Notes under the pieces: generated by a model | Told to the model about the DNA's origin: nothing | Databases searched by the model: none | The model's input: only the letters and a program-made list of their open reading frames with translations | Shown: in pieces, positions 1 to 36,991 of the stretch | Numbering within the stretch: position 1 is the stretch's first letter | Layout: each line of letters opens with the position of its first letter | Made by a program: the position numbers and the translations under genes | Source of the DNA: a virus | Virus record (IMG/VR): IMGVR_UViG_3300037883_000109 | Coordinates: 1 to 36,991 of that record | Direction: 5' to 3' (one strand) | DNA: 36,991 bases

Positions 1-1
1 C

Positions 2-157
2 GCGGCCTGGGCGGACGCCAAAAAATCGCTCGACGCGATCGAGGAGCGGCTCGATCGGTCGGCCGTGCGCCTGGTCGATCGCATGATCCGCCTGACCGAA
101 ATTCGCGAGCCCAAGGTGCGGCAGCTCCGGGCCCTTCCCACGGCCGCCGCGGACTGA
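2..157 (+). CDS. C-terminal end of an unidentified protein (truncated by the window)
   Basis: An open frame enters from the left edge and stops at TGA 155-157, giving 51 residues. The peptide is rich in charged residues and looks alpha-helical (for example DAIEERLDRSAVRLVDRM). Its codon use matches the rest of the window, with G/C in most third positions, so it is a real gene end and not chance. No domain can be recognised from this fragment. It lies just upstream of a tRNA gene, so it probably closes the preceding transcription unit. Confidence 0.6.
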   Translation, partial: AAWADAKKSLDAIEERLDRSAVRLVDRMIRLTEIREPKVRQLRALPTAAAD

Positions 158-168
158 TGCCGCACACC

Positions 169-241
169 CGGGGAGTGGAGCAGTGGCCAGCTCGCCTGGC
201 TCATAACCAGGAGGTCGGCGGTTCAAATCCGCCCTCCCCTA
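169..241 (+). tRNA. tRNA-Met (CAT), initiator-like
   Basis: The cloverleaf folds fully. Acceptor arms are 169-175/234-240, D stem GAGC/GCTC at 178-181/190-193, and anticodon stem 195-199/207-211 with loop CTCATAA (anticodon CAT, 202-204). The T stem is 217-221/229-233 with loop TTCAAAT. Two bacterial initiator hallmarks are visible: position 1 (C) cannot pair with position 72 (T), and the D stem has an A11:T24 pair. The third hallmark, three consecutive G:C pairs at the base of the anticodon stem, is incomplete (T-A, G-C, G-C). The discriminator is A and CCA is not encoded. An elongator tRNA-Met with a degenerate first pair is the alternative. Confidence 0.88.
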
Positions 242-248
242 ATACCGT

Positions 249-303
249 CCAGGGCCGGCGCTCCCTGGCGAGGCCGCCCGGTGCACCATGACGCCGGGCG
301 GCC
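249..303 (+). other. Two consecutive hairpins downstream of the tRNA
   Basis: A small stem (CCAGGG 249-254 with CCCTGG 263-268) is followed by a strong 10-bp stem, GGCCGCCCGG 272-281 with CCGGGCGGCC 294-303, enclosing a 12-nt loop that contains GCACCAT. There is no T-run, so it is not a classical intrinsic terminator. It may protect or process the 3' end of the tRNA transcript. No gene is visible between 242 and 503. Confidence 0.5.
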
Positions 304-411
304 GCTTATCGGATTCGAGGGCGCGCCGGCGCCCCTCTCCGGGCCAGCCCGCTGCCGGCGCGGCGGGCACAGGGGAAAGGAGGCCAGATCACAGGAGGCA
401 GCGGGAACTTG

Positions 412-453
412 ACTGGGCCCGGCGCACCATAGTCTCACGCCGGGCCCAGTTTT
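412..453 (+). terminator. Strong intrinsic-terminator-like hairpin
   Basis: A perfect 13-bp stem (412-424 with 438-450) encloses a 13-nt loop and is followed by TTTT (450-453). It ends the unit containing the left-edge gene and the tRNA, and isolates the following operon. Its GC core and GCACCAT loop resemble the hairpin at 272-303. Confidence 0.65.
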
Positions 454-459
454 AAGTTC

Positions 460-487
460 GGTGAGTGGTGAGGGGTGAATGGTGAGT
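460..487 (+). repeat. Heptamer array A: four GGTGAGT-type units
   Basis: Four contiguous 7-bp units, two exact GGTGAGT copies flanking the variants GGTGAGG and GGTGAAT, followed by GGGAAA. It sits in the leader of the gene starting at 504. The same heptamer recurs at 666-686 and 3219-3246 (opposite orientation), 30513-30533 and 36954-36974. Confidence 0.9.
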
Positions 488-503
488 GGGAAAGGAGTCT
501 GTC

Positions 504-1298
504 ATGTTCGTGACGCGCTTGCGCTACGGGGACGGGACCATCCAGGACTGGTCATTTTCGACCTGGGACCGGGCAGTCAAGCAGCAGCGAGGTCTGCAGG
601 GCCTCGGCTTCCGCTGGGTGTACGTGTTCGGCTTGCCGCTGGGCGATCAGGGCCAACCACCACCCACTCACCACTCACCACTCACCAGGTCCGGGTGCGG
701 ATTGCGGAGTGACGATCATGCTGCTGCCGATGCTGAGGCTGGGGGTGCTTACCGGCGACGACCTGCCGGCGGCCCTGCGGCTGCAGCGCCAGGGGGCGCA
801 CCTGGACTGGTCGGCGGAGCAGCTGCGGGCGCTCGTCGCCGATCGGGGAGCGAGCGCCATCGTCCGGGGAGCCTGGTGCGGGATCGCCCAGCGGCGGCTG
901 GTCGGCTACGTGGTGCTCGGGCTGCACACGCGCTCGGTCGAGATCGCCACGGTGGTCGTACGGAAGTCGTGCCGCCGGCAGGGCATCGGCGGCACTCTGC
1001 TGGGCGCTGCCTGGGAGCAGCTCGGCGGCCAGCGCTCGCGCGTGATCGCCCTGGTACCCGAGAGCAACGTGCCCGCGCAGCTGTTCTTCCGGCGCCAGGA
1101 TTTCCTGTGCGTCAATGTCCGCCGCGGTCACTATGGCGGCGACCTGGGCGAGGACGCCTACGTGTTCCATTACGCCGGCGGGCGGCGGCCGATCGAGCTG
1201 CAGGCCGACCTGCTCTTGGAATCGGCATTGAGGAGCTGAGAACGCCATGCGCAACGCCGACGAGGTGCAGCGGGTGCACGACCAGCTCGTCGCCGTGA
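504..1298 (+). CDS. Small phage protein whose frame runs on through a heptamer array
   Basis: ATG 504 is preceded by a GGAG ribosome-binding site in GGAAAGGAGTCTGTC. The first ~55 residues (beginning MFVTRLRYGDGTIQDWSF) look like a genuine compact phage protein. At 666-686 the frame crosses three heptamer units translated as a His/Pro/Ser/Thr-rich segment. No stop follows, so the frame continues to 1298 out of phase across the acetyltransferase gene (718-1239), with Arg/Ala/Gly-rich composition typical of a shadow frame. I infer that the array replaced the original 3' end and stop codon. Only the N-terminal part is likely functional; I recognise no family. Confidence 0.45.
   Translation: MFVTRLRYGDGTIQDWSFSTWDRAVKQQRGLQGLGFRWVYVFGLPLGDQGQPPPTHHSPLTRSGCGLRSDDHAAADAEAGGAYRRRPAGGPAAAAPGGAPGLVGGAAAGARRRSGSERHRPGSLVRDRPAAAGRLRGARAAHALGRDRHGGRTEVVPPAGHRRHSAGRCLGAARRPALARDRPGTREQRARAAVLPAPGFPVRQCPPRSLWRRPGRGRLRVPLRRRAAADRAAGRPALGIGIEELRTPCATPTRCSGCTTSSSP
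666..686 (-). repeat. Heptamer array B: three GGTGAGT units (minus orientation), inside a gene
   Basis: Three exact ACTCACC units on the plus strand, flanked by CCACCACCC and AGG. The array lies inside the reading frame that starts at 504 and about 30 bases upstream of the acetyltransferase start at 718. Confidence 0.9.
718..1239 (+). CDS. GNAT-family N-acetyltransferase
   Basis: A 173-residue single-domain protein. The acetyl-CoA-binding motif A is clear at residues 86-92 (RRQGIGG), preceded by a beta strand (VEIATVVV) and followed by helix GTLLGAAWEQL. A later segment (ESNVPAQLFFRRQDF) matches the GNAT C-terminal region where the cofactor is bound. ATG 718 is chosen because GGAG (706-709) lies 8 bases upstream; an in-frame GTG at 709 overlaps that ribosome-binding site. 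The family transfers an acetyl group to an amine (protein N-terminus, lysine or small molecule). The substrate cannot be told here; a role in modifying host proteins is possible but unproven. Confidence 0.85.
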   Translation: MLLPMLRLGVLTGDDLPAALRLQRQGAHLDWSAEQLRALVADRGASAIVRGAWCGIAQRRLVGYVVLGLHTRSVEIATVVVRKSCRRQGIGGTLLGAAWEQLGGQRSRVIALVPESNVPAQLFFRRQDFLCVNVRRGHYGGDLGEDAYVFHYAGGRRPIELQADLLLESALRS

Positions 1299-1492
1299 TC
1301 CTGGGCGAGGTGCCGCTCGATTTAGATTCGCAGGACCTGCAGCGTCTGACCGGTGCCGCGGACGTGCTCTGCTGGGTGCTCCAGCACGGGCACAACGATA
1401 CGTTCGAGCTCAACCTCAAGAAACTCGAACAAAGCGCCAGGGCAGCCGGCTTTGTGCTGCAGAGGAAACCGCCCGAGGGAGGGAGAGGCTGA
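1247..1492 (+). CDS. Small conserved phage protein of unknown function
   Basis: 81 residues, acidic N-terminal half and predicted helical (VHDQLVAVILGEVPLDL, then LTGAADVLCWVLQH). GAGGAG lies about 12 bases upstream of ATG 1247. The gene begins 7 bases after the acetyltransferase stop, and its own stop overlaps the next start (TGATG), so it is translated as part of the same early operon. I do not recognise a family. The Arg/Gly-rich tail (PPEGGRG) looks disordered. Confidence 0.75.
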   Translation: MRNADEVQRVHDQLVAVILGEVPLDLDSQDLQRLTGAADVLCWVLQHGHNDTFELNLKKLEQSARAAGFVLQRKPPEGGRG

Positions 1493-1728
1493 TGCTTGAG
1501 CAAGCAGTGCACTTCGTGGTCCGTTGCGACTGCTGCGACCGGGAAGCCGCGCCGCCGGCCCAGTCGTCGCCCATGGCCCTGGTGCTGGCGGCCAAGGCCG
1601 GCTACGAGGAACTCCCCGGCGGCCAGTTCTGCCCGCAGTGCCTGGAAAGCACGTACACGCTCACCGCCCCGACGTTCAGCCTGCCTCTCGCCCCTGGAGC
1701 AACCACCAGTGGACGAACCCCTGCGTAG
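1492..1728 (+). CDS. Small zinc-ribbon-like protein
   Basis: 78 residues starting at ATG 1492, coupled to the previous gene by TGATG. Cysteines near the N-terminus (CDCC) and a later CPQC pair form a plausible four-cysteine zinc site; between them lies an Ala-rich linker. The C-terminus (from about residue 60) is Pro/Thr/Ser-rich and may be disordered. Its last 20 bases overlap the start of the replication initiator gene. Function unknown; a nucleic-acid-binding or adaptor role is an inference from the zinc knuckle alone. Confidence 0.65.
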   Translation: MLEQAVHFVVRCDCCDREAAPPAQSSPMALVLAAKAGYEELPGGQFCPQCLESTYTLTAPTFSLPLAPGATTSGRTPA

Positions 1729-2653
1729 CACGACGCTCTCCCTGCAGGCCGCCTTCCTGCTCCGCATCCTGCGCGATTACACGCGCGGCAAGAACTATTG
1801 CTGGCCCGGCCAGGCACGCCTGGCGGTGCTGATGGGCCGGACGACGCGTTCGGTGCGGGTCTACCTGCAGGAGCTCCGCCAGGCCGGCCTGGTCGTGGTG
1901 AGCCGGCAGGGCCTGAGCCGGACCAATCGATACTATGTGGCAGCTGCTTCCGCAGAAGAGCGGAAGCCCACTTCCGATCAAGAGCGGAAGCCCACTTCCG
2001 ATCAAGAGCGGAAGCCCACTTCCGATCAAGAGCGGAAGCCCACATGTGTTAGCAATTTGAATTATCTAGGGGAAAACAGCAGCAGCAGCGGGAACGGTGC
2101 TGCTGCTGTTCTTTCCGCTCCGCAGGAAATGCGGCTGGCCGAGGAGCAACTCGTCGAGCTCGGCCTGTCTCCTGGATTGGCCCGTCGCTGGGCCGGCCAG
2201 AGCGCCGACCTGTGCCTGGCGATCGTGCCGCATTGCCGCGAACGGTTCGCCCAGCGCCTGCAGCCGGTCGATAACCCGCCCGGCTACATGGTCCGCCTCT
2301 GGCAGGATCCCGTGGGCTGCGGCTTCACCCAGACCGCCGACGGGAGATGGCATGCGCCGGCCTGGGCGTCGCCGAAAGCTCGCTTCGCCGCCGAGGACGC
2401 GGCCAAGCGCCAGGAGGCCCAGGAGCGCGAACGGAGCCGCAAGGAGGAGGCGGGAGCCAAGGAAGTGGCCGAATTCCGGAGCTGGCGGGCGTTCCTCGAC
2501 CGACTCGAGGCGCTGCCCGCGGCAGAGCGCCAGGCAGTCGTGGCCGAGACGCGGCGGACCTGGCCGCTGCATTGCCAGGGCAGGGCGGACGATAGTTTCA
2601 GCGTGCTGCAACTGTGCCGGATCGTGCTGGAGAAACGGGAGGCCAAGCCGTGA
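1709..2653 (+). CDS. Phage replication initiator with N-terminal winged helix (lambda O-like role)
   Basis: About 314 residues from GTG 1709 (GGAG 1696-1699). The frame is open further upstream, but that extension is Arg/Pro-rich shadow of the preceding gene. Residues ~10-78 form a winged-helix DNA-binding domain (helix SLQAAFLLRILRDYT, recognition helix RTTRSVRVYLQELRQAG, wing VVVSRQGLSRTNRYYV). Residues ~84-112 are 3.6 copies of ERKPTSDQ, encoded by 24-bp repeats. A Ser/Gly/Ala linker follows, then a helical C-terminal domain with NPPGYMVRLWQDP, typical of phage and plasmid initiators that recruit helicase or its loader, and a charged tail. The architecture and the embedded origin-like repeats parallel lambda O. 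No helicase or helicase-loader gene is evident next to it, so it may use host DnaB. Confidence 0.75.
   Translation: MDEPLRSTTLSLQAAFLLRILRDYTRGKNYCWPGQARLAVLMGRTTRSVRVYLQELRQAGLVVVSRQGLSRTNRYYVAAASAEERKPTSDQERKPTSDQERKPTSDQERKPTCVSNLNYLGENSSSSGNGAAAVLSAPQEMRLAEEQLVELGLSPGLARRWAGQSADLCLAIVPHCRERFAQRLQPVDNPPGYMVRLWQDPVGCGFTQTADGRWHAPAWASPKARFAAEDAAKRQEAQERERSRKEEAGAKEVAEFRSWRAFLDRLEALPAAERQAVVAETRRTWPLHCQGRADDSFSVLQLCRIVLEKREAKP
1957..2110 (+). other. ori: Candidate replication origin inside the initiator gene (iterons, AT-rich stretch, inverted repeat)
   Basis: Direct 24-bp repeats occupy 1957-1980, 1981-2004 and 2005-2028 without a mismatch, and a partial fourth copy spans 2029-2043. Each full copy contains the dyad CGGAAG-CCCA-CTTCCG. 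Immediately downstream, 2044-2070 is markedly AT-rich for this genome (TTAGCAATTTGAATTATCTA), and 2075-2086/2099-2110 is a perfect 12-bp inverted repeat. The order iterons, AT-rich, inverted repeat within the initiator gene is that of lambda ori. Function is inferred; the repeats themselves are seen directly. Confidence 0.7.
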
Positions 2654-2868
2654 TGCTCTCCCTACGCGACCACTTTGACGAGATGCAACGCGACCTGGCC
2701 GAGCTGCATCGGTTGGCGAACTTGTGCGGCGACCACTGGTTCCACTGCAGCACGGCAAAGGGCGCGGCTGGTCGTGCCCACGACGTGATCGACTCGCTGG
2801 AGAGGCGGGTGATGGACTTGCGCTTTCTGGCGCAGCGGAAACGGACCGAGGCGGAGGTAGCGCGATGA
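2653..2868 (+). CDS. Small helical protein of unknown function
   Basis: 71 residues from ATG 2653, whose A is the last base of the upstream stop (TGATG). The sequence is mostly amphipathic helix (HFDEMQRDLAELHRLANL; VIDSLERRVMDLRFLAQRKR), suggesting a helical hairpin or coiled coil that oligomerises. Its stop overlaps the next start as ATGA (2865-2868). The position between an initiator and a replication-terminator-like protein suggests a replication accessory role, but there is no recognised domain. Confidence 0.7.
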   Translation: MLSLRDHFDEMQRDLAELHRLANLCGDHWFHCSTAKGAAGRAHDVIDSLERRVMDLRFLAQRKRTEAEVAR

Positions 2869-3197
2869 AGAAGGTCCTCTGTGCCGCGACGATCGGCGAC
2901 CTAGACGACGGCGCCGCCAAGGTGTCGATCGATCAGGCGATCGCCTCCGCGCTCCGCGACCTCGAGGAGCGGGGCCAGGACGAGAAGCCGCGCAAGGTCG
3001 TGATGACCCTCGTCCTGGAGAAAACGGAAAGCGGCCTGGTCGAGTGCCACCTGCAGGTGATCTGCAAGGCGCCGCCCGTGCGCACGGGAGGCGTCATCGG
3101 CAAGATCGAAACCCGTCGCGGCCAGGCCCAGCTCCTGTTCTCGCCCGAGAACCCCTCCGATCCCGACCAGGGCAGCCTTGATTTCCCGAAGGAGTAA
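2865..3197 (+). CDS. Phage 'replication terminator protein'-like protein
   Basis: 110 residues from ATG 2865 (ATGA overlap with the previous gene). The pattern matches a family of small phage proteins usually annotated as replication terminator protein. An N-terminal segment (GDLDDGAAKVSIDQAIASAL) leads into a region with conserved KPRKVVMTLVLE. A beta-rich half follows (CHLQVICKAPPV) and an acidic tail ends LDF. Despite the name, the biochemical role of the family is poorly established. The neighbouring initiator and ParB-domain genes support a DNA-replication context. The match rests on pattern memory and would need a profile search. Confidence 0.55.
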   Translation: MKKVLCAATIGDLDDGAAKVSIDQAIASALRDLEERGQDEKPRKVVMTLVLEKTESGLVECHLQVICKAPPVRTGGVIGKIETRRGQAQLLFSPENPSDPDQGSLDFPKE

Positions 3198-3202
3198 CCC
3201 AA

Positions 3203-5386
3203 GTGTCCGATCATTCCCACTCACCACTCACCACTCACCACTCACCACCGGCGGGCGAGCCGGACATGCGTGACGTGCCGGTCGCCAAGATCCACGGCTC
3301 GCCTACCAACCCGAGGAAAAGCTTTGACGAGGCGAAGCTCGAGGAGCTGGCGGGCTCGATCCGGGAGAAGGGCGTGCTCGAGCCGCTGCTTTTGCGGCCG
3401 GCGAAGGGCGGCTACGAGTGCGTCGCCGGCGAGCGCCGCCTGCGCGCAGCCCGGCTGGCCGGCCGCGTCGTCGTGCCGGCGGTGATCCGGGCCCTCACCG
3501 ACGACGAGGTCCTGGAGATCCAGCTCGTCGAGAACCTGCAGCGCCAGGACTTGAACCCGCTCGAAGAGGCCGCGGGGATCGAGCAGTGGCTGGCACGCCA
3601 CCAGGGCGAGGGGGCGGTCAAGGAGCTGGCCAGGAAGCTCGGCAAGAGCACGGGCCACATCTACGGCATGCGCAAGCTCGGGCAGCTGCCGACTCTGGCC
3701 GCCAAGGCCGTGACCGAGGGAACGATCCCCATCGCGACCGCCCAGCTCATCGCCCGCGTGCCGGGGGAGAAGGCCCGCGCCGAGGCGGCCAAGGAGATCA
3801 TCAGGCCGATGCACGGCGACGGCGAGCCGCGCTCCTACCGCAACGCCCAGCACCTCATTCACCAGCGCTTCATGATCGAGCTCAAGCAGGCGCCGTACTC
3901 GACCGACGACGCCGGGCTCGTGGCCAGTGTGGGCGCCTGCACGGTCTGCCCGAAGCGCACCGGCAACAACAAGGCGGAATATCCCGACGCCCGCCCCGAC
4001 GTCTGCACGGACCCCGCCTGCTACGAGGTCAAGGTGAAGGCCCACCAGGACCGGCTGGTCGCCGCGGCCAAGGCCTCCGGAAAGAAGGTGCTGACGGGCA
4101 AGGCGGCCAAGGAGGTATTCAGCCCGTACGGCGAGCTGGCGTACAAGGCTCCCTACCTGGCCCTCAATGCGACGTGCTACGACGACCGCAAGGGCCGGAC
4201 CTACCGCCAGCTCCTCGGCAAGGAGCTCGCCGGCGACGTCGTGCTCGGCCGCGACTCCAAGGGGCAGCTGCACGAGCTCGTGCCGAAGGCGAAGGCGGCG
4301 AAGGTCCTGAAGGAGAAGGGCGTCGGCTCGCGCTCCTCGTCGAGGTCGGGCGCCGATAACTCGTGGCAGCGCGAGCAGGCCAAGCGCCGCGCGAAAGAGC
4401 AGGTCGATAAGGCGGTCCTGCGCCGTGCCCAGGGCCTGGTCGCCGTGGCGGCGGAGAAGCTCGCCGCGGGCGTCGTCGGCTTCACGCCGGCCATCACGGC
4501 CATGCTGCAGGCCATCGCTCTCTCCGCCGTCCGCCATTCGTGGGACGACTCCAATCGGCAGATCATCCTGCGCCGCGGCCTCGAGAAGCCGAAGACGGGC
4601 CACGCCGGGCAGAACCGCGACCCGGTCGCCGACCTGATCCCGACGCTGGACTCGCCACAGGTACTCGGGCTCTTGTGCGAGCTGGCCGCGTGCCGGCAAG
4701 GCCTGGTCACCGGCTACGCCACTCCGGCCGGCGAGCACAAGGCGTTCTGGAGCGTCTTCGGTCTGGATCCGGCCAAGGTCGGCAAGGAGGTCCGCGCCGA
4801 GCTGGCGGCGAAGGAGCGGGCGAAACCGTCGGCCAACGGCCACGCCCGCAACGGCAAGCACAAGAACGGCCGCGCGGCCCGGCAGGCGGTACCGGAGGGC
4901 GCCGGCCAGGAGGAAGAGGACGAGGAGCCCGCGGCCCAGGAGCGGAAACCGCAAGAGCATTGGCTGAGCGGGTTGAAGACCGGTGACCGCGTCAAGCTCC
5001 GGACCGGCCTCGGCGTCGAGGGGACGGTGATCGCACTCCGAGCCGGAGACAAACCGTCCGCGTTCGTCGAATGGGGCAAGATGCGCGGCAGAAAGAAACC
5101 TGTCCGCGCCTATCACCTGGTCGCCGACCTGGTCGAGGTGGACAGAGCCGCGGACGTCGAGTCGGAGATCGAGCTGTCGGAAGACGATGGCCGCTGCCGG
5201 GTGTGCGGCTGTACCGAGGACGAGCCGTGCGCGGGCGGCTGCGCCTGGATCGAACCGGGACTGTGCGACAACCCCGATTGTCTGGCCGCATCGCCGCCCA
5301 GGAGCCCCGAGGGGAAGCGGCGGCACAAGGCGATGCGCGCCGCCGGCGACAAGGTCCTGGCCGGCGCCGGCCAGGGCCATCTTTGA
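3203..5386 (+). CDS. Large ParB-domain protein with two cysteine-rich zinc motifs
   Basis: 727 residues from GTG 3203 (GGAG at 3191-3194); the alternative ATG 3266 would remove an N-terminal stretch encoded by a heptamer array. A ParB N-terminal domain spans residues ~23-115, with GERRLRAARLAG at 76-87 as the CTP/phosphate-binding box and VENLQRQDLNPLEEAAG at 109-125. A KorB-type helix-turn-helix follows (ELARKLGKSTGHIYGMRKLG, 141-160). Cys246, 249, 268 and 273 form one zinc-like site. A hydrophilic linker leads to a KOW-like segment (GDRVKLRTGLGVEGTV), and a dense cysteine cluster at 665-693 ends the protein. No ParA ATPase is adjacent. It may organise phage DNA or regulate transcription rather than partition a plasmid. 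Confidence 0.8.
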   Translation: MSDHSHSPLTTHHSPPAGEPDMRDVPVAKIHGSPTNPRKSFDEAKLEELAGSIREKGVLEPLLLRPAKGGYECVAGERRLRAARLAGRVVVPAVIRALTDDEVLEIQLVENLQRQDLNPLEEAAGIEQWLARHQGEGAVKELARKLGKSTGHIYGMRKLGQLPTLAAKAVTEGTIPIATAQLIARVPGEKARAEAAKEIIRPMHGDGEPRSYRNAQHLIHQRFMIELKQAPYSTDDAGLVASVGACTVCPKRTGNNKAEYPDARPDVCTDPACYEVKVKAHQDRLVAAAKASGKKVLTGKAAKEVFSPYGELAYKAPYLALNATCYDDRKGRTYRQLLGKELAGDVVLGRDSKGQLHELVPKAKAAKVLKEKGVGSRSSSRSGADNSWQREQAKRRAKEQVDKAVLRRAQGLVAVAAEKLAAGVVGFTPAITAMLQAIALSAVRHSWDDSNRQIILRRGLEKPKTGHAGQNRDPVADLIPTLDSPQVLGLLCELAACRQGLVTGYATPAGEHKAFWSVFGLDPAKVGKEVRAELAAKERAKPSANGHARNGKHKNGRAARQAVPEGAGQEEEDEEPAAQERKPQEHWLSGLKTGDRVKLRTGLGVEGTVIALRAGDKPSAFVEWGKMRGRKKPVRAYHLVADLVEVDRAADVESEIELSEDDGRCRVCGCTEDEPCAGGCAWIEPGLCDNPDCLAASPPRSPEGKRRHKAMRAAGDKVLAGAGQGHL
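3219..3246 (-). repeat. Heptamer array C: four GGTGAGT units (minus orientation) at the start of the ParB gene
   Basis: Four exact ACTCACC units on the plus strand. On the minus strand the array ends GGTGAGTGGGAAT, the same boundary as arrays A and E. If translation starts at GTG 3203 the array is translated as a Ser/Pro/Leu/Thr/His segment before the ParB domain. Confidence 0.9.
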
Positions 5387-5430
5387 CCGCGATCGCAGCG
5401 TGCCGGAGAGCGGCGTAAAGGAGTGACGAC

Positions 5431-5853
5431 GTGCCCTCAGAGCCACTGAAGATCGAGGAGCTTGTCGTGATCGGCGAGAACGATTACGGCTGGCGCTTTG
5501 CCGTGGGCCGCATTGGCGAGCGCTGGCTCGGCCTGGGCCTGGAGTCGGCGAACACCGTCGCTGCCAGGTGCGCATTTCGCGACGAAGGGTTGCCGGTCGA
5601 GCCGGGCTACATGCACGTGATCGGCGCGGTCTCGCGCGACCACGAGCTGGGCCTGCCCGACAAAGAGGCGGCCATTCGCCTGACGGGCGCCATCGCCCAG
5701 GATCCGGCGCATGCTTTCGGCGGCGTCGAGCGCTGGTTGGTCCCCGAGGCGCTGCGCGGCCGGCCGGACGATTTCCGCTGCGGGCACTGCGAAGAGGTCG
5801 GTTGCAACGGCGATTGTCAGGACGCTGACTACGACGTCCGGGAGGAACCCTGA
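5431..5853 (+). CDS. Small phage protein with C-terminal zinc knuckle
   Basis: 140 residues from GTG 5431, with AAAGGAG 7-8 bases upstream. The body is an alpha/beta mix (EELVVIGENDYGWRFAVGRIGERWLGLGLES) with no recognised fold. The C-terminus has CGHCEEVGCNGDC, a compact four-cysteine motif likely to bind zinc. It sits between the ParB-domain protein and the methyltransferase in a same-strand early operon. Several other small proteins in this window carry comparable cysteine knuckles. Function unknown. Confidence 0.75.
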   Translation: MPSEPLKIEELVVIGENDYGWRFAVGRIGERWLGLGLESANTVAARCAFRDEGLPVEPGYMHVIGAVSRDHELGLPDKEAAIRLTGAIAQDPAHAFGGVERWLVPEALRGRPDDFRCGHCEEVGCNGDCQDADYDVREEP

Positions 5854-5854
5854 C

Positions 5855-6091
5855 ATGGCCCGCTGTCCTCCGCAGCCGCCCGGCCGGCCGACCGAGATCG
5901 TGTGCCGGGTGCTCGTCACGAGCGATGGCCACAAGCTCCACGTCGAGGTGCGCACGCCGGATGGCTTCCGGCTCTTTCCGGGGGAGTCCCTCACCGTCGA
6001 TGTGCCCGAAGAGAAGTGCACGCCCGGCACGCACCTGCTGGCCGTGCCGCTCAGCTATTGCCCGGACGAATGGGAGAAAGCGAACCCCTGA
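5855..6091 (+). CDS. Small beta-rich protein upstream of the methyltransferase
   Basis: 78 residues from ATG 5855, with GGAGG at 5841-5845. The sequence suggests a small beta sheet (TEIVCRVLVTSDGHKLHVEV, then FRLFPGESLTVDVP), possibly an Ig- or SH3-like fold. Its TGA overlaps the methyltransferase ATG (TGATG), so the two are translationally coupled. No family recognised. Confidence 0.65.
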   Translation: MARCPPQPPGRPTEIVCRVLVTSDGHKLHVEVRTPDGFRLFPGESLTVDVPEEKCTPGTHLLAVPLSYCPDEWEKANP

Positions 6092-7008
6092 TGCTCCTGG
6101 CCCGCGGACAATCGGTCGCCTACGAAACCGACCTCGGCAAGGCCTGGCAGGGCGACGCCCTGGACGCGCTCCGGACGCTGCCGCCGCGCTCGGTCGATCT
6201 GGTGTTCACGTCGCCGCCGTTTCCGCTCGTGCGCCAGAAGGCCTACGGCAACGTCGCGGCCGATGAGTGGCTCGGTTGGTTTCTGCCCATCGCCGGCCAG
6301 ATCCGCCGCGTGCTGCGGCCGGCGGGCAACTTCGTGATCGAGCTCGGCAGCGCCTGGAAGCCCGGCACCGGCACGCGCTCGCTCTACCAGTACGCCCTGG
6401 CCCTGCGCCTGTGCGGCGACCCGGGCGACTGCGGCAAGTTCGGCGAGCGCCACGTCTTCCACCTGGCCCAGGAGGTCTACTGGCACAACCCGTCGCGGCT
6501 GCCGACGCCGGCCGAGTGGGTCACGCGGCGGCGCACGCACCTGCGCGACGCGGTCAGCACCTTCTGGTGGTATGCCTGCGGCCCTTTCCCGAAGGCCGAC
6601 AACCGCCGCGTGCTGACGCCCTACAGCGCCTCGATGTGCCGGCTGCTCAAGAACGGGCACAGGCCGCAGGCGCGGCCGTCGGGGCACACGATCTCGCGGG
6701 CCGTCGAGCGAGACAACGGCGGTGCCATCCCGGCCAACCTGCTCAGCGTGCCGAACACGCGCTCGAACGACCCCTATCTGCGCCGTTGCCGCGCGGCCGG
6801 GGCGGTCGTCCACCCGGCGCGCATGCCCGAGCAGCTGCCGGACTTTTTCATCCGATTGCTGACCGTGCCCGGCCAGGTGGTGCTCGATCCCTTCGCCGGC
6901 TCGAACACGACCGGTTACGTCGCCGAGCAGCTCGGCCGCCGCTGGCTGGCGATCGAGATCCGCCGGGACTACGTGCAGGCATCGCGGCTGCGATTTGAGG
7001 GGGTGTGA
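6091..7008 (+). CDS. Beta-class DNA methyltransferase (N4-cytosine or N6-adenine)
   Basis: 305 residues from ATG 6091. The catalytic motif IV is TSPPF at residues 40-44, and the S-adenosylmethionine-binding motif I is DPFAGS at 266-271. The order catalytic motif first, cofactor motif last is the beta group. The SPP form of motif IV is most common in N4-cytosine enzymes, although some adenine enzymes share it. The middle region (about 90-240) would carry target recognition. The family methylates a specific DNA sequence using S-adenosylmethionine. No restriction endonuclease is adjacent, so it is an orphan enzyme that may protect phage DNA or control expression. Confidence 0.88.
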   Translation: MLLARGQSVAYETDLGKAWQGDALDALRTLPPRSVDLVFTSPPFPLVRQKAYGNVAADEWLGWFLPIAGQIRRVLRPAGNFVIELGSAWKPGTGTRSLYQYALALRLCGDPGDCGKFGERHVFHLAQEVYWHNPSRLPTPAEWVTRRRTHLRDAVSTFWWYACGPFPKADNRRVLTPYSASMCRLLKNGHRPQARPSGHTISRAVERDNGGAIPANLLSVPNTRSNDPYLRRCRAAGAVVHPARMPEQLPDFFIRLLTVPGQVVLDPFAGSNTTGYVAEQLGRRWLAIEIRRDYVQASRLRFEGV

Positions 7009-7010
7009 CC

Positions 7011-7856
7011 GTGTTAACCGACGCCGACTGCCAGGCCGGGCCCCACTACCACGTGATCGGCGTGCGCGCAGACGGCGATCGGCTGATCCTGCAGAGCTGC
7101 CGCTCGCGCGACCGGGCGGACGCCCAGGCCGAGGCCTTCCGCCAGCAGCTCGAGGATTACGCGGAGATCGTGGTGGAGGGGGACTGCCGGCGTGGCCCGC
7201 AGCAGTTCTGGACCGTCGCCGAGCGCGACTGGCTCGCCAGTGCCTGGCGCCGGTTGCCGGCCGCCTGGGTGGCTTCCCAGCTCGGCCGCAGCGAGTTCGC
7301 CGTGACGAGCATGGCGAAGCGCCTGGGCCTGTGCCGGCGGCGCAAGCGACTCCGGGAGTATGGCGACCAGATCCGCAGGCTGCACGATCTTGGCCAGACG
7401 AGCAACGCCATCGCCCGCGCCCTGGAGCTGGGCGCGGCCAGCGTCCGGAGCTGGCTCTATCGCCACGGCCTGGTGCCGCGGGGCAAGGATCCCGCCGTGC
7501 GCTCCCGGCTCAAGCGCGCGGAATATCTCCGGCGCTCGATCGGGCTCGCCGAGGCGCGCCTGGCCTCCTGGGCGGCCCAGGCCGCCGGCCGCGGCTGGCC
7601 GCAGGTGCGGACGCCGCGGCAGGCCGACGTCCTGGACGTTCTGGAGTCGGGACCGAAGAGCGCGGCGGCCGTGGCGGAGGCGCTCGGCCTGCCCCGCCCG
7701 AGTCGAGGCAGCCAGCGGATGGTGACGTTCCTGCGCTATCTGGAGACCCGCGGGCTGGTGGTCGATGCCACAGACCCGGCCATCTGCCGCCCGCGCCTCT
7801 ACCGGCTGGCGGACGGAGTCTGCCGGCGGCTGCCGGCCATCGGGGAGGGTGCGTGA
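7011..7856 (+). CDS. SANT/Myb-like plus winged-helix DNA-binding protein (paralogue 1)
   Basis: About 281 residues. GTG 7011 is preferred because GAGGGGG lies 9 bases upstream; GTG 7005, overlapping the previous stop, is an alternative. Three possible DNA-binding modules are seen. A SANT/Myb-like or GcrA-like unit (WTVAERDWLASAWRRLPAAW, then VASQLGRSEFAVTSMAKRLGL) comes first. A helix-turn-helix (IRRLHDLGQTSNAIARAL) follows. A C-terminal winged helix (RQADVLDVLESGPKSAAAVA, then MVTFLRYLETRGLVV) ends it. The next gene has a related architecture. Probably a transcription factor of the phage early or late switch; targets unknown. Confidence 0.7.
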   Translation: MLTDADCQAGPHYHVIGVRADGDRLILQSCRSRDRADAQAEAFRQQLEDYAEIVVEGDCRRGPQQFWTVAERDWLASAWRRLPAAWVASQLGRSEFAVTSMAKRLGLCRRRKRLREYGDQIRRLHDLGQTSNAIARALELGAASVRSWLYRHGLVPRGKDPAVRSRLKRAEYLRRSIGLAEARLASWAAQAAGRGWPQVRTPRQADVLDVLESGPKSAAAVAEALGLPRPSRGSQRMVTFLRYLETRGLVVDATDPAICRPRLYRLADGVCRRLPAIGEGA

Positions 7857-8740
7857 TGGTGAAGCTCTGGAGCACGACCGACGACGCCTGCCTGCGGCAG
7901 TTCTATGGCCGTATGCGGACGCTCGATTTGGCTGTCTGCCTCGAGCGCAGCGAGAATGCGGTCGGCCAGCGGGCCCTGAAGCTGGGCCTCGACTCCGGCC
8001 GTTACTGGTCCGAGGAGGAGCTGGTCTGCCTGCGCCAGCACTATGGCCGCGAGCCCGTGCCCGTGACTGCCGCGCGCCTCGACCGGCCGATCGGCCAGGT
8101 CTATCAGACGGCAGTCCGCTACGGCATCGCTACACATCCGCAGTGGCCGGCGGAGGTCCTCGAGGCCATCCGCCGCGGGCATGCCGACGGACTCACCGAC
8201 GTGGCAATCGGTCGGCGCATCGGTCTGTCCCGGAACCAGGTGCACGCCGTCCGCTATGCCCGTTTCGGGCTGCCGCCCAATGAGCCCGCCATCCTCGAGG
8301 CACGGCGCCGCGGCATCCGCACCCAGCGCCAGGTCCTGGGGATCCGGACGAGCGGCGAGCTGCGGGCCCTGATGCACCGGCGCTACGCCGTCGAGAACGG
8401 CTGGCCGGCCGAGCTGTTGCCGCGCGAGGTGCAGATCCTCAACGTGCTGGCCCGGGCCGGCGTGCCGCTGTCGCGGCTGGAGATTGCCCGGGCGATCGGC
8501 ATGCGCACCGATCGCGAGGACCGGCCCGGGCACCTGGCGCTCCTGACTGGCAATGGCCCGGGCGGCACGTACACGGCCAGCCTGATGCGCCGTGGGCTGG
8601 TCGCCTGTTTGAAGCGAGCCATCACGGGCAGAGGCCGGGGCCGCAGCATCGATGCCTATTACCTGGGCCCAGCAGCCCTCAACATCCTGAGGACACGAGC
8701 ATGTCAGCAACAGAGCAAAAAAACGGCAACCGGAGCCTGA
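7856..8740 (+). CDS. SANT/Myb-like tandem-repeat plus winged-helix DNA-binding protein (paralogue 2)
   Basis: 294 residues from ATG 7856, coupled to the upstream gene (TGATG). Two consecutive SANT-like units are recognisable from their spaced Trp and Leu/Gly patterns: WSTTDDACLRQFYGRM with NAVGQRALKLGL, and WSEEELVCLRQHYGRE with GQVYQTAVRYGI. A helix-turn-helix (GLTDVAIGRRIGLSRNQVHAV) and a C-terminal winged helix (REVQILNVLARAG to GRSIDAYYLG) follow. The layout mirrors the preceding gene, which suggests duplication and divergence. The last 40 bases overlap the next gene in another frame. Likely a sequence-specific regulator. Confidence 0.7.
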   Translation: MVKLWSTTDDACLRQFYGRMRTLDLAVCLERSENAVGQRALKLGLDSGRYWSEEELVCLRQHYGREPVPVTAARLDRPIGQVYQTAVRYGIATHPQWPAEVLEAIRRGHADGLTDVAIGRRIGLSRNQVHAVRYARFGLPPNEPAILEARRRGIRTQRQVLGIRTSGELRALMHRRYAVENGWPAELLPREVQILNVLARAGVPLSRLEIARAIGMRTDREDRPGHLALLTGNGPGGTYTASLMRRGLVACLKRAITGRGRGRSIDAYYLGPAALNILRTRACQQQSKKTATGA

Positions 8741-9072
8741 CGCTGAAGGAGGCACGCGAGCTGACCCCGCCGGTCGATCCGGTGCAGGCGCTGCGCTGCC
8801 AGCTGCAGATGGCGCTTTTCAACGGCGTCAAGGAAGACGACGTGGTGAAGATGGCCGAGAAGCTCCGCGACATGGCCATGGGCGGCGACCTGAAGGCGAT
8901 GAAGATGTATTTCGAGCTGGTCGTCGGCAAGGATCGGAAGGAAGCGGCGCCGCCGGCCGATAGCGCCGGCCTGCGCATGATGGCGGAGGCCATGCGCGAC
9001 TTGGTGGACGAGATCCGCATCGCCAAGGCCAAGGGCGGCCGGCGTGCCCTCACGCACGACGACGACGAGTAG
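8701..9072 (+). CDS. Small phage protein of unknown function
   Basis: 123 residues from ATG 8701 (GAGG about 10 bases upstream), overlapping the end of the previous gene by 40 bases. The core is helical: VKEDDVVKMAEKLRDMAMGG and DLKAMKMYFELVVGKDRKE. An acidic tail ends in DDDE. A short helical segment of this type followed by a disordered acidic tail is common in small phage DNA-packaging or adaptor proteins, but no assignment is safe. It ends the early operon; a GC hairpin follows its stop. Confidence 0.65.
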   Translation: MSATEQKNGNRSLTLKEARELTPPVDPVQALRCQLQMALFNGVKEDDVVKMAEKLRDMAMGGDLKAMKMYFELVVGKDRKEAAPPADSAGLRMMAEAMRDLVDEIRIAKAKGGRRALTHDDDE

Positions 9073-9076
9073 AGGC

Positions 9077-9100
9077 CCCGCCGGTCTGAAGGCCGGCGGG
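9077..9100 (+). terminator. Hairpin after the early operon
   Basis: Ten-base-pair stem 9077-9086/9091-9100 (one G.T pair) closing a TGAA tetraloop, located 5 bases after the stop of the preceding gene and 28 bases before ATG 9128. There is no T-run. It could be a processing signal or a weak terminator. Confidence 0.45.
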
Positions 9101-9127
9101 CAGTGAGTTCCTTGCATGGAGGTCCCC

Positions 9128-9622
9128 ATGAAGCGCGTGCTCCTGATCCTCGCCCTCCTGGTAGTCCTGATCTGGCCCGACCCGGCCGGCGCCCGCGGCC
9201 GGCGTCATCGAGGCAGCTGCTCGGGCGGAGGCTGCCCGTCGGCCGGGGCGCTGATCGGCGAACCGGTCGCCGCCGTGGCGGAGGAAACGGCGGCCGAACT
9301 CGCCGAGGAGCGCGATGCCCTCGACGAGGTCAACGCGGCCCGGGCGGCGCGCGGGCTGCCGCCCTATGTCCGCGACCAGGGCCTGGCGACGGCGGCGCTC
9401 GGCGCGGCCCGCTGGCGGGCGGCCCGGCTGGTCGAGGGGCACACCGCCAACGACTTCGGGTTCCTGCCCGCCGGCAGCTCGGCCCGGGCGGCCGGCTGCG
9501 CCGCCTGGCCGCAGCAGATGGGCTTCGGCTCCTGCTGCATGTACGAGCGCTGGCACTACGCCGGCGCGGCCTGGGTGATCGGCCGCAACCGGCTGCGCTA
9601 CTGTCACATCTTTGTGCGCTAG
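9128..9622 (+). CDS. Secreted CAP/SCP-domain protein
   Basis: 164 residues from ATG 9128, with GGAGG at 9119-9123. A classical signal peptide (MKRVLLILALLVVLIWPDPAGA) leads to a Cys/Gly-rich spacer and then a CAP (SCP/TAPS) domain from about residue 60. The domain shows the helix ERDALDEVNAARAARGLPPY, the conserved His in VEGHTAND, and the late strand GAAWVIGRN. Family members are secreted and bind lipids or cell-wall components, or act in cell-surface interactions. In a phage it could act in the periplasm during lysis or superinfection exclusion; this is inference. Six cysteines may form disulphides. Confidence 0.75.
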   Translation: MKRVLLILALLVVLIWPDPAGARGRRHRGSCSGGGCPSAGALIGEPVAAVAEETAAELAEERDALDEVNAARAARGLPPYVRDQGLATAALGAARWRAARLVEGHTANDFGFLPAGSSARAAGCAAWPQQMGFGSCCMYERWHYAGAAWVIGRNRLRYCHIFVR

Positions 9623-9648
9623 TGAGGACCGTTCGCCACGGAAGGCAC

Positions 9649-9680
9649 GCCCTGCCCCGGAGGACATGCCGGGGCAGGGC
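9649..9680 (+). terminator. Strong 12-bp hairpin downstream of the CAP gene
   Basis: Perfect stem GCCCTGCCCCGG (9649-9660) with CCGGGGCAGGGC (9669-9680) and an 8-nt loop, followed by CATTCTCG. It lacks a T-run but is the only strong structure between the CAP gene and the next operon. It is probably a transcription end or mRNA 3' stabiliser. Confidence 0.5.
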
Positions 9681-9702
9681 CATTCTCGCAAGCGAGGGCA
9701 AC

Positions 9703-9921
9703 ATGGCGATCGACACGATGAACCGTTTCCTGGTCGGCCTGCAGGGCAACCGGCTGCACATCCTGAACCGGCCAGCGCTGGCCGCCGGCCTGACCGGCGA
9801 GGACGCAATCCAGCTCGCGGCCTGGCTGGTAACCATGGCGCCCGTTGTGCTGCCGCCGGGCGATGATGCAAGGCAACTGTTCGACGACACGTACCAGAGG
9901 TTGCGGACGGAGGGCGGCTGA
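9703..9921 (+). CDS. Small phage protein of unknown function
   Basis: 72 residues from ATG 9703 (GAGG 7 bases upstream). It has an N-terminal beta hairpin (MNRFLVGLQGNRLHILNRP) and a helix (LTGEDAIQLAAWLVTMA), a pattern shared by many small phage 'DAIQLAAWLV'-type proteins of unknown role. TGATG coupling links it to the next gene. Confidence 0.65.
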   Translation: MAIDTMNRFLVGLQGNRLHILNRPALAAGLTGEDAIQLAAWLVTMAPVVLPPGDDARQLFDDTYQRLRTEGG

Positions 9922-10193
9922 TGGAGTTTCCAAGAAAACTGGAGAAGGGCTCTCCTCTGTGGGAAGCGCTGAGCATGATGGTCTTTCGCACCGGGCCGAT
10001 CGCGCATGTCCTCCGCCGCGGCGGCTGGCAGATCGACGAGAGGATCGAGGAGGAGCAGGCTGTTGTCCTGCACTGGTTCGTCTGCCTGGCTCTGCAGCAC
10101 GGCGACCAGTGGAGAACCGTGGTCGCCGCCGAACTGAAGAGAATCGGCCCGTCCACGCCGCAAGAACCGGGAGAAGGCCGTGCCGCGCCCTAG
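9921..10193 (+). CDS. Small phage protein of unknown function
   Basis: 90 residues from ATG 9921. A Trp/Leu-rich helix dominates (IEEEQAVVLHWFVCLALQHGDQW), and the tail is Pro/Glu/Gly-rich. It overlaps the preceding stop (TGATG) and is overlapped by the next start at 10180. No domain recognised. Confidence 0.65.
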   Translation: MEFPRKLEKGSPLWEALSMMVFRTGPIAHVLRRGGWQIDERIEEEQAVVLHWFVCLALQHGDQWRTVVAAELKRIGPSTPQEPGEGRAAP

Positions 10194-10446
10194 AGGGAAA
10201 TGTCGGGACTGTGGCAGAGACGGCCTGGCGCTCAGCAGCGGGCGCTGTGGAAGGTGCTGTCGGCAAGCGTTTGTGATCGTACAGGCATTTATCGAGGGCA
10301 GGGCAACGAGGCTCCATGCAGTACGACGCCGAGGCAAGAGGGAAGACTCGCTTATGCCGCCTGAACGAATCGCGGAGCTACGCGCACTGGCCGAGGCGCG
10401 TAAGCCTCTCTTCGGGCGAGCGGTGATCATGATCCGGGAGGTGTGA
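10180..10446 (+). CDS. Small zinc-ribbon protein
   Basis: 88 residues from GTG 10180, with GGGAGAAGG just upstream. Two cysteine pairs (CRDCG and CGRCC) about ten residues apart make a treble-clef or zinc-ribbon knuckle at the N-terminus; the rest is basic and helical (VRRRGKREDS, then RIAELRALAEARK). It is likely to bind nucleic acid. Its stop overlaps the GTG/ATG start region of the DUF5131 gene. Confidence 0.65.
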   Translation: MPRPRGKCRDCGRDGLALSSGRCGRCCRQAFVIVQAFIEGRATRLHAVRRRGKREDSLMPPERIAELRALAEARKPLFGRAVIMIREV

Positions 10447-10448
10447 CC

Positions 10449-11534
10449 ATGGGCAAAACGTCGATCGAGTGGACCGAGTTCAGCATCAACCCGATCCGGG
10501 CCCGCAACAAGGCCACGGGCAAGGTCGGCCACTTCTGCGAGAAGATCAGCCCGGGCTGCGGTCACTGCTACGCCTCAGAGTGGAACGAAAACCGCCTCGG
10601 CACCGGGCTGCCGTTCTTGCCGGCGTGGCGGGACTCGGTCGAGCTGTTCCTGGACGAGGGCAAGCTGCAGGAGGTCCTGCGCCGCCAGAAGCCGACGACC
10701 TATTTCTGGTGCGATATGACGGACCTGTTCCTGGAGCATCATCCCGATGGGTGGATCGACGCCTGCTTCGCCACCATGGCCCTGACGCCCTGGCACACGC
10801 ACCAGGTGCTGACGAAGCGAACCCAGCGGATGCACGATTACTTCGACAAGCGCGTTACGAGGCACGTCCTGGCGGCCGCGGCCAGCCAATTGAGCGGCCG
10901 ACGTGACGGGGCGCTCGGAACCTGTGACCACGCCGTTTGCAACATCGACTGGCCCATTCCCAACGTCCAGCTAGGCGTCAGCGTCGAAGACCAGCCGCGC
11001 GCGGATGAACGCATTCACTGGCTGATCCGGACACCCGCGGCGCTGCGATTTTTGTCGTGCGAGCCGTTGCTCGGCGCCGTCGTGCTACCGGTCATGATCG
11101 ATGAGGCACTGGACTGTCCGCCGGAGGAACGGAGGCACTGGCGATTCGGTGGCATCGTGCCGGTTGAGTGCTTGCCGCTGCCGCCAGGATCTCGAGGAAT
11201 TGACTGGGTGATCGTCGGCGGCGAGAGCGGCCCGGACGCGCGCCCCTGCCACGTCCGGTGGATCCGTTCGATCGTGAAGCAATGCCGGGCCGCTGCGGTC
11301 CCGGTGTTCTCTAAGCAGCTTGGCAGCAGTGTCTGGAGTCGGAATGACGAGGTGGCCGACTGGTTCGATGAGTGCGGGCATCTGGAGATGCCAGGGACGC
11401 CGCGATTCCAGGGAGAGGTTGAGCGCGTTGTGGGGTTCCGCGACCGCAAGGGCGGCGACCCGGCCGAATGGCCCAAGGACCTCCGCGTCCGGGAGTTCCC
11501 CGGATCCGTGGCTCCAGTGGAGGCCCGGCCATGA
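10449..11534 (+). CDS. Phage Gp37/Gp68 family protein (DUF5131)
   Basis: 361 residues. ATG 10449 is chosen with GGGAGG (10436-10441) 7 bases upstream; GTG 10443 is in frame but too close to it. The family signature is clear: N-terminal KTSIEWTE, the three-cysteine motif C30-X6-C37-X2-C40 (CEKISPGCGHCYA), then YFWCDMTDLFLEHHPDGWID, FATMALTPWHTHQVLTKR and IDWVIVGGESGPDARP. This family resembles radical-SAM enzymes in its cysteine pattern and is often found with a 'three-Cys-motif partner' (TcmP) gene. No such partner is adjacent here. The substrate is unknown; the gene is frequent in phages and mobile DNA. Confidence 0.9.
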   Translation: MGKTSIEWTEFSINPIRARNKATGKVGHFCEKISPGCGHCYASEWNENRLGTGLPFLPAWRDSVELFLDEGKLQEVLRRQKPTTYFWCDMTDLFLEHHPDGWIDACFATMALTPWHTHQVLTKRTQRMHDYFDKRVTRHVLAAAASQLSGRRDGALGTCDHAVCNIDWPIPNVQLGVSVEDQPRADERIHWLIRTPAALRFLSCEPLLGAVVLPVMIDEALDCPPEERRHWRFGGIVPVECLPLPPGSRGIDWVIVGGESGPDARPCHVRWIRSIVKQCRAAAVPVFSKQLGSSVWSRNDEVADWFDECGHLEMPGTPRFQGEVERVVGFRDRKGGDPAEWPKDLRVREFPGSVAPVEARP

Positions 11535-11881
11535 TTCATAGCGACACCTGGACCTGCTGGGAGATCTTGCACAGCGGCGAGGGCCCGCGCGGGAAAAGCC
11601 ACGTTACGCGGCACGTCCATTCGGTCTCGCCAGAAGCGGCCGCCAAATTCGTTGCCGAGGAACTGGACGATGCCGAGAAGCGAGAAAGCGGCTGTAGCGA
11701 CAGCCACCTGAGCGGGGGCGAGCGCTTCATTGAGGTCGAGATTCCGGCCGGCATGGTACCGGGCTCCAAAGAAAAGAGCTCGGCCTTCTTCCGGGTGCGG
11801 ACGGTCGTTCGACGATGCTACGACGCGACGCTTCACCCGTCGCCCGAGGAGCTGGCTCACCAATTACGGAGACCGCGCTGA
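11531..11881 (+). CDS. Hypothetical protein between DUF5131 and HerA-like genes
   Basis: 116 residues from ATG 11531 (ATGA overlap). It has a beta-sheet region (TWTCWEILHSGEGPRG, HVTRHVHSVSPEAAAKFVAEELDDAEKR) and a strand (RFIEVEIPAGM), resembling small alpha/beta modules with no family name known to me. Its end overlaps the ATPase gene: by 67 bases if that gene starts at ATG 11815, or by CTGA if it starts at CTG 11878. Confidence 0.65.
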   Translation: MIHSDTWTCWEILHSGEGPRGKSHVTRHVHSVSPEAAAKFVAEELDDAEKRESGCSDSHLSGGERFIEVEIPAGMVPGSKEKSSAFFRVRTVVRRCYDATLHPSPEELAHQLRRPR

Positions 11882-13602
11882 AGAATATCCCGCTCGCCGC
11901 CGACCTGGCCCTGCCGGCCGAGGCTGTGACGCAGACCTTTGGCATCCTGGCCGTGCGCGGCGCCGGCAAGTCGAACGCCGCCGCCGTCATGGCCGAGGGG
12001 ATGTTCGCCGCCGGGTTGCCGTTCGTGGTGATCGATCCGGTCGGGAGCTGGTACGGGCTCCGCTCCTCGGCCGATGGCAAGGCGGCCGGCTTGCCCGTGG
12101 CCATCTTCGGCGGCCGCCACGGCGACGTGCCGCTCGAAAAGACCGGCGGCCAGCTCCTGGCCGACCTGGTCGTGGACCAGCGCCTGACCTGCGTGCTCGA
12201 CCTGTCCGAGCTGTCCGAGGGCGACAAGACGCGCTTCCTGATCGACTTCGCCGAGCGCCTCTACCGCCGCAACACGGAGCCCTTGCACCTCTTCCTGGAG
12301 GAGGCCGACGACTTCATTCCGCAGCGGCCGTTCCGGGAGCAGGCGCGGCTGGTGCGGGCCTGGGAAAACGTCGTCCGCCGCGGCCGGGCCCGGGGCCTCG
12401 GCATGACGATGATCACCCAGCGTTCGGCGGCCCTCAACAAGAACGTGCTCACCCAGGCCGAGACGCTGATCGTGCTGCGGACGACGTCGCCGCAGGACAA
12501 GAAGGCGATCGCCGGCTGGATCGAATACCACGGCCAGTCGAAGGAGCTGCTCGATTCGCTCCCCGGCCTGGCCAACGGCGAGGCCTGGGTGTGGTCGCCG
12601 TCGTGGCTGCAGGTGCTCCGGCGCGTGCGCGTGCTGCGGCGCTCGACGTACGACAGTGGCGCCACGCCCAAGGCCGGGGCCCACAAGCGGACGCCGGCGA
12701 CGCTCGCCGAGCTCGACCTGGCCGCGGTGCGGGCGCGCATGGCCGAGACGATCGAGCGGGCCCGGGCCGAGGATCCGCGCGAACTACGCCGGCAGATCGC
12801 CGACCTGCAGCGGCAGCTGCGGGAGAAGCCGGCTGCGGCCGAGCCGCGCATCGAGCGCGTCGAGGTGCCGGTGCTGCAGGCCGGTGAGGCGGCGTCGCTA
12901 CGTGAAGCGCTGGACGCGATCCGCGGCGTGACCGAGACGCTGATTCTTAAGCTGGGTCGCTGCGAGGATGCACTGCGCCTGGCGACTGACGCGCGACAAG
13001 GCTCCCGCGGTTCAGCGCCTAAACCCGTGCCCCAGCACCGCAACGGACAAAAGTATGCCAAACGTAGTCAAAGTATTCCAAATCCTATTTCGCCTAGCAC
13101 GGACGGCGACGAATCGATCAGTGGTGCACAGCAGCGCATCCTGGACGCCCTGGCCGAGCTGGAGGCCCTCGGCTTGCCCAGTCCGGAGCGCGTGCAGGTC
13201 GCTCTTCTGGCCGGCTACACGAACCTGTCGAGCAAGGGTTTCGCCAACGCCATCGGCAGCCTGCGCACGTCCGGGTGGATCCACTACCCCGGCTCCGGCA
13301 CGATCGCCCTGACCGAGGCCGGCCGGGCCCACGCCAACCCGGCCGCTCGGCCGCGGACCGCGGCCGAGCACCAGGAGCGGATCGTGGCCATGCTGGGCGG
13401 CGCCCACGCGCGGATCCTGCAGCCGCTCCTCGACGCCTATCCCAGCGACCTGGCCCGCGAGGAGCTGGCGGCGCGGGCCCATTACACGAACCTGTCGAGC
13501 AAGGGTTTCGCCAACGCCATCGGCCGGCTGCGCAGCCTCGGCCTGATCGACTATCCCGCACCCGGCCGCGTCGTGGCGCTGCCGGTGCTGTTTTTGGAGT
13601 GA
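11815..13602 (+). CDS. HerA/FtsK-superfamily ATPase with duplicated C-terminal winged helices
   Basis: 595 residues from ATG 11815. Walker A is AVRGAGKS (residues 46-53), Walker B HLFLEEAD (158-165), and a sensor glutamine lies in ITQRSAALNK (200-209). This is the HerA-type DUF87 ATPase core found in DNA translocases. A helical segment (ELDLAAVRARMAETIERARAE, then ELRRQIADLQRQLREK) forms a coiled coil. The C-terminus carries two winged-helix repeats, each with YTNLSSKGFANAIG, encoded by identical 42-bp DNA at 13216-13257 and 13483-13524. CTG 11878, preceded by GGAG and overlapping the upstream stop as CTGA, is an alternative start. It probably moves or pumps DNA; no NurA nuclease is adjacent. 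Confidence 0.8.
   Translation: MLRRDASPVARGAGSPITETALKNIPLAADLALPAEAVTQTFGILAVRGAGKSNAAAVMAEGMFAAGLPFVVIDPVGSWYGLRSSADGKAAGLPVAIFGGRHGDVPLEKTGGQLLADLVVDQRLTCVLDLSELSEGDKTRFLIDFAERLYRRNTEPLHLFLEEADDFIPQRPFREQARLVRAWENVVRRGRARGLGMTMITQRSAALNKNVLTQAETLIVLRTTSPQDKKAIAGWIEYHGQSKELLDSLPGLANGEAWVWSPSWLQVLRRVRVLRRSTYDSGATPKAGAHKRTPATLAELDLAAVRARMAETIERARAEDPRELRRQIADLQRQLREKPAAAEPRIERVEVPVLQAGEAASLREALDAIRGVTETLILKLGRCEDALRLATDARQGSRGSAPKPVPQHRNGQKYAKRSQSIPNPISPSTDGDESISGAQQRILDALAELEALGLPSPERVQVALLAGYTNLSSKGFANAIGSLRTSGWIHYPGSGTIALTEAGRAHANPAARPRTAAEHQERIVAMLGGAHARILQPLLDAYPSDLAREELAARAHYTNLSSKGFANAIGRLRSLGLIDYPAPGRVVALPVLFLE
13216..13524 (+). repeat. 42-bp identical direct repeat within the ATPase gene (13216-13257 and 13483-13524)
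   Basis: The two copies, 267 bases apart (89 codons, in phase), are identical over 42 bases although the surrounding wing sequences have diverged. Both encode YTNLSSKGFANAIG. Synonymous positions are also identical, which points to a recent copy or gene conversion. Confidence 0.9.
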
Positions 13603-13607
13603 ACGCC

Positions 13608-14150
13608 ATGTCCAGTCCATCCAGTCCATCCGGTCCAGCCGACTTCGCCGCCGGCCAGTCATCCAGCGCCGAGTCACGCAGCCGCTTTGCCGAGCTGGCC
13701 GTCGAGCTGTTGGGCAGCAAGCTTGCGACCGAGCTGATCCGCGACGTTTGGCAGCACGCCAACGCAGAGGTCAAGGCTGAGCTCTCGGATGCGGTCATGG
13801 GAAAGATCACGGCGCGCGTACGGGAGATGAGCGCCTGGGATTTCGACTGGGTCATCAAGGCCGAGGTGCCGAAGATCGTGGCGAAGCTGAAGGCCGAGCT
13901 GGAGGCCGGAACGGGCCGTGGCGCCGAGCTGGCGGCGGAGCTGGAGACGCGGCTGCTTGCGGAAATGAATCGACATTGGTCGAGTAGCCTGACGGCCCAG
14001 ATCTACGGTCTCATAGATCAGCACATCGGCAGCTGCCTGCGAGCGAAGTGGACCGAACTGGTCCGCGAGCACGTCTTCGCCGTGCTCAAGAACGCCCGTG
14101 CCACGGTCGAACTGGGCGGCCCGGTACCGCCCAGCGCTCCTGCGGGATAG
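13608..14150 (+). CDS. Helical protein of unknown function
   Basis: 180 residues from ATG 13608, with GGAG at 13596-13599 inside the end of the ATPase gene. The N-terminus is Ser/Pro-rich (SSPSSPSGP, from a short tandem 9-base duplication). The rest is amphipathic helix, including ELAVELLGSKLATELIRDVW, VIKAEVPKIVAKLKAELEAG and ELAAELETRLLAEMNRHW. It is probably an oligomerising rod or adaptor that works with the ATPase, as inferred from gene order. No domain recognised. Confidence 0.65.
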   Translation: MSSPSSPSGPADFAAGQSSSAESRSRFAELAVELLGSKLATELIRDVWQHANAEVKAELSDAVMGKITARVREMSAWDFDWVIKAEVPKIVAKLKAELEAGTGRGAELAAELETRLLAEMNRHWSSSLTAQIYGLIDQHIGSCLRAKWTELVREHVFAVLKNARATVELGGPVPPSAPAG

Positions 14151-14151
14151 G

Positions 14152-14535
14152 ATGAGCTCCGCCATGTTCGACCTCTTTGCCCTGGCCCGGCGCTTCCTCA
14201 CGATCCGGCAAGAGCGCCGTCGTCGCGCCTGGGCGATGCTCGAGGTGCTGGAGCTGTTCGGCCGGCCGCTGCGAGTCAAGGTTTGGGACCGCAACGGCGA
14301 CCGGCGCGTGTTCGTGGGCCCCTACTCGGGCAACGACCTCGAGTATTACGACGGCGGCGACCACTGGCACCCGCCGCGAACGCTCTGGGCCGCGGGTGCC
14401 ATCCGCGATTACGCCGCCCGCACCGGCTGTACGGAGCCTGAAGCCGAAGCCCGCTTCCGGGCCTTCTGCGAGCAGCTCCTGCAGGACTGGCACACCCTGA
14501 CGATCTGGCCGGAACAGTTCCCCAAATCGCATTAG
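14152..14535 (+). CDS. Hypothetical protein
   Basis: About 127 residues from ATG 14152; ATG 14164 is an equally possible start, because neither has a perfect ribosome-binding site. It has an Arg-rich amphipathic N-terminal helix (ALARRFLTIRQERRRRAW), a beta segment (RPLRVKVWDRNGDRRVFVGPYSGNDLEYYDGGDHW) and a helical C-terminus (EPEAEARFRAFCEQLLQDWH). Its stop overlaps that of the convergent repressor gene by three bases. Function unknown. Confidence 0.6.
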   Translation: MSSAMFDLFALARRFLTIRQERRRRAWAMLEVLELFGRPLRVKVWDRNGDRRVFVGPYSGNDLEYYDGGDHWHPPRTLWAAGAIRDYAARTGCTEPEAEARFRAFCEQLLQDWHTLTIWPEQFPKSH

Positions 14536-14744
14536 CCCGTGACGAGCTGTTCAACAGAGACCCCGAGAGCGCGGGCCAGGGCCAGCATTGCGTCGAGTTT
14601 CGGCCGGCGCCGGCCGCATTCCCAGTTCTGAATCGACCGGACCGATAACCCTGCCCGCCCGGCCAGCTCCGACTGAGAGAGCGTTGCCAGCTCCCGGAGC
14701 CGCTGCAATCGTTGACCCAAGCGGGTGCTGTCATTTCTCGGCAT
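14532..14744 (-). CDS. XRE/Cro-CI-type repressor
   Basis: 70 residues. The start is the ATG at 14744 (minus strand) with GGAGG 7 bases upstream, not the longer frame. The helix-turn-helix is LSQSELAGRAGLSVRSIQNW followed by ECGRRRPKLDAMLALARALG, the classical Cro/C1 pattern. It lacks a C-terminal oligomerisation or peptidase domain. It is transcribed leftwards from the only clearly structured promoter region in the window, against the prevailing direction, so it is the likely lysogeny or switch repressor acting on the palindrome at 14813-14832. Confidence 0.88.
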   Translation of the reverse strand: MPRNDSTRLGQRLQRLRELATLSQSELAGRAGLSVRSIQNWECGRRRPKLDAMLALARALGVSVEQLVTG

Positions 14745-14805
14745 CGTAAATCCTCCGCGCGGCAACAACTTGCCCGGAAATCTCGTGAAAAGGCCATGCT
14801 ACGTG

Positions 14806-14837
14806 TGAATTATATACGCCAGACGGCGTATAGTAAA
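14806..14837. promoter_or_regulatory. Divergent promoter with 20-bp palindromic operator
   Basis: Perfect 8-bp arms TATACGCC (14813-14820) and GGCGTATA (14825-14832) separated by AGAC. On the minus strand a consensus TATAAT -10 box (14809-14814) lies 17 bases from TTTACT (14832-14837), so the operator is in the spacer of the repressor's own promoter. On the plus strand TATAGT (14829-14834) could be the -10 of a rightward promoter with a weak -35. This layout fits autoregulation and a switch. Confidence 0.7.
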
Positions 14838-14963
14838 TAGGAGCAACGGCAACGCCGGCTCCAAACGGCCGCCGATCTTTGACAACCCGGTATCAGCCCG
14901 TGAGCCAGTGAGGAGTCGGGCGGATGGATGGATGGGCAGTCAACCTTCTTTGGAGGGCCGAAC

Positions 14964-15440
14964 ATGGCCACGCTGGAAGAGGTGGTCCAGACCGCAGAAC
15001 GGTGGGCGGCCGTGGTCTTCAAGACCGACATGGAGCGTCGGTGCCAGGCCGTGACGATGGCCTGGTTCTACTGGGATCAGGGACCGGCTCACCTGCCCGC
15101 GGGAGTGTGGGCGCGGTGTGGCGTACGGGCGGCGCTGCACGGACGGGATCTGCCGGGGGTTTGCTCGGCACGTCGGCGGGACGTATGGAACCGGCTGACG
15201 CGCTGGCAAGGCGCCGGCATGAACTTCGTCCGGGATCGTCGCCCCGGACCGGAAAAGATTGCCCAGGACCGGGACTGGTTCCGGTACTGGCTGACGCGAC
15301 TGACGGATCAGGAGTTTCGGCTGGTCTGGGATGCCCACTGGGGCCTGACCGGCCTCGAACTGGCTGCCCGGCTGCAAGTGAGCCCGGGACGTATCAGCCA
15401 GCTCCGAAGGGCCGCGTGGGAACGGTGGGAGGAAGAGTAA
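14964..15440 (+). CDS. Helix-turn-helix protein opposite the repressor
   Basis: 158 residues from ATG 14964 with GGAGG 7 bases upstream. The body is rich in Trp and Arg (ERWAAVVFKTDMERRCQAV, then FYWDQGPAHLP). The C-terminus is a sigma-4-like helix-turn-helix (LTGLELAARLQVSPGRISQL followed by RRAAWERWEEE). It is the first gene rightward of the operator, so it is a candidate for the lytic-side regulator or late activator. No close family is recognised. Confidence 0.7.
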   Translation: MATLEEVVQTAERWAAVVFKTDMERRCQAVTMAWFYWDQGPAHLPAGVWARCGVRAALHGRDLPGVCSARRRDVWNRLTRWQGAGMNFVRDRRPGPEKIAQDRDWFRYWLTRLTDQEFRLVWDAHWGLTGLELAARLQVSPGRISQLRRAAWERWEEE

Positions 15441-15446
15441 AGGGGC

Positions 15447-15472
15447 CGGGGCGGGAACGGATGCCCGCCCCG
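15447..15472. terminator. Bidirectional terminator-like hairpin between convergent genes
   Basis: Nine-base-pair stem (15447-15455 with 15464-15472) and an 8-nt loop, followed by CTCTTAATT on the plus strand and by ACTCTTCC-type sequence on the minus strand. It lies between the 14964-15440 gene and the leftward gene ending at 15476, so it probably serves both. Confidence 0.6.
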
Positions 15473-15475
15473 CTC

Positions 15476-15706
15476 TTAATTCAGCCGTTGCCGGGCCGCC
15501 TCGGCCTGCTCCGCCTCGGCCAGTTCCATGACGACGACGTCAATCGCGCGCGGGAGAAACCGCCGCCAGTTGCGCTCCGCGTAGGTCAAGGCCTCGTCGG
15601 ACGGCTGGCGACAATCGCCGCCCAGCTCCATGAGGGCCATGAGCCTGGCGATGTGGCGGACATGGGTCTTGTACTCAGCCTTCGGCAGCGTGCGCGGATC
15701 GGCCAT
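15476..15706 (-). CDS. Small helical protein transcribed leftward
   Basis: 76 residues from ATG 15706 (minus strand) with GGAGG 6 bases upstream. The sequence is helical and charged (HIARLMALMELGGD, then YAERNWRRFLPRAIDVVVME) with an Ala/Glu-rich C-terminus. It lies opposite to the packaging genes and just downstream (minus-strand sense) of the HNH gene start. It may be an immunity or antitermination regulator because it is one of only three leftward genes, but no domain is recognised. Confidence 0.7.
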   Translation of the reverse strand: MADPRTLPKAEYKTHVRHIARLMALMELGGDCRQPSDEALTYAERNWRRFLPRAIDVVVMELAEAEQAEAARQRLN

Positions 15707-15749
15707 TGGGAACCTCCGGGTTTGGGGAGCGGGCGACGTCTACCAGAGG

Positions 15750-16148
15750 ATGACGCGGCCGGCGCGGGAATTTAGCTGGCGGCAGGAACAGCTGGCGCGC
15801 CACCTTATCGGCATGCCACGCCGGCCACCGATCCATCGACCATTCCGCCGCCCCGTCCGCGACGATCGACCCAGCGCCGCCGCCCGCGGCTACGACCGCC
15901 GCTGGCAACGGTACCGGCTCGCCTTCCTGCGCGAGCACCCGCTGTGCGAGTGTGAGGAGTGCAAGGCTGTAGGCCGGCTGCTGCCGTCGTCCATAGTGGA
16001 TCACGTCATCCCGCATCGCGGCGACATGGAGCTCTTCTGGGACCCTGGCAACCACCAGGCCATGTCGAAGCCCTGTCACGACCGCAAGACGGCGCTGTGT
16101 GACGGTGCCTTCGGCCGGCCTCTGTCGCCGCAACGTGTTGCAGAATGA
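15750..16148 (+). CDS. HNH endonuclease of the packaging module
   Basis: 132 residues from ATG 15750 (AGAGG touches the start); ATG 15813 is an alternative. The HNH motif is complete: DHVIPHRGD, then WDPGNHQAM and CHDRKT. The cysteine pair in CECEEC together with the later Cys makes the structural zinc site. The sequence RGYDRRWQRYRLAFLREHPLC is the usual lead-in of phage HNH proteins located before TerS. In HK97 and relatives this nuclease is needed with the terminase for efficient cos cleavage. Its position next to TerS and TerL supports a similar role. Confidence 0.9.
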   Translation: MTRPAREFSWRQEQLARHLIGMPRRPPIHRPFRRPVRDDRPSAAARGYDRRWQRYRLAFLREHPLCECEECKAVGRLLPSSIVDHVIPHRGDMELFWDPGNHQAMSKPCHDRKTALCDGAFGRPLSPQRVAE

Positions 16149-16166
16149 TGCGTTGCGTTTCGCAAC
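16130..16166 (+). promoter_or_regulatory. Paired GCAAC/GTTGC inverted repeats at the end of the HNH gene
   Basis: Two dyads: GCAAC-GT-GTTGC at 16130-16141 and GTTGCG-TTT-CGCAAC at 16152-16166. They overlap the HNH stop codon (16146-16148) and lie about 120 bases upstream of the TerS start. The spacing of two related dyads suggests a protein-binding site, such as an operator or a terminase recognition (cos-type) site. This is inference. Confidence 0.45.
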
Positions 16167-16282
16167 AGCCATTTTGGCAGCCGAGCCGGCAGGGGGGGGC
16201 TGATTTCTTGGCGCCGGCGCGCCGGGGACCGATTGTCCAAACGCGCACGCGCGCCCGCGAAATTCAGGGTAGGGGGGGCATC

Positions 16283-16807
16283 ATGCCCGCCGGCAGACCT
16301 CCGAAACCGACCGCCGTGAAGCGCCTGCAGGGCAACCCGGGCAAGCGCCCGCTCCCGAAGGCCGAGCCGACGCCCGCCGCCGGAGCTCCATCCTGCCCGC
16401 GCTGGCTCTCGGCGGCCGCCCGCGCGGAATGGGCGCGCGTGGTCAAGGTTCTGCTGCCGCTGGGCCTCGTGACCCAGGCAGACCTCGCCACGCTGGCCGC
16501 CTACTGCGAGGCATTCTCTGAATTCCGCGCCGCGACCATCATGCTGGCCGCGGAGGGCCCGATGATCCGCACCGGCGGGGAGCTGGTGCAGCTCAAGCCG
16601 GGCAAGCTGAAGGAATGGGTCGGTGGCCAGGTGCAACCCCATCCGGCGATCGCTCGGCAGCGCACGGCCTGGACCGCACTCAAGGCATTCGCGTCCCTGT
16701 TCGGCCTGGATCCGAGCTCGCGCACGAAGGTGAGGCCGCCCAGTGACGAGGAGCCGAAGGACGATCCCTTCGCCGCCTGGATGCGCGGCGGGGCGCCCCT
16801 GAACTGA
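16283..16807 (+). CDS. terS: Terminase small subunit, P27 family
   Basis: 174 residues from ATG 16283, preceded by a run of G (GGGGGGG) as ribosome-binding site; the open frame extends upstream without support. The N-terminus MPAGRPPKPTAVKRLQGNPG is the P27-type signature. A helical core follows (LSAAARAEWARVVKVLLPLG, then LATLAAYCEAFSEFRAA), and the LFGLDPSSRTK segment near the end is also typical. It binds the packaging site on concatemeric DNA and loads the large subunit. It lies eight bases before TerL. Confidence 0.93.
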   Translation: MPAGRPPKPTAVKRLQGNPGKRPLPKAEPTPAAGAPSCPRWLSAAARAEWARVVKVLLPLGLVTQADLATLAAYCEAFSEFRAATIMLAAEGPMIRTGGELVQLKPGKLKEWVGGQVQPHPAIARQRTAWTALKAFASLFGLDPSSRTKVRPPSDEEPKDDPFAAWMRGGAPLN

Positions 16808-16814
16808 GGCCACC

Positions 16815-18629
16815 ATGCCGCGCGCCCCCACCAAAGCCCGCAAGCCGGCCGCCAGTGCAGGCGCCTGCACCTGCCCGGTCGAGGCGTACGCCCGGGCCGT
16901 CGTCTCCGGCGACGTGGTCGCCGGCCGGCTCGTCAAGCTTGCCTGCGAGCGGCACCTGCGCGACCTGCAGGCCGGGCCCGCCCGCGGGCTGCGCTGGGAT
17001 GGCCAGGCCGCCCAGCACGCCATCGCCTTTTTCGGCTTCTTGCAGCACAGCAAGGGCGAATGGGCCGGCCGGCCACTGACCCTTTCCCCCTGGCAGCAAT
17101 TCATCGTGGGCAGCCTGTTCGGCTGGAAGACCTCCGAGGGGATCCGTCGCTTCCGCATGGCCTACTGCGAGCTCGCGCGGAAAAACGGCAAATCCACCAT
17201 GGCGGCCGGCATCGGCCTGTATCTGGCGTTCTTCAGCGGCGAGGCCGGCGCGGAAGTCTACACCGCAGCCACGAAACGCGACCAGGCCCGCATCGTCCAC
17301 AGCGAGGCGGTGCGCATGGTCAAGAAATCGGCCGGCCTGCGCCGGCTGATCAAGGTCTTCAAGGACAACCTCTCGGCCGAGGCCACGAACAGCAAATACG
17401 AGCCGCTGGGCAAGGACGCCGACACGCTCGACGGCCTGAACCCCTCCGGCGTGATCGTGGACGAGCTCCATGCCCACAAGACGCGCGACATGCTCGACGT
17501 CCTGGAGACCGCGACCGGGGCCCGGCGCGAGCCGCTCATTTTCGTCATCACCACGGCCGGCGTCGCCGGCGGGCAGACGGTCTGCCAGGAGATGCACGAT
17601 TACGGGGAGAAGGTCCTGGACGGGACGCTCGAAGACGACACGCTCTTCGCCTTCATCGCGGCCATCGACCAGGGTGACGACTGGAAGGACGAGGCCTGCT
17701 GGCCCAAGGCCAACCCGAACCTCGGTGTCTCTTGCAAGCTGGAGGATCTGCGGGCGAAGTGCACCAAGGCCAAGGAGATGCCCTCGGCCCAGGCCACGTT
17801 CCGCCAGAAGCACCTCGATGAGTGGGTGCAGGCGATCGAAGTCTGGCTCCCCGACGACCGCTGGATGCAGTCGGCCAACGCCCGCCCGGTCGGGCCGGGG
17901 GAGCTGCTCGGCCGGGAATGCTACGGCGGCCTCGACCTGGCCAATACGCTCGATCTCTGCGCCCTAGTCCTGGTCTTCCCGCGCGGAGAAACCACGCCCT
18001 TCGTGCTGCCCGACGCCGCCGCCCAGCAGCCGCACCCTCCCGCCTCGCCGGCGACCAGCGCGGCCGCGCCGCCGCCCGCCCTGGTCCTGGCCGAGTCGTA
18101 CGACGTCCTGGCCTTCTTCTGGACCCCGGAAGACTGCGCCAAGGAGCGCGAGCGCACCAACCGCACCAATTACCGCACCTGGATCAGCCAGGGCCTCATT
18201 ACCGCCACGGACGGCGACGTGACCGATTACGACGTGATCCGCAGGGACCTGGTCGAGCTCGGCCGCCGCTACCGGATCATGGGGCTGGCCTACGACCCGC
18301 ACAACGCGACCCAGCTCGCCAACCAGCTCACCCAGGACGGCTTCACGGTCGAGCAGTTCCTGCAGCGGATCACGAGTTACAACGAGCCGATGATGGCCCT
18401 CGAAAAGCTGGCCAAGGAGGGCCGCTTCCGGCACGGCGGCAACCCGGTGCTGCGCTGGATGATCGGCAACGTCCACGCGATCCGCAACGGCTTGGGCCAG
18501 CAAATGCCCAGCCGGAAGAAGTCGAAGGATAAGATCGACGGCGCCGTGGCCGCGCTGATGGCGCTGTCGATGGCCATGAAGCGGCCGGACTCGAGAGACT
18601 GGTACAGTCCCGGCTGCCTACGCAACTGA
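16815..18629 (+). CDS. terL: Terminase large subunit, P27-type
   Basis: 604 residues from ATG 16815 (GAGG upstream). The ATPase has Walker A ARKNGKST (121-128) and Walker B VIVDELH (213-219). The region SKYEPLGKDADTLDGL is typical of this terminase class. A Pro/Ala linker insertion at ~400-420 precedes the nuclease domain, whose acidic residues appear in GGLDLANTLD, AYDPHN and DGAVAALMA. It cuts the DNA and pumps it into the prohead at the portal. The 16-bp palindrome at 16855-16870 lies in its N-terminal coding region. Confidence 0.95.
   Translation: MPRAPTKARKPAASAGACTCPVEAYARAVVSGDVVAGRLVKLACERHLRDLQAGPARGLRWDGQAAQHAIAFFGFLQHSKGEWAGRPLTLSPWQQFIVGSLFGWKTSEGIRRFRMAYCELARKNGKSTMAAGIGLYLAFFSGEAGAEVYTAATKRDQARIVHSEAVRMVKKSAGLRRLIKVFKDNLSAEATNSKYEPLGKDADTLDGLNPSGVIVDELHAHKTRDMLDVLETATGARREPLIFVITTAGVAGGQTVCQEMHDYGEKVLDGTLEDDTLFAFIAAIDQGDDWKDEACWPKANPNLGVSCKLEDLRAKCTKAKEMPSAQATFRQKHLDEWVQAIEVWLPDDRWMQSANARPVGPGELLGRECYGGLDLANTLDLCALVLVFPRGETTPFVLPDAAAQQPHPPASPATSAAAPPPALVLAESYDVLAFFWTPEDCAKERERTNRTNYRTWISQGLITATDGDVTDYDVIRRDLVELGRRYRIMGLAYDPHNATQLANQLTQDGFTVEQFLQRITSYNEPMMALEKLAKEGRFRHGGNPVLRWMIGNVHAIRNGLGQQMPSRKKSKDKIDGAVAALMALSMAMKRPDSRDWYSPGCLRN
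16855..16870. repeat. 16-bp perfect palindrome GTGCAGGCGCCTGCAC, copy 1
   Basis: The palindrome occurs within the TerL coding sequence. The same sequence, with a shared A before and CT after it (19 identical bases), recurs at 30491-30506 in the tail operon. Confidence 0.85.
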
Positions 18630-18651
18630 CCTCGGCCGCGAAGGGCTCCCC

Positions 18652-18867
18652 GTGCAACGCCTCCGCGAGAAACTCCTGGCCCTTCGCGCCGCCTGGTCGC
18701 GGCTGCGCGGCCGGCTGGCGGACAACGCGGCCAACCTGCTCACCACCGCCGCCCTGGCGGCGATCGCCGCCGGCTGCTGGCTCGAGCGGCCCTCCCTGGG
18801 CCTGATCGTGCCGGGCATGATCGTGTTCGGCTGCCTGGCCTATCGGCGGATCCGGAGAGACGACTGA
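18652..18867 (+). CDS. Small membrane protein (possible holin-like)
   Basis: 71 residues from GTG 18652, with AAGGG about 6 bases upstream. A basic amphipathic N-terminus precedes two hydrophobic segments (NLLTTAALAAIAAGCWL and LGLIVPGMIVFGCLAY) and a basic tail (RRIRRDD). It is a candidate two-helix membrane protein, in the size range of holins. It lies in the structural operon between TerL and portal and is coupled to the next gene (TGATG). No lysin is adjacent, so a holin role is only a possibility. Confidence 0.6.
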   Translation: MQRLREKLLALRAAWSRLRGRLADNAANLLTTAALAAIAAGCWLERPSLGLIVPGMIVFGCLAYRRIRRDD

Positions 18868-19058
18868 TGCCGCTGCGCCGCTTCCGCCTCGATGTGAACT
18901 GGTACCGGCTCGAATACGACCGGGACTACGGCATCAATCGCCGCTCCGGCTGGACGGCCGTCGTGGACGGCAGTGTGCTCACCCAGTTTGTGACTCTGTG
19001 GCGGGCCCTCGGGGCCCTGTGGAGCCACTACGGGCGCGGGGAGGAAGACGATGCTTGA
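18867..19058 (+). CDS. Small hypothetical protein upstream of portal
   Basis: 63 residues from ATG 18867, coupled to the previous stop. It is basic at the N-terminus (RRFRLDVNWYRLEYDRDYGI), Trp-rich and acidic at the C-terminus (RGEEDDA). It overlaps the portal start by 8 bases. Possibly a small head-module partner; no family recognised. Confidence 0.6.
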   Translation: MPLRRFRLDVNWYRLEYDRDYGINRRSGWTAVVDGSVLTQFVTLWRALGALWSHYGRGEEDDA

Positions 19059-21027
19059 CCTCCTCTTCGGTCCGCCCCGCCGCCGCCTCGATGAATCCGG
19101 CTGGATCGGCGGCAGCTACTGGGGCACCAACCGCGTCAAGACCCGCGCCGGCGTCGAGGTGGACGAGGCCCTGGGCCTGACCTACGACGCCGTTTGGTGC
19201 GCCACCCGCCTGATCGCCGAGACCGCCGCCCAGCTCCCCCTCATCCTGCACCAGAGCACCGGCGACAGCGGCAGCCGCGTTGCCGACGACCACCCCGTCC
19301 ACGACCTGGTCCGCTGCCGGCCCAACCCGGCGATGGGCGCGGCCGTGTTTCACGAGGGCCGGACCGTCCACCAGGTGAACTGGGGCAACGGCTTCGCCGA
19401 GATCGAATTCGATCGCCGCGGCGACCCACTGGCTCTGTGGCCGATCCATCCCTGGCGCGTGCGGCCCACGCTTCCCTCCGAGACCGACGAGCTCGGCCGG
19501 CCGCTCCTGCCGGATTACCCCTACAAGGTCCGCAACAATGACGGCTCCTGGGTTGCTTTCAAGCGCTCGGAGATCCTGCACTTCCCGGGCGCCATTAGCG
19601 AGGACGGCATCTGGGGCAAGGGCGTCATTGCCCACGCCCGCGAATCCATCGGCATGGGTCTCTCGACCGAGCGGCACGGGGCCACCTACTTCGGCTCCGG
19701 GGCCCAGCCGCGCGGCATCGTCACGGTCCCCGGCCTGAAAGACCGCGAGGCCCGCACCAACTTCCGCGCGGAGTGGAAAGAGATCCACGGCAGCCCTGAC
19801 AGTGCCGAAATCGCCATCCTCCCCGTCGAGGGGAAGTTCCAGCCGATCACGATCAATAATGAAGATTCGCAGTTCCTGGAAACGCGCAAGTTCAACGTCG
19901 CCACCATCGCCCGCTGGTACCGGCTCCCGCTGCACATGCTCATGGAGCTGCAGTCCGCGACGTTCAACAACGTCGAGCTGTTCGGCTCCGAGTTCATCCT
20001 CTATTCGATGATGACCTGGCTCCTCAAGCGCGAGGAGCAATGCGACCTGAAGCTGCTCACGCCCGAGGAGCGGGCCGCCGGCTACTTCTTCCGCCACGAT
20101 CTGACCGCGCTCCTGCGCGGCGACACCCTGGCTCGCATGCAGACCTACCAGGTCGCCCTCACCACCGGCGTCTACACGCTCAACGACGCCCTGCGCCGGG
20201 AGCACCTGCCGACGATCGGCCCGGCCGGCGACAAGCATTTCTTTGCGGCCAACAACCTGGCCACGGTCGAGGACCTGGCCGCCGGCCGGGTCCCGGGCAT
20301 GGGCGGCGGGCCGGCGACCGGCGCGGCGAGCGGCGGGGCCGGAACAGGCACCACGTCGCCCTCACCTCGCAGCGCCACGCCGGCCGCGCCGTCCGATCAG
20401 GACCGCGACCTGATCGAGCTGCCGGACGTGCGTCAGCAGGACAATTACAGCTGCGGCGCCGCCGTCGCCATGTCGGTCGGCCGCTATTTCGACGTCGGTC
20501 CGGAGAGCCTCGAGGAGTGGAAGGCCGCTCTCGACACGACGCCCGAGAACTCCACGCGCCCGATCAAGATCATCGAATACCTGACGTCGCTCGGCCTGGC
20601 GGTCACCGCCGCCAGCGATATGACCGTCGAGGACCTGCGCGACTTCTGGAAGGACGGCATGCCGGTCATCTGTCCCATCCAGGAGTACGGCCTCCCCAGC
20701 AAACAGGCCTCCTTCCAATACGGCCATTACGTGGCAACGATCGGCGTGGCCCACGGCCAGGTATTCGTCCAGGACCCGTCGATCGACAACGTCCTGGAAG
20801 GGCAGGGCTCCGACCAGGCCCCGGGCCGCTCCCTCATCGCCGAGTCCACCTGGGATAGCGTCTGGCACGACCGGGATGCCGACGGGCGGCAGTACGTGCG
20901 GTTTGGCATCGCGGTCGGCCGGTCGGTCAGCGACCCGGACGGCGATGGGGAGGAGGAAGACGATGCAGACACCGGCCAGAACCCGGCTGCCGCGGCTGGC
21001 CCAGCGACGCGGCCGGCTGCTGTATAG
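19051..21027 (+). CDS. HK97-type portal protein fused to a papain-like (C39-like) peptidase domain
   Basis: 658 residues from ATG 19051. Residues 1-~415 are a complete HK97-family portal: YDAVWCATRLIAETAAQLPL near the start, then GSGAQPRGIVTVPG, RWYRLPLHML, NNVELFGSEFILYSM and YTLNDALRREHLPTIG. A Gly/Ala/Ser/Pro linker follows (~416-450). A second domain starts at LPDVRQQDNYSCGAA: Cys468, His559 (QYGHYVAT) and Asp575 (QDPSI) fit the catalytic triad of C39-like double-glycine peptidases. The C-terminus is acidic and then Ala/Pro-rich. The domain could cleave head proteins, remove itself or enter the cell with DNA; none is proved. Confidence 0.88.
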   Translation: MLDLLFGPPRRRLDESGWIGGSYWGTNRVKTRAGVEVDEALGLTYDAVWCATRLIAETAAQLPLILHQSTGDSGSRVADDHPVHDLVRCRPNPAMGAAVFHEGRTVHQVNWGNGFAEIEFDRRGDPLALWPIHPWRVRPTLPSETDELGRPLLPDYPYKVRNNDGSWVAFKRSEILHFPGAISEDGIWGKGVIAHARESIGMGLSTERHGATYFGSGAQPRGIVTVPGLKDREARTNFRAEWKEIHGSPDSAEIAILPVEGKFQPITINNEDSQFLETRKFNVATIARWYRLPLHMLMELQSATFNNVELFGSEFILYSMMTWLLKREEQCDLKLLTPEERAAGYFFRHDLTALLRGDTLARMQTYQVALTTGVYTLNDALRREHLPTIGPAGDKHFFAANNLATVEDLAAGRVPGMGGGPATGAASGGAGTGTTSPSPRSATPAAPSDQDRDLIELPDVRQQDNYSCGAAVAMSVGRYFDVGPESLEEWKAALDTTPENSTRPIKIIEYLTSLGLAVTAASDMTVEDLRDFWKDGMPVICPIQEYGLPSKQASFQYGHYVATIGVAHGQVFVQDPSIDNVLEGQGSDQAPGRSLIAESTWDSVWHDRDADGRQYVRFGIAVGRSVSDPDGDGEEEDDADTGQNPAAAAGPATRPAAV

Positions 21028-21973
21028 CCCCGACCAGGAGCGCGACGAACACGGCCGCTTCGGCGAAGGCGGAGGCGGCGGCGAGTCTCACGCCGACCGG
21101 GATGCGCGGCGGGACAAGGAGGACGAGGAGCTCGACGCCAAGCGAGAGAAAGAAGACCACGTCATCGACCGCGGCCGCGAAAAGGCCGATGACAAGCTCG
21201 GCCGGCAGGAGGGCAAGGAAGACGACCAGCGCGAGCGCGCACGCGGCAAGGAAGACAACCGCTTTGATCGGCAGCAATCGCGCGAGCGGGATCAGGTCGA
21301 TAAGCGGCAGGAACAGGAACGCAGCGACCTCGAGGATAAGCACACCGACGAATGGGACAAGCATCCGATCCACGAGCGTCAGGACGCTGAAAGCAAGGCC
21401 CAGGAAGAGCGGCACCAGGCCGAGCGGGCTGCCCACGACGACCGCCAGGCCAAGGAACAGGCGGAAATGGAATCCCGGCATGAGCGCGAGAAGGCCGAAG
21501 CCGAGGCCTCCGGCGACGAGGACAAGGAACAGGCCGTGCACGAAAAGCACCAGGACGAAACGGCCGAGCTGACGGACCGGCAGACCAGGGAGGATCACGA
21601 GCTCGACGCCAGGCAGGAGCGCGAAAAGCAGGAGCTGGACCAGAAGCAGGGCGAGGAGCTCGAAAAGGTCGGAGACGAGGTGACCGAGCGCCAGCTCGGC
21701 GAAGAAAAGCAGCTTGAGAGCCGGCACGAGGCCGAATGGAAGGCGATGGAGGCAAAGCAGGACAAGGAAGCCACGGAGCGGCAAGAGAAGGTTGACCGCG
21801 AACGCAAGGAAGAGGATGCGCGGATCGAGGCCAAGCGCCAGCAGCAATGGCAAGAGATCGAGGCCAAGCGCGACGCCGAGGACAAGGCCATTCAGGACCG
21901 CCGCGACGCCGAGGATCGGGAGATCGAGGCCCACCGCGCCGACGAAGACCGCCAGCACTCACACGAGAAATAG
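20963..21973 (+). CDS. Very charged coiled-coil protein between portal and protease (candidate scaffold or core protein)
   Basis: 336 residues from ATG 20963, with GGAGG 8-12 bases upstream; it overlaps the portal gene by 65 bases. After a basic leader and YSPDQERDEHGRFGEG (a motif often found in phage head proteins), nearly all residues are D, E, K, R, Q and H. They repeat in forms like DRQAREDHELDARQEREKQEL, predicting a long, continuous coiled coil. Its position before the S49 protease fits a scaffold, a protease-associated core or a portal-vertex protein. Composition forces a spurious hydrophobic frame on the other strand. Confidence 0.8.
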   Translation: MQTPARTRLPRLAQRRGRLLYSPDQERDEHGRFGEGGGGGESHADRDARRDKEDEELDAKREKEDHVIDRGREKADDKLGRQEGKEDDQRERARGKEDNRFDRQQSRERDQVDKRQEQERSDLEDKHTDEWDKHPIHERQDAESKAQEERHQAERAAHDDRQAKEQAEMESRHEREKAEAEASGDEDKEQAVHEKHQDETAELTDRQTREDHELDARQEREKQELDQKQGEELEKVGDEVTERQLGEEKQLESRHEAEWKAMEAKQDKEATERQEKVDRERKEEDARIEAKRQQQWQEIEAKRDAEDKAIQDRRDAEDREIEAHRADEDRQHSHEK

Positions 21974-21976
21974 CCC

Positions 21977-22921
21977 ATGAACCTGCACTTCCTCGACCAG
22001 ATGGTCTGGCTGGCCGACCCCGCCCAGGTCCAGCTCCACGTCTACCGGGCCCTGCGCGTCCAGGGCTGCCCGACGGCCCGCCAGCTGGCCAAGGCCCGGC
22101 AGAAGCGGCTCGACGCCGCCCGCCACTGCGCCACCCGGGCCGCCGTCCGGGCCACCGGCGGCAAGGTCGGCGTCGTCGCCGTCCACGGGCCCATCACCCA
22201 GCGCTACAGCGTCGCCACCGAGAAGACCGGCGGCGTCTCCTGCGAGGAAGTCTCCGCCGCCCTCGACGTGCTCTCCAGCGACCCGGCCGTCAAGGCTGTC
22301 ATCCTGCACGTCGATTCCCCGGGCGGCGAGAGCTACGGCGTCGAGGAGCTGGCCGACAAGCTCTACGACCTGCGCGACAAGAAGCCCTGCTACGCGATTG
22401 CCGACAGCATGGCCTGCTCGGCCGCCTACTGGATCGCCTCGGCCTGCTCGACCTTCTGCTGCACCCCGGGCGGCGACGTCGGCTCGGTCGGCGTCTACGC
22501 CGTCCACCTCGACCAGTCGGCGGCCCTGGAGCAGGAGGGCATGAAGGTGACCCTGGTCCACGCCGGCAAATACAAGACGGAGGGGAACCCGTTCGAGGCC
22601 CTCGACAAGGAGGGCGCGGCCTACATGCAGTCGATGGTTGACGCGACCTATGCCCGCTTCTGCAAGGGCCTGGCTCGCAACCGCGGCTGCAGCCTGGACG
22701 ACGTCCGCAAGAACTTCGGCCAGGGCCGCGTGGTCAACGCTGCGGACGCTCTCAAGTGCAAGATGATCGACAAAGTATGCACGTTCGAGGAGCTGCTCGG
22801 TAAGCTGACCTCGGGCGGCGGTTCGGCGGTCGGCGGCCAGCGAGCGAGCATGGACGTCTTGCGGATGCGGCACGCCCTGAACAAGAGCCGGGCGGCACGG
22901 CCCGCCCAGAATGCCCGGTAG
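21977..22921 (+). CDS. S49/SppA-like head maturation protease
   Basis: 314 residues from ATG 21977, four bases after the coiled-coil gene. The S49 fold is evident: GKVGVVAVHGPI, then VILHVDSPGGE with oxyanion glycine, and ADSMACSAAYWIAS with nucleophile Ser148. In VHAGKYKTEGNPF the general base is probably Lys200. LGGVN-like alternatives are absent. Members such as lambda gpC degrade or trim scaffold and core proteins before DNA packaging. The last 10 bases, including the TAG stop, overlap the tRNA-Asn gene. Confidence 0.9.
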   Translation: MNLHFLDQMVWLADPAQVQLHVYRALRVQGCPTARQLAKARQKRLDAARHCATRAAVRATGGKVGVVAVHGPITQRYSVATEKTGGVSCEEVSAALDVLSSDPAVKAVILHVDSPGGESYGVEELADKLYDLRDKKPCYAIADSMACSAAYWIASACSTFCCTPGGDVGSVGVYAVHLDQSAALEQEGMKVTLVHAGKYKTEGNPFEALDKEGAAYMQSMVDATYARFCKGLARNRGCSLDDVRKNFGQGRVVNAADALKCKMIDKVCTFEELLGKLTSGGGSAVGGQRASMDVLRMRHALNKSRAARPAQNAR

Positions 22922-22984
22922 CACAACCGGTAGTGCGGCGGGCCGTTAACCCGCAGGTTGGAGGTTCGAGTCCTTCCCGGGCAG
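22912..22984 (+). tRNA. tRNA-Asn (GTT) with C33
   Basis: A full cloverleaf: acceptor TGCCCGG/CCGGGCA (22912-22918/22977-22983), D stem 22921-22924/22933-22936, and anticodon stem 22938-22942/22950-22954. The anticodon is GTT at 22945-22947, and the T arm is 22960-22976 with loop TTCGAGT. The discriminator is G and CCA is not encoded. Position 33, almost always T, is C here (loop CCGTTAA). It overlaps the protease stop codon and, on the other strand, the end of the gene at 22946-23275. Confidence 0.88.
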
Positions 22985-23275
22985 CATCGGTTCGTGGTGA
23001 ACGCAGCCGAAATCCGGACCCGTTCGGAAACCAGCGTAATAACTCTCCGTGTCCCAGTAGATCGCATGGTCCCTCGGCAACGAAGCCTCCTCTTTCTCAT
23101 CGAGGTTGCCGCCATAGACGATCCTGGGACAGCCGCACTGCTGATGCACGCGGCTGTGGTCCGCCTCGTCCTCCTCCCGCAGTTCAATGCGCACATCGCC
23201 CGGCCCGTACGGCATTGCGCGATAGGCCACTTGCCCCCACCATTTGCAAGTTTTGCAAGTTTCCATGCCGCCCAT
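22946..23275 (-). CDS. Antisense cysteine-rich protein in the head module (moron-like)
   Basis: 109 residues from ATG 23275 (minus strand) with GAGG 7 bases upstream. An N-terminal CKTCKWW knuckle, a CGCPRIVYGG motif and late Cys/His in FGCVHHEP look like a zinc-binding protein. The last ~12 residues are encoded by antisense of the tRNA-Asn, so the gene's original end is probably replaced. It lies leftward between the protease and the capsid genes, typical of a 'moron' with its own control. No family recognised. Confidence 0.65.
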   Translation of the reverse strand: MGGMETCKTCKWWGQVAYRAMPYGPGDVRIELREEDEADHSRVHQQCGCPRIVYGGNLDEKEEASLPRDHAIYWDTESYYAGFRTGPDFGCVHHEPMLPGKDSNLQPAG

Positions 23276-23297
23276 TCTACCGCCTCAATTTGCCCCC

Positions 23298-23311
23298 GGA
23301 GGCGCGCCTCC
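23298..23311. repeat. 14-bp palindrome between antisense gene and capsid gene
   Basis: GGAGGCGCGCCTCC is a perfect palindrome located upstream of both divergent genes (capsid start at 23376, antisense gene start at 23275). It may be an operator or a chance GC palindrome in this GC-rich DNA. Confidence 0.4.
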
Positions 23312-23375
23312 CGGAAACTCCCCTCTGCGAACAGACCCGAGCGGGCCCCGATCCGCGGAACAGAGGAGAGCCCCG

Positions 23376-24785
23376 GTGGAACGTCTTCAGCAACTGCTTG
23401 CGCAACTCCAGGACGTTGACGAGAAGCTCGACGCCCTCCTTTCCCACGACGATCTGACCGATGCCCAGCGTGCCGAGCACCAGAAGCTCGAAGCGGAGCG
23501 TGTCCGCATCCTGGCCGCGATCAAGCGCGAGCAGGAGCGGCAGGCCCGGGACGAGGAGCGGGCGACGCTGGCGGCCGACGCCGAGCGCCGCGGCCGCACC
23601 GTCGCCGGAACCAACCGCCGGGCCGACCCCGACGATCCCCACGCGGTCGTCATCAGCACGACCGGGCCCGGCAAGATCACCGTCAAGACGCCCGACTTCT
23701 CGAAGGACCCGAAGAAGGGCTTCGAGCGCGAGCGCGATTTCTACATGACGGTCATCCAGACGAGCCAGAGCGGCCGCATGGATGACCGGCTCCGTTTCCT
23801 GTGGCAGCCGACCGCTGCCCAGCAGTGGCCGACCCAGCAACTGACCGTCGGCTCGGACGAGGCCCGCGGCGCCAGCGATCCCTACGGCGGCTTCATGGTG
23901 CCGGAGGCATTCAGCCCCGATTTCTTGAAGGTGCAGCCCGAAGACGATCCGATGGGCAAGCGCACCACCGGCATCCCCATGGCCCGGCCGATCGTGCGCA
24001 TCCCGGCCCGGACCGACAAGGACCATCGCACGAGCGTCGCCGGTGGTCTGACCGTGACGCGCCGCCCGGAAACCCTCGGTGGCACGGCCAGCCAGATGAC
24101 GCTCGAGCAGGTCAGCCTCGAGGCGCATTCGCTCTTCGGCCTGTCCTACGCGACCGAGGAGCTGCTCGCCGACAGCCCGATCAGCTTCGCCGCCATCCTG
24201 GAGGCCGGTTTCTCCGACCAGTTCACCTACGCCCTGGTCAAGGAGCGGATCTCCGGCACCGGCGTCGGCGAGTTCGAAGGGGTCCTCAACGCGTCGGCCC
24301 TCATCACGGTCAACAAGCGCACCGGCCAGGCGGCCAGCACGATCATCCTCGAAAACATCCTCGACATGCGCTCGCAGTGCTGGGGATACCGCAAAGCGAT
24401 CTGGATCGCCAACCACGACACGATTCCCCAGATGGGCACGCTCAACCAGCAGGTCGGCACCGCTGGTACGGGCATGATCTGGCTCCCCTCGCTCCGCGAA
24501 GGCGAGCCCGACATGCTGATGGGCCGGCCGCTGGTCTTCAGCGAGTACGCCAAGGCCCTCGGCACGGCCGGCGACCTGATCCTGGCCAACTGGTCGGAAT
24601 ACCTCGAGGGGCTCTACCAGCCCATGCAGTCGGCCGAGTCGATCCACGTGCGCTTCGTGAATCACGAACGCGCGTTCAAGTGGTGGCTCCGGAACGACGG
24701 CCGGTCCTGGTGGAAGACCGACCTGACCCCGGTCAACAGCGCCAAGCACCTGAGCCCGTTCGTCGTCCTGCAGACCCGGTCGTAA
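23376..24785 (+). CDS. Major capsid protein, HK97 fold
   Basis: 469 residues from GTG 23376 with GAGGAG about 10 bases upstream; the frame is open earlier but without support. The first ~65 residues are a coiled-coil delta domain (VERLQQLLAQLQDVDEKLDAL), normally removed by the maturation protease. A linker follows, then the HK97 fold: the N-arm, FMVPEAFSPDFL, GTASQMTLEQVSLEAHSLFGL, the E-loop and spine helix, and GRPLVFSEYAKALGTAGDLILANWSEY near the end. This is the shell subunit. It follows the S49 protease as in HK97-like phages. Confidence 0.93.
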   Translation: MERLQQLLAQLQDVDEKLDALLSHDDLTDAQRAEHQKLEAERVRILAAIKREQERQARDEERATLAADAERRGRTVAGTNRRADPDDPHAVVISTTGPGKITVKTPDFSKDPKKGFERERDFYMTVIQTSQSGRMDDRLRFLWQPTAAQQWPTQQLTVGSDEARGASDPYGGFMVPEAFSPDFLKVQPEDDPMGKRTTGIPMARPIVRIPARTDKDHRTSVAGGLTVTRRPETLGGTASQMTLEQVSLEAHSLFGLSYATEELLADSPISFAAILEAGFSDQFTYALVKERISGTGVGEFEGVLNASALITVNKRTGQAASTIILENILDMRSQCWGYRKAIWIANHDTIPQMGTLNQQVGTAGTGMIWLPSLREGEPDMLMGRPLVFSEYAKALGTAGDLILANWSEYLEGLYQPMQSAESIHVRFVNHERAFKWWLRNDGRSWWKTDLTPVNSAKHLSPFVVLQTRS

Positions 24786-24807
24786 GCGGCGACAGGTTGA
24801 GAGCAAC

Positions 24808-24824
24808 GCGGGGCCTGGCCCCGC
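24808..24824 (+). terminator. Compact hairpin after the capsid gene
   Basis: GCGGGGCC-T-GGCCCCGC forms a hairpin 23 bases after the capsid stop and 19 bases before the next ATG. Without a T-run it would act as an attenuator or mRNA stabiliser, as is common after major capsid genes. Confidence 0.45.
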
Positions 24825-24842
24825 CTACCCAGGAGAGGCCCG

Positions 24843-25310
24843 ATGGCAAGCGCCGTCACGACTCAGAAGATCGGCTCGAAGTTCTCCTTCGAGGCCCTGT
24901 TCCACGATCCGGACACGGCCTCGGCGCAGTACGTCACCTCCGACGGGGGCACGACGTTCTACTGGCGCGACATGCGCGACTACGAGTGGTTTGGCGTCGC
25001 CGCGGCCAACAGCACGTTGACCGGCAACGGCCTGACCGCCGTGGAAATCTGGGCGGCCGACGACACGTCCGGCACGAACGCCCAGCTCATTGTGGCCTCG
25101 GGCACGCTTTCGGGCACGGCCGTCGGCAACGGCGCCTTCGTGGAATGCACGGCGGCGCAGATCCGCGAGGTCAGCGCGGCCCAGGGCAAGACCTTGCGCT
25201 ACGTCACGGCCAAGATCACGGTCGCGAACTCCGCCGACGAGGCAGCCGTCGCCTTCCTCCGCGGCCTGGCCAAGCACCCGCAGCTCAACCTGACGCCGGC
25301 GACGTTCTAG
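24843..25310 (+). CDS. Probable capsid decoration or head-associated protein
   Basis: 155 residues from ATG 24843 (AGGAGAGG upstream). Composition is beta-rich with many Thr, Ala and Gly residues (LTGNGLTAVEIWAADDTSGTNAQLIVASGT, of which the first half is typical) and a hydrophobic C-terminus. Its place right after the capsid gene, and its size, suggest a decoration or cement protein. The fold is not identified. Confidence 0.6.
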   Translation: MASAVTTQKIGSKFSFEALFHDPDTASAQYVTSDGGTTFYWRDMRDYEWFGVAAANSTLTGNGLTAVEIWAADDTSGTNAQLIVASGTLSGTAVGNGAFVECTAAQIREVSAAQGKTLRYVTAKITVANSADEAAVAFLRGLAKHPQLNLTPATF

Positions 25311-25348
25311 GCGGCGGGCCGGCCTGACGCCCCAGAAGGCAAGGGACG

Positions 25349-25540
25349 ATGGCAGCGAAGGCAGTGCAACGCTTGGACCCCGCGGTCCGCATGGACCGGG
25401 TCGAGAGCCTGGCCCGGGACATTTACGCCCGGAGGATCCTGCGCGGGGGCGTCCGGGAGACGGCCGCACAGCAATCCCGCGCGGATGCCGAGGCGTTCTA
25501 CGCAGAGCCGGAAACGGCCAGGGAACCGAAACAGGGCTGA
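25349..25540 (+). CDS. Small protein between decoration and beta-helix genes
   Basis: 63 residues from ATG 25349 with AAGGGA upstream. Charged and helical (RMDRVESLARDIYARRIL), ending in a Glu/Pro-rich tail. No family recognised; same operon as the surrounding head genes. Confidence 0.6.
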   Translation: MAAKAVQRLDPAVRMDRVESLARDIYARRILRGGVRETAAQQSRADAEAFYAEPETAREPKQG

Positions 25541-25567
25541 TAGGCTACGGCCCCGGAGAGGATGACG

Positions 25568-26482
25568 ATGGCAGCGAACGCGAACAAGACGCACTTTCCG
25601 CGAGTCGGCGGCAACATCTGGGTGCAGTCGTTCTACAACCAGCAGTATCCGGACGTCGGCATCACCGGCAACGTCTTCTGGGTCAGCTCCGGCGGCGGCA
25701 CCGACACGGCCGGCTACGGCTTCTCGCCCGAGGCGCCGTTCGCGTCGATCGCCTTCGCCTGCACCCAGGCCAAGGCGGACAACGGCGATCTGATCCTGGT
25801 GATGCCGGGCCACACGGAGACGATCGGCTCCGTCGCGAGCACGATGAGCGTCGCCGGCCTCACCGTCCGCGGCCTGGGCATCGGCCGGCAGCGCGGCCAG
25901 GTCGTCTACAACAACGCCGCCGGTTACTTCTCCCTCGACTTCGCGCGGACCTGCATCGACAACCTGACGTTCGTCGGCACCGGCGTTGCCAGCCTCACCC
26001 AGATGGTCGGCGTCTCGGCGGCCGACTGCACGATTCAGAACTGCGAGTTCGAGCACGCCAACGCCACGAACCAGGCCGCCGACGTCATCATCACGACCGC
26101 CGCGGCCAACCGGCTGTTCGTGCAGAACTGCTACTTCCACGGCACCAACAACGCCGGCACGAACCACGCGATCTCCATCGTGGGCGGCACCGACAGTGAG
26201 GTCCAGAACAATTTTTTCCAGGGTGCTTACCACATCAGCCAGGGCGTGATCCGGACGGTGACGACCGACGCGGTGAACCTGATCGTCGGCTACAACATCA
26301 TGCAAAACCTCACCGCTTCGAACACCAAGGCGGTGGTCTTGACCGCCAGCACGACGGGCCAGCTCAGCGGCAACTTCTGCCAGATCCTCTCCGGCACCGC
26401 GCCCTTTACCGGGGCCGCGGCCTCCTGGGTCGGGCAGAACTACTACGCGAACGCGGTGGCGACGGCCGGCACGCTGATCTAA
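25568..26482 (+). CDS. Beta-helix head-fibre or decoration protein
   Basis: 304 residues from ATG 25568, with GAGAGG 6 bases upstream; ATG 25562 is too close to it. After an N-terminal attachment segment, repeated short strands with Asn/Thr/Gly turns (GLTVRGLGIG, IDNLTFVGTG, CTIQNCEFEHAN, FVQNCYFHGTNN, SEVQNNFFQGAY) form a right-handed parallel beta-helix resembling pectate lyase folds. No lyase catalytic site is recognised. Its location in the head operon suggests a capsid-bound fibre or spike that can bind surfaces. The Asn ladders are typical of such repeats. Confidence 0.75.
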   Translation: MAANANKTHFPRVGGNIWVQSFYNQQYPDVGITGNVFWVSSGGGTDTAGYGFSPEAPFASIAFACTQAKADNGDLILVMPGHTETIGSVASTMSVAGLTVRGLGIGRQRGQVVYNNAAGYFSLDFARTCIDNLTFVGTGVASLTQMVGVSAADCTIQNCEFEHANATNQAADVIITTAAANRLFVQNCYFHGTNNAGTNHAISIVGGTDSEVQNNFFQGAYHISQGVIRTVTTDAVNLIVGYNIMQNLTASNTKAVVLTASTTGQLSGNFCQILSGTAPFTGAAASWVGQNYYANAVATAGTLI

Positions 26483-26498
26483 CTGAGGCGGGAGAGAC

Positions 26499-26789
26499 AT
26501 GGCCGTCACGGCAGTAGCCGCAGTCGGAGGCATCCGCTGGTTCCTGGCCGCCTCGCGCGACCAGAAGCCGACGGATTCCTCGATCGGGCCCGGCTCCCGC
26601 TTTCTGGAGACCGACACGGGGCTGGAGTACCTCTACGACGGCTCCGCCTGGCGGCCCTGGAACCCGCTGGGCGCCGCCTCGGCCCTGGCGATGCCGCCGA
26701 TCGACTTGAGCCGGACCAACGATCTGCTGGAACAGATCCGCGACCTGATGGAGATCGACCACGCCTCGCGGAGCGTGAACCTGACCTGA
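26499..26789 (+). CDS. Small head-associated protein
   Basis: 96 residues from ATG 26499, with GGGAG 6 bases upstream. A beta hairpin with SRFLETDTGLEYLYDGSAWRPW is a motif seen in many phage structural proteins, where it forms an exposed knob. The C-terminus is helical (NDLLEQIRDLMEID). It is probably a partner of the beta-helix protein. Confidence 0.6.
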   Translation: MAVTAVAAVGGIRWFLAASRDQKPTDSSIGPGSRFLETDTGLEYLYDGSAWRPWNPLGAASALAMPPIDLSRTNDLLEQIRDLMEIDHASRSVNLT

Positions 26790-26808
26790 CCAACCGAGGA
26801 GAGCCAAC

Positions 26809-27480
26809 GTGCTGCAGCAAATCATCGCCGGGTGGGTTCGCAAGCTGGTCCCCTCGGACTATGCGACCGAAAAGGGCGACGCCCGCCCGGACATCAACAG
26901 CCGCGGCGACATGTGCGTCGTCCAGGCCCTGCCCGAGCTGACCGAGCTGGTCCGGCTGGGCAACAGCTGGCAGGTGGCGCTGTCCACCGGCCTGGCCGCG
27001 CTGACCGCGCTGCCCACGACCGTGGCCGGCCTGTCCCTCTGGAACGGCGAGCAGGGCGGCGGCAAGTCGTACGCCATCGACTCGTTCGGCTCCGTCGAGG
27101 AGGTCATCGACGCCACCCAGGCCGACACGACCGCGCTCTTCGCGCTCAACAACATCGTGCCGGTAGCGGCGCCGACCGATGCGGCGCTATCGATCCGCAG
27201 CCTCTCCGGGCGCAAGTACGCCGGCAAGGCGCGCACCGTGTCTGGCGCGACCGTGACGAATGACGGCTGGTTCGGCCACGGGGCCGAGGCCCAGTCGCCC
27301 CTGGCGCCAGCGGTCGCCGGTGCCAACTGGAAGGTGAACGAGGCCAAGGTCCGCGGCCTGTACCTCGTGGCGCCGCAGGGCATGTTCTCCGTCCAGGCCG
27401 TGAAGGCCGGCGCTGCCGCCGCCGCCCAGCAATTCTTCTTCATCCGCTTCCACGAGGTCCAGATTCCGGTCGCGGCGTAG
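26809..27480 (+). CDS. Probable head-fibre or capsid-associated protein
   Basis: 223 residues from GTG 26809 (GAGGAG 8-13 bases upstream). Beta-rich with Ala/Thr/Val composition (ALPTTVAGLSLWNGEQGGGK, SIRSLSGRKYAGKARTVSGA) and an aromatic end (FFFIRFHEVQIPV). It lies at the end of the head-decoration cluster and before the connector genes. No family recognised. Confidence 0.55.
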   Translation: MLQQIIAGWVRKLVPSDYATEKGDARPDINSRGDMCVVQALPELTELVRLGNSWQVALSTGLAALTALPTTVAGLSLWNGEQGGGKSYAIDSFGSVEEVIDATQADTTALFALNNIVPVAAPTDAALSIRSLSGRKYAGKARTVSGATVTNDGWFGHGAEAQSPLAPAVAGANWKVNEAKVRGLYLVAPQGMFSVQAVKAGAAAAAQQFFFIRFHEVQIPVAA

Positions 27481-27520
27481 GCCGAAAGTCTCGTGTCCAG
27501 CCGGGGATGGGAGTCCGTCC

Positions 27521-28426
27521 GTGAGTAGCGTCTGGCGGCACAGCCCCTACCTGGAGCCCAGGCAGCCTCCCTTCCGGGCCACCATCCTCGGCCCGATGTC
27601 GATCGTCACGCCGCCAGTCGGCCAGGCGATCACCACGGCCGAGGCCAAGCTCCATTGCCGCGTCGATCCCGACAACGAACGCGAAGACGCCCTGATCGAT
27701 GACGCGGTCGCCGCCGCCCTCGAGTATTGCGAGCTCGAAGCCCAGGGGTCGCGCCAGGTCCTGAGTGCCACCTACAACCTGCCCGTGGAATGCTGGTGGG
27801 GCGGCGCCTGGCCGCCGTGGGGGGGCGTGGGCTTCTCGGGCGCGGCCTTCTACCCGCACCCGCTCAAGCTGCCGCGGCCGCCGCTGCAAAACGTCAACTC
27901 GATCACGTACACGGACCCCAACGGCAACCCGCAGACGTTGGCCACCAACCTCTACGTCGTCCGGGCCCCGTGGCGGATGCCCGGCCAGATCGAGCGGGCC
28001 CCGAACCAGGTCTGGCCCGCCGTGCAGGCGGACAACCGCTACCCGATCACGATCCAGTTCATCGCCGGCTACGGGCCGTCGACGTCGATCGCCGCCGCGA
28101 TCGGCAATGGCGTCCAGACCGTGACGCCGGCGTCGATGGTCGGCATCTATGCCGGGACCCAGCTCTGGGTCGACCCCGACGACAAGCCCGAGAGCGTGGC
28201 CGTCACGGCGGTGACCGCCTCGACCTTCACGGCCACGTTCCAGACGGCCCACCTGGCCAACGCCTTGGTTGGGCCCGGGATCCCGCGGACGCTGCGGCGG
28301 GCCATTTTGATGCTGACCGCCCACTTCTACGAGAATCGCGAGGCGACGGCCGAGAAGCTGCCGCAGGTGCTGGCGTTCGCCGTGGACGCGCTCCTGCAGG
28401 CGGCGGGATACGGGGGATATGCGTGA
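27521..28426 (+). CDS. Head-tail connector (adaptor) protein
   Basis: 301 residues from GTG 27521 (GGGAG about 10 bases upstream); ATG 27596 is an alternative. The segment LHCRVDPDNEREDALIDDAV is the signature of the gp6/phiE125-gp8 adaptor family, whose members form a ring under the portal. A Trp/Gly-rich region (CWWGGAWPPWGGVGF) and a beta domain follow. The C-terminal helices (RRAILMLTAHFYENREA, KLPQVLAFAVDALLQAAGYG) are also typical. The GTG of the next gene overlaps its stop. Confidence 0.78.
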   Translation: MSSVWRHSPYLEPRQPPFRATILGPMSIVTPPVGQAITTAEAKLHCRVDPDNEREDALIDDAVAAALEYCELEAQGSRQVLSATYNLPVECWWGGAWPPWGGVGFSGAAFYPHPLKLPRPPLQNVNSITYTDPNGNPQTLATNLYVVRAPWRMPGQIERAPNQVWPAVQADNRYPITIQFIAGYGPSTSIAAAIGNGVQTVTPASMVGIYAGTQLWVDPDDKPESVAVTAVTASTFTATFQTAHLANALVGPGIPRTLRRAILMLTAHFYENREATAEKLPQVLAFAVDALLQAAGYGGYA

Positions 28427-28734
28427 AACGCCTGTTCGTCCTCGAGATCCCCGAGGCCCTGGGCGGCGAGCGCGACAAGGTGCACGCTTCGGTGCTGGCC
28501 CAGCTCCGCCGCTGCTACCGCAATCCGGAGCTGATCGTCCTCGACGGCGGCTGGCGGCTGCATGAGGAAGTGCCGGACGACGACGACGAGGATGACGACG
28601 ACGACCGGCCGCTGCGGCGGATCCGCCTGGAGACCCCGACCGATGCAAGCGGGCAAGATGCGCCACCGCCTGACGATCCAGGAGCCGGCCGAGCAGCCGG
28701 TGAACGCCTTCAACGAGCCGAACTCGGCCGATGA
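28423..28734 (+). CDS. Small protein overlapping the head-closure gene
   Basis: 103 residues from GTG 28423, overlapping the previous stop as GTGA. The N-terminus (VKRLFVLEIPEALGGERDKV, helix VLAQLRRCYRN) is ordinary; a run of acidic residues (DDDDEDDDDD) and a disordered, Pro/Asp/Ala-rich tail follow. The final 92 bases overlap the head-closure gene in another frame, so the end may be a shadow extension. No family recognised. Confidence 0.5.
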   Translation: MKRLFVLEIPEALGGERDKVHASVLAQLRRCYRNPELIVLDGGWRLHEEVPDDDDEDDDDDRPLRRIRLETPTDASGQDAPPPDDPGAGRAAGERLQRAELGR

Positions 28735-29005
28735 CTGGCGGCACGTGGCCACCTGCTGGGCCGAGGTCCGCCCGCTCAATGCCCGCGAGTTCTTTTATGC
28801 GCGGCAAACCGTGGCGGATGTGAGCCACGTCATCCGCATTCGCTACCGGGCGGGCATCACAGCGAAAATGCGCGGCGTGTACGCGGGCCGCGTCTTCCAG
28901 TTCCTGGAGCCGATGAACACGGACGAGCGCCGCCGCGAGTACGTGATCTGGGCCAAGGAGACCGCCGGCCTGAAACCGGTGCCGGTGGACGTCGAGGATG
29001 GGTAA
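28643..29005 (+). CDS. Head-closure protein
   Basis: 120 residues from ATG 28643 with GGAG 13 bases upstream. The beginning MQAGKMRHRLTIQEPAEQPV and the segments EVRPLNAREFFYARQTVADV and YRAGITAKMRGVYAGRVFQF match the phage head-tail joining (SPP1 gp16-type) family. It seals the head after packaging and forms the platform for the tail. Its stop overlaps the next ATG as TAATG. Confidence 0.85.
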   Translation: MQAGKMRHRLTIQEPAEQPVNAFNEPNSADDWRHVATCWAEVRPLNAREFFYARQTVADVSHVIRIRYRAGITAKMRGVYAGRVFQFLEPMNTDERRREYVIWAKETAGLKPVPVDVEDG

Positions 29006-29538
29006 TGCCGTTTGCCATCCAGGGCACTGTCGAAGGCATGGGCGCGACGCTGCAGCGTCTCAAGGCGCTGCGCGGCCGCGGCCGGACCATCCAGCGGAAC
29101 GCGCTACGCAAGGCTGGCCGGCTGGTCCGTCAGTCGGCCCGCGAGCACCTCGACGCCCAGATGGACCAGAGCGACGAGTCGAGCGGTCTGTTGCGGCGCA
29201 GCCTGTGGGTGATCGTGAAGACCTACGGCAACAGCGTCATGGCGATCATTGGCCCGAAGACGGGCATGAAGCAGGAGGTCGCGGGCCGCAACAAGAAGAA
29301 GCGCCTCGAGGACCCGGCCAAGATCGCCCACCTGGTCGAGTTCGGCACCCAGCCGCATGCCCTGGGCAAGGGAGCGAGCCTGCGGAAGAAGATCCAGCAC
29401 GGCGACATGCACCCGGGGGCACAGGCCAAGCCGTTCATGCGGCCGGCCTGGGACGAAACGCAGGCGCAGGTCCGCGGCCTGATCGAGCGCGAGGTCGCCG
29501 CCGGCCTGGAGAAGGAAGCCGCGAGGGCCGCGGCATGA
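29005..29538 (+). CDS. HK97 gp10-family tail-completion protein
   Basis: 177 residues from ATG 29005. Basic N-terminus (RLKALRGRGRTIQRNALRKA) with helices (GRLVRQSAREHLDAQMD), then a beta sheet and the conserved EFGTQPHALGKG and MRPAWDET segments typical of gp10. It ends in a Glu/Ala-rich helix. It works with the head-closure and terminator proteins to complete the joint between head and tail. Confidence 0.85.
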   Translation: MPFAIQGTVEGMGATLQRLKALRGRGRTIQRNALRKAGRLVRQSAREHLDAQMDQSDESSGLLRRSLWVIVKTYGNSVMAIIGPKTGMKQEVAGRNKKKRLEDPAKIAHLVEFGTQPHALGKGASLRKKIQHGDMHPGAQAKPFMRPAWDETQAQVRGLIEREVAAGLEKEAARAAA

Positions 29539-29987
29539 TCGAGCAGGGCCTGGTCACGCGCGTCCGCTTCGATCCGGTGATCGCGCCCCTGATCGGCGGC
29601 TCGGCTCAGCTCCGGTTTTACCGGAACAAGTCCGAGCAGGCCAACGCCCAGACCAGTGCGGGCAGCTTCCCGCGGGCGATTTACACCTGCGTCAGCAAGC
29701 CGCGCTGCATGATCCTCAACGGACGCAGCGGGCTGCCGCATCCGCGCATCAGCGTGGATTGCCAGGGCCAGGTCCCGGGCGATGCCAAGACGCTGGCCGA
29801 CGCCTTCCGCCGCCTCGATGGCGAGCGCGGGCAGTGGGGGACGTTTTTCGTCTACGGCTGCCGTCTGGTAGACGACCGGGACGCCTTCATTCCGCCGAGC
29901 GAGTACGACCAGGTCGGCGTGGACGTGGTGAGCCTCGATTTCGTCATCTGGTTTCAGGAGCCGCTGCCCAGCGGGGCGGCGGCCTGA
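29535..29987 (+). CDS. Tail terminator protein
   Basis: 150 residues from ATG 29535 (ATGA with the previous stop). A DUF3168-like layout is seen: helix near the start, LRFYRNKSEQ, beta strands RISVDCQGQVPGDAKTLADA, VDVVSLDFVIWFQEP at the end. It caps the tail tube, stops elongation and binds the head joint. The assignment uses both sequence and order (gp10, terminator, tail tube). Confidence 0.72.
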   Translation: MIEQGLVTRVRFDPVIAPLIGGSAQLRFYRNKSEQANAQTSAGSFPRAIYTCVSKPRCMILNGRSGLPHPRISVDCQGQVPGDAKTLADAFRRLDGERGQWGTFFVYGCRLVDDRDAFIPPSEYDQVGVDVVSLDFVIWFQEPLPSGAAA

Positions 29988-30043
29988 GCGATACACGGGC
30001 CGGCGCCTCGGAAACGCCGTCCCCGGGACAGAGGAGGTGAAGG

Positions 30044-30481
30044 GTGGCCGTCTCCCAGGGAACATCGTCCTTCGGCGCCGTCGTCCAGATCGAGCAGCAC
30101 GTCGGCGTCGGCGACTATGCCTCGGTCGGCGAGCTCATCAAGGCCTCGCGCACCGGCACCAAGGTCACGCAGATCAAGCTGACGAACCTCACGTCGCCGA
30201 ACCACTTCCACGAGTTCACCAACGGCTTCGGCGACGGCGGCAAGGTGCAGTTCGATATCAACGCGGTCAAGAGCGCCGTGTCCACGCTCTACAGCTACGT
30301 CCAGACCACGCGCTCGATCCAGCTCCTCTGGCCGCTGCAGCCGGGGGAATCGACGCCCTCCTCCTGGACCTGCAACGCCAACCTCGAGGAGATCGGCGAG
30401 GAGTTCCCCGAGGACGACCGCATGACCGTGCCGGTGACGTTCCAGCTCACCGGCAAGCCGGTCTTTGCCCAGGGTCATTAA
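30044..30481 (+). CDS. Major tail tube protein
   Basis: 145 residues from GTG 30044 with GAGGAGG 6 bases upstream. Beta-rich with a short helix, matching the tail tube fold: VQIEQHVGVGDYASVGELIK, GGKVQFDINAVKSAVSTLYS, MTVPVTFQLTGKPVF. It forms stacked hexameric rings. It lies directly before the assembly chaperone pair and after the tail terminator. Confidence 0.82.
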   Translation: MAVSQGTSSFGAVVQIEQHVGVGDYASVGELIKASRTGTKVTQIKLTNLTSPNHFHEFTNGFGDGGKVQFDINAVKSAVSTLYSYVQTTRSIQLLWPLQPGESTPSSWTCNANLEEIGEEFPEDDRMTVPVTFQLTGKPVFAQGH

Positions 30482-30490
30482 CGGGGCTGA

Positions 30491-30506
30491 GTGCAGGCGC
30501 CTGCAC
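30491..30506. repeat. 16-bp perfect palindrome GTGCAGGCGCCTGCAC, copy 2
   Basis: Identical to the palindrome at 16855-16870, with 19 contiguous identical bases in total. Here it lies between the tail tube stop and heptamer array D, in intergenic DNA. Confidence 0.85.
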
Positions 30507-30512
30507 CTTGCT

Positions 30513-30533
30513 GGTGAGTGGTGAGTGGTGAGT
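30513..30533 (+). repeat. Heptamer array D: three GGTGAGT units upstream of a tail gene
   Basis: Three exact units lie 7 bases before ATG 30541. No other ribosome-binding site is visible, so the GGTGAG of the last unit probably serves as one. The array sits right after the second 16-bp palindrome. Confidence 0.9.
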
Positions 30534-30540
30534 CGGCACC

Positions 30541-30903
30541 ATGGCCATCCAGAGCGTCAACCTGACCAGCCGCAGCGGCATCGACCTGACCGCCCTGGCC
30601 GTGGTCGCCGACCCGGCCGGCGCGGACAAGTGGCTCAATAGCGGCTTCGAGCTCGTCGCCGTGACGAACGGCACGGGCTACCCGCTATCGGTCAGCGAGC
30701 GCCTGGGGACGAACCCGGGCGCCGCCGTGGACGGCCTGTCGCCGTCGCCGCGGGTGGTGACGGTGGCCGCGGGACATACGGCCGTGCTCGGGCCGTTCCC
30801 GCAGTCGATTTACAACGACGCCCAGGGCTTCGCCACGCTGGGCTGGTCGGGGCCGGCCAGCCTGGTGGGCGTGACCGTGTGTGTGTTCCGGCCTGGAACG
30901 TAG
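30541..30903 (+). CDS. Tail-associated small beta-rich protein
   Basis: 120 residues from ATG 30541, whose ribosome-binding site falls in heptamer array D. The sequence is Ser/Thr/Gly-rich with beta strands (ELVAVTNGTGYPLSVSERLG; RVVTVAAGHTAVLGPFP), compatible with an Ig-like decoration fold. It lies between the tube and the chaperone genes. No family recognised. Confidence 0.6.
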   Translation: MAIQSVNLTSRSGIDLTALAVVADPAGADKWLNSGFELVAVTNGTGYPLSVSERLGTNPGAAVDGLSPSPRVVTVAAGHTAVLGPFPQSIYNDAQGFATLGWSGPASLVGVTVCVFRPGT

Positions 30904-30936
30904 TTCGCCCAGGGGTCGCCCGGGGAGGATGTGTGT

Positions 30937-31329
30937 GTGGGCAAGCTCTTGACTGCCGAGCAGATCCTGGCCGCTGACGACGGCGGCTACGAGGAGGTGC
31001 CCTGCGAGGAGTGGGGCGGCTCGGTCCTTGTCTGGACGGTCACCGAACTCGAGATCGGTCGCTTCCAGCAGTCGCTGCAGCCGGCGCGCAAGCGCGACCA
31101 GCCCGACATGAGCCTGGCCCGGGCCAAGCTAGTGGCGCTCTGCGTGCGCGACGAGAGCGGCAAACGCCTCTTCACCGAGGCCCAGGTCGGCGCCCTGGCC
31201 AGGAAGTCGCCGCGGCTGATCGACCTGATCACAGAAGTCGCCAAGCGGCGCAACGGCCTGACAGGCGACGCCGAGGCGGTTGCCCGAAAAAACTCGAGTG
31301 CCCCCGACGACGGTTCGCCTACCGGCTAG
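30937..31329 (+). CDS. Tail assembly chaperone G (zero-frame product)
   Basis: 130 residues from GTG 30937 (GGGGAGG 8 bases upstream); GTG 30931 is closer. The N-terminus (LTAEQILAADDGGYEEVP, EEWGGSVLVWTVTELEIGRF) with the acidic patch and helix is typical for G-type chaperones. It binds the tape measure in the cytoplasm during tail assembly. The slippery heptamer A AAA AAC at 31287-31293 is in the zero frame just before the end. Confidence 0.85.
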   Translation: MGKLLTAEQILAADDGGYEEVPCEEWGGSVLVWTVTELEIGRFQQSLQPARKRDQPDMSLARAKLVALCVRDESGKRLFTEAQVGALARKSPRLIDLITEVAKRRNGLTGDAEAVARKNSSAPDDGSPTG

Positions 31330-31667
31330 CCCTGGCCTTCGGCGAGCGCGACGTCGACCGCATGCTGGCGGGCATGACGCGGCCTGGAATGCTGGAGTGG
31401 GCCCGGTTTCACGAGCTCGAGCCGTTCGGCCCGGAACGGGACGACCTGCGAGCGGCCCTGATCGTCACCACGCTCTACAACGCCTGGCGCGGCAAGGGCC
31501 AGAAGCCGATCCGGGTGGAGGATGTGTTCCCCACGTTGCGGCAGGGGAAACGGCAGCGACCGAAGCGGCAGACCGCGGCGCAGCAACAGCGTTTCATGAT
31601 GGCGCTCACGGCGCTGTTCAAGGGGGAGATCAAGCGGGCAGGCGTCAGCGCTCACAATCCCGGGTGA
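30937..31667 (+). CDS. Tail assembly chaperone G-T (-1 frameshift product)
   Basis: A -1 slip at A AAA AAC (31287-31293) joins the G sequence to a second frame, giving about 243 residues. The second part (ALAFGERDVDRMLAGMTRPG, LEWARFHELEPFGPERDDLR, AALIVTTLYNAWRGKGQKPI, RVEDVFPTL) matches the T domain of lambda gpGT and minor-tail T families. No separate start for it is needed. The ratio of G to G-T sets tail assembly in lambda; the same role is inferred here. The tape measure gene follows at 31714. Confidence 0.85.
31287..31293 (+). other. Programmed -1 frameshift site (A AAA AAC)
   Basis: Codons are positioned as AAA (31288) and AAC (31291), so tandem slippage by one base re-pairs both tRNAs. 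It is 36 bases before the zero-frame stop. A downstream stimulatory structure was not clearly identified. Confidence 0.85.
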
Positions 31668-31713
31668 CTTTGAGGGTGGCGATGGCGTCACCCGGACGGA
31701 CACGGAGAAGCAA

Positions 31714-33261
31714 GTGGCAACGATCGGCGCCCTGGCGATTCGCCTGTCGCTCAACGACAGCGCCTTCACGCGCGGTCTCACGAAAGCCGCGGACCAGTTT
31801 AGCGGCTTCGGCTCGCGGATCGCCGGCATCGGCCGCCAGTCGATCGGCGATGCCCTCGGCGGCAAAGGGGGCGTGGATCTGGCCGTGGATGCCCTGAAAG
31901 GCGGCATTGGCGCCACGACGGACCTGCTCAGGGGCCTGACCGGGATGATCCCCGGGATTGGCCCGCTCCTCAGCGAGGCGGTCGGCACGTTCGGCGGCGC
32001 CCTGGGCGGCACACTCGGCGCCGGCCAGCAATTCCTGCACTGGCTCCGGGAAATGGGCCAGTCCATGCAGGGCACGGCCCGCATGGCGGATACCTTCGGG
32101 ATCTCGACCGAGAAAATGTCCGGCCTGATGGCTGCCAGCGGCGAGGGCGGCGAGTCGCTGGCCCACGCCGTGGCCCACTTCGGCCACGAGCTCGGCCAGG
32201 CCCAGATGGGCAGCAAGGAGGCGCAGGACAAGTTCTCTCGGCTGGGGCCGACGTTCCGCGCCGACGCCCTGGCCGCCATGCCGCTCGACCAGGCCCTCGG
32301 CCGTGTCTTCGGCCGCATCCGCACCTTGCCCACCGCCTGGGAGCGACTTTCCACTGCCCAGATGCTCTTCGGCCGCGGCGGGCACGACCTGTTGCCGACG
32401 ATCATGCGCGGCAGCGAGGCCCTGCAGGCGATGCAGCAGCGGGCCCTCGATACCGGCGAGGCCTTCAGCCGCCTCGATGCCGAGAAGATGGCCGTCGCCA
32501 ACAAGCACCTGGCCGCCAGCGACCACATCCTGGCCGGTCTCAAGATGCGCCTGGCCGTGGAACTGCTGCCGACGTTCGCGGTCTTCCTCGACCAGCTCGG
32601 CGATGCCTTCCAGCGAATGAATGTGCTCGGCTCGGGCACCCTCAAGTTCTCCGACTACCTGAACCTCGCCGGTTTCATTGCCAAGGACGTCTTCGGCATG
32701 ATTCTCGACGGCATCAACGCCCTCGGAGCCGGCTTCAACGTCGTCATAGCCGGCCTCGCGGCAATGACCTCGGAGTTTGTCGGCCTGCTCGCCAAGGCGG
32801 CCGTCGCCATGGGAGGCCTGGCCAAGCAATTCGACGAGGACCTGGGCAATCGGCTCTTCGGTATCGCTGTTGGTCTCATCGGCAGGCAGAAGGAAGCCGA
32901 CGCCTTCGGTGCCAGAGCGGCCTGGGACGCCAAGAAGGCCTGGGACGAGGTTTTCCGCGGCGGCGTGCGCATGCGCCTCGGGCTTCTGAATCTGGATGAC
33001 GAGGCGAACGCCCGCCTGAAGAAACTGGCCGGCGGGGGCGGGCCCGGCCTCGGCGCCGGCTCCGGCCAGCAGTTCTCCGCCGCCATGGAAGCCGGCACGA
33101 AAGAGGCCATGTCAACGGTGACCCGCTCGCTCTACGACGGCCAGGCGGCCGGCGATCGCGTCGCGGCCCGGGCCGAAGAGCAGCGGAACAAGCAGATCGA
33201 CAAGCTCGCTGACATCGTCATGGCGATCCGCAGCCTGCCCATCGGGCTGGCAGCCATTTAA
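31714..33261 (+). CDS. Tape measure protein
   Basis: 515 residues from GTG 31714, with GGAG 5 bases upstream. A long, helical protein. The N-terminus has SLNDSAFTRGLTKAADQFSG, followed by Gly/Ala-rich turns and hydrophobic patches (GATTDLLRGLTGMIPGIGPL, GTFGGALGGTLGAGQQFL). The middle has the predicted membrane-penetrating helices and amphipathic repeats, and the C-terminus has a helix with RSLPIGLAAI. It sets tail length and is released into the host envelope; 515 residues would imply a rather short long-tail (about 75-80 nm if fully helical). Confidence 0.85.
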   Translation: MATIGALAIRLSLNDSAFTRGLTKAADQFSGFGSRIAGIGRQSIGDALGGKGGVDLAVDALKGGIGATTDLLRGLTGMIPGIGPLLSEAVGTFGGALGGTLGAGQQFLHWLREMGQSMQGTARMADTFGISTEKMSGLMAASGEGGESLAHAVAHFGHELGQAQMGSKEAQDKFSRLGPTFRADALAAMPLDQALGRVFGRIRTLPTAWERLSTAQMLFGRGGHDLLPTIMRGSEALQAMQQRALDTGEAFSRLDAEKMAVANKHLAASDHILAGLKMRLAVELLPTFAVFLDQLGDAFQRMNVLGSGTLKFSDYLNLAGFIAKDVFGMILDGINALGAGFNVVIAGLAAMTSEFVGLLAKAAVAMGGLAKQFDEDLGNRLFGIAVGLIGRQKEADAFGARAAWDAKKAWDEVFRGGVRMRLGLLNLDDEANARLKKLAGGGGPGLGAGSGQQFSAAMEAGTKEAMSTVTRSLYDGQAAGDRVAARAEEQRNKQIDKLADIVMAIRSLPIGLAAI

Positions 33262-33271
33262 GGGGGTCGCC

Positions 33272-34501
33272 GTGGCCGTTCTCTCCGTCAAGGAGGTCTG
33301 GGACGACCGCACCGGCCAGGCGGACGGCCGGCTCAAGCGCGCCTACGCGCGCAGCTTCCGCGTCGTCACCGACAACAGCCTCGACGGGCCCATGGAGGTC
33401 GAGACCGCCGTCCCGATCGCCATCTGGGACAGCTACGTCGGGCCCCTGGGCGTGCCCAGCGGCGAGTTCGACATCGGCGCCATCTGCAACAAGATCTCCA
33501 GCCGGCAGGACCAGGACGACCCCAACGTCTGGATGGTGACCTGCAATTACGAGACGGACCCGCGCGAGTTCGACCCGCAGCGGGCCCAGCAGAAGGGGAA
33601 CCCGCAGAGCTCCAGCGACAACAGCCCAATGGCCAAGCCGCCGGACATCTCCTTCACCACGGTCAAGTTCAAGAAGCCGATCGCCCAGGACCTCTACGGC
33701 GCCCCGCTTCTGAACTCGGCCGGCTCCCCATTCGACCCGCCCGCCGAGATCGACGACAGCCGCATGTGCCTGACGATCACGCGCTACGAAACCTCCTTCA
33801 ACCAGGACTGGCTGCTCGTCTACCAGGATGCCGTCAACTCGGACATCTTTTTCGGTCAGGATCCCGGGCGCTGGAAGTGCGACAAGATCGACGCCCACCT
33901 GATCTATGAGAGCGGCGTCCTGTGCTGGAAGGTGACGTATGTCTTCATGCTGCGGATCGAGGGCTGGATCCTGAAGGTCCTCGATGCCGGCATGAACTGC
34001 CTTGCGCCAGATCCGGCCGACGCCACTGGAAAGACGCAGTACGTGACGCCGTGCACTGACAAGAAGGGGCAGGCAGTCTCGCACCCGGTCTGCCTCGATG
34101 GCGGAGGCCACCAGCTCGCCGCCAACGGCACGCCGGTCGTGCTCTCCGGCCGGCTGGTCAATCAGTCGGTCCAGCCCAATCCGCCGCAGACGATCATCAC
34201 GGGCATCGACACGACCAAGATCCCGACCGTGCCGGCCGGCTCGACTTCGCAGGTCTGGGTCACCCCGACGGACCTGACGCTGGCCGGCGTGTCGCTGTCC
34301 CCGCCGCAGGCGACGGTCGTCGCCATCATCGACGCCCAGAACGTGCAGATCAGCGCCGGCCCGATCGAGCTGGCCAACAACGTGCTGACGGACACCTCAT
34401 CGTTTACGTTCCAGCTTCGCAGCCAGGAGGTGTACCTGTATTTCCGCGCCTACCGCACCCAGCGGTTCGCCGACCTGAAGCTCCCCGGAAACTACCGCTA
34501 G
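33272..34501 (+). CDS. Tail-tip protein
   Basis: 409 residues from GTG 33272, with GGGGG upstream. Beta-rich throughout, with strands such as RAYARSFRVVTDNSLDGPME, VTYVFMLRIEGWILKVLDAG and a Thr/Val/Pro-rich second half (VTPTDLTLAGVSLSPP). It follows the tape measure, where distal-tail or hub proteins are normally coded. It may be the hub or a tail-tip adaptor; no family recognised. Confidence 0.6.
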   Translation: MAVLSVKEVWDDRTGQADGRLKRAYARSFRVVTDNSLDGPMEVETAVPIAIWDSYVGPLGVPSGEFDIGAICNKISSRQDQDDPNVWMVTCNYETDPREFDPQRAQQKGNPQSSSDNSPMAKPPDISFTTVKFKKPIAQDLYGAPLLNSAGSPFDPPAEIDDSRMCLTITRYETSFNQDWLLVYQDAVNSDIFFGQDPGRWKCDKIDAHLIYESGVLCWKVTYVFMLRIEGWILKVLDAGMNCLAPDPADATGKTQYVTPCTDKKGQAVSHPVCLDGGGHQLAANGTPVVLSGRLVNQSVQPNPPQTIITGIDTTKIPTVPAGSTSQVWVTPTDLTLAGVSLSPPQATVVAIIDAQNVQISAGPIELANNVLTDTSSFTFQLRSQEVYLYFRAYRTQRFADLKLPGNYR

Positions 34502-34510
34502 GAGGCCGCC

Positions 34511-35032
34511 GTGGCAAACAAGCAGATGGACATCCCGAACGACGTCTCGGTGCTCGGGATCCTTTCCTGCCAGTCGTTTTCCTACCCCAACGGCTCGATC
34601 TTCGATGCCGCGGTCGGCATCGGCTCGGGGCCCGGGGCGCAGATCTCGGCGGCCAAGCTCACGCACCAGTACGAGGACCATTACAACAATACCCCGGCCA
34701 CCTCGAACGCGGTCACCGATCGCAAAGTGATCCACATCGTCAAGGGCGGCACGGGGACGGTGATCGAGTTTGCCGCCGGGGCAGCCGTGCTCCTCACCGG
34801 CAACGACACGGTGACGATCGACCTGCTCAAGAACGGGGTCTCGATCCTGTCATCGCCGATCAGCCTGGCGGCCACCGATACCGTCCGCGTGCTCAAGCCG
34901 GCCGTCGGCTACTCCAACGTCGCCCTGGTCGCCGGCGACTGGCTCGAGGTGAACGTGGTGGCCACGCACAACACGGGCACGCTGCCCCAGGGCGTCGTCG
35001 CCCGCCTGACCACGCGCGAAGATCCGGCGTAA
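34511..35032 (+). CDS. Tail structural protein with beta-rich fold
   Basis: 173 residues from GTG 34511 with GGAGG about 5 bases upstream. Beta strands in GTGTVIEFAAGAAVLLTGND and VALVAGDWLEVNVVATHNTG. Similar in general composition to the proteins at 24843 and 36492, which may all be small jelly-roll-like decoration modules. Its precise role is unknown. Confidence 0.6.
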   Translation: MANKQMDIPNDVSVLGILSCQSFSYPNGSIFDAAVGIGSGPGAQISAAKLTHQYEDHYNNTPATSNAVTDRKVIHIVKGGTGTVIEFAAGAAVLLTGNDTVTIDLLKNGVSILSSPISLAATDTVRVLKPAVGYSNVALVAGDWLEVNVVATHNTGTLPQGVVARLTTREDPA

Positions 35033-35045
35033 ACGAGGGGAATCC

Positions 35046-36311
35046 ATGGCCGGAGAGGTCCTCGGCTTCAGCGAAGACGACGCCAAGCGCATCGCCGCCA
35101 CGGTGCGCGCCAACGAGCAGATGCCGGTCTACGACCAGCGTTTCTTCCGCCGCGCCTACAGCCGCCCGGGCGGCCAGTTTGAAGCCTGGGTCAAGCCGAC
35201 CAGCACGACCGCCACGGCCGGCCGCTATCCCGCCACGATCTGGACCTACGACGACACGACCCAGGCCTGGACGGACACGACGTTCCCGGCCTACTTCGAG
35301 GACCCCAACGGCGTGACGCCCTCCCTGCAGCGCTATCGCTGCGTCCAGGTCGGGCAGTTTCAGGGGGCATCGGATCATGCCCCGCTGCCGGTGTTTCAGC
35401 CCATGGCGAGCACGTCAAGCGGCGGCGGTGGGCTTGGCGACGGCGGCGGCGGCGGCGTGGGCGGCGACATGCCGCTCGAGGCCTACCGCAACGCCAACGG
35501 GTATTTGCCGGCGGATGCGCAATCCCGCTTCGCAAATGGAAGCTTCACCGCGGCACGGCCGGTCAACATCATCGGGTTGCACGAAGTGCAGTTTCCTGGC
35601 GCGTTTCAAATCGCAGGATCGATCGTCAGCGAAGACGCCGGCCTGGGCCAGGTCATCCCGATCAACGTTCTCTTCGCGCTGCCGCTCGCGAACATCCGGC
35701 AATGCTCGCTGAGCGCCCTGGGAACGATTGCGGAGGGCGGCCAGGGCGGCATCCAGCCGCAGCTGGTCAACGCCTTTGTCGGCATCTACGGCAACGTCAG
35801 TCCCACCTACCTCTATCCTTCCACCCTGCTGGCATCGACGGGAGCTATCAACGGGGTCGGCACCGCCGGCTTCGCGATCCCGGCAACCACCCTCATTCAA
35901 GGTGGCCAGCGCTACTTCTGCGGCAACCAGCTCACCTTTCAGCTGCAAGCGGAGACTCTGTACTGGTTCGTCTACCTGCGCACCTTTCCGCTCGATGCCT
36001 ATCTGGGCTACATGGCGTCGTGCAACCTTTATCCGTTGCTTGGCATCGTGAATTACGCCGAACGCCAGGGCGGGGGAAGCCTCGACACGGAGTTCTGGTC
36101 CGGCGCCGGCTTCTTCAACATGGGCGTGAACACGCCGCCGCGCACCGACCGGGCGGGAACCTGGTTGGCGCTGCCCTCGCCGGCCTGGCCGAAGGGCGAC
36201 CCGGCCACCGCCAACGGAGTCAGCGGGTTCATCCCTACCACCGGCGACGCCTCGACGGGGTTCACCAGCCCGCTCAATGTCCCGGCCATCGCCTACACGA
36301 TTTCCGGGTAG
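35046..36311 (+). CDS. Tail fibre or receptor-binding protein candidate
   Basis: 421 residues from ATG 35046, with GAGGGG about 6 bases upstream. The N-terminal ~115 residues are a tail-attachment-type domain. A flexible glycine-rich linker (GGGGLGDGGGGGVGGDMPLE) follows. The C-terminal ~270 residues are beta-rich with many aromatic residues (RYFCGNQLTFQLQAETLYWF, SGAGFFNMGVNTPP), typical of an exposed receptor-binding head. Base composition and codon use change at about 35,520 to less GC-rich, suggesting exchange of the tip domain. Confidence 0.65.
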   Translation: MAGEVLGFSEDDAKRIAATVRANEQMPVYDQRFFRRAYSRPGGQFEAWVKPTSTTATAGRYPATIWTYDDTTQAWTDTTFPAYFEDPNGVTPSLQRYRCVQVGQFQGASDHAPLPVFQPMASTSSGGGGLGDGGGGGVGGDMPLEAYRNANGYLPADAQSRFANGSFTAARPVNIIGLHEVQFPGAFQIAGSIVSEDAGLGQVIPINVLFALPLANIRQCSLSALGTIAEGGQGGIQPQLVNAFVGIYGNVSPTYLYPSTLLASTGAINGVGTAGFAIPATTLIQGGQRYFCGNQLTFQLQAETLYWFVYLRTFPLDAYLGYMASCNLYPLLGIVNYAERQGGGSLDTEFWSGAGFFNMGVNTPPRTDRAGTWLALPSPAWPKGDPATANGVSGFIPTTGDASTGFTSPLNVPAIAYTISG

Positions 36312-36491
36312 ACTCTCGGCTCTCCTTTCCTCTCTTCCTGCCTTCCTGATCGCTCTTTTGCCCCCGGATTCCCGAGCGCGCGAAGCTGCTCCCTCGACCG
36401 CGACCGCGGGGCCGGCCGGAGAAGAGCGCGCTTTGTCGCCGCGTCGGCCACGGCAATCGGAACAGACCATTCCCGGGAAGAGGAGAGAGAC
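36312..36491 (+). other. 180-bp non-coding stretch
   Basis: The gap between the tail fibre candidate and the last gene is pyrimidine-rich at its beginning (TCTCCTTTCCTCTCTTCC). I see no clear promoter, hairpin or gene in it; both strands lack a convincing start with ribosome-binding site. Confidence 0.5.
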
Positions 36492-36947
36492 GTGGCCGAC
36501 CTTCTGCTTACCGTTCCGTCGGGCGAAGTCAGCTTGACCGGCTCCGTCGCCAAGACGGTGCTGGCCGCGACGGCGCCCGCCAACCAGCGCCTGAAGATCA
36601 TGGGCGTCGAGATCTTCGGCAAAGGCACCTCGAACACCGACACGCCGATCAAGTGCGAGCTGAGCCGCATCACGACCAACGGCGGCACCGCCACCACGAT
36701 CACGCCCGCCAAGGTCGATGACGACGACGGCGAAACCGCGCAGGGCACCTACCAGGCCAACTTCACCGTCGAGCCGACCACGTACGGCGCCAACATGCGC
36801 ATCTGGGAAGTCCATCCCCAAACCGGGATTATCGTTTACTTCCCCATGCACCAGGAAATCAAGATCAAGGGCGGCAACATCGTCGGCCTGCGCATGACCA
36901 GCACGCAGGCGGAGACGGTCAGCGCCCAGTTCCTCGTCGAGGAGTAA
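36492..36947 (+). CDS. Small beta-rich structural protein
   Basis: 151 residues from GTG 36492, with GAGGAG about 9 bases upstream. Beta strands with Thr-rich composition: EVSLTGSVAKTVLAATAPAN, LKIMGVEIFGKGTSNTDTP, GIIVYFPMHQEIKIKGGNIV. It resembles a cupin- or jelly-roll-like decoration/fibre protein. It is the last gene before heptamer array E. Confidence 0.6.
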   Translation: MADLLLTVPSGEVSLTGSVAKTVLAATAPANQRLKIMGVEIFGKGTSNTDTPIKCELSRITTNGGTATTITPAKVDDDDGETAQGTYQANFTVEPTTYGANMRIWEVHPQTGIIVYFPMHQEIKIKGGNIVGLRMTSTQAETVSAQFLVEE

Positions 36948-36953
36948 TCGGCT

Positions 36954-36991
36954 GGTGAGTGGTGAGTGGTGAGTGGGAAATCCTCACCACT
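36954..36991 (+). repeat. Heptamer array E with inverted half, cut by the window end
   Basis: Three exact GGTGAGT units (36954-36974) are followed by GGGAAA and then by CTCACCACT on the same strand. AGTGGTGAG (36965-36973) and CTCACCACT (36983-36991) form a 9-bp inverted repeat with a 9-nt loop, so the array appears to reverse orientation here and continues beyond the window. Confidence 0.85.

Follow-up and report, generated by a model that had tools for sequence, protein, structure and literature searches.

A probable replication origin of tandem GGAAG-N4-CTTCC dyads embedded in a phage initiator gene

The window analysed here, an IMG/VR virus record of 36,991 bases that is listed as linear and was taken at its full length, very probably carries near its left end a phage replication origin of the lambda-O/RepA_N type that is embedded in the gene for its initiator. 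An origin on the lambda plan had been proposed for this site in a preliminary description of the DNA, and the proposal was supported by matches of the encoded protein to initiator families, by conservation of the order of the elements in other genes and by covariation of arginines of the protein with the DNA site.

Repeats, AT-rich element and inverted repeat of the initiator gene

The exact 24-bp unit CTTCCGATCAAGAGCGGAAGCCCA was found three times in direct succession (1971-1994, 1995-2018 and 2019-2042), preceded on the plus strand by a diverged first copy (1947-1966) with 3 mismatches over 20 nt. The three exact repeats and partial fourth of the preliminary description were located at these positions, and shuffles of the contig gave an expectation of 0 matches for them. 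Read across the unit boundaries, the units form three perfect dyads CGGAAGCCCACTTCCG, each of the form CGGAAG-CCCA-CTTCCG, at 1961-1976 (dyad 1), 1985-2000 (dyad 2) and 2009-2024 (dyad 3), with a half-site CGGAAG at 2033-2038. No further exact copy of the dyad was found elsewhere in the contig. The dyad first described within each copy, CTTCCG-N8-CGGAAG, is also present in the 24-bp units, but sequences from relatives, which were themselves collected with the N4 pattern, favour the N4 dyad across the boundary rather than the N8 dyad as the unit.

The repeats are followed by an AT-rich element at 2042-2068, a candidate unwinding site, which ranked first in AT richness among about 36,970 windows of the contig at both 20 and 27 nt; an AT-rich window had thus been correctly recognised earlier, although its best placement is 2042-2068 and not 2044-2070. 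Next to it, at 2069-2116, is an inverted repeat with arms (2075-2090 and 2095-2110) that are 94% complementary, in agreement with the inverted repeat previously noted at 2075-2110. Folding of 2069-2116 with RNA parameters gave -33.4 kcal/mol as opposed to -16.6 +- 2.9 kcal/mol for synonymous recodings at contig codon usage, of which 0 of 5,000 were as stable as the native sequence. Repeats, AT-rich stretch and hairpin all lie in frame between an HTH_36 domain (aa 9-62) and the C-terminal part of the protein.

Given the encoded peptide and the codon usage of the contig, the probability of the dyad was 0.0023 per copy, the single-copy value being the one that applies because the three exact units may be recent duplicates and so are not independent events. 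Codon usage therefore argues strongly against chance dyads. The rare codon choices required also count against an explanation by peptide-level or neutral tandem duplication, in which the repeats merely lengthen a flexible linker, even though the copies in the window all lie in one frame (ERKPTSDQ) and three of them are identical, as would be seen after recent duplication.

Initiator protein and gene neighbourhood

The initiator ORF (1709-2653, plus strand), which was assigned from its translation and from HTH_36 and PHROG profile matches, has a predicted GTG start, with an in-frame TTG upstream at 1496, and encodes 314 aa. The match of its N-terminus to HTH_36 (PF13730; aa 9-62, 1733-1894, plus strand) scored 33.7 bits compared with a curated cut-off of 25. 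PHROG profiles for replication initiation, O-like and DnaD-like helicase-loader proteins were also matched, with phrog_270 at about 1e-9 (best 1.2e-9) and the O-like phrog_391, 345 and 678 at 6e-6 to 9e-6, all of these across the winged helix and linker only. An AlphaFold2 model of aa 1-82, made with a 40-sequence alignment, was a confident winged helix (pLDDT 87), in which DSSP placed the putative recognition helix at aa 46-58 (1844-1882, plus strand), with Arg47 encoded at 1847-1849 and Arg50 at 1856-1858. The top structural rows for this winged helix included plasmid Rep initiators and a Rep-DNA complex (4pql, 4pt7 and 5kbj), the scores of which were tied with those of other winged helices, including LexA, CRP and MarR folds; for 4pql_B, Z was 11.2 and rmsd 2.1 over 82 aligned residues, and unrelated winged helices fell within Z 1.

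The C-terminal part (2117-2650, plus strand) matched nothing in Pfam or NCBIfam and had no relative among the ORFs fetched. A single-sequence AlphaFold2 model of the whole initiator was poor (pLDDT 48) and the Foldseek list derived from it was meaningless. Thus, with neither a Pfam or NCBIfam match nor a confident model, the helicase-recruiting-type domain previously assigned to this part was not substantiated. Searches with the protein by tblastn gave no match in annotated phages and four weak matches in plasmids, to HTH or hypothetical proteins, while a search of IMG/VR with the back-translated whole initiator found nothing and a search of 392 planctomycete genomes found one weak match, again across the winged helix and linker.

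Late genes of a tailed phage were evident on the contig, including those for small and large terminase, portal, head maturation protease, head-tail connectors and tape measure. The surroundings of the initiator and origin have a G+C content of about 67%. No helicase loader (including any like lambda P), DnaB-type helicase or primase was recognised among the phage ORFs scanned. The cumulative GC skew had its minimum at 36,852, at the contig end, and its maximum at 15.8 kb, near the terminase genes (block-shuffle p = 0.0025); the skew turn anticipated near the origin is thus weakly compatible with an origin near the left end, and then only in a circular or permuted genome.

Several other features of the contig were noted. 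The left end carries a tRNA-Met gene (169-241), and since its 3' end is not repeated elsewhere in the contig, there was no sign of paired attachment sites. A tRNA-Asn gene at 22912-22985 (ARAGORN and Rfam, 64 bits) overlaps the final bases of the head-maturation-protease ORF, which ends at 22921. Arrays of the CACTCACCA type are dispersed in both orientations, at 665 and 3218 on the plus strand and at 30512 and 36953 on the minus strand. AT skew reached +0.63 at 21001-22000, far above that of the remaining contig, across an ORF (20876-21973) with no PHROG match. A DUF5131 or radical-SAM-type protein is encoded beside a HerA-like ATPase at 10443-13602, and the ORF at 3203-5386, near the origin, encodes 727 aa in which ParB_N and HTH_ParB domains are accompanied by a long C-terminal part without assignment.

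Occurrence of the dyad in other genomes

IMG/VR DNA was scanned for two tandem GGAAG-N4-CTTCC dyads placed 5 to 35 bp apart (a spacing of 19 to 49 bp), with no protein query. At 22-24 of the 35 loci found, the dyads were inside a winged-helix gene or next to one, just 3' of the winged helix, and all 10 proteins scanned from such loci matched replication initiator or helicase-loader profiles. Five viral matches (L019, L026, L030, L031 and L037) were rejected as copies of a single unrelated, conserved gene. The same scan of GTDB bacterial contigs placed dyads beside a winged-helix gene at 14 of at least 119 loci listed, the remainder of which look like chance or other repeats.

In a motif-blind sample of 131 HTH_36 genes from six phyla, the dyad was present in 3. 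Thus, the dyad is not common to all HTH_36 genes and marks a subset of them; as judged from these scans, its enrichment belongs to phage initiators and genes related to them rather than to HTH genes in general. Many of the dyad-less HTH_36 genes contained candidate direct repeats of other kinds in the same linker. Long linker repeats of other sequence (e.g., GSDTGAL x6 and GGESPAP x5), which are candidates for further iteron classes, were noted in four HTH_36 genes (L174, L216, L239 and L240), and the annotated initiators of Escherichia phage Ayreon and Phage C72C1 carry their own, different repeats at the same place.

Since two N4 dyads were required for a sequence to be collected as a relative, neither N4 spacing nor the occurrence of repeats in relatives counts as independent evidence; the reading frame, position and polarity of the dyads were outside the scan query. 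About 23 independent genes keep the order of winged helix, dyad iterons and AT-rich element. Across 26 genes, exact dyads numbered 68 at 0-399 bp past the winged-helix domain as opposed to 1 in the remaining 248 kb. At nine loci (L051, L070, L085, L089, L099, L111, L113, L116 and L134) the dyads fell outside the winged-helix ORF but kept about the same distance to the domain as elsewhere; several of these arrays come immediately after the stop codon of a gene that encodes a winged helix only. Three of these loci, from Xanthobacteraceae (L085, L099 and L111), have a short winged-helix gene with two exact dyads and an AT-rich stretch 17-19 bp past the stop, and possibly represent an integrated mobile element.

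In an average of the relatives, AT content exceeded the locus mean by about 15 points over the 40 nt past the last dyad but stayed flat ahead of the array. The same one-sided order, with the AT-rich region next to the iterons, is seen in ori-lambda, and the one-sided AT peak fits strand opening that would adjoin bound iterons.

Position and polarity also bear on the reading of the dyads as an autoregulatory operator, through which a winged-helix transcription factor would regulate its own gene or genes downstream, the sites having no part in an origin. Most winged helices of this size are regulators, certain dyad-bearing genes code for hardly anything besides the winged helix, and the structural ties with LexA, CRP and MarR folds noted above would suit a regulator as well. 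However, no exact dyad was found within 1 kb upstream of the domain in the 26 genes, the sites lie inside or behind the gene, the AT-rich element is one-sided and the family matches are to replication initiators, so that a purely regulatory role is unlikely. The dyads may have an additional autoregulatory effect, by roadblock, beside a role as origin.

The dyad was translated as RKxTS, GSxLP or ExxF, i.e., in all three frames, across 23 clusters of dyad-bearing genes, and mixed frames within one gene were noted in 13 of these 23. Of 36 spacings between dyads within the range searched, 33 were 22-24 or 46-48 bp. The commonest value in relatives was 23 bp, which shifts the frame; this spacing, together with the changing frames, indicates that DNA geometry sets the distance between sites. 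The earlier explanation of the 24-bp spacing as a multiple of three that keeps the protein open thus does not hold, relatives using 23 bp at least as often. From the three-frame reading, position, spacing and polarity, it follows that selection acts on the DNA site and not on the peptide. With the same DNA encoded by relatives as different peptides in three frames, or placed outside the winged-helix ORF, and with phasing fixed at 22-24 bp, the duplication of a peptide linker considered above becomes a very improbable account of the repeats.

Covariation of the recognition helix with the dyad

Twenty-five winged helices from dyad-bearing genes were compared with 89 from dyad-less genes. The four alignment columns that best separated the two sets were residues 50, 47, 46 and 51, all of which are in the recognition helix. 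Arg50 was present in 22 of 25 dyad-bearing and 18 of 89 dyad-less sequences (p=8e-10, relatedness ignored) and Arg47 in 25 of 25 and 43 of 89, respectively (p=3e-7, relatedness ignored); as the alignment profile was seeded with dyad-bearing sequences and relatedness was uncorrected, the ranking of columns carries more weight than these p-values. The covariation suggests that the winged helix most likely binds the dyads.

Covariation with the recognition helix, and the presence of dyads behind winged-helix genes in unrelated phages and genomes, also make it most improbable, even more so than duplication of a linker, that the array serves the ParB-like protein of 3203-5386 as a centromere-like site. 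This explanation draws on the location of the ParB_N and HTH_ParB coding sequence, which is 1.2 kb downstream.

Comparison with known initiators

An initiator gene that carries its own origin is a classical plan and already known. In ori-lambda, several iterons, each an imperfect inverted repeat, lie inside the gene of the initiator, lambda O (PMC7466680). The window agrees with this system in having an initiator with an N-terminal DNA-binding domain, dyad iterons in the initiator's own gene and a winged helix that is matched by PHROG O-like profiles. It differs in the iteron, which is CGGAAG-N4-CTTCCG as opposed to the ATCCCTCAAAACGAGGGA type of lambdoid phages, in a C-terminal part without detectable relation to that of lambda O, and in the lack of a recognised P-like loader among the ORFs scanned. 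Thus, of the earlier statement that repeats and protein are both unlike those of lambda, the part concerning the iteron sequence stood, whereas the protein is linked to O, if weakly, by these profile matches.

In RepA_N plasmids (pSK41 and pTZ2162), a winged-helix N-terminal domain binds repeats that are central in rep, the part of the protein encoded by the origin is a linker and a separate C-terminal domain contacts DnaG (PMC5703833). The origin repeats of the window are likewise central within the initiator gene, and 4pql, 4pt7 and 5kbj are among its best structural rows, level with other winged helices. In contrast with RepA_N, however, the window has different repeats and a C-terminal part without family match. 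No match to PF06970 (RepA_N) was found in the contig at E <= 10 and none appeared in the Pfam scan, so the initiator of the window would work like RepA_N proteins but is not classed among them.

The Rep protein of plasmid pPR9 also has a pfam13730 N-terminal domain, which resembles a phage replication protein, and the plasmid replicates autonomously; its N-terminal domain and origin, a region of about 500 bp, differ from those of pSK41 as a block, and a mini-replicon replicates (PMC5703833). The window initiator shares the HTH_36 (pfam13730) domain with pPR9 Rep, in which the C-terminal domain is of the pSK41 type. HTH_36 Rep proteins and iteron-like repeats have also been described for the Paracoccus plasmids pAES7, pMARC3 and pMOS2 (PMC3832669); in the available part of that report, the repeats are oriV sequences near rep that differ between plasmids, and no shared GGAAG dyad is reported. 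No description of an iteron class shared across divergent initiators, or of this dyad class, was found in the open-licence literature, a scope within which a missing description is weak evidence for novelty.

Discussion

The proposed lambda-O/RepA_N-type origin would work as follows. The winged helix (aa 1-82) would bind the GGAAG-N4-CTTCC dyads, probably as one dimer per dyad, and the GGAAG half-sites would be read by the recognition-helix residues Arg47 and Arg50. Sites that follow one another every 24 bp (22-24 bp in relatives) would stack the proteins along the DNA, and the resulting array would strain and melt the AT-rich element that adjoins it (2042-2068). Host replication proteins would then be recruited by the C-terminal part of the initiator, a step proposed because neither a helicase loader nor a primase was recognised among the phage ORFs scanned.

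Beyond this contig, it is an even chance, in our estimate, that the winged helix, the GGAAG-N4-CTTCC iterons and the AT-rich element make up one portable origin cassette, with a recognition code (Arg47 and Arg50 for GGAAG), a phasing of 23-24 bp and a polarity that phage and mobile-element initiators of several phyla would share, and with a C-terminal part that changes with the host. Such a cassette would be held together because the DNA site sits in, or just behind, the coding DNA of the domain, which offers a reason for initiator domain and origin to travel together. What is added to the classical plan is a class of origin site, taken from one contig, that recurs at the same place and with the same polarity in about 23 divergent initiator genes. 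The encoding of the dyad in three frames is a clear example of protein sequence giving way to DNA function, the two arginines and GGAAG make up a recognition code that is testable, and the dyad class would allow origins of phages and plasmids to be located from sequence alone.

Follow-up and report, generated by a model that had tools for sequence, protein, structure and literature searches.

What a cysteine peptidase domain does behind a phage portal protein is the question raised by one gene of a bacterial virus represented by environmental DNA only (IMG/VR record IMGVR_UViG_3300037883_000109). The window analysed here is a stretch of 36,991 nucleotides that spans this whole record. In it, the gene at 19051..21027 on the plus strand, with GGGGAGGAAGACG 5' of its start, encodes a fusion protein of 658 aa consisting of an HK97-type portal, a linker, a C39-like peptidase domain, and an acidic tail. 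An earlier sequence-only reading of this DNA had taken the gene for an HK97-type portal, which was confirmed by Pfam Phage_portal (PF04860, 1.8e-81; 274.3 bits against a cut-off of 39.1) and by the NCBIfam model TIGR01537 portal_HK97 (198.4 bits against a cut-off of 112.05). Its position between the gene for the terminase large subunit (TerL) and those for the head protease and the capsid is also that expected of an HK97-type portal. The length of about 415 residues given to the portal by that reading is slightly too long, since the Pfam core covers residues 47-384 (19189..20202) and residues 384-452 (20200..20406) had a pLDDT below 50 in a full-length AF2 model. The latter stretch is probably disordered, in agreement with the disordered linker proposed between portal and peptidase; the full-length model itself was weak (overall pLDDT 58.5) and was used for linker confidence alone.

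At the sequence level, the domain was a borderline match to Pfam Peptidase_C39_2 (PF13529), with 20.9 bits for the full protein and 24.2 bits for residues 451-658 alone (cut-off 24). We modelled residues 451-634 with AF2 using eight relatives (pLDDT 83.5, pTM 0.84) and compared the predicted fold by Foldseek and VIA-align. This placed it with C39 peptidases, among them the AMS/PCAT peptidase 6mpz_A (Z 18.1, rmsd 2.1 over 137 residues), and further matches included the pseudomurein endoisopeptidase PeiR (Z 17.2), 9l5u (Z 14.1), a structure of a papain-like toxin together with its immunity protein, the CDI toxin 8ssm (Z 13.6), and 3zua, 'A C39-like domain'. With the fusion protein and domain alignments as queries, we obtained 41 viral contigs that carry the domain; adding the window and two huge-phage records brought the number of inspected viral records to 44; alignment A5 holds 31 of these, and all 44 were later checked with a profile built from it. 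The predicted nucleophile Cys468 (20452..20454), the predicted catalytic His559 (20725..20727), and Trp605 of the family's WHD motif (20863..20865) are present in 44/44 records. The predicted catalytic Asp575 (20773..20775; Glu in L121) and Gln462 (20434-20436), the predicted oxyanion residue six positions ahead of the Cys (Met in L025), are each found in 43. The Cys, His, and Asp thus stand where the sequence-only reading had put them, and, as far as the predicted model allows, they are plausibly arranged as a catalytic site.

Such conservation also bears on the idea that the domain is an enzymatically inactive, possibly binding module that was kept for functions of the portal or in DNA packing. 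The C39-like domain of transporters such as HlyB is indeed inactive, and 3zua is among the fold matches; but since Cys and His were retained in all and Asp and Gln in all but one of the 44 records, at pairwise identities down to 22%, we regard a silent module as very improbable. Altogether, the C39 identity is settled by the predicted fold together with this conservation, and the gene product is supported as a portal joined to a C39-like domain with a predicted papain fold and a plausible catalytic site.

The gene order around the fusion is terminase, portal fusion, a charged overlapping ORF, S49 protease, and capsid, all on the plus strand. Domains were identified for the terminase large subunit (16815..18629; PF03354 and PF20441), an S49-type head maturation protease (21977..22921; PF01343 1.5e-32, phrog_53 2.2e-77), and the major capsid protein (23244..24785; PF05065 3.3e-29). 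The gene next to the fusion gene (20963..21973), which overlaps it, has a strong Shine-Dalgarno sequence and a very charged product (55% D/E/K/R over 20951-21970), and Pfam gave nothing for this region at E values up to 5. Its N-terminal YSPDQERDEHGRFG is similar to a stretch within the fusion protein of contig L015, and it contains YSPDQERDEHGRFGEGG, the like of which is also found inside that protein. A tRNA-Asn gene (22912-22985) lies in the interval between protease and capsid and overlaps the end of the protease gene, and a tRNA-Met gene was found at 169-241. Elsewhere in the window, we identified a ParB-like protein (3203-5386; ParB_N 6.7e-27) and a HerA-like ATPase (11815-13602; DUF87 1.5e-7) in the early region, and a DUF5131 protein (10443-11534; 9.7e-62). 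Short tandem heptamers (CACTCAC)n occur at 460-488, 665-686, 3218-3246, 30513-30534, and 36954-36975; a 15-base pattern of this repeat had 11 matches in the window (at most one mismatch) and none in 100 shuffles.

In the 44 viral records, the domain is fused in 14 and free-standing in 30. Nine fusions concern HK97-type portals (window, L002, L003, L004, L014, L015, L017, L026, and L041), so that the search for other portals of this kind, which the sequence-only reading had proposed, brought eight more. One of them, L017, lacks its 5' end and scored below the Pfam portal cut-off (28.7 against 39.1), and was counted as a portal via phrog_2662 (4e-7). Three fusions involve MuF proteins (L018, L038, and L045); among these, L018 had no Pfam C39 match and was counted via its 50% identity to the domain of the window. 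The remaining two, L039 and L040, encode an identical fusion protein of 703 aa directly 3' of a terminase-like ORF, which was itself recognised by eye; they had no match to a portal family and are portal-like only by this place. Some fusions carry further modules. L018:3933-7643 encodes 1236 aa that combine MuF with the C39-like domain and a PI3/PI4-kinase-like domain, in L038:3126-5543 an intein with a LAGLIDADG domain lies between MuF and the C39 peptidase, and the L015 fusion had an additional weak ParB-like match. An ADP-ribosyltransferase-like look of L045, noted by eye, was not supported by Pfam. An integrase was detected in 6/14 records tested, five of these six domain-bearing, and none in the window, which fits temperate phages and leaves the function undecided. 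The fusion is real and recurrent: since it is found in contigs of several metagenomes with the catalytic residues kept, both chance or artefact and an assembly chimera were ruled out.

A peptidase attached to a head protein might be thought to act inside the head, as a second maturation protease that remains in the capsid after trimming the portal, the scaffold, or its own linker while the head is assembled. Processing of a head protein by the peptidase joined to it is common, and zincin domains of polyvalent proteins have been proposed to autoprocess, according to the available text of PMC5512222. Moreover, we found no S49, S78, or S77 match in L014, L018, L026, L038, L039, L040, and L045, so that a processing role is possible there, although several of these records are fragments and L040 stood outside the scan for T4-type prohead proteases. 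In the window, however, the S49 protease at 21977-22921 is separate from and unrelated to the C39-like domain, as the sequence-only reading had stated, which rules out the domain as sole or main head protease of this phage. S49 was found in 6/16 records tested (window, L002, L003, L004, L005, and L007), and an S78 protease scored over the cut-off in L015 and L041; six of the nine records with HK97-type portal fusions thus have a separate S49 or S78 protease, while L005 and L007, with a portal and S49 but no C39-like domain, use S49 alone. The double-glycine site, the hallmark of C39 cleavage, occurs within 61 residues N-terminal to the domain in no more than 4/13 fusions, so that cis cleavage at a double glycine was unsupported as a general rule. 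Weighing both sides, we consider processing within the head a rather unlikely role for the domain.

Comparison of the fusions with each other indicated modular transfer of the domain. Between the window and L015, the portals share 32% identity and the domains 69%; for the window and L014, the values are 43% and 76%, and for L014 and L015, 35% and 73%, while the relation reverses for the window and L003 (portal 56%, domain 47%). At the DNA level, the portal gene of the window matched that of L015 only over 20414-20921 (72.7%), i.e., over the domain itself, which places the C39-like cassette, in agreement with the AF2 model, at about residues 455-624. In L002, L003, and L004, the domain separates the portal core from a helical tail, which comes directly after the core in L005 and L006, and a tail behind the domain is kept in 5/9 HK97-type portal fusions. 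Judged from these comparisons, the domain resembles a mobile cassette in its behaviour.

A tree of 81 domains, from which L059, L069, L077, L097, and L098 (of the 52 cellular loci described below) were dropped, as were L024 and L040 as duplicates, did not group the fused copies into one clade. Counting starred branches, it requires three or more changes of the 'portal' label and likewise three or more of the 'MuF' label; the tree is unrooted, and each change could be either a gain or a loss. The branch that leads to L039 is long. Of the eight members of one clade (support 100/100), seven are portals and one is a MuF fusion; a second clade (100/96) holds two MuF fusions with one portal. Since portal and MuF fusions are mixed in these two strongly supported clades, there have been at least two changes of partner. 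The cassette is also optional: in a survey of 232 portal relatives, the best 80 included 74 complete ORFs, and 5 of these 74 carried it, all five already in our set, a proportion biased upwards because the best 80 were ranked with a query that included the domain. Apart from these fusions, two portals (L186:2887-4935 and L187:2887-4935) carry a C-terminal SAM-dependent methyltransferase (Methyltransf_11 6.2e-22), which occupies the same C-terminal region of the portal as the C39-like domain.

Outside the viral contigs, a search of 50,697 phage records with the domain of the window revealed no such fusion. Its five matches were three huge-phage records, two of which were inspected (L012 and L013) and harbored the domain free-standing, and two bacteriocin transporters. 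Thus, the view of the sequence-only reading that this is an unusual variant holds for annotated phages, but not for environmental viral contigs, in which the fusion recurs, and papain-like MuF fusions are in print as well (PMC3482391, in the text available). Plasmids gave no match to the domain, and PADLOC none for the four proteins run. Genome contigs gave no match with alignment A4 and 52 cellular loci with alignment A5; in none of these was a portal or MuF N-terminus evident from ORF length and partial protein sequences. Many belong to Melainabacteria-type genomes and revealed N-termini that look, by eye, like signal peptides; others, from Patescibacteria and small archaea, are short free-standing proteins. 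Some of the contigs fell into Woesearchaeota, Pacearchaeota, and Nanoarchaeota bins, and these contigs could be viral or misbinned.

These signal-peptide-like N-termini would suit a cell-wall enzyme, i.e., a domain that exits the head and cuts the peptides of peptidoglycan so that the DNA can cross the periplasm, much as gp16 of T7 acts on the glycan strands. Similarities to lytic enzymes point the same way: the top fold matches among predicted viral structures (BFVD) carry the names endolysin, lysin A, and lysozyme, PeiR is also the best sequence match in the PDB (E 0.024), and the endolysin family phrog_10051 was matched by the window (0.0054) and by L017 (5e-7). The overall fold is shared with phage endolysins that have a C39-like domain, but the domain of the window sits in a head protein in which a Pfam scan recognised no wall-binding domain, and likeness to the C39 fold is equally a property of leader peptidases, of the papain-like toxin, and of the CDI toxin named above. 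In Woesearchaeota, Pacearchaeota, and Nanoarchaeota, to which some relatives were binned, peptidoglycan is not expected. A role in wall penetration therefore appears quite improbable to us, although the endolysin annotations of the viral fold neighbours do count against a reading of the domain as cargo for the host.

Free-standing copies provided a further lead. A leader resembling the capsid-targeting sequences of T4 precedes the domain in 15/21 free-standing copies tested, compared with a mean of 2.8 and a maximum of 7 in shuffles, 2/38 cellular relatives, and 33/150 other ORFs of the same loci; this motif is post-hoc, as it was widened after the sequences had been seen and after a stricter form had given 6/21 (shuffle mean 1.08, 1/2000 as high; cellular relatives 0/38). 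A T4-type prohead protease scored over the cut-off in 8/35 records, all eight with free-standing copies, and only 4/8 of these show the leader. Such leaders target proteins into T4 heads, as described in the parts available of PMC9026906, PMC5694885, and PMC9958956. Like T4 internal proteins, the free-standing relatives have short hydrophobic or aromatic leaders that end in Glu and may have a targeting function; this likeness does not extend to the fusion of the window. We take the leader as a lead for head packaging of the free-standing copies and not as proof.

Head proteins that carry enzymes are already known, and it is the pair of C39 peptidase and portal that is apparently new, as no such fusion was found in the open-access literature searched. 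A Tox-PL-C39 domain and a fusion of Tox-PL1 with MuF were described among polymorphic toxins (PMC3482391), and mildly toxic MuF proteins, e.g., peptidases, may steer the lysis-lysogeny decision or resist host defences (PMC5576092), both as given in the available portions of these papers. As in the window, a papain-fold peptidase is there attached to a head protein belonging to the portal-terminase system, with packaging and delivery predicted, and three records of the present C39 family are themselves MuF fusions. In contrast, the carrier in the window is a portal, without a MuF domain in Pfam and PHROG scans, and the Tox-PL1 signature NC-H-DxQ differs from the C39-like Q-6, CG, GHYV, DP, and WHD found here. 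Enzymatic domains joined to MuF or portals, including predicted RNases (PBECR, 2H), are also known from polyvalent phage proteins (PMC5512222). The protein of the window has one effector domain instead of two or more, L018 having more than one; in the text available of that paper, polyvalent-protein peptidases fall into four superfamilies (zincin, assemblin-like, DD, and LonC), none papain-like, and the terms 'C39' and 'papain' are absent. With papain-like MuF fusions and portal-fused RNases in print, the general kind is known and the combination of carrier and enzyme differs. C39/C39_2 transporter peptidases (6mpz, PCAT1, ComA) share with the domain the fold (Z 18.1, 137 residues), the catalytic residues, and the preceding Gln, but the protein of the window has no transporter and no conserved cis double-glycine site, and it has the extra WHD segment.

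Based on these comparisons and on analogy with the known systems, we favor as the best explanation, with about an even chance of being right, that the C39-type peptidase is taken into the head during packaging and reaches the host cell together with the DNA. Of the three functions that the sequence-only reading had left side by side (clipping of head proteins, release of the portal tail, and action in the host cell upon injection), delivery to the host is the one best supported by comparison with relatives. A working portal subunit would bear the peptidase as cargo; with the C-terminal side of the portal probably facing the capsid interior, each of about 12 subunits would tether one peptidase close to the packaged DNA by a flexible linker. 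This linker may then be cut by the S49 head protease of the phage or through self-cleavage by the peptidase, the domain of ~20 kDa thus freed would exit with the DNA, and it might cleave a host protein early in infection, such as a defence or regulatory protein.

In favor of delivery, the domain is found in different head-protein families (nine portals, three MuF, and two post-terminase proteins). Transfer as a cassette, optional presence, and the methyltransferase in the same portal region also count for cargo, as do the leaders of the 15/21 free-standing copies. Further, L018 with its domain, MuF, and kinase-like domain resembles 'polyvalent' proteins that are thought to be injected (PMC5512222, in its available text). 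Besides the endolysin annotations and the post-hoc nature of the leader motif, two points count against delivery as cargo. The tail kept after the domain in 5/9 portal fusions would demand release on both sides or none, and, with an HK97 portal channel of ~22-35 A, the domain would have to unfold in order to exit.

Related enzymes seem to be put into the heads of other viruses by different routes. In an extended and more tentative form, which we hold possible but somewhat doubtful, the family as a whole would be head cargo that enters by at least three routes, i.e., C-terminal fusion to portals, fusion to MuF, and leader-bearing free-standing copies, with a shared host target at entry. If this were true, the portal would serve generally to carry injected enzymes that can be exchanged for one another, a view also suggested by the portal-methyltransferase proteins of L186 and L187. 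The boundaries of the cassette make the domain directly expressible and testable. If delivery is right, the portal would be both the gate for the DNA and a carrier of exchangeable enzymes, and one peptidase family would offer several independent chances to learn which host protein is the first to be cut upon phage entry.
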